From IMG/VR virus record IMGVR_UViG_3300010148_000169, positions 1 to 20,384 of that record: 20,384 nucleotides of DNA; one strand, 5' to 3'. The notes under the pieces are model-generated. The model made no database searches, was not told where the DNA came from, and worked only from the letters and a program-made list of their open reading frames with translations. Shown here one piece after another: positions 1-20,384 of this stretch (the stretch's first letter is position 1; each line of letters opens with the position of its first letter). The DNA comes from a virus. The position numbers and the translations under genes are program-made.

Positions 1-1
1 C

Positions 2-3000
2 GATATAATAGATATAGACAAGTTAATTGCTGAAAAAGCTTCTCAAAAAACTCTTGATTTTGTAAATAACCCAAACTTATTTTATGAATTTCAAAGATCC
101 CCAGCTTATATTCCCCTTACCGATACTCAAGAAGATAGAGATTTTGAAGTAAGTAAGTTAAAACAATATGGTTTTGATCCTACATTAAATCGAAAACCAC
201 CTTTGGGAGTAATGGGTGGTGTAGGATACAACCCTCCAAGTTATAGTGATGCTAGAATAAATTTTGACCAATTTTCAGGAACAGATAAACAAAGATATCA
301 AGATGCAGTATTAAGTGGGCTAGAATCTGGTGATCCATATTTTATGAATCAAAAGTACACTAAAAGATTATCTGGGGAAAATTTAGGTAAGTTATACGGA
401 ATTGATTATGAAAACAATGTGCCTTACGGAACAACATTTGATTATGCAAATATACCTAACTCTGTGTTAAACGATCCTAAACAAGCTATACCTACGCTTG
501 ATAGATTACTTAGAGTTAAATTTAGAGAAAACGAGACTGAAATCCCTGAGGATTACGACTTTGATATTAAGCCAGATCCTTCTGGTACAGTAGCATACAC
601 ATTTCAAAACCCTTTTGATAACGGCAAACGCACACCAATAAATCCTCCAGGATTACAGATGCAAGAAGCAGGGGCTTTTATGGAGCAACTTACGTATGAG
701 ATATTGGGTGGAGGAGGTACGTTTTTAGCGAAAGCTATTGCCGAGGGAGGTAAAGGTGGACCAAGAGCAGTACCTAAAGGATTACTTTCAGCTGGAAACT
801 TGGCAGTAGTCGCCGAAGGTTTAGCAGGTTTTTATATTAAATACCAAAGATTAGAAGATTTAAAAGAAAGAGGGGTTTTAGGTGCAGACGTAAATATAAC
901 CAGAGAAGCTATGAAAGAGATGGGTCTGGTTATGGGTTTTGGTTTTGGTGCCAATGCTGTAATAGGTGGCATACAAAATATAGGTAAAGTTATTCCTGGA
1001 TTAGGGAGAACAGGACTTTTGCCTGGAGGATTAGACGAAGATGAATTTATTGAAGCATACGAATTTGTACAAAAAGAATTAAAAGATAATAATTTTGTTA
1101 ATGTGGGCACTTTAACAAGTCCACAAATTATGAGGAAATATTCAGAATACGTAGAGCAACAAGGTGGACCAAGGTTAGTTTCTCCTATTGAAAGTGCACA
1201 AAAAAGTTTAGACGACTTAGCTGAAGGATCTGAGACAGTAGGTGCACCATTACGTGAACAAAAAATAAGACAAGAAGAAGCAGCAGCAGAACAAATGGAT
1301 ACTCTGTTTGAAGAGTCAGCAGATTTAAACTTAAAAGATGCTCTAGAAGAAAGTTCAGACGTAGCACTTACAAGAACTGGGGAGGAATTAAGGGTTGCGG
1401 GACAAGAATTTGTAGAAAATACTCCAGAAGTAATCATAGCTAGAGGCAACGTAGATGATTTTATAGCCACTAATTCAGATAATTTTAGAAAGTTTTTAGA
1501 AGGCACACCTGACATGAGTCCTGCCGAAATAGGTAGAGGCATACAAGAAGGTTTTTACAATTTAAAAGTTGCTAAAGATATAGAAGTAGATGAAGCATTT
1601 AACGAAGCATTTAAAGTAGTTAGTGATAAAAGAAAAAAACCTTTTGACATGTCAGAAGTACTTGATGTATTTAAGTCTATAGAAAAAAGTGAAGGTGAAA
1701 GTTTATTTCCTGCTGAACTATACGGTATGTCAAAAGCAGCAGTGGCTAGGATTGAAGGTACAGATAAAATAACTGGCAAAAAATTTATGTCAAGAGAAGC
1801 TTTTGATAGAAGTTATTCTCAAGTAAGGGGTAGACTAAACGAAGCATACAGAGTTGGCGATCAAGATATGATTGAAAGACTAGAATTAGTTGTTGACGCA
1901 TTCGAAAAAACTAGGTACGATACTTTATTAAGGGAAGGTGGAGAACAAAGCACTAAACTATACGATGACGCAGTAGAAAAATACAAAGTGTTTAAAAATC
2001 AATATAAATCAGGGGTTATAAATGACATTACAGCTTTAAGTAATAGTGTCACTAGGACTATGTCTTCTGATAGTATCACAGCTTCTAATAGGTTGTTAAG
2101 ATTTATCAATTCAGGGTCTACTATAACTGAGGATGGTGTAATAAGTTCTCCTGCATTTTTAAGGGATATTTTAATAGATCCTAAAAACTCAAGTTTAGGA
2201 GAAAAAATAAGGTTAGCTACAAAAAATAATCTATATGAGAATATTTTTGAACTTAAAAATGGTAGAGTAGTGCCTAAAGAAAATGGTGCACAATTATTAG
2301 ATACTTGGAAAAGTGATAATAAAAGTGTTTTAGATCCAGCTAATGGAATATTCAGTACTAATGAATTAGCTAAATTCGATAATATCGACCAACTGGTAAA
2401 CTCCTATAATAGACAACTAGAATCAGAAAATTTCTTACTAGACTTAGCGAGGAAAGAACAAGACTTACCAGAGCTTACAAAATCTAACATCAATGAGCCA
2501 GAAAAATGGTTTATGGATATATTTACATCTAAAAATGTAAAGAAACCAGAAAAATTATATAACATAATTACAAGAGCGGATAACATAGCTGGTGATACTG
2601 TATTGATGGACAGAGTAAAACTTACTATGTATAATGATTTTATGGCTAAAACATCCAAAACTGTGGACGGTGTTCCTGTATTTGATTCTAAATTGATTGA
2701 TGATTATATTAACGATCATGGTTATGCTATGGGAATATACTTAGGGGATGATTTCGTAAGTAACTTAACTAAATTAAATAATGATTTAAAATTGATAAGA
2801 CCATCTGATGCATCGTCTGCTCTCCAACCAGATCAAGGATTCTTTAAAGCTATAAACCAAATACTTAGAGCATATGTAGGTTTATTTACTAGACCTGGAA
2901 GAATGCTGACTGCTATAAATTATTTCAATATCGCTAAAAGAAATAAAAGAACTGTTAAACTCATGAAAAACCCTACTAAAATGTACGATATATTGATGAG

Positions 3001-3226
3001 TGGTAAAAAAGTTAAATCTGAAGAAGCTAATTATGTAAGGAGAGTCTTAGGTTATATGATGGGAGAAGTTATGTTTCAACCAGACGTTGGAATTACAGGT
3101 GGACCAGAAGGTGCTGTTGATCAAAGTGATCTACTGAGAAAAGATATTGAAAGTAAGAGAAATCAAGCACTCATTAATCAGTTAGAAGGCATTGAATCAG
3201 GAATGAAACTTAAATACGATTTCTAA
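2..3226 (+). CDS. Large virion-type protein, probable internal/ejection protein (5' partial)
   Basis: The reading frame is open from base 2 to the TAA at 3224-3226, so the gene begins before the window; at least 1074 codons are present. The TTG at 203 is not a convincing start because coding sequence continues upstream of it without a stop. I recognise no enzymatic motif. Visible features are a Gly-rich, moderately hydrophobic stretch around bases 700-1020, then a long, charged, predicted-helical body, and a basic segment near the C-terminus (about 2860-3000). Very long, helix-rich proteins with short hydrophobic Gly-rich patches, at the end of a structural block, are typical of internal core or DNA-ejection proteins of short-tailed phages. 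That role is inferred from size, composition and position only. A tail or capsid accessory protein is the alternative. The gene meets a minus-strand gene at its 3' end. Confidence 0.7.
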   Translation, partial: DIIDIDKLIAEKASQKTLDFVNNPNLFYEFQRSPAYIPLTDTQEDRDFEVSKLKQYGFDPTLNRKPPLGVMGGVGYNPPSYSDARINFDQFSGTDKQRYQDAVLSGLESGDPYFMNQKYTKRLSGENLGKLYGIDYENNVPYGTTFDYANIPNSVLNDPKQAIPTLDRLLRVKFRENETEIPEDYDFDIKPDPSGTVAYTFQNPFDNGKRTPINPPGLQMQEAGAFMEQLTYEILGGGGTFLAKAIAEGGKGGPRAVPKGLLSAGNLAVVAEGLAGFYIKYQRLEDLKERGVLGADVNITREAMKEMGLVMGFGFGANAVIGGIQNIGKVIPGLGRTGLLPGGLDEDEFIEAYEFVQKELKDNNFVNVGTLTSPQIMRKYSEYVEQQGGPRLVSPIESAQKSLDDLAEGSETVGAPLREQKIRQEEAAAEQMDTLFEESADLNLKDALEESSDVALTRTGEELRVAGQEFVENTPEVIIARGNVDDFIATNSDNFRKFLEGTPDMSPAEIGRGIQEGFYNLKVAKDIEVDEAFNEAFKVVSDKRKKPFDMSEVLDVFKSIEKSEGESLFPAELYGMSKAAVARIEGTDKITGKKFMSREAFDRSYSQVRGRLNEAYRVGDQDMIERLELVVDAFEKTRYDTLLREGGEQSTKLYDDAVEKYKVFKNQYKSGVINDITALSNSVTRTMSSDSITASNRLLRFINSGSTITEDGVISSPAFLRDILIDPKNSSLGEKIRLATKNNLYENIFELKNGRVVPKENGAQLLDTWKSDNKSVLDPANGIFSTNELAKFDNIDQLVNSYNRQLESENFLLDLARKEQDLPELTKSNINEPEKWFMDIFTSKNVKKPEKLYNIITRADNIAGDTVLMDRVKLTMYNDFMAKTSKTVDGVPVFDSKLIDDYINDHGYAMGIYLGDDFVSNLTKLNNDLKLIRPSDASSALQPDQGFFKAINQILRAYVGLFTRPGRMLTAINYFNIAKRNKRTVKLMKNPTKMYDILMSGKKVKSEEANYVRRVLGYMMGEVMFQPDVGITGGPEGAVDQSDLLRKDIESKRNQALINQLEGIESGMKLKYDF

Positions 3227-4674
3227 ACTAACCAATCTTTCCATTTTTCTTCACCAAGCACAGTTTGAGCAATGTTTTGTTTTTGACGCAGGGCTTTCAC
3301 TATTTTTTCATCAACAGTTTTTTCACACACTATATCAATATATGTGACCTTATCGTCTTGACCGATACGATGAGCTCTATCTTCTGACTGTAACCTTTTC
3401 TCTAAATCATAGTTATTAGAATAATATATAACTGTATTGGCAGCAGTCAAAGTAATACCATAACCACCTGTTTGTGTATTACCCACAAAGAATCTCATCT
3501 TACTGTCAGGGTCTTGAAAATCTTTTATTATACCTTCACGCTCTGATTGTTGTACGTCACCAAAATACATACCTACTGAGTCAGAGCCATATTTCTCACT
3601 CAGGGCTTTATTTATCTTTCTAATATCATGCCTGTAGTTTGCCCAGATAATAACTTTGCCTTGAACTTCTTCTATTATCTGTAATAATTCTTCTAACCTA
3701 TTTGAATCTAACTCTTTCGTAGTACCCTTATCAGTATTTATAAAACCACAAGATATTTGATGTAATCTCACTATTTGTGTAATTACAGAGTTAATTGTGA
3801 CCTTTTCGCCTGACAATACCGCTAAAGCATTGCGTTGAATATCCTTGTAGACGCGTTTTTGGTCGTCTGTCATCTCTATTTTTCGCTTAATATAGACCTT
3901 TGGAGGAAGGTCAAGGCAATCTTTTTTCAAGATACGAAAGCTAAATGACTTTAATAATTCATTTAATTCGTTCAAGTTTTTATAACCAGTAACTAATTTA
4001 AAATTTCTACCGTTCATGGAACGTTCTATTAAGTCAGCAAACCTTGCTCTGAATGAAAAATAACTACTGAAACCTAATAGTGATGGGTCTAGAAAATAAC
4101 ATTGACTAAATAAGTCTAATGGACTTTTTGTCACAGGAGAGCCTGTCAGTATTCTTTTATAGTATGCATACTTACCGAGTCTTACAGTATTGACAGTTCT
4201 CTTAGCTTTGTAATTTTTGATAGTTGTACTTTCGTCTATGATAAACATACATTGACGTTCCATTAAAAACTTAGAAGCTATCTCAGTACCTCTCTTTGTA
4301 CTGAATGCTTCTATGTTCATGATAAATATCTTCAGCTCATCTGATTTATCAAAAAGAGTTTCTAGGTTTTCTTTATTCTTTTTAGTGTTAGCGTTTGACC
4401 ATTTGACTATTGATTTTGGTATTTCGTCAGGTAAGTGTGTTGGTATTTCGTATGTAAACCAATTATCATATACACCTTTGGGTGCAACTATAAGTACACC
4501 GTTTAGTTTTTTATCCATGTACAATTTAACAAAGTTGTCAATCACTACTTTTGACTTACCACAGCCCATCTCCATAAATAGAGCAAACGATTCTTTTTCA
4601 CACGACATATCAAGTGCATCCACCTGATGTGTATAGGGTGTAGTTTTATATGTATACTGACTCATATAAGGCAT
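3223..4674 (-). CDS. SNF2-family (SF2) DNA helicase/translocase
   Basis: This 483-residue protein has a full set of SF2 motifs of the SNF2/RapA type. An N-terminal HQ pair lies near residues 16-17, Walker A at 37-41 (GCGKS), Walker B DEST at 147-150, and motif III LTGSP at 176-180. The second RecA lobe ends with a GYGITLTAAN segment and motif VI at 429-439 (QSEDRAHRIGQ), which is highly characteristic of SNF2 proteins. No accessory nuclease or chromatin domain is present, so this is a compact phage version. Such proteins translocate on double-stranded DNA; phage roles in replication, recombination or displacing bound proteins are possible but not shown. The start at 4674 lacks a clear Shine-Dalgarno, and an in-frame ATG three codons later (4665) is equally possible. 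It is the only substantial minus-strand gene here, and its stop overlaps the stop of the convergent virion gene. Confidence 0.92.
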   Translation of the reverse strand: MPYMSQYTYKTTPYTHQVDALDMSCEKESFALFMEMGCGKSKVVIDNFVKLYMDKKLNGVLIVAPKGVYDNWFTYEIPTHLPDEIPKSIVKWSNANTKKNKENLETLFDKSDELKIFIMNIEAFSTKRGTEIASKFLMERQCMFIIDESTTIKNYKAKRTVNTVRLGKYAYYKRILTGSPVTKSPLDLFSQCYFLDPSLLGFSSYFSFRARFADLIERSMNGRNFKLVTGYKNLNELNELLKSFSFRILKKDCLDLPPKVYIKRKIEMTDDQKRVYKDIQRNALAVLSGEKVTINSVITQIVRLHQISCGFINTDKGTTKELDSNRLEELLQIIEEVQGKVIIWANYRHDIRKINKALSEKYGSDSVGMYFGDVQQSEREGIIKDFQDPDSKMRFFVGNTQTGGYGITLTAANTVIYYSNNYDLEKRLQSEDRAHRIGQDDKVTYIDIVCEKTVDEKIVKALRQKQNIAQTVLGEEKWKDWLV

Positions 4675-4753
4675 AGCATATTTATACTTAACCAGAAAGT
4701 AAATGATTGCTCGTGATTTATTAGCACTATTGAGCTAATAGGGTGATAATATA

Positions 4754-4825
4754 TCAGCTAATAGGTAGCTTAAGTGATTGATTTATTTAAGGATATACCT
4801 AAGAACATATTGACCTATTAGCTGA
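4754..4825. repeat. Perfect 13-base inverted repeat built on the CTAATAGG box
   Basis: TCAGCTAATAGGT at 4754-4766 is exactly repeated in inverse orientation at 4813-4825, with 46 bases between the arms. A further direct copy of the core, AGCTAATAGG, sits at 4733-4742, 23 bases before the left arm. A shorter ACTAATAGG lies at 4885-4893. Repeated boxes in both orientations in a divergent promoter region suggest binding sites for a phage regulator or an initiator protein. The binding function is inferred. Confidence 0.55.
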
Positions 4826-4869
4826 AATTAACATTTATCCTTTACTAAAAATAAAATCTCCCTATACTA

Positions 4870-4932
4870 CTAATAGTAAATAGTACTAATAGGCACTGAT
4901 GGTGGTGCCGTATAAGTTTTGTCATTTTCCAT
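4870..4932 (-). CDS. Possible 20-residue leader peptide with AGGAGG upstream
   Basis: On the minus strand an AGGAGG (complement of 4936-4941) lies three bases before an ATG at 4932. That ATG opens a 20-codon frame ending in TAG at 4870-4872. A second ATG at 4925 opens an overlapping 26-codon frame ending at 4845. Either lies in the leader of the minus-strand helicase gene. A full-consensus Shine-Dalgarno is unusual in this window, which is the only reason to list it. The three-base spacing is short for good initiation, and chance is a real alternative. Confidence 0.2.
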   Translation of the reverse strand: MENDKTYTAPPSVPISTIYY

Positions 4933-4972
4933 GATCCTCCTAAGACTAAAAACTTGACAAGACACACCATCA
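4897..4972. repeat. Nested inverted repeats before the AlkB-like gene
   Basis: TGATGGTG at 4897-4904 pairs with CACCATCA at 4965-4972, and inside it AAGTTTT at 4914-4920 pairs with AAAACTT at 4949-4955, followed by GTC 4921-4923 with GAC 4944-4946. A transcript through here could fold into a stem of two or three helical segments ending seven bases before the ATG at 4979. On the minus strand the apical part holds AGGAGG (complement of 4936-4941). The fold was read by eye; its stability has not been calculated. Confidence 0.4.
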
Positions 4973-4978
4973 CTTATT

Positions 4979-5560
4979 ATGATAGAATTTATAAAAGGAG
5001 AATTTACAGGTTTTGATTGTGGTATTACTACTTGGGACGAGCCAAGAGTTCGCATGTATAAAGGCAAAAAAGTAGTAGGCAGACCAACTCGTGGCTTTGG
5101 CGATAGCCCTTTCGAATATGCTGGTAAACTATATGAGCCTGAGCCGTGGTCTACTCCTATGTATGTAATAAAATCAAACGCTGAACATTTGGTAAGTTAT
5201 AAATTAAAAAAAGAAGTGAAGTTTAATTTTTGTTTGTGTGGATATTATGGACCAGAAGGTAAAGGCATACCGCACCATTCTGATACAGTACCCACTAAAA
5301 ACGATATAGTTTTGTCCGTGTCTCTTGGTGCACCTAGAGTTTTCGAATGGCTTGAGTATGAAAAAGATATAAAAGAAAAAGTAGACACTAGTGAAATAAA
5401 TACTAAGTATGTTCCTAAAAAAAGTTTAACACATTATTTGATGGAAGATGGCGACGTTTTTATATTTGATGGTAAATCTCAAATGAGAAGTACACACGCA
5501 GTATTAGATATGGAAGGTTGTGGAGAGAGAATCAACCTTACCTTCAGAAGTGGCGTATAA
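4979..5560 (+). CDS. AlkB-like 2-oxoglutarate/Fe(II)-dependent dioxygenase
   Basis: The 193-residue protein carries the AlkB-type double-stranded beta-helix signature. The iron ligands are H100 and D102 of an HSD motif and the distal H173 in STHAV. The 2-oxoglutarate-binding C-terminal pattern RxNxTxR runs from R184 to R190. The segment SVSLGAPRVFEW (113-124) and the MEDGDVFIFDG strand (155-165) are also typical. Family members oxidise alkyl groups on nucleic-acid bases, releasing them as aldehydes, so repair of alkylated phage DNA or RNA is the default reading. A role in base modification alongside the cassette at 10134-13265 is possible but unsupported. The start has no Shine-Dalgarno upstream. 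The purine-rich AAAGGAG after the ATG does not precede a usable in-frame start until the ATG at 5054, which would remove 25 residues. Confidence 0.9.
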   Translation: MIEFIKGEFTGFDCGITTWDEPRVRMYKGKKVVGRPTRGFGDSPFEYAGKLYEPEPWSTPMYVIKSNAEHLVSYKLKKEVKFNFCLCGYYGPEGKGIPHHSDTVPTKNDIVLSVSLGAPRVFEWLEYEKDIKEKVDTSEINTKYVPKKSLTHYLMEDGDVFIFDGKSQMRSTHAVLDMEGCGERINLTFRSGV

Positions 5561-5575
5561 ATACGCAACAACCTA

Positions 5576-5604
5576 TTTACTTTTATTACCAAAAATAGTT
5601 TAAT
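5576..5604 (+). promoter_or_regulatory. Candidate promoter for the 5646-7012 operon
   Basis: TTTACT (5576-5581, four of six consensus bases) and TTTAAT (5599-5604, five of six) are 17 bases apart, upstream of the ATG at 5646. In A+T-rich DNA such matches arise by chance. Support comes from position: it falls in the gap between two genes, and the twin palindromes listed separately fall in its spacer and just after its expected start point. Confidence 0.3.
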
Positions 5605-5627
5605 AGAGACGCACTACCAAAAGTAGT
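5585..5627. repeat. Twin imperfect palindromes, candidate operators
   Basis: ATTACCAAAAATAGT (5585-5599) and ACTACCAAAAGTAGT (5613-5627) match at 13 of 15 positions with starts 28 bases apart. The second, with one more base on each side (5612-5628), is a six-pair inverted repeat around CAAAA; the first is a degraded version. Two similar sites on either side of a possible transcription start are what an operator pair would look like. There is no T-run, so a terminator is unlikely. Confidence 0.4.
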
Positions 5628-5645
5628 GATAACAAAGGAAAAATT

Positions 5646-6200
5646 ATGACAAATATATTAGATCAAATGGAAAAAGATGCAGAGGAGAAAGAAATTAAGT
5701 CTGAAGATTTAAAAAGTATTTCTGCTTTAGCTAAAGACCTGAAAGACCTAGAAGCTCAAATGGAAGAACAGCAAGATGTTCTTAACAATCTTAAAAATAA
5801 ATACCGTCAAATAAGTGAAGAGGACTTACCTTCTAAATTAGAAGAAGTAGGTATGTCTGAATTTAAACTTAGCGACGGTACTTCTATTTCAGTAAATAGG
5901 TTTTACTCTGGTCGTATCACTGAGGAAAATAGAGATCAATGTTTTCATTGGCTTGAAGAAAATGGTCTTGGTGATATTATAAAGAACACTGTCTCGGCTA
6001 ACTTCGGTAGAGGTGAAGACGAGAGTGCAAAAACTCTTATGACTAACTTAGAGAAAGAAGGGTACTCGCTCATGCAGAAAAAATGGGTAGAGCCTATGAC
6101 TCTCAAAGCTGTCATTAAAGAGCAGGTAGAAAAAGGTAGCGACCTCCCTTTAGACACCTTTAATGTATATGTAGGTCGTAAAATAAAGGTGAAAAAATGA
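5646..6200 (+). CDS. Phage protein of unknown function with N-terminal coiled coil
   Basis: I do not recognise an enzyme family in this 184-residue protein. Residues about 20-60 are rich in Leu, Glu, Lys and Gln with heptad-like spacing and predict a coiled coil. The remainder is a mixed alpha/beta region with a basic end (GRKIKVKK). The ATG at 5646 is preceded by AAAGGA at suitable spacing. Its TGA overlaps the ATG of the next gene (ATGA at 6197-6200), so the two are probably translationally coupled. That places it with the candidate ssDNA-binding protein and the replication genes. A structural or adaptor role in replication is a guess from this context alone. Confidence 0.8.
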   Translation: MTNILDQMEKDAEEKEIKSEDLKSISALAKDLKDLEAQMEEQQDVLNNLKNKYRQISEEDLPSKLEEVGMSEFKLSDGTSISVNRFYSGRITEENRDQCFHWLEENGLGDIIKNTVSANFGRGEDESAKTLMTNLEKEGYSLMQKKWVEPMTLKAVIKEQVEKGSDLPLDTFNVYVGRKIKVKK

Positions 6201-7012
6201 CAACTAACGAAGCTGTTAAAGAAGACGTAGAGGCTACTCCTACTGAATCTAAGCCATCAAAAGAAGTAGCAACTAAATCAAACACGGCTTTAGCCACTGC
6301 CTCATTATTTGAGGAAGATGCTGGGTCTGGTTTGGAAAATGTAACCTCTGACGATATTACTATTCCTCGTCTTAAAATACTTCAAGCTATGAGCCCAGAA
6401 GTAAATAAGAAGGATGGTAAATATATTGAGGGTGCAGTAGCTGGTGATATAACTAACACAGTCACTAAAGAAGTCTTTAGGGAAGATGTTGGATGTTTTG
6501 TATTACCAGTGTCGTATAGACGTATGTTTCTCGAGTGGCAGCCACGCGAGACAGGTGGAGGGTTGGTGACGCAACACTTTGACCCTGAAATACTACGTCA
6601 AACTAAAAAGGATAGGGATGGTAGAGATGTCCTAGATAATGGAAACTATATCCAGACATCTGCAACTCACTATTGCCTAGTACTAGACGGTGACTCGTTT
6701 CAACAAGTTATGATTCCTATGGCTGGAACACAGTTAAAGAAATCAAGAACTTGGAATGCAGTTATGGCTAGTCTAAAAGTGAAAAAAGCGGACGGTGGTG
6801 TTTTTACTCCTCCTACCTATAGCCACAAATATAAATTGACTACTGTACAGGAGTCAAATGATCGTGGTACATGGTTCGGTTGGAATGTAGACATGGTGGG
6901 TCCAGTCACAGAAGAAGAAACAGATATGTATCTTGCAGCTAAACAGTTTTCACAGACCGTAGGTAGTGAAAATGTTGTGATGGCTACTTCTAACGACGAA
7001 GCTCCTTTCTAA
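6197..7012 (+). CDS. Candidate phage single-stranded DNA-binding protein
   Basis: The 271-residue protein has a low-complexity N-terminal 40 residues rich in Thr, Glu, Lys and Ala. A conserved-looking core starts near DITIPRLKILQA (53-64). The last seven residues are SNDEAPF (265-271). A short acidic tail ending in Pro-Phe, or simply in Phe, is the hallmark of bacterial SSB (IPF ending) and of T7 gp2.5-like proteins, where it recruits polymerase and helicase. The core cannot be confirmed as an OB fold by eye. Position directly before primase, helicase and polymerase genes fits the role. A recombination mediator is an alternative. The gene overlaps its upstream neighbour by four bases, with AAGGTG as Shine-Dalgarno. 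Confidence 0.6.
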   Translation: MTTNEAVKEDVEATPTESKPSKEVATKSNTALATASLFEEDAGSGLENVTSDDITIPRLKILQAMSPEVNKKDGKYIEGAVAGDITNTVTKEVFREDVGCFVLPVSYRRMFLEWQPRETGGGLVTQHFDPEILRQTKKDRDGRDVLDNGNYIQTSATHYCLVLDGDSFQQVMIPMAGTQLKKSRTWNAVMASLKVKKADGGVFTPPTYSHKYKLTTVQESNDRGTWFGWNVDMVGPVTEEETDMYLAAKQFSQTVGSENVVMATSNDEAPF

Positions 7013-7031
7013 TCCTTTTTTAAATTACAGT

Positions 7032-7062
7032 TCTAGGGTAAGTTATATTTACTTACCCTAGA
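7032..7062. promoter_or_regulatory. Perfect 12-bp-stem hairpin before the primase gene
   Basis: TCTAGGGTAAGT (7032-7043) and ACTTACCCTAGA (7051-7062) are exact inverse complements around a seven-base loop. No T-run follows on either strand, so it is not a standard intrinsic terminator. It lies midway in the only gap (7013-7080) between the SSB-like and primase genes. It could be an operator for a dimeric regulator, an RNA processing site or a protected mRNA 5' end. Confidence 0.6.
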
Positions 7063-7080
7063 CTAAGACTTGAGGACAGA

Positions 7081-8595
7081 TTGGAGAATTATTCAAATAA
7101 ATTAAATGAAATATTCAGAGGCTCTAACAGAGCTCATGGTACTTTTACTGTCGACATAGCTACGACAGGTCAGAAAAAATCAGGTAAAGCAAAAACTATA
7201 AAAACTGTAGGGGCTACTACAAATCATTGGGACGACCACCTTAGTGGTAAATCTGGGCTAGGTATTATACCTATAGACGAAGAAAATATGGTACGGTGGG
7301 GAGCCATTGACGTTGACCAATACTCACTAGATTTAAAAAAATTAGTATTAAAGGTAGAAGAATTTGGCTTACCACTTATAGTATGTAGAAGTAAAAGTGG
7401 TGGAGCTCACATATACTGTTTTACTCGAGAGCGAGTAAGTGCAGGAGATATGCAAGATAAATTAAGAGAGATATCTGCAGGATTAGGGTATGGTGGAGTA
7501 GAGATATTTCCTAAGCAAAGGGAGGTATTAGTAGATAGGGGAGACTTAGGCTCATGGTTAAATATGCCTTATTTCGAGGGCGAAAACTCTCTTAGGTACG
7601 CTTTCGATACTAAGGGCGAGGCATTAAGTATAGACGGTTTTATAGAGCATATAGAAAAGAGGTCGTTAAGTTTAGAAGAATTATTAGAGTTAGAAGTACC
7701 TTTATTAGATGACATGAAAGATGGACCACCTTGTTTACAGGTATTACTTAAACAAGGTTTTCCAGAAGGCACAAGAAATAATGGTTTATTTAATGTAGGT
7801 GTATATTTAAAGAAAGCTATACCAGAAACTTGGGAAACTGAGATAGAAGAATATAACAGAAAGTATGTAACACCACCTTTACCAGCCCAAGAAGTTTTAA
7901 CCTTAATAAGTACATTAAGGAAAAAGGAGTATAACTATAAATGCTCTGATGAACCAATCAAGTCTTACTGTAATGTAAGTAAATGTAGGGGCTGTAAGTA
8001 CGGCATCGGCAACGGGAACACGGCTCCTACATTCTCTAGTTTAGCTAAGTTAGATAGTAACCCACCTCTCTGGTTTTTATCTATTGATGATAAAAGATTA
8101 GAGTTAAGCACTGAACAACTTCAAAATCAAATAAAGTTTCAAAGAGTGTGTATGGAGATTTTAAATATAATGCCACAACGTATGAATGATAGGGGTTGGC
8201 AAACTCTTATACAAAATTTAATGGACAATGGTATGGAGATTATAGAGGTAAGCGATGATATTTCTGTAGAGGGGCAGTTTATGGATTTACTCGAATCTTT
8301 TTGCACAGATATGGCACAAGCTAACACAAGAGATGAGATACTTTTAGGTAAGCCCTTTACAGAAGATAACCGTACCTTTTTTAGAATTAAAGATTTAAAA
8401 GAGTATCTTTTAAAACACAGGTTTACAGAAATGGATACTAACAGAATAGCATCTAAGCTGAGAGATATGAAAGCTGAACATAAGTTTTTAAACCTAAAAG
8501 GTAGGGGAGTAAATGTTTGGTCTATAGCTGAGTTTGAATATGGAGCAGATGATTTAGAGCTCGAGCCAACTAACTTTGAGGGGTCAGACATATAA
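7081..8595 (+). CDS. Archaeo-eukaryotic primase (TOTE/phage type)
   Basis: This 504-residue protein is a primase of the archaeo-eukaryotic primase superfamily. The metal-binding DxD is D77-V-D79 (AIDVD), followed by SGGAHIY (106-112), the S/GxH motif that contacts nucleotide. A lysine/arginine-rich strand and an RGDLGSWLNMP segment follow, as in primases of phages and TOTE conflict systems. Downstream, RNNGLFNVGVYLKK (230-243) resembles a PriCT-type helical region. Four cysteines (288, 297, 302, 305) form a likely zinc site. The C-terminal third is unassigned. It probably makes primers for the PolA encoded downstream. Translation must start at TTG 7081: stops block the frame just upstream (TAA at 7039), no other start codon intervenes, and GAGGA lies at 7072-7076. 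Its stop shares one base with the helicase ATG. Confidence 0.85.
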   Translation: MENYSNKLNEIFRGSNRAHGTFTVDIATTGQKKSGKAKTIKTVGATTNHWDDHLSGKSGLGIIPIDEENMVRWGAIDVDQYSLDLKKLVLKVEEFGLPLIVCRSKSGGAHIYCFTRERVSAGDMQDKLREISAGLGYGGVEIFPKQREVLVDRGDLGSWLNMPYFEGENSLRYAFDTKGEALSIDGFIEHIEKRSLSLEELLELEVPLLDDMKDGPPCLQVLLKQGFPEGTRNNGLFNVGVYLKKAIPETWETEIEEYNRKYVTPPLPAQEVLTLISTLRKKEYNYKCSDEPIKSYCNVSKCRGCKYGIGNGNTAPTFSSLAKLDSNPPLWFLSIDDKRLELSTEQLQNQIKFQRVCMEILNIMPQRMNDRGWQTLIQNLMDNGMEIIEVSDDISVEGQFMDLLESFCTDMAQANTRDEILLGKPFTEDNRTFFRIKDLKEYLLKHRFTEMDTNRIASKLRDMKAEHKFLNLKGRGVNVWSIAEFEYGADDLELEPTNFEGSDI

Positions 8596-10088
8596 TGTAT
8601 AACGTGGTTCTTGGTCCACCTGGAACTGGAAAAACAACGTACCTTTTAAATAAGGTAGAAGACTTCTTTGAAAAAGGTACGCCACCAGAAAAACTAGGTT
8701 ATCTTGCGTTTACTAAGAAAGCTGCAAACGAAGCTCTGGCTAGAGCTATGGGCAAGTTTTCTTACACAAGTCAAGAGTTGTGTTATTTTAGAACGCTCCA
8801 CTCTCTCTGTTATCATTGGTTAGGTTTTACTAAGAACGATGTATTAGCTAGGAGTAATCTTAGAGAGTTTAGTAGGACTATAGGTGAGAGAATAAACTCT
8901 GCGTGGGATGGTGAAAATATAATGACACTATCTAGTAAAGGTGATAGAATGTTATTCTTAGAAAATATGGCACGTAATCAATCTATGGGCTATAAAGAAA
9001 TATGGAACAAAGCTAATGATTTAGATATAACTTGGATGCATTTTAATTGGTTTTGTAAAAACTATTCTAAATATAAAAGCCAAAACTTTTTAATTGATTT
9101 TACAGATATGTTAGAGATGTTTATTAATCACGATACCAAACCTAACCTAGATGTATTAATTATAGATGAGGCACAAGACTTATCAGCTTTACAGTGGAAG
9201 TGTGTAGAAAAATTAGCAGAAGGGGTAAAGCATGTGTATATAGCTGGTGATGATGATCAAGCTATCTATAAATGGGCAGGTGCAGATGTAAATCATTTTA
9301 TAAATTTAAAAGGTAACAACATTTATTTAAACCAATCTTACAGAGTACCAAGAAAAGTACATGATGTAGCATTAAGAATAGTAAAAAGAATAGGTAATAG
9401 AAAGGAAAAGGTATGGGAGCCTAGAGAAGAAGAGGGTCAAATAAATATACATATGGATTTTGAACATATTGATGTGTCAGAAGGTGAGTGGTTATTTTTA
9501 GCTAGAAATAATTATCTACTTAATCAAGTAGAGGACTACCTTAAAAAGTCTGGTAGATTTTATCAGAGGTCTGGTAAATCTCCTGTGTCTGATACTTTAA
9601 TTAATGCTATAAAAGATTGGGAAAGGTTAAGGAAAGGTCAGAAAATAGAAGCTGACAATATAAGAAAAATCTACTCGTACATGAGGGCTGGTAAAGGAGT
9701 CAAGAAGGGGTATAAAACATTAAAAAGTTTATTAGGTGATACAGTTTTAAGTATAGGTGATTTAAAAAGAGACTATGGTCTATTAGTAGATAGCATATGG
9801 CATGAATCATTTGACCTTATAGGTATAACTCAAAGAGAGTATTTAATATCTTGTTTAAGGAGAAAAGAAAACTTAAACACATCAAGAATAAAACTAAGCA
9901 CCATACATGCTTCTAAAGGTGGTGAGTGTGACAACGTAGTTTTATTATCTGATATGGCTACTAAGTCTTACGATGAATTATATAGAAACCCTGACAACGA
10001 GTGTAGAAATTTTTATGTAGGTGTGACTAGAACTAAAGAAAACTTACACATAGTGAGGTCTAAAACTAGAAAACAGTTTATTTTTTAG
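8595..10088 (+). CDS. UvrD/Rep-like SF1 DNA helicase
   Basis: The 497-residue protein has clear SF1A motifs. These are Walker A GPPGTGKTT (7-15), motif Ia LAFTKKAANEA, Walker B DEAQD (191-195), motif III GDDDQAIYKWAG starting at 218, and motif IV QSYRVP. Near the C-terminus are TIHASKGGECDNVVL and motif VI FYVGVTRTKE. It is shorter than cellular UvrD (about 720 residues), with reduced 1B and 2B insertions, as common in phage versions. It should unwind DNA with 3'-to-5' polarity. Since no DnaB or gp4-type helicase is in this window, it may work with the adjoining primase in replication as well as in repair. Start and stop overlap in TAATG at 8593-8597, implying translational coupling to the primase. 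Confidence 0.93.
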   Translation: MYNVVLGPPGTGKTTYLLNKVEDFFEKGTPPEKLGYLAFTKKAANEALARAMGKFSYTSQELCYFRTLHSLCYHWLGFTKNDVLARSNLREFSRTIGERINSAWDGENIMTLSSKGDRMLFLENMARNQSMGYKEIWNKANDLDITWMHFNWFCKNYSKYKSQNFLIDFTDMLEMFINHDTKPNLDVLIIDEAQDLSALQWKCVEKLAEGVKHVYIAGDDDQAIYKWAGADVNHFINLKGNNIYLNQSYRVPRKVHDVALRIVKRIGNRKEKVWEPREEEGQINIHMDFEHIDVSEGEWLFLARNNYLLNQVEDYLKKSGRFYQRSGKSPVSDTLINAIKDWERLRKGQKIEADNIRKIYSYMRAGKGVKKGYKTLKSLLGDTVLSIGDLKRDYGLLVDSIWHESFDLIGITQREYLISCLRRKENLNTSRIKLSTIHASKGGECDNVVLLSDMATKSYDELYRNPDNECRNFYVGVTRTKENLHIVRSKTRKQFIF

Positions 10089-10106
10089 GAAGATCCCTAT
10101 ACTTAA

Positions 10107-10122
10107 ACTTTACAAGTAAAGT
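10107..10122. repeat. Palindrome upstream of the modification cassette
   Basis: ACTTTAC (10107-10113) and GTAAAGT (10116-10122) are exact inverse complements around a two-base AA. The site lies in the 45-base gap before the GTG at 10134, next to the TAAAAT (10122-10127) that could be a -10 box. It is a candidate operator for the downstream genes. No convincing -35 partner is seen. Confidence 0.4.
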
Positions 10123-10133
10123 AAAATATTGAC

Positions 10134-10601
10134 GTGAATATATTTAAATTAGACGATAATATACAGACTGCAGCAGAAATGCACTGTGATAAACATGTGT
10201 CTAAAATGATTCTAGAGTCAGCTCAAATGCTTTGTACAAGTTTCTGGCTTAATGATCAAACAGCACCTTACAGACCTGTACATATGAAACACCCTTGTAC
10301 TATATGGTCTGCAGCCAGTTTAGATAATTGGCTATGGCTGAAAGACTTGTTAATTTGTCTCAATGAAGAATTTATGTGGCGATATAATAAAAACGTATGT
10401 CATAAATCATACGATGTTATTATGTCACTGCCTAACCCTTTGATAAAAAGTAAAGGGCTACAAGAACATCCACAATGCATGCCTGATCAATATAAGGTTC
10501 AGGGGAATGCAGTCGAGGCATATAGAAATTATTATATAGGCGAAAAAGTATTTGCGAAATGGACTAAACGAGGTAAACCATCATGGTACAAGATAAAGTA
10601 G
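10134..10601 (+). CDS. Conserved small phage protein with CDKH motif, function unknown
   Basis: The 155-residue protein starts at GTG 10134. The N-terminus MNIFKLDDN, followed by the CDKHVSKMILESAQML stretch (residues 19-34), supports that start. Another conserved-looking block is PVHMKHPCTIWS (47-58), and near the end come CMPDQYKVQGNAVEAYRNYY and FAKWTKRGKPSWY. I recognise this arrangement from uncharacterised phage proteins often found near DNA metabolism genes, but know of no assigned activity. Cys, His and Asp residues spaced along conserved blocks could form a metal or catalytic centre. It overlaps the next gene by 19 bases and heads the modification cassette, so a role with those enzymes is plausible. 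No Shine-Dalgarno is visible. Confidence 0.85.
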   Translation: MNIFKLDDNIQTAAEMHCDKHVSKMILESAQMLCTSFWLNDQTAPYRPVHMKHPCTIWSAASLDNWLWLKDLLICLNEEFMWRYNKNVCHKSYDVIMSLPNPLIKSKGLQEHPQCMPDQYKVQGNAVEAYRNYYIGEKVFAKWTKRGKPSWYKIK

Positions 10602-11443
10602 AAGGGTTTTTTAACTACATAAATGAAAGACACCAAATATATTTAAGGAGAAAAAACGGTCTTCATCCACCGTGGACAGAAGATAAGATATTAAAAACTT
10701 ATAGTTTTTGTAATGTGTTTAGAGAACTAGACACAGTCACAGAATGGGTAAGAACAAACTGGAGAGAGCCTTACTTTGACCACCCTAACTTAGCTTTCTC
10801 AATGTCCGTGGCTCGTCAAATAAATTGGCCATCCACCCTAGAAGAGATAGGTTTCCCTGAGGATTGGCAACCAGAAAAGGTAAAAGCTATAATGCAGGAT
10901 AGAATGGATAGTGGGAAAAAAGTTTACACAGGTGCTTATATGTTGACAGGTACTTTAGGTGGTACTAAAATAGAACAAACAGTAGACAAAATACTTACAC
11001 CTTTATATAATAACCACCCAGAGATAGTCTCTAGTAGTTTAGAAGATACTTGGAAAAATTATCTTCCTTACGCAGGATTTAGTGGATTTATGTCATACGA
11101 AGTTGTTACAGATTTAAGACACACTCATTTATTAAGGAACGCTCGTGATCTTTATACTTGGGCAAATCCAGGTCCAGGAGCAAAGCGTGGATTAAATAGA
11201 ATGAATTTAAGAACGCTTACTTGGGACTCGCACAAACATGACTGGAACGCAGAGATGTATAAACTTTTACAAGTAGCAGATAAATACTTAGAGCCACATG
11301 TACCAAAGCTAGAGATGAGAGAGATAGAGCACAGTTTATGTGAGTTTGATAAATATGAGAGAACTAGGTTAGGTGAGGGTAGACCTAGAGCAAAATATAA
11401 ATACGATAAATACCCAAAATTTAATGAGGCACAATACCTATGA
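10583..11443 (+). CDS. aGPT-PPlase/ADDT-superfamily protein (thymine hypermodification)
   Basis: I assign this 286-residue, all-helical protein to the alpha-glutamyl/putrescinyl-thymine pyrophosphorylase (aGPT-PPlase, amino acid:DNA transferase, HMUDK-helical) group by its N-terminal pattern. That pattern comprises FFNYINERHQIYLRR (9-23), PWTEDKIL, FCNVFRELDTVTEWVR and VARQINWPSTLEEIGFP. Members are related in fold to helix-hairpin-helix DNA glycosylases. Aravind and colleagues proposed that they replace a pyrophosphorylated 5-hydroxymethyluracil in phage DNA with an amine-bearing group. The C-terminal half has a GPGAKRGLNR segment (184-193), reminiscent of nucleic-acid contact loops. The P-loop 5-hmdU DNA kinase that usually works upstream is not in this window. 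The gene overlaps its upstream neighbour by 19 bases and its downstream neighbour by four. The family call is from memory of motif patterns; the clade is uncertain. Confidence 0.75.
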   Translation: MVQDKVEGFFNYINERHQIYLRRKNGLHPPWTEDKILKTYSFCNVFRELDTVTEWVRTNWREPYFDHPNLAFSMSVARQINWPSTLEEIGFPEDWQPEKVKAIMQDRMDSGKKVYTGAYMLTGTLGGTKIEQTVDKILTPLYNNHPEIVSSSLEDTWKNYLPYAGFSGFMSYEVVTDLRHTHLLRNARDLYTWANPGPGAKRGLNRMNLRTLTWDSHKHDWNAEMYKLLQVADKYLEPHVPKLEMREIEHSLCEFDKYERTRLGEGRPRAKYKYDKYPKFNEAQYL

Positions 11444-12216
11444 AAATATATATTCCTACTCGTGGTAGACCCACTAATCAAGAAACTTTAAAATGGTTTC
11501 CCCAATGGATGCAAGCTAATGGTGATGTAACATTAGTTATTGATCATGATGAGCAACACCTGTACACTAAATATCAAAACACACCTAAAATGGTAGTCCC
11601 AGAGGACTGTATAGGCATAGGGGCTAAACGAAAATATATTATAGAGCATAGTGATGACCCCCATATAGTTATGCTAGATGATGATTTACGTTTTTACATT
11701 CGTAAAAGCCCTACCGACTGGCACTTACGATACTTAGAGTCAGATGAGTATCCTGCTATGTTTGGTTTATTAGACGAGTGGCTTAGTCAAGGTTATGCCC
11801 ACGTGGGTGTAAGTGCTAGGGAAGGTAATAATAGGGTAGAAGATTTATCTGTAGAAAATACTCGATACATGAGAGTACTCGCTTATAACTTAAACGAGTT
11901 TCCTGATGACATAGAGTGGGGCAGGACTAGGGTAATGGAAGATTTTGATATAGCTTTACAACTATTGAGAAAAGGTAAAGCATGTAAGGTAAGTTTTTAT
12001 TATGCACAAGGTCAAAAATCATCTAACGCTGACGGTGGTTGTAGTGAGTGGAGAACTATTGATGTTCATAATGAAGGTGCTGAAAGATTACACTCTTTAC
12101 ACCCTACATGCGTTAAGGTAGTAGAGAAACAAACTAAAACTGCTTGGAACGGATTACCTCGTAAGGATGTAATCATAGGTTGGAAAAAAGCATATAAAGA
12201 AGGAATAGGAGAATAA
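11440..12216 (+). CDS. TET-associated-type glycosyltransferase (TAGT), GT-A fold
   Basis: The 258-residue protein begins directly with a GT-A-like strand, KIYIPTRGRP (2-11), followed by VTLVIDHDEQ. GIGAKRKYII is a helix that typically caps the nucleotide-sugar site. The metal-binding acidic motif is D80-D81-D82 in VMLDDDLRF. ARVMEDFDIALQLLRKG-like sequence (MEDFDIALQLL) supplies the second acidic cluster. This matches the TAGT family, described from gene neighbourhoods with base-oxidising or hydroxylating enzymes and proposed to glycosylate hydroxymethylated bases in DNA. Here the hydroxymethyl donor would be the TS-like enzyme encoded next, with which it shares TAATG (12214-12218). The upstream overlap is ATGA at 11440-11443. 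A glycosyltransferase for virion proteins or lipopolysaccharide is less likely given these neighbours. The sugar donor cannot be told. Confidence 0.78.
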   Translation: MKIYIPTRGRPTNQETLKWFPQWMQANGDVTLVIDHDEQHLYTKYQNTPKMVVPEDCIGIGAKRKYIIEHSDDPHIVMLDDDLRFYIRKSPTDWHLRYLESDEYPAMFGLLDEWLSQGYAHVGVSAREGNNRVEDLSVENTRYMRVLAYNLNEFPDDIEWGRTRVMEDFDIALQLLRKGKACKVSFYYAQGQKSSNADGGCSEWRTIDVHNEGAERLHSLHPTCVKVVEKQTKTAWNGLPRKDVIIGWKKAYKEGIGE

Positions 12217-13265
12217 TGCACACATTAAACTGTAGAAATGTAAACGATGCCTTTTTAAGAGGTATGGATTTACTTGACTCGAATGGTCATATAGAAAATA
12301 CTAGAAACGGTAAAGTCATCACTGTAGAAGAACCAGTTACTACAGTTTATGCTAACCCTAGCGAGAGAGTTTTATTTGACCCAGATAGAGACGCTAACCC
12401 CTTTTTCCATTTTATGGAAGGTTTATGGATGCTGGCTGGTTTTAATGACTTAGCTACCATGGAGTACTACAATAAAGGTATGAGTAGATATAGTGATGAT
12501 GGTGAAACATTGTGGGGAGCGTATGGCTGGAGATGGAGAAGTTATTTCAAAGACCCTATATTTAAAGATTTTGCTGGTAAAGACCAAGTAAGAATTATTA
12601 TTGATAGACTTAAACACGACCCTTACGATAGACGCTGTGTCCTACAAATGTGGGACGCTGTGGGCGATTTAGGGCGAGATGGAGCTGACGTACCCTGTAA
12701 TACGACTATATACTTTAAAACTGTACACATAGACGGCTACAGTCCTCGTCTCGATATGACAGTATCAAATAGGTCAAATGATATTATCTGGGGTGCATAT
12801 GGAGCAAACGTGGTACACATGTCAATGTTACATGAGTTCGTAGCTGCAGCAACAGGTATAAGAATGGGTAAGTATTATCAAGTGAGTAATAATTATCATG
12901 CGTACTTAAATGTATATGAGCCTATGAGAGAAAAATTACTACAAATAGACTCTTTTGATTATTACACAATAAAGCTATTAATTAATCACAATCCGTATAA
13001 ACTAGATGAAGTAAATCCCTATCCAATGGTAAGTGTAGACTTTCGTGATTGGGAAGCAGACTTAATTATGTTTTTTACTAGAAAACCTTTTCAGCAAATG
13101 GAATTCAAAGATCCATTTTTCACTGACGTCGCAGTACCTATACAAGATGCTTGGTATCTCTCTAAAGAGGAGAGTAAGGAAGAAGCACTTATAGAAATAC
13201 AACATTGTAAAGCTGATGATTGGATGGAAGCTTGCTTTAGATGGCTATCTAGAAGAATAAAATAA
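12216..13265 (+). CDS. Thymidylate synthase homologue, probable dUMP hydroxymethylase-type
   Basis: This 349-residue protein has the thymidylate synthase fold signature. It carries the catalytic Cys161 (VPCNT), phosphate-binding RR at 139-140, NRSND (185-189) and the H228-x-Y230 pair, plus E68 at the Glu58 position of E. coli TS. Several active-site details differ from ordinary TS. The residue after Cys161 is Asn where TS has His. The GLPFN loop reads GAYGAN (193-198). By-eye alignment puts a non-Trp residue (about 90-92) where TS has Trp80. Asn198 near the Asn177 position would fit a uracil base rather than cytosine. Together with the glycosyltransferase and aGPT-PPlase-like neighbours this suggests a hydroxymethylase making 5-hydroxymethyl-dUMP. 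Ordinary dTMP synthesis remains possible. AGGAG (12207-12211) precedes the ATG. Confidence 0.85.
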   Translation: MHTLNCRNVNDAFLRGMDLLDSNGHIENTRNGKVITVEEPVTTVYANPSERVLFDPDRDANPFFHFMEGLWMLAGFNDLATMEYYNKGMSRYSDDGETLWGAYGWRWRSYFKDPIFKDFAGKDQVRIIIDRLKHDPYDRRCVLQMWDAVGDLGRDGADVPCNTTIYFKTVHIDGYSPRLDMTVSNRSNDIIWGAYGANVVHMSMLHEFVAAATGIRMGKYYQVSNNYHAYLNVYEPMREKLLQIDSFDYYTIKLLINHNPYKLDEVNPYPMVSVDFRDWEADLIMFFTRKPFQQMEFKDPFFTDVAVPIQDAWYLSKEESKEEALIEIQHCKADDWMEACFRWLSRRIK

Positions 13266-13277
13266 ATAGGAGAATCT

Positions 13278-13964
13278 ATGATTGGTCAATGGTCGTATAG
13301 TCGTCTTAGTTGTTACGAGAAGTGTCCTAAACAAGCTGAGTTTAAATTTATAAAGAAAATGAAAGAGCCTGGAAGTCCTGCCATGGATCGTGGTAAAGAT
13401 ATGCATAAATTATGCGAGGAATATATTCGTGGTAGGTTTGATGAACTACCTAAAGAACTCAAAGAGTTTGAAGAAGCGTTTGTAAAATTAAAAGAACTAC
13501 ATGAATATGGTCAGGTAACATGTGAGAGTGACTGGGCTATAACTAAAGATTGGGATCAAACAGGTTGGTTTGATAATGATACTTGGGGCAGGGCTAAAGT
13601 AGATGCTTTCGTCTATGACGAAGGAAACTCAACAGAAGCTAGAGTCATTGATTTTAAAACAGGTAGATATGAAGGTAATCAAGATGCACATAAAGAACAA
13701 TGTGAATTATATGGAGGAATAGCTTTAAAGAGATACCCTGAGTTAGAAAAAATTATCACGGAAATGTGGTATTTAGATCATGGTAAGATAGATAGATACA
13801 TTTATACTCAAGAGAGTATAAATATCAAAAGAGATAAAATACACATAAGAGCTGTAGAAATGACAGAAGCTACAGAGTTTCCTGCTAAACCTTCTAAGTG
13901 GAAGTGTAAGTGGTGTTATTTCGGTAAGCAGAATATGTGCAGAGAAAAATATGAGGAGTATTAA
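13278..13964 (+). CDS. RecB-like PD-(D/E)XK exonuclease with probable Fe-S cluster
   Basis: The 228-residue protein matches the PDDEXK_1/Cas4/RecB nuclease group. It opens with WSYSRLSCYEKCP (5-17), then GKDMH with H43, KVDAF (D109), VIDFKTG (D125, K127) and QCELY (Q141, Y145). These are, in order, RecB motifs I, II, III and QxxxY. Cysteines C210, C213 and C221 near the C-terminus, with C12 or C16 at the N-terminus, are arranged like the four ligands of the iron-sulfur cluster in Cas4 and AddB. It likely resects DNA ends in recombination or host DNA breakdown. AGGAGA precedes the ATG at good spacing, and the gene follows the TS-like gene by 12 bases. Confidence 0.88.
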   Translation: MIGQWSYSRLSCYEKCPKQAEFKFIKKMKEPGSPAMDRGKDMHKLCEEYIRGRFDELPKELKEFEEAFVKLKELHEYGQVTCESDWAITKDWDQTGWFDNDTWGRAKVDAFVYDEGNSTEARVIDFKTGRYEGNQDAHKEQCELYGGIALKRYPELEKIITEMWYLDHGKIDRYIYTQESINIKRDKIHIRAVEMTEATEFPAKPSKWKCKWCYFGKQNMCREKYEEY

Positions 13965-13966
13965 TT

Positions 13967-14272
13967 ATGAGTGGATCTAATTTTAATTTAATAAAACTAC
14001 TAGCACACACTGATGTAGAAAAGCTAGAGGAAGCCCAAATAAGTTATGGTGATAGTTGGCGTTCTCGTGGTGGTGTTGGTGCGTTTATGATGTTAGCTAG
14101 AAAATTTGATAGGATAGAAAATCAGTGTAAAAAGAACGGCTACGACATATTTAAAACTATAGCAGATGACCCTAGTTCTACAGGTATATTAGATGATATA
14201 CAGGATTTAAGGAGATACTTGTTATTAGTAGAAGGTCACATGACTAACCGAAAAGAGTATATCGGTAAGTAA
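13967..14272 (+). CDS. Nmad1/DUF1599-like small protein
   Basis: The 101-residue protein has the pattern YGDSWRSRGGVGAFMMLARKFDRIEN (27-52), then DDIQDLRRYLLLVEGHM (76-92). I associate this with the DUF1599 family, renamed nucleotide modification associated domain 1 (Nmad1), a small all-helical family near MazG-type NTP pyrophosphohydrolases. If right, it may act on nucleotides, for example by clearing or sensing a modified or unmodified precursor. The catalytic activity is not established to my knowledge. GAGGA precedes the ATG by about nine bases. The last A of its TAA is the first base of the polymerase ATG. This location between a modification cassette and PolA fits the family's name. The family call is moderate. 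Confidence 0.7.
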   Translation: MSGSNFNLIKLLAHTDVEKLEEAQISYGDSWRSRGGVGAFMMLARKFDRIENQCKKNGYDIFKTIADDPSSTGILDDIQDLRRYLLLVEGHMTNRKEYIGK

Positions 14273-16143
14273 TGGATCAAAAAAGTTTCTTTCCACCTGA
14301 GTCCGACTGGACACCCCCAGATAGTTTCCCTGATTTAACACAAGCTAAAGAGATAGCTATTGATTTAGAAACTAGAGACCCATTACTCATGACTCATGGT
14401 CCGAGCTGGGCTTGTAAGCAAGGAGAAATAATTGGAGTAGGTATAGCTACAGAAGGTTGGAAAGGTTATTTCCCTGTGGCTCATCATTATGGGGCTAATC
14501 TAGATAGAGGAGTAGTTTATAAATGGTTAGCTAAACAGTTAGAGCATGACAACGATAAAGTATTTCATAACGCACAGTATGATTTAGGGTGGCTTACTTA
14601 TGAGGGCTTTACTGTTAATGGTACTGTACAAGACACTATGATTGCTGCACCTTTATTAAATGAAAATGAAAGGAGATACTCTCTCAATAGTTTAGGCGAA
14701 AGGTTTATGGGTGAATTAAAAGATGAAAAACTTTTAACAGAGGCAGCAGAAGCATTTGGGCTAAACCCTAAATCAGAGATGTATAAATTAGAGCCTAAAT
14801 ATGTTGGCATGTATGGTGAGCAAGACGCTGACCTTACCTACAGGTTATGGCAAAATTTAAAAGAAAAAATAAAAGAAGAAGAGGTTAGTGAAATATATAA
14901 ACTAGAATCATCTTTAATAAGGGTACTTATAGAGATGAGGAGACGTGGTGTAAGAGTCGATTTAGATAAAGCTGATAGAGTTAGTCAGGAGTTAAAGAGT
15001 AAAGAACAAAAGATATTAAGTCAAATAAAAAATTGGTATGGTATTACCCCTGACTTATGGGCAGCAGCATCAGTCGCACAAGTATTTGATAGAGCTGGTT
15101 TAGATTATCCTAGATCACCAAAACTAAATGCACCGAGTTTTACTTCTGCTTGGCTAGAGGCACATGACCATAAATTACCATTAGCGATAGCTAGGGCTAG
15201 AAAATTCAATAAAGCTAGAACTACTTTTATAGATAAAATGATTTTAGACCATGAGGTAGACGGTAGAATACATGGAGAACTACACCCCTTAAGGTCAGAT
15301 GATGGAGGTACAGTCACAGGAAGGTTTAGTTGTAGCAATCCTAACCTACAACAAGTACCAGCTCGTGATCCAGAAATAGGTAGTTTGATAAGAAGTTTAT
15401 TTATACCAGAAGAAGACTGTCACTGGGGTTGTTTTGATTACTCTCAACAAGAGCCTAGACTTACAGTACATTACTCGCTACTTACTAAACAAGAGGGTGC
15501 ACAAGAGGCAGCAGATGCTTACACAGATGATGCAGACTTTCATCAGATAGTAGCAGACATGGCTAATATAAGTCGTAAGGAAGCTAAGAATATAAATCTA
15601 GGTTTGAGTTATGGTATGGGTAAAGATAAACTCATACGTCAATTAGGTATTAGTGAAGAAGAGGGTCAAATACTATTTGATCAGTATCATGAACGAGTAC
15701 CTTTTATCCGTGGTCTACGAGATACTTGTGCTAGGTTAGGGTCAAATAGGGGTTATATAAAGACTATCCTAGGACGTAAGTGTCGCTTTAACCTTTACGA
15801 ACCTATGTCGTATAGGGATACCCCTTACCCCTACGAAAAAGCCCTCGAAACGTATGGAAAAGGGCTTAAAAGGGCTTTTACATATAAAGCTATGAATCGA
15901 CTTATACAAGGGTCAGCAGCAGACATGACTAAAAAAGCTATGTTAGATTTACACAAAGAAGGCATACTCGCACATACTCAAGTGCATGACGAGTTAAATA
16001 TATCTGTTAAAGATAAACAGGAATGTGAAAAAGTCATAGAGGTTATGAGAGACTGTGTAAAAATCAATGTACCTAATAAAGTAGATGCTGAGATAGGTAA
16101 GAGCTGGGGAGAGATAGAAAATTATAAAGATTATTTTAAATGA
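14272..16143 (+). CDS. polA: Family A DNA polymerase with 3'-5' exonuclease (Leu762 type)
   Basis: The 623-residue polymerase has an intact proofreading domain: ExoI D31-x-E33 (AIDLE), ExoII N100 to D104 (NAQYDLGWL) and ExoIII Y181 to D185 (YGEQD). The polymerase domain has motif A DYSQQEPRL from D389, motif B RKEAKNINLGLSYG from R435 to G448, and motif C H572-D573-E574 (QVHDEL). There is no 5'-3' exonuclease domain, as usual for phage enzymes. In motif B the residue matching E. coli Phe762 is Leu443. In viral ecology studies, Phe, Tyr or Leu at this position has been tied to replication speed and lifestyle, with Leu linked to slower or temperate replication. It should copy the phage genome, using any hydroxymethylated precursor made upstream. 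Start overlaps the previous stop; the end overlaps the next start (ATGA). Confidence 0.96.
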   Translation: MDQKSFFPPESDWTPPDSFPDLTQAKEIAIDLETRDPLLMTHGPSWACKQGEIIGVGIATEGWKGYFPVAHHYGANLDRGVVYKWLAKQLEHDNDKVFHNAQYDLGWLTYEGFTVNGTVQDTMIAAPLLNENERRYSLNSLGERFMGELKDEKLLTEAAEAFGLNPKSEMYKLEPKYVGMYGEQDADLTYRLWQNLKEKIKEEEVSEIYKLESSLIRVLIEMRRRGVRVDLDKADRVSQELKSKEQKILSQIKNWYGITPDLWAAASVAQVFDRAGLDYPRSPKLNAPSFTSAWLEAHDHKLPLAIARARKFNKARTTFIDKMILDHEVDGRIHGELHPLRSDDGGTVTGRFSCSNPNLQQVPARDPEIGSLIRSLFIPEEDCHWGCFDYSQQEPRLTVHYSLLTKQEGAQEAADAYTDDADFHQIVADMANISRKEAKNINLGLSYGMGKDKLIRQLGISEEEGQILFDQYHERVPFIRGLRDTCARLGSNRGYIKTILGRKCRFNLYEPMSYRDTPYPYEKALETYGKGLKRAFTYKAMNRLIQGSAADMTKKAMLDLHKEGILAHTQVHDELNISVKDKQECEKVIEVMRDCVKINVPNKVDAEIGKSWGEIENYKDYFK

Positions 16144-16562
16144 AGATAGGTATAACATTTAGTGCTTTTGATTTATTGCACGCAGGACATGTTGCTATGT
16201 TAGAAGAAGCTAAAGGTGTCTGTGACTATTTAATTGTAGGACTACACACTGACCCTAGCGTAGAAAGATCAAATAAAAATAAACCTGTGCAAAGTTTGAT
16301 AGAAAGACAAATACAATTAAAAGGTTGTAGATATGTGGACGAAATAATTTGTTATGAAACAGAGCAAGATTTATTGAACCTACTGAATATGGTAAGGTGG
16401 GATATAAGAATAATAGGGGAGGAATATAAAGAAAAAGCATTTACTGGTTGGACAGAGTTTAATAACTCATGCTCTAATAAAGAAATTTATTATAACTCTA
16501 GACAACATGAATTTTCTAGTACTTCTTTAAGGGAGAATATAACAAATGAAACGGCAAGATAA
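16140..16562 (+). CDS. Cytidylyltransferase-fold nucleotidyltransferase
   Basis: The 140-residue protein has the class of nucleotidyltransferase signature seen in glycerol-3-phosphate cytidylyltransferase. The HxGH motif is H14-A-G-H17 after a GITFSAFDLLH strand, GLHTDPS follows the second strand, and the C-terminal SSTSLRE (126-132) matches the ISSTxIR motif. Such enzymes join CTP or ATP to a phosphorylated alcohol, sugar or cofactor precursor. The acceptor cannot be told. An activated sugar or polyol for the upstream glycosyltransferase is one possibility; tail or surface decoration is another. It overlaps the polymerase stop by four bases (ATGA, 16140-16143) and the next gene by 17. Confidence 0.82.
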   Translation: MKIGITFSAFDLLHAGHVAMLEEAKGVCDYLIVGLHTDPSVERSNKNKPVQSLIERQIQLKGCRYVDEIICYETEQDLLNLLNMVRWDIRIIGEEYKEKAFTGWTEFNNSCSNKEIYYNSRQHEFSSTSLRENITNETAR

Positions 16563-16866
16563 AAAAAGAATGTACTTCAATATCTATATGATATACAAAA
16601 ATTCTGATGCTACTTTAGAGGAGATAGGTATGAAATATAAAATTACAAAACAGAGGGTATGGCAAATAATTCGTATGTGCAGGTTAGGACATAGTGATTA
16701 CTACAAGGGTTTAAGAGTATATAATGAGGTCTGCAAAAAAGTCAAAGAAAGATATCCAGATATACATAATGATGTATTGAGAGGATGGCTCAGGGAAAAT
16801 GGTATACGACTCATAAAAAGTAAAAATGGTTCAGAGATCTCTACATCGAACAACAAGCTTGTCTAG
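16546..16866 (+). CDS. Small HTH protein resembling sigma-70 region 4
   Basis: The 106-residue basic protein has a helix-turn-helix at about residues 23-44 (ATLEEIGMKYKITKQRVWQI). Its spacing and QRVWQI recognition helix resemble sigma factor region 4 or related phage regulators. No regions 1-3 of a sigma factor are present, so it is not a complete sigma. It could be a transcription regulator binding the palindromes found in this window or the host RNA polymerase. The rest of the protein is basic and unassigned. It overlaps the cytidylyltransferase gene by 17 bases and the next gene by up to 41 bases. Confidence 0.75.
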   Translation: MKRQDKKRMYFNIYMIYKNSDATLEEIGMKYKITKQRVWQIIRMCRLGHSDYYKGLRVYNEVCKKVKERYPDIHNDVLRGWLRENGIRLIKSKNGSEISTSNNKLV

Positions 16867-17092
16867 TTCTCCATGTGTGGGTACTTGTTCAGTGACTCAA
16901 TTTGGTACTCGTATATGTAAAGGTTGTGGTCGTACGGAAGAAGAAATAAGAGATTGGAACAGTTATTCAGACACAAAGAAAAAACTTATAGTAATAAATT
17001 GCTGGGCTTTAGGTTACACGCCCAGACAAAAGAGAGATATGATACAAGATGAAGAAATACATTCACGTGAATCAACACAAAATAAAAGCTAA
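16826..17092 (+). CDS. DUF1289-like cysteine-rich small protein
   Basis: The conserved part SPCVGTC (15-21), RICKGCGRTEEEI (29-41) and a Trp two residues on match DUF1289. That family of small proteins has four cysteines, here C17, C21, C31 and C34, that probably bind a metal. Its function is not established. The 88-residue reading from ATG 16826 overlaps the previous gene by 41 bases. TTG 16859, only three codons before the conserved block, would nearly remove the overlap and fits the family's usual short N-terminus. Neither start has a clear Shine-Dalgarno. The C-terminal tail after about residue 70 is not part of the family. Confidence 0.78.
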   Translation: MVQRSLHRTTSLSSSPCVGTCSVTQFGTRICKGCGRTEEEIRDWNSYSDTKKKLIVINCWALGYTPRQKRDMIQDEEIHSRESTQNKS

Positions 17093-17291
17093 TTTGAAAC
17101 ACGGCACTGACGAGCCAGTCATTACTATAAAAGAAGGAAAGAACAATACTTACTGTCACGCAGTTAAAATTTTAGGGGAAAGCACAGTCAGGTATGGGGG
17201 TAATGATAAACCCATCCTGCCCTGTGGTGCTAGAGTTGTGATAGAAACTACAGCAGATATAGAGGTGATAGATGATCAATGTAAGGAATAA
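17049..17291 (+). CDS. Small phage protein of unknown function
   Basis: This 80-residue frame overlaps the DUF1289 gene by 44 bases and the nuclease gene by 20. Its composition is that of a real protein, with a basic N-terminus and a mostly beta-strand body (CHAVKILGESTVRYG, ARVVIETTADIEVID). I do not recognise the family. No good Shine-Dalgarno precedes the ATG, so it may depend on coupling to upstream translation. Confidence 0.65.
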   Translation: MKKYIHVNQHKIKANLKHGTDEPVITIKEGKNNTYCHAVKILGESTVRYGGNDKPILPCGARVVIETTADIEVIDDQCKE

Positions 17292-17679
17292 AGGGGCATC
17301 ATTTGAACGTGATATTGCTAAGAAACTTAACGCTTTCCTTAGTGAGCATAACATTGATTATGTTTGTAAAAGAAACCTTGAACAGTATCAAGAAAAAGAC
17401 AAAGGCGATTTAACTATTCCTCTACACGTTATTGAATGTAAAAGATATAGAGAAGGTAGTTGGTATAAAGATGCATGGTGGAATCAAGTTTTAAAATCTG
17501 CTGACGATCAAATACCTATACTTATATATAAGTTTGATAGACAACCTATAAGAGTCGTTGTACCTATTAATTATATTAATAATAAGTATAAAAATTCTGA
17601 CATAAAATGTGTGATGACTTTTGATCATTGGCTTGATCTACTTGTTAATGTTCTTAAAGAACATGCTATTATCTCGTAG
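17272..17679 (+). CDS. PD-(D/E)XK nuclease, Holliday-junction resolvase-like
   Basis: The 135-residue protein starts with NKGASFERDIAKKL (6-19), the N-terminal helix with catalytic-site Glu (E12) typical of small phage resolvase-like and VRR/PDDEXK nucleases. KGDLTIP (D46) and VIECKRY (E55, K57) follow, giving a complete E-D-ExK active site. It probably cleaves branched DNA formed during replication and packaging; a structure-specific role is inferred from size and family. GAGGTG (17262-17267) precedes the ATG. It ends the long operon that begins at 10134; a 52-base gap follows. Confidence 0.82.
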   Translation: MINVRNKGASFERDIAKKLNAFLSEHNIDYVCKRNLEQYQEKDKGDLTIPLHVIECKRYREGSWYKDAWWNQVLKSADDQIPILIYKFDRQPIRVVVPINYINNKYKNSDIKCVMTFDHWLDLLVNVLKEHAIIS

Positions 17680-17720
17680 TCATTAGCTTATAGTACCCCT
17701 AACTTTTAACTTTTATTAAA

Positions 17721-17731
17721 AGGAGGTAATT
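17721..17731 (+). promoter_or_regulatory. Strong Shine-Dalgarno of the DUF932 gene
   Basis: AGGAGG at 17721-17726, five bases before the ATG at 17732, is the full consensus. It is the best site ahead of a large gene here; most genes show partial or no Shine-Dalgarno. High translation of the DUF932 protein is expected. Confidence 0.8.
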
Positions 17732-18760
17732 ATGGCACATGCCGTAGAAACAATGGCTTATGCTGGGGAAGTTCCCTGGCACGGATTAGGTGTTAAGGTT
17801 GAAGATAACCTTACCCCTGATGAAATGCTAGTTGCTGCTGGACTTGATTGGACAGTAAGTAAAAGGCATTTATTCACACACTCTGAGCCAAGCGTAGATA
17901 ATAGTAAAGAGGTTATACCTGTTAATGATTATTACGTTCTAGTAAGAGATAGTGATAACAAAACCTTTGGTCCTTGTGGTCCAAAGTTTGTACCGTCACA
18001 AAATGCTGACGCTTTTAAATTTTTTGAGAAATTTACTAGCGTAGGCGATATGTCGATGGATACAGCTGGTGCCTTAAAAGGTGGTGAACAAGTCTGGGGC
18101 TTAGCTAAAATCAATGATGGTTTTACGCTTCCTGGAGATGACAGAGTACTAGGTTATTTACTAGTTTCTGTATCTCATAAGTGGGGCAAAGCTAACGAGA
18201 TTAGGTTTACACCTATTAGGGTAGTTTGTAACAACACTCTTACCTATGCTTTAGCAGATAAGACTAGACCTTCATTTAAGATGCCTCATTTAACGGCTCT
18301 TGATGCGGATGTATTTAAGTCTGCAGAGGAAGCACTAGGTATCGCTGGTGATCGTATGAAAGACTTTAAAGAGTCTGCCGAGTTCTTAAGTTCTAAGAAC
18401 TATACGTCACAAAATGTAGTATCATATATATCTGAGCTATTTCAACCAGAATTATTGGAACAGCAAAAGAATATGGAGCAAATGAGTGATATAAAAGCTA
18501 TAGCAACACGTCAATCAATGGTTGATGAGTTTAAGCGTGTACCAGCAATGGTACATCAAGCTTTAGAAGAACAGCCAGGAGCTAACCTCAAGTCCTCTAA
18601 GGGTACTTGGTGGGGTGCTGCTAATGCTGTCACTTTTATAGTTGATCATAAGTGGGGTCATGACAGGGACGCAGCATTACATAATGCGTGGTTCGGTGGT
18701 CGTGCATCACTTAAGCAGAAAGCTATATCAAAAGCTCTGGAGTATGCCAAAGCTGCATAA
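17732..18760 (+). CDS. DUF932 phage/plasmid-like protein
   Basis: The 342-residue protein matches the DUF932 (phage/plasmid-like, TIGR03299) family. The N-terminal block is VPWHGLGVKV (14-23), followed by VNDYYVLVRD, a PKFVPSQNADAFKFF region and RVVCNNTL (163-170). The C-terminus contains TWWGAANAVTFIVDHKWG. Members occur widely in phages and plasmids; no activity is established to my knowledge. The full-consensus Shine-Dalgarno and separate upstream gap suggest an abundant, separately controlled protein. Its stop overlaps the next ATG (TAATG). Confidence 0.9.
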   Translation: MAHAVETMAYAGEVPWHGLGVKVEDNLTPDEMLVAAGLDWTVSKRHLFTHSEPSVDNSKEVIPVNDYYVLVRDSDNKTFGPCGPKFVPSQNADAFKFFEKFTSVGDMSMDTAGALKGGEQVWGLAKINDGFTLPGDDRVLGYLLVSVSHKWGKANEIRFTPIRVVCNNTLTYALADKTRPSFKMPHLTALDADVFKSAEEALGIAGDRMKDFKESAEFLSSKNYTSQNVVSYISELFQPELLEQQKNMEQMSDIKAIATRQSMVDEFKRVPAMVHQALEEQPGANLKSSKGTWWGAANAVTFIVDHKWGHDRDAALHNAWFGGRASLKQKAISKALEYAKAA

Positions 18761-19050
18761 TGGCTATGACTTTCGACGAGATGTCTGAGCTAACTGAAGA
18801 GTTAGCTCGGCTTCTTGTCGAAGAGTCAAAACACATATCAGAAAATATAGAAGCACCAGATAGCGTGGTGCCTGCAGCATTTTTATTTGCTGCTGTTCAA
18901 TCAGCTATAGATTTTTTTGAAACCACTGTACCAAGTGGTCATGTATTTGAAGAAGATAATTTAAGAGAGGTGATGCATTCCGCAATGGATCTTGCTTTGA
19001 GTTATCATTTCGGAACTGATTTTAGAGACGAAGAAGACAGTCTTCACTAA
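18760..19050 (+). CDS. Small acidic all-helical protein, unknown
   Basis: The 96-residue protein is strongly acidic, with a Glu-rich N-terminal helix, a hydrophobic Ala/Phe-rich central helix (VVPAAFLFAAVQSAIDFF, 36-53) and an acidic C-terminus ending DEEDS. I do not recognise the family. The central stretch includes charged and polar residues, so it is more likely a buried helix than a membrane span. It starts in TAATG overlap with the DUF932 gene and so is probably made in proportion to it, as a partner or a small accessory protein. Confidence 0.75.
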   Translation: MAMTFDEMSELTEELARLLVEESKHISENIEAPDSVVPAAFLFAAVQSAIDFFETTVPSGHVFEEDNLREVMHSAMDLALSYHFGTDFRDEEDSLH

Positions 19051-19130
19051 AATTTTTTTAACAAGAATTTTACATTATCCTTTACTTTTAACTTATTGTT
19101 ATATATGCTTAGCTTTTATTTTAAGTAATT
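19051..19130. promoter_or_regulatory. A+T-rich gap before the pre-terminase genes
   Basis: This 80-base gap contains a run of seven T at 19053-19059, then TTATCCTTTACT (19075-19086). The latter also occurs exactly at 4835-4846 in the divergent control region. It is followed by TATATA-like sequence near 19099-19106, so a promoter is plausible. The exact boxes cannot be fixed. Confidence 0.35.
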
Positions 19131-19691
19131 ATGTTAGACGAAGAAGCTATAGTATTTGTTCTAGATACACCACTAAGTAATACTTATAAAAGAGTAGTAC
19201 GTGTGAACAGTGTAAAGTCAGGTAGAATTAGAGGTGGCTCACTTATATTAGGTGACCCTAATAAATTTGCCTATCCTTCATGGTTTACTGTGGAACATCT
19301 AGATAAAATTATTGAGTGCCATAACTTGAAAAAGTTTAAGTACAAAGATAAACAAGACGCATGCAGAAAACTCTATAAATTACTTCTACCACTGGCTAAA
19401 GAGCCTAATGACTCTGACTTTGACCCACACTCTGTAGCGTTTCACTCAAACGTAGTAAAGAAACCTACGTTTAGGAAACCTGTGCAGAAGAAAGTGGTTC
19501 GTGTGTCAAGCATTAACATGGAGAGTAAGGTGAAAGCTACTGATAAAGTTCCTTCATCTGATAAAAATAAAACCAGACAACTTTATTACACTGGTGAACT
19601 AACCGTTGCTGAGTTGTTAGAAAAACACAGTGATCTAAAACTAGGTGATATAAAGTATGACGTAAAATCCAAATACGCAGAAGAGGTGTAA
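19131..19691 (+). CDS. Phage protein of unknown function
   Basis: The 186-residue protein starts at ATG 19131 after an 80-base A+T-rich gap and has no clear Shine-Dalgarno. The N-terminal third looks like a small beta-rich fold (VFVLDTPLSNTYKRVVRV, GRIRGGSLIL). The middle is basic with Lys-Pro repeats (about 105-120) and likely flexible. The C-terminus, LYYTGELTVAELLEKHSDLKLGDIKYDV, has a helical-hairpin look. I do not recognise the family. Only one base separates its stop from the next ATG, so the pair is an operon running toward the terminase gene. Confidence 0.72.
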   Translation: MLDEEAIVFVLDTPLSNTYKRVVRVNSVKSGRIRGGSLILGDPNKFAYPSWFTVEHLDKIIECHNLKKFKYKDKQDACRKLYKLLLPLAKEPNDSDFDPHSVAFHSNVVKKPTFRKPVQKKVVRVSSINMESKVKATDKVPSSDKNKTRQLYYTGELTVAELLEKHSDLKLGDIKYDVKSKYAEEV

Positions 19692-19692
19692 T

Positions 19693-20022
19693 ATGGCTAG
19701 AGCGATGTCTCTAAAAGGTAAAGTAGCAACCTTTAAACAGCTGCAAAATATAATTAAAAAGGGTAGAGAGAACGAGTATAATCGACAACTCGATGAAACT
19801 AAACTCAAACCTTTCTTAATTAAAGAGCTAGAAAAAATGCACATGGATATTAATGAGGTTAAGTTTCCTATGACTGCCCTTATGATACATGAGCATGCTC
19901 AAGGTGAAAAAGTTGCTCCACATATTAGAGCGTCAATATATATTCCTGGAACAGGTCAGGAAAGAACTATTATTGATGTTGACTGGAACAGCTGGGAAAA
20001 ACTTGACATAGTTGAGGCATAG
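19693..20022 (+). CDS. Small phage protein of unknown function
   Basis: The 109-residue protein has a basic N-terminal half (about 1-50) and a C-terminal beta-rich segment with VAPHIRASIYIPGTGQERTIIDVDW. I recognise no family. It sits one base after the previous stop, and its own stop lies one base before the ATG at 20024 of the next gene, so the three small genes are a tight unit. Confidence 0.72.
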   Translation: MARAMSLKGKVATFKQLQNIIKKGRENEYNRQLDETKLKPFLIKELEKMHMDINEVKFPMTALMIHEHAQGEKVAPHIRASIYIPGTGQERTIIDVDWNSWEKLDIVEA

Positions 20023-20023
20023 T

Positions 20024-20260
20024 ATGGACTTTGAAAAGAATGTACCCATACCTGAAAATTATGATGGTCCGAGAAATAACAAGTATAATTACCATAAGAT
20101 GGACATTGGTGACAGTTATGCAGTTGTTTTTGAGCCAACACTAGTTCAAAAAATGAGAGTGGCTTTAAGTCAATACTGTAGAAGAAACGATAAAAAGTTT
20201 ACCACCAGAAAAGTATTTGAAGATGGTATGACACAGTTTAGAGTATGGCGGATAAGCTAA
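20024..20260 (+). CDS. Small phage protein of unknown function
   Basis: I place the start at ATG 20024, one base after the previous stop. GAGG at 20014-20017 gives a Shine-Dalgarno at suitable distance. An in-frame TTG at 20012 lacks such a site and would overlap the previous gene. The 78-residue product begins MDFEKNVPIPENYDGP and ends FRVWRIS, with a pattern (QYCRRNDKKFTTRKV) suggesting a nucleic-acid-binding basic helix. No family is recognised. It overlaps the terminase small subunit start by 16 bases. Confidence 0.7.
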   Translation: MDFEKNVPIPENYDGPRNNKYNYHKMDIGDSYAVVFEPTLVQKMRVALSQYCRRNDKKFTTRKVFEDGMTQFRVWRIS

Positions 20261-20384
20261 CACCAAAACAAGAAAAGTTTGCTCAAAATGTCGCTAAAGG
20301 CATGAGTAAAAAAGATGCTGCAAAACACGCTGGGTATAGCGAGAAGAATGCAGGGAAAGCTGGTACAGTGCTAACGAGTAAAGA
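20245..20384 (+). CDS. terS: Terminase small subunit, N-terminus (3' partial)
   Basis: The frame from ATG 20245 is open to the window end. It encodes MADKLTPKQEKFAQNVAKGM, then SKKDAAKHAGYSEKNAGKAG. The sequence LTPKQEKFAxxxxxGxxxxxAAxxAGYS is the classical DNA-binding helix-turn-helix start of Terminase_2-type small terminase subunits, which recognise phage DNA for packaging. About 46 residues are visible; the full protein usually has 130-200. Its placement directly after replication genes suggests that the packaging and capsid module follows to the right. The large virion protein at the left edge would then close the circle. The start overlaps the previous gene by 16 bases. Confidence 0.85.
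   Translation, partial: MADKLTPKQEKFAQNVAKGMSKKDAAKHAGYSEKNAGKAGTVLTSK

Follow-up and report, generated by a model that had tools for sequence, protein, structure and literature searches.

The characterized thymidine hypermodifications of phages M6, ViI, and phiW-14 proceed via phosphorylated 5-hmdU in DNA. Here we ask what might be made at a phage locus that combines a thymidylate synthase (TS)-family enzyme with a glycosyltransferase and carries no 5-hmdU kinase. The locus lies in a 20,384-nucleotide stretch of viral DNA (IMG/VR record IMGVR_UViG_3300010148_000169), referred to as the window. We read it as a probable thymidine hypermodification cassette in which a sugar would take the place of the amino-acid branch (probability of about 0.6). 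This reading is based on protein families, motifs, gene order, the absence of the kinase and of ADDT, the mutual exclusivity of cassettes, and repeated changes of partner enzyme.

Gene content and phage context

The window is contained, at 99.88% identity, in a 60,247-bp HTVC023P-type phage contig. Its family A DNA polymerase is 50.4% identical to that of 023Pt_psg01 and 48% identical to that of HTVC023P, and its gene order is in common with DSL-LC04. Polymerase and genome layout place the source among marine pelagiphages of the HTVC023P type. The locus comprises four overlapping open reading frames on the plus strand (positions 10134 to 13265), followed by three further genes:

10134..10601, + strand: 155-amino-acid "CDKH" protein, GTG start; accessory; putative distant member of the T4 endonuclease V-like Pyr_excise family; phrog_624
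10583..11443, + strand: HMUDK_hel protein, 286 amino acids, ATG start; PF18723; predicted 5-hmdU-DNA recognition or presentation module
11440..12216, + strand: TAGT glycosyltransferase, 258 amino acids, ATG start; PF20691; intact LDDDL DxD motif
12216..13265, + strand: TS-family enzyme, predicted dUMP 5-hydroxymethylase, 349 amino acids, ATG start; Thymidylat_synt; phrog_5131
13278..13964, + strand: PDDEXK_1 exonuclease (Cas4-like), PF12705 (1.3e-16); shares the neighborhood but lies outside the pathway
13967..14272, + strand: 101-amino-acid protein; position near the TS gene conserved in most relatives
14272..16143, + strand: family A DNA polymerase, ~50% identical to HTVC023P-type phage polymerases; presumed incorporator of the modified dNTP

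The junctions are a 19-nucleotide overlap (genes for the 155- and 286-residue proteins), an ATGA overlap (286 and 258 residues), and a TAATG (258 and 349 residues), the latter two as given in the initial annotation of this DNA. Profile matches make a chance-ORF reading unlikely: HMUDK_hel (6.5e-46, 157.4 bits versus a cutoff of 25, model positions 4 to 277 of 281), TAGT (3.8e-23, 82.9 bits versus a cutoff of 27.5; phrog_842, 1.5e-50), Thymidylat_synt (1.1e-22; phrog_5131, 8.2e-113), and, for the 155-residue protein, phrog_624 (4.3e-46). The 286- and 258-residue proteins fall into no unrelated family, and the initial annotation is upheld in outline, including its TAGT assignment: the locus brings together three DNA modification families, co-transcribed and kinase-free, as a variant of the 5-hmdU pathway. 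Dozens of independent contigs preserve the order HMUDK_hel-TAGT-TS. The 101-residue protein had no match in Pfam and PHROG profile searches.

The first gene stands apart from the other three. Among 40 relatives of the CDKH protein, 31 match PF03013 (Pyr_excise; best 8.8e-11), while the window member does not match within an E value of 0.1, and a PDB fold search with its structure model (pLDDT 94) gave no match. The gene is common in phages without the TAGT cassette and missing from several HMUDK_hel-TAGT-TS loci (L057 to L059, L073, L075, L078, and L082), and we therefore do not count it as part of the core cassette, in which the initial annotation had placed it. We tentatively classify the product as a distant Pyr_excise-like accessory protein. 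A resemblance to T4 endonuclease V had been guessed from its C terminus; the backing for this comes from the Pfam matches of relatives and not from the fold.

The predicted hydroxymethylase, the glycosyltransferase, and the absent enzymes

The 349-residue protein is 44% identical to the M6 enzyme and 47% identical to the YuA enzyme, and it keeps the catalytic Cys161, Arg186, and the dUMP-type Asn198. In line with its original labeling as a TS-like hydroxymethylase, we predict a dUMP hydroxymethylase, nearest and orthologous to the M6/YuA type. Two other assignments have to be weighed. Supplying dTMP is a frequent role of phage TS genes, and this protein could be a conventional thymidylate synthase that provides nucleotides, with TAGT acting on a target other than DNA. 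We consider this very unlikely, because the M6/YuA type is nearer than cellular TS, the TAGT and TS genes are coupled by TAATG, and each of the 55 loci in this TAGT subgroup that are not truncated carries HMUDK_hel and TS. We attach a similarly low probability to a cytosine target, whereby the enzyme would make 5-hm-dCMP, TAGT would glycosylate 5-hmC as in T-even phages, and HMUDK_hel would have a different role. The T-even relatives of TAGT do adjoin a dCMP hydroxymethylase, and the TS protein finds its best PDB matches in CMP 5-hydroxymethylases; however, the residue corresponding to Asn198 is Asp in the T-even dCMP hydroxymethylase, the protein is orthologous to the dUMP-type enzyme of M6/YuA, and elsewhere HMUDK_hel is associated with 5-hmdU systems.

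The TAGT protein carries a GT-A DxD motif (LDDDL, residues 79 to 83), in which D80 to D82 are invariant, as is D168. Its relatives include the T2/T6 beta-glucosyl-HMC alpha-glucosyltransferase family (PMC13216743). Because the T-even TAGT substrate is a sugar already attached to 5-hmC and not the hydroxymethyl group (PMC13216743), extending its action directly to 5-hmdU is an extrapolation. The complete genome ctUhy936 encodes TAGT and TS-like genes without HMUDK_hel; TAGT may therefore not need HMUDK_hel. Apart from one cytidylyltransferase-like gene, we found no pathway for nucleotide sugars in the window, and sequence searches of the PDB with TAGT and HMUDK_hel returned no matches.

The M6/ViI amino-acid pathway combines a TS-type hydroxymethylase, a kinase, and ADDT, and here the latter two are missing. 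Neither the 5-hmdU kinase (PF18748) nor ADDT (PF18724, aGPT-PPlase2) was detected in the window, the 60,247-bp contig, 20 other relatives, or the complete genome of Brevibacterium phage LuckyBarnes, so that the absence of a kinase, first noted for the window, extends well beyond it. PF18748 was likewise not found in further contigs with glycosyltransferase or methyltransferase cassettes, and the Tet_JBP dioxygenase (PF12851) had no match in the window, four ~60-kb contigs, or LuckyBarnes. With ADDT absent from the window and its relatives, an amine substituent would be left without a known enzyme here. The initial annotation had proposed an amine-type substituent with a sugar attached to it or in competition with it. 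An amine branch could be active if HMUDK_hel or an unrecognized enzyme installed an amino group and TAGT placed a sugar onto or beside it, and HMUDK_hel is indeed a constant neighbor of the kinase and ADDT in M6-like phages. Nevertheless, we find this quite unlikely: the 60-kb relatives and LuckyBarnes lack both enzymes, and cassettes of the kinase/ADDT and glycosyltransferase kinds are largely mutually exclusive. In a survey of 123 loci, the counts, uncorrected for phylogeny, were 1 versus 29 for the kinase with TAGT or GT-B (Fisher test, 7e-9) and 0 versus 20 for ADDT with TAGT.

HMUDK_hel and its partners

The 286-residue protein had been labeled aGPT-PPlase/ADDT-like. It belongs to PF18723 (HMUDK_hel), the "aG/PT-PPlase clade 1" of the literature, and is not ADDT: the protein has no PF18724 match, and hhalign aligned HMUDK_hel with ADDT over only 29 columns at a probability of 7.6. 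The protein is 41 to 43% identical to the M6/YuA-type neighbors of the kinase. Its structure model is all-helical (pLDDT 95.5), and a fold search against the PDB matched neither a DNA-binding protein nor an enzyme. A helix-hairpin-helix, DNA glycosylase-like fold was considered and is not claimed here: GFSGFMSYEVVTDL resembles such a motif by eye, but the Foldseek matches (RuvA and a queuine salvage enzyme) were insignificant.

The survey comprised 123 non-redundant HMUDK_hel loci, a sample in which marine phages closely related to the queries are overrepresented. Forty-five loci had TAGT as the partner, 27 the kinase, 20 another likely glycosyltransferase, and 17 a methyltransferase; among the glycosyltransferase assignments, the GTC group was defined by a profile comparison with GT-B proteins (probability of 95) and the GTD group by eye only. 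Three loci with an apparent kinase plus glycosyltransferase (L336, L337, and L339) have weak kinase scores and lie on contigs without a PF18748 match at an E value of 0.1; their kinases are probably other kinases and not the 5-hmdU kinase. Repeated partner changes are seen in the HMUDK_hel tree, some of them within one and the same gene slot; starred branches force at least 7 to 8 changes per label, and sister swaps have an SH-aLRT of 100. One such swap sets L197 (GT-HMUDK_hel-TS-HD) against L251 (kinase-HMUDK_hel-TS-HD).

Together, these patterns suggest that phages use HMUDK_hel as a shared module and combine it with a kinase, a sugar transferase, or a methyltransferase; it is probably a partner-neutral 5-hmdU-DNA module. 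A broader and tentative proposal, to which we give somewhat less than even odds, is that HMUDK_hel, rather than being a kinase domain, is an enzyme-neutral subunit presenting 5-hmdU-DNA, kept together with the dUMP hydroxymethylase while the partner (P-loop kinase, GT-A TAGT, GT-B, or methyltransferase) was swapped repeatedly, so that one platform would yield aminated, glycosylated, and methylated thymines. Alternatively, HMUDK_hel might itself catalyze a step common to all cassettes, such as the reversion of part of the 5-hmdU to thymine or a transferase step. Its polar residues R47, D50, D177, C253, E254, K257, and R260 are invariant in 117 sequences, and the constant company of TS fits a shared chemical step. 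We regard a catalytic role as unlikely, since no enzyme was matched in the fold search, and the fusion of HMUDK_hel to the modifying enzyme, or its position directly beside it, in several systems fits a partner role.

Proposed pathway and related systems

In the sugar pathway that we favor, the TS-family enzyme would convert its presumed substrate, dUMP, to 5-hydroxymethyl-dUMP, which host or phage kinases would phosphorylate and the phage family A polymerase would build into DNA. HMUDK_hel would bind or present 5-hmdU in DNA to the transferring enzyme, TAGT here and the kinase in M6-like phages; this is the weakest step, and we put it at just under an even chance. TAGT would then glycosylate the hydroxymethyl group with a nucleotide sugar as donor; both the sugar and the DNA target are inferred. 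The product would be a base-J-like 5-(glycosyloxymethyl)uracil, shielding the genome from nucleases. Kinetoplastid base J resembles this predicted end product, as a glycosylated 5-hydroxymethyluracil in DNA. In its formation, JBP dioxygenases oxidize T in DNA, whereas the window lacks the Tet_JBP gene of the TET/JBP-TAGT systems.

Other systems share parts of the gene set. Pseudomonas phages M6 and YuA (5-NedU) likewise have HMUDK_hel next to polA, along with an orthologous dUMP hydroxymethylase of the TS type. Where the window has TAGT, they encode a P-loop 5-hmdU DNA kinase, ADDT, and tailoring enzymes. T-even phages T2 and T6, which gentiobiosylate hmC, have the same glycosyltransferase family (PF20691) adjoining a TS-family hydroxymethylase, as seen in Citrobacter phage Moon; unlike the window, they modify cytosine, require a first GT-B glucosyltransferase, and lack HMUDK_hel. 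The nearest precedent is the HTVC023P-type pelagiphage cluster published in 2022, in which TS, aG/PT-PPlase1, and a beta-glucosyl-HMC-alpha-GT (TAGT-type) gene are co-located near polA, the same gene set in the same phage group; its authors linked the cluster to thymidine hypermodification and remarked on the added glycosyltransferase (PMC9599517). The initial annotation suggested a new variant of the pathway: a variant of the 5-hmdU pathway fits, but the bare gene combination is not new. What the present analysis adds is the partner pattern across the 123 HMUDK_hel loci and, relative to the portions of PMC9599517 considered, the test of kinase and ADDT absence, partner exclusivity and swapping, and the sugar-branch mechanism.

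If this reading is correct, marine phages carry sugar-decorated thymine through a widespread kinase-free branch, and the role of HMUDK_hel extends beyond the kinase from which the family takes its name. Its partner pattern would offer a simple genomic rule for predicting the kind of thymine modification in uncultured phages. LuckyBarnes (NC_047851; TS-TAGT-TAGT-HMUDK_hel) has the same three families as the window, without kinase or ADDT; it differs in that it carries TAGT twice and begins with TS, whose product is longer, and protein identity is 25 to 31%. It is cultured, and its cultured host makes the prediction directly testable.

Genes of the cassette

Four overlapping open reading frames lie in the window with exactly the coordinates and junctions given in the initial annotation, and its TAGT and TS-like labels are upheld by both Pfam and PHROGs:

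10134-13265, plus strand, cassette:
155-aa CDKH protein: phrog_624 by PHROG search; no Pfam match
286-aa protein: HMUDK_hel (6.5e-46; phrog_2396)
258-aa protein: TAGT (3.8e-23; phrog_842)
349-aa protein: Thymidylat_synt, here TS (1.1e-22; phrog_5131)

The TAGT retains the LDDDL motif and other invariant residues. The 286-aa protein had been labeled ADDT-like; Pfam keeps separate models for HMUDK_hel (PF18723), the P-loop 5-hmdU DNA kinase HMUDK_HMUD1 (PF18748), and ADDT (PF18724), and the protein matches HMUDK_hel alone among the three. In the Pseudomonas phage YuA (gp13) and in Sonora, the kinase is a gene of its own immediately 5' of HMUDK_hel, whereas in Bacillus phage SBSphiC the two are joined in a single 636-aa protein; in M6-like phages, ADDT is a protein distinct from HMUDK_hel. 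Neither kinase nor ADDT was found in the window, in the relatives first fetched (21/21; contigs of ≤65 kb), or in the complete genomes of LuckyBarnes and Casey, so the kinase absence initially claimed holds beyond the window.

TS shares 44% identity with its M6 counterpart and 47% with that of YuA. It retains the catalytic Cys161 and Asn198 (aligned to Asn177 of E. coli ThyA), while the T-even-type dCMP hydroxymethylase of phage Moon carries Asp in this region; these residues favor dUMP as the probable substrate. As a caution, its top PDB matches are CMP hydroxymethylases (~67 bits), indicating that the TS family is broad.

Because 31 of 40 CDKH family members match Pyr_excise, CDKH is, judged by family membership, probably a distant Pyr_excise relative, perhaps a repair protein. 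Its homologs are common in cyanophages and T4-like phages, and its predicted model gave no fold match. Some intact cassettes lack the gene, and we treat it as a neighbor rather than the cassette member first proposed.

Partners of HMUDK_hel

We surveyed HMUDK_hel loci from reference phages and four IMG/VR scans centered on HMUDK_hel, run after a first scan. The 337 loci were reduced to 158 at <90% identity and to 123 with ≥4 kb on both sides, a sample skewed toward phages close to the queries.

Table. Partner genes ≤6 kb from HMUDK_hel (of 123 loci)
TAGT: 45
Other glycosyltransferase (GT): 20 (11 GT-B, reference members Pfam-supported; 9 GTC, by profile similarity to GT-B proteins, or GTD, by eye)
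Kinase alone: 27 (20 with ADDT)
Methyltransf_23 protein: 17
Kinase and GT: 3
None: 11

Kinase and TAGT/GT-B rarely coincide (both, 1; kinase only, 29; GT only, 56; neither, 37; Fisher P = 7e-9), and ADDT and TAGT share none of the 123 loci, both results uncorrected for shared ancestry. The Pfam kinase model had no match in whole contigs selected for GT or methyltransferase cassettes or in those of the three apparent kinase-GT exceptions (L336, L337, and L339). Of six contigs bearing kinase cassettes it matched five, the sixth being an 8.9-kb fragment. Viewed from TAGT, all 55 untruncated loci of its subgroup (not dereplicated) carry HMUDK_hel and TS and none a kinase. A counterexample is the complete 40-kb ctUhy936 (MW202897), with TAGT, TS-like, and HD genes at 9998-12296 and no HMUDK_hel.

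On a quick IQ-TREE phylogeny of the 123 HMUDK_hel proteins, partner labels cluster yet require 15 changes for TAGT, 12 for kinase, and 12 for other GTs; counting only the starred branches, the minimum is 8, 7, and 8, respectively. Four swaps have SH-aLRT of 100: sisters L197 (GTC-HMUDK_hel-TS-HD) and L251 (kinase-HMUDK_hel-TS-HD), in the same slot; sisters L107 (kinase, ADDT) and L116 (GT-B); sisters L111 (GT-B) and L114 (TAGT, TAGT); and L100 (GT-B), nested in the TAGT clade. This exclusivity and swapping is the part that merits attention, and the cultured Brevibacterium phage LuckyBarnes (NC_047851) makes the pattern testable.

Proposed chemistry

Together, TS and HMUDK_hel would act as a platform, providing 5-hmdU in DNA and rendering it accessible, with the decoration set by the partner: kinase and ADDT would add phosphate and then an amino acid, and TAGT or GT-B a sugar. 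We infer the presenting role of HMUDK_hel from genomic context alone, because its predicted structure, all-helical and of high confidence (pLDDT 95.5), has no significant PDB match.

Accessory genes of the loci are consistent with nucleotide or sugar chemistry:
YfbR-like 5'-deoxynucleotidase
dUTPase-like protein (by eye)
FkbM methyltransferases; radical SAM-SPASM proteins
mannose-6-phosphate isomerase/cytidylyltransferase protein
PIG-L deacetylase; APS kinase; sulfotransferases

In the window itself, positions 16140-16562, directly after polA, encode a cytidylyltransferase-like protein (PF01467, 1.2e-14; phrog_7878, HldE-like), which might synthesize a nucleotide-sugar donor.

One locus (L112:1-4796) encodes HMUDK_hel, a truncated GT, PIG-L deacetylase, APS kinase, a sulfotransferase-like protein, and TS, which suggests a deacetylated and sulfated sugar on 5-hmdU. 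Downstream of HMUDK_hel, L306 (8816-12746) encodes a fusion of mannose-6-phosphate isomerase and cytidylyltransferase, then a GT-B-like protein, a radical SAM protein, and TS; we read this as a phage-encoded sugar-nucleotide step adjoining the GT. L107 (6532-14123) reads as an amine branch with possible sulfation: besides HMUDK_hel it carries kinase and ADDT, with genes for a sulfotransferase (8.4e-15) and a radical SAM-like protein 5' of TS. In pelagiphage-type loci (L015-L022, L260, L283, and relatives), a Methyltransf_23 protein lies immediately 5' of HMUDK_hel and TS, and neither kinase nor TAGT is present; the product of the Methyltransf_23 loci may be O-methylated 5-hmdU or another methylated form.

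Phage setting and neighboring genes

The whole window is contained, at 99.88% identity, in a 60,247-bp IMG/VR contig laid out like a tailed phage genome (gene functions by eye). Its polymerase gene is closest to those of 023Pt_psg01 and DSL-LC04 (50% each) and Pelagibacter phages HTVC023P and HTVC027P (48%). HMUDK_hel was not found in the published 023Pt_psg01 and DSL-LC04 genomes, and the cassette is thus confined to some lineages. Solitary TAGT homologs occur in 288 of 753 phage genomes and may encode novel transferases (PMC13216743, NAR 2026). In HTVC023P-type pelagiphages, according to PMC9599517 (mSystems 2022), TS lies close to alpha-glutamyl/putrescinyl thymine pyrophosphorylase clade 1, the literature name of HMUDK_hel, near polA. 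The cassette is real, and the proposed pathway variant is probably a kinase-free form of thymidine hypermodification; co-location of its genes is already published there, and the exclusivity and swapping of partners are added here.

Three other window genes were noted:
4979-5560: 2OG-Fe(II) oxygenase, AlkB-like (1.6e-14), adjoining the cassette in many relatives; not a Tet_JBP protein
13967-14272: 101-aa protein, kept beside TS in most loci; no match in Pfam or PHROG; looks similar, by eye, to the extension at the C terminus of LuckyBarnes TS
7081-8595: primase-like protein matching AEP-TOTE, the TOTE conflict system primase domain (3.3e-10)
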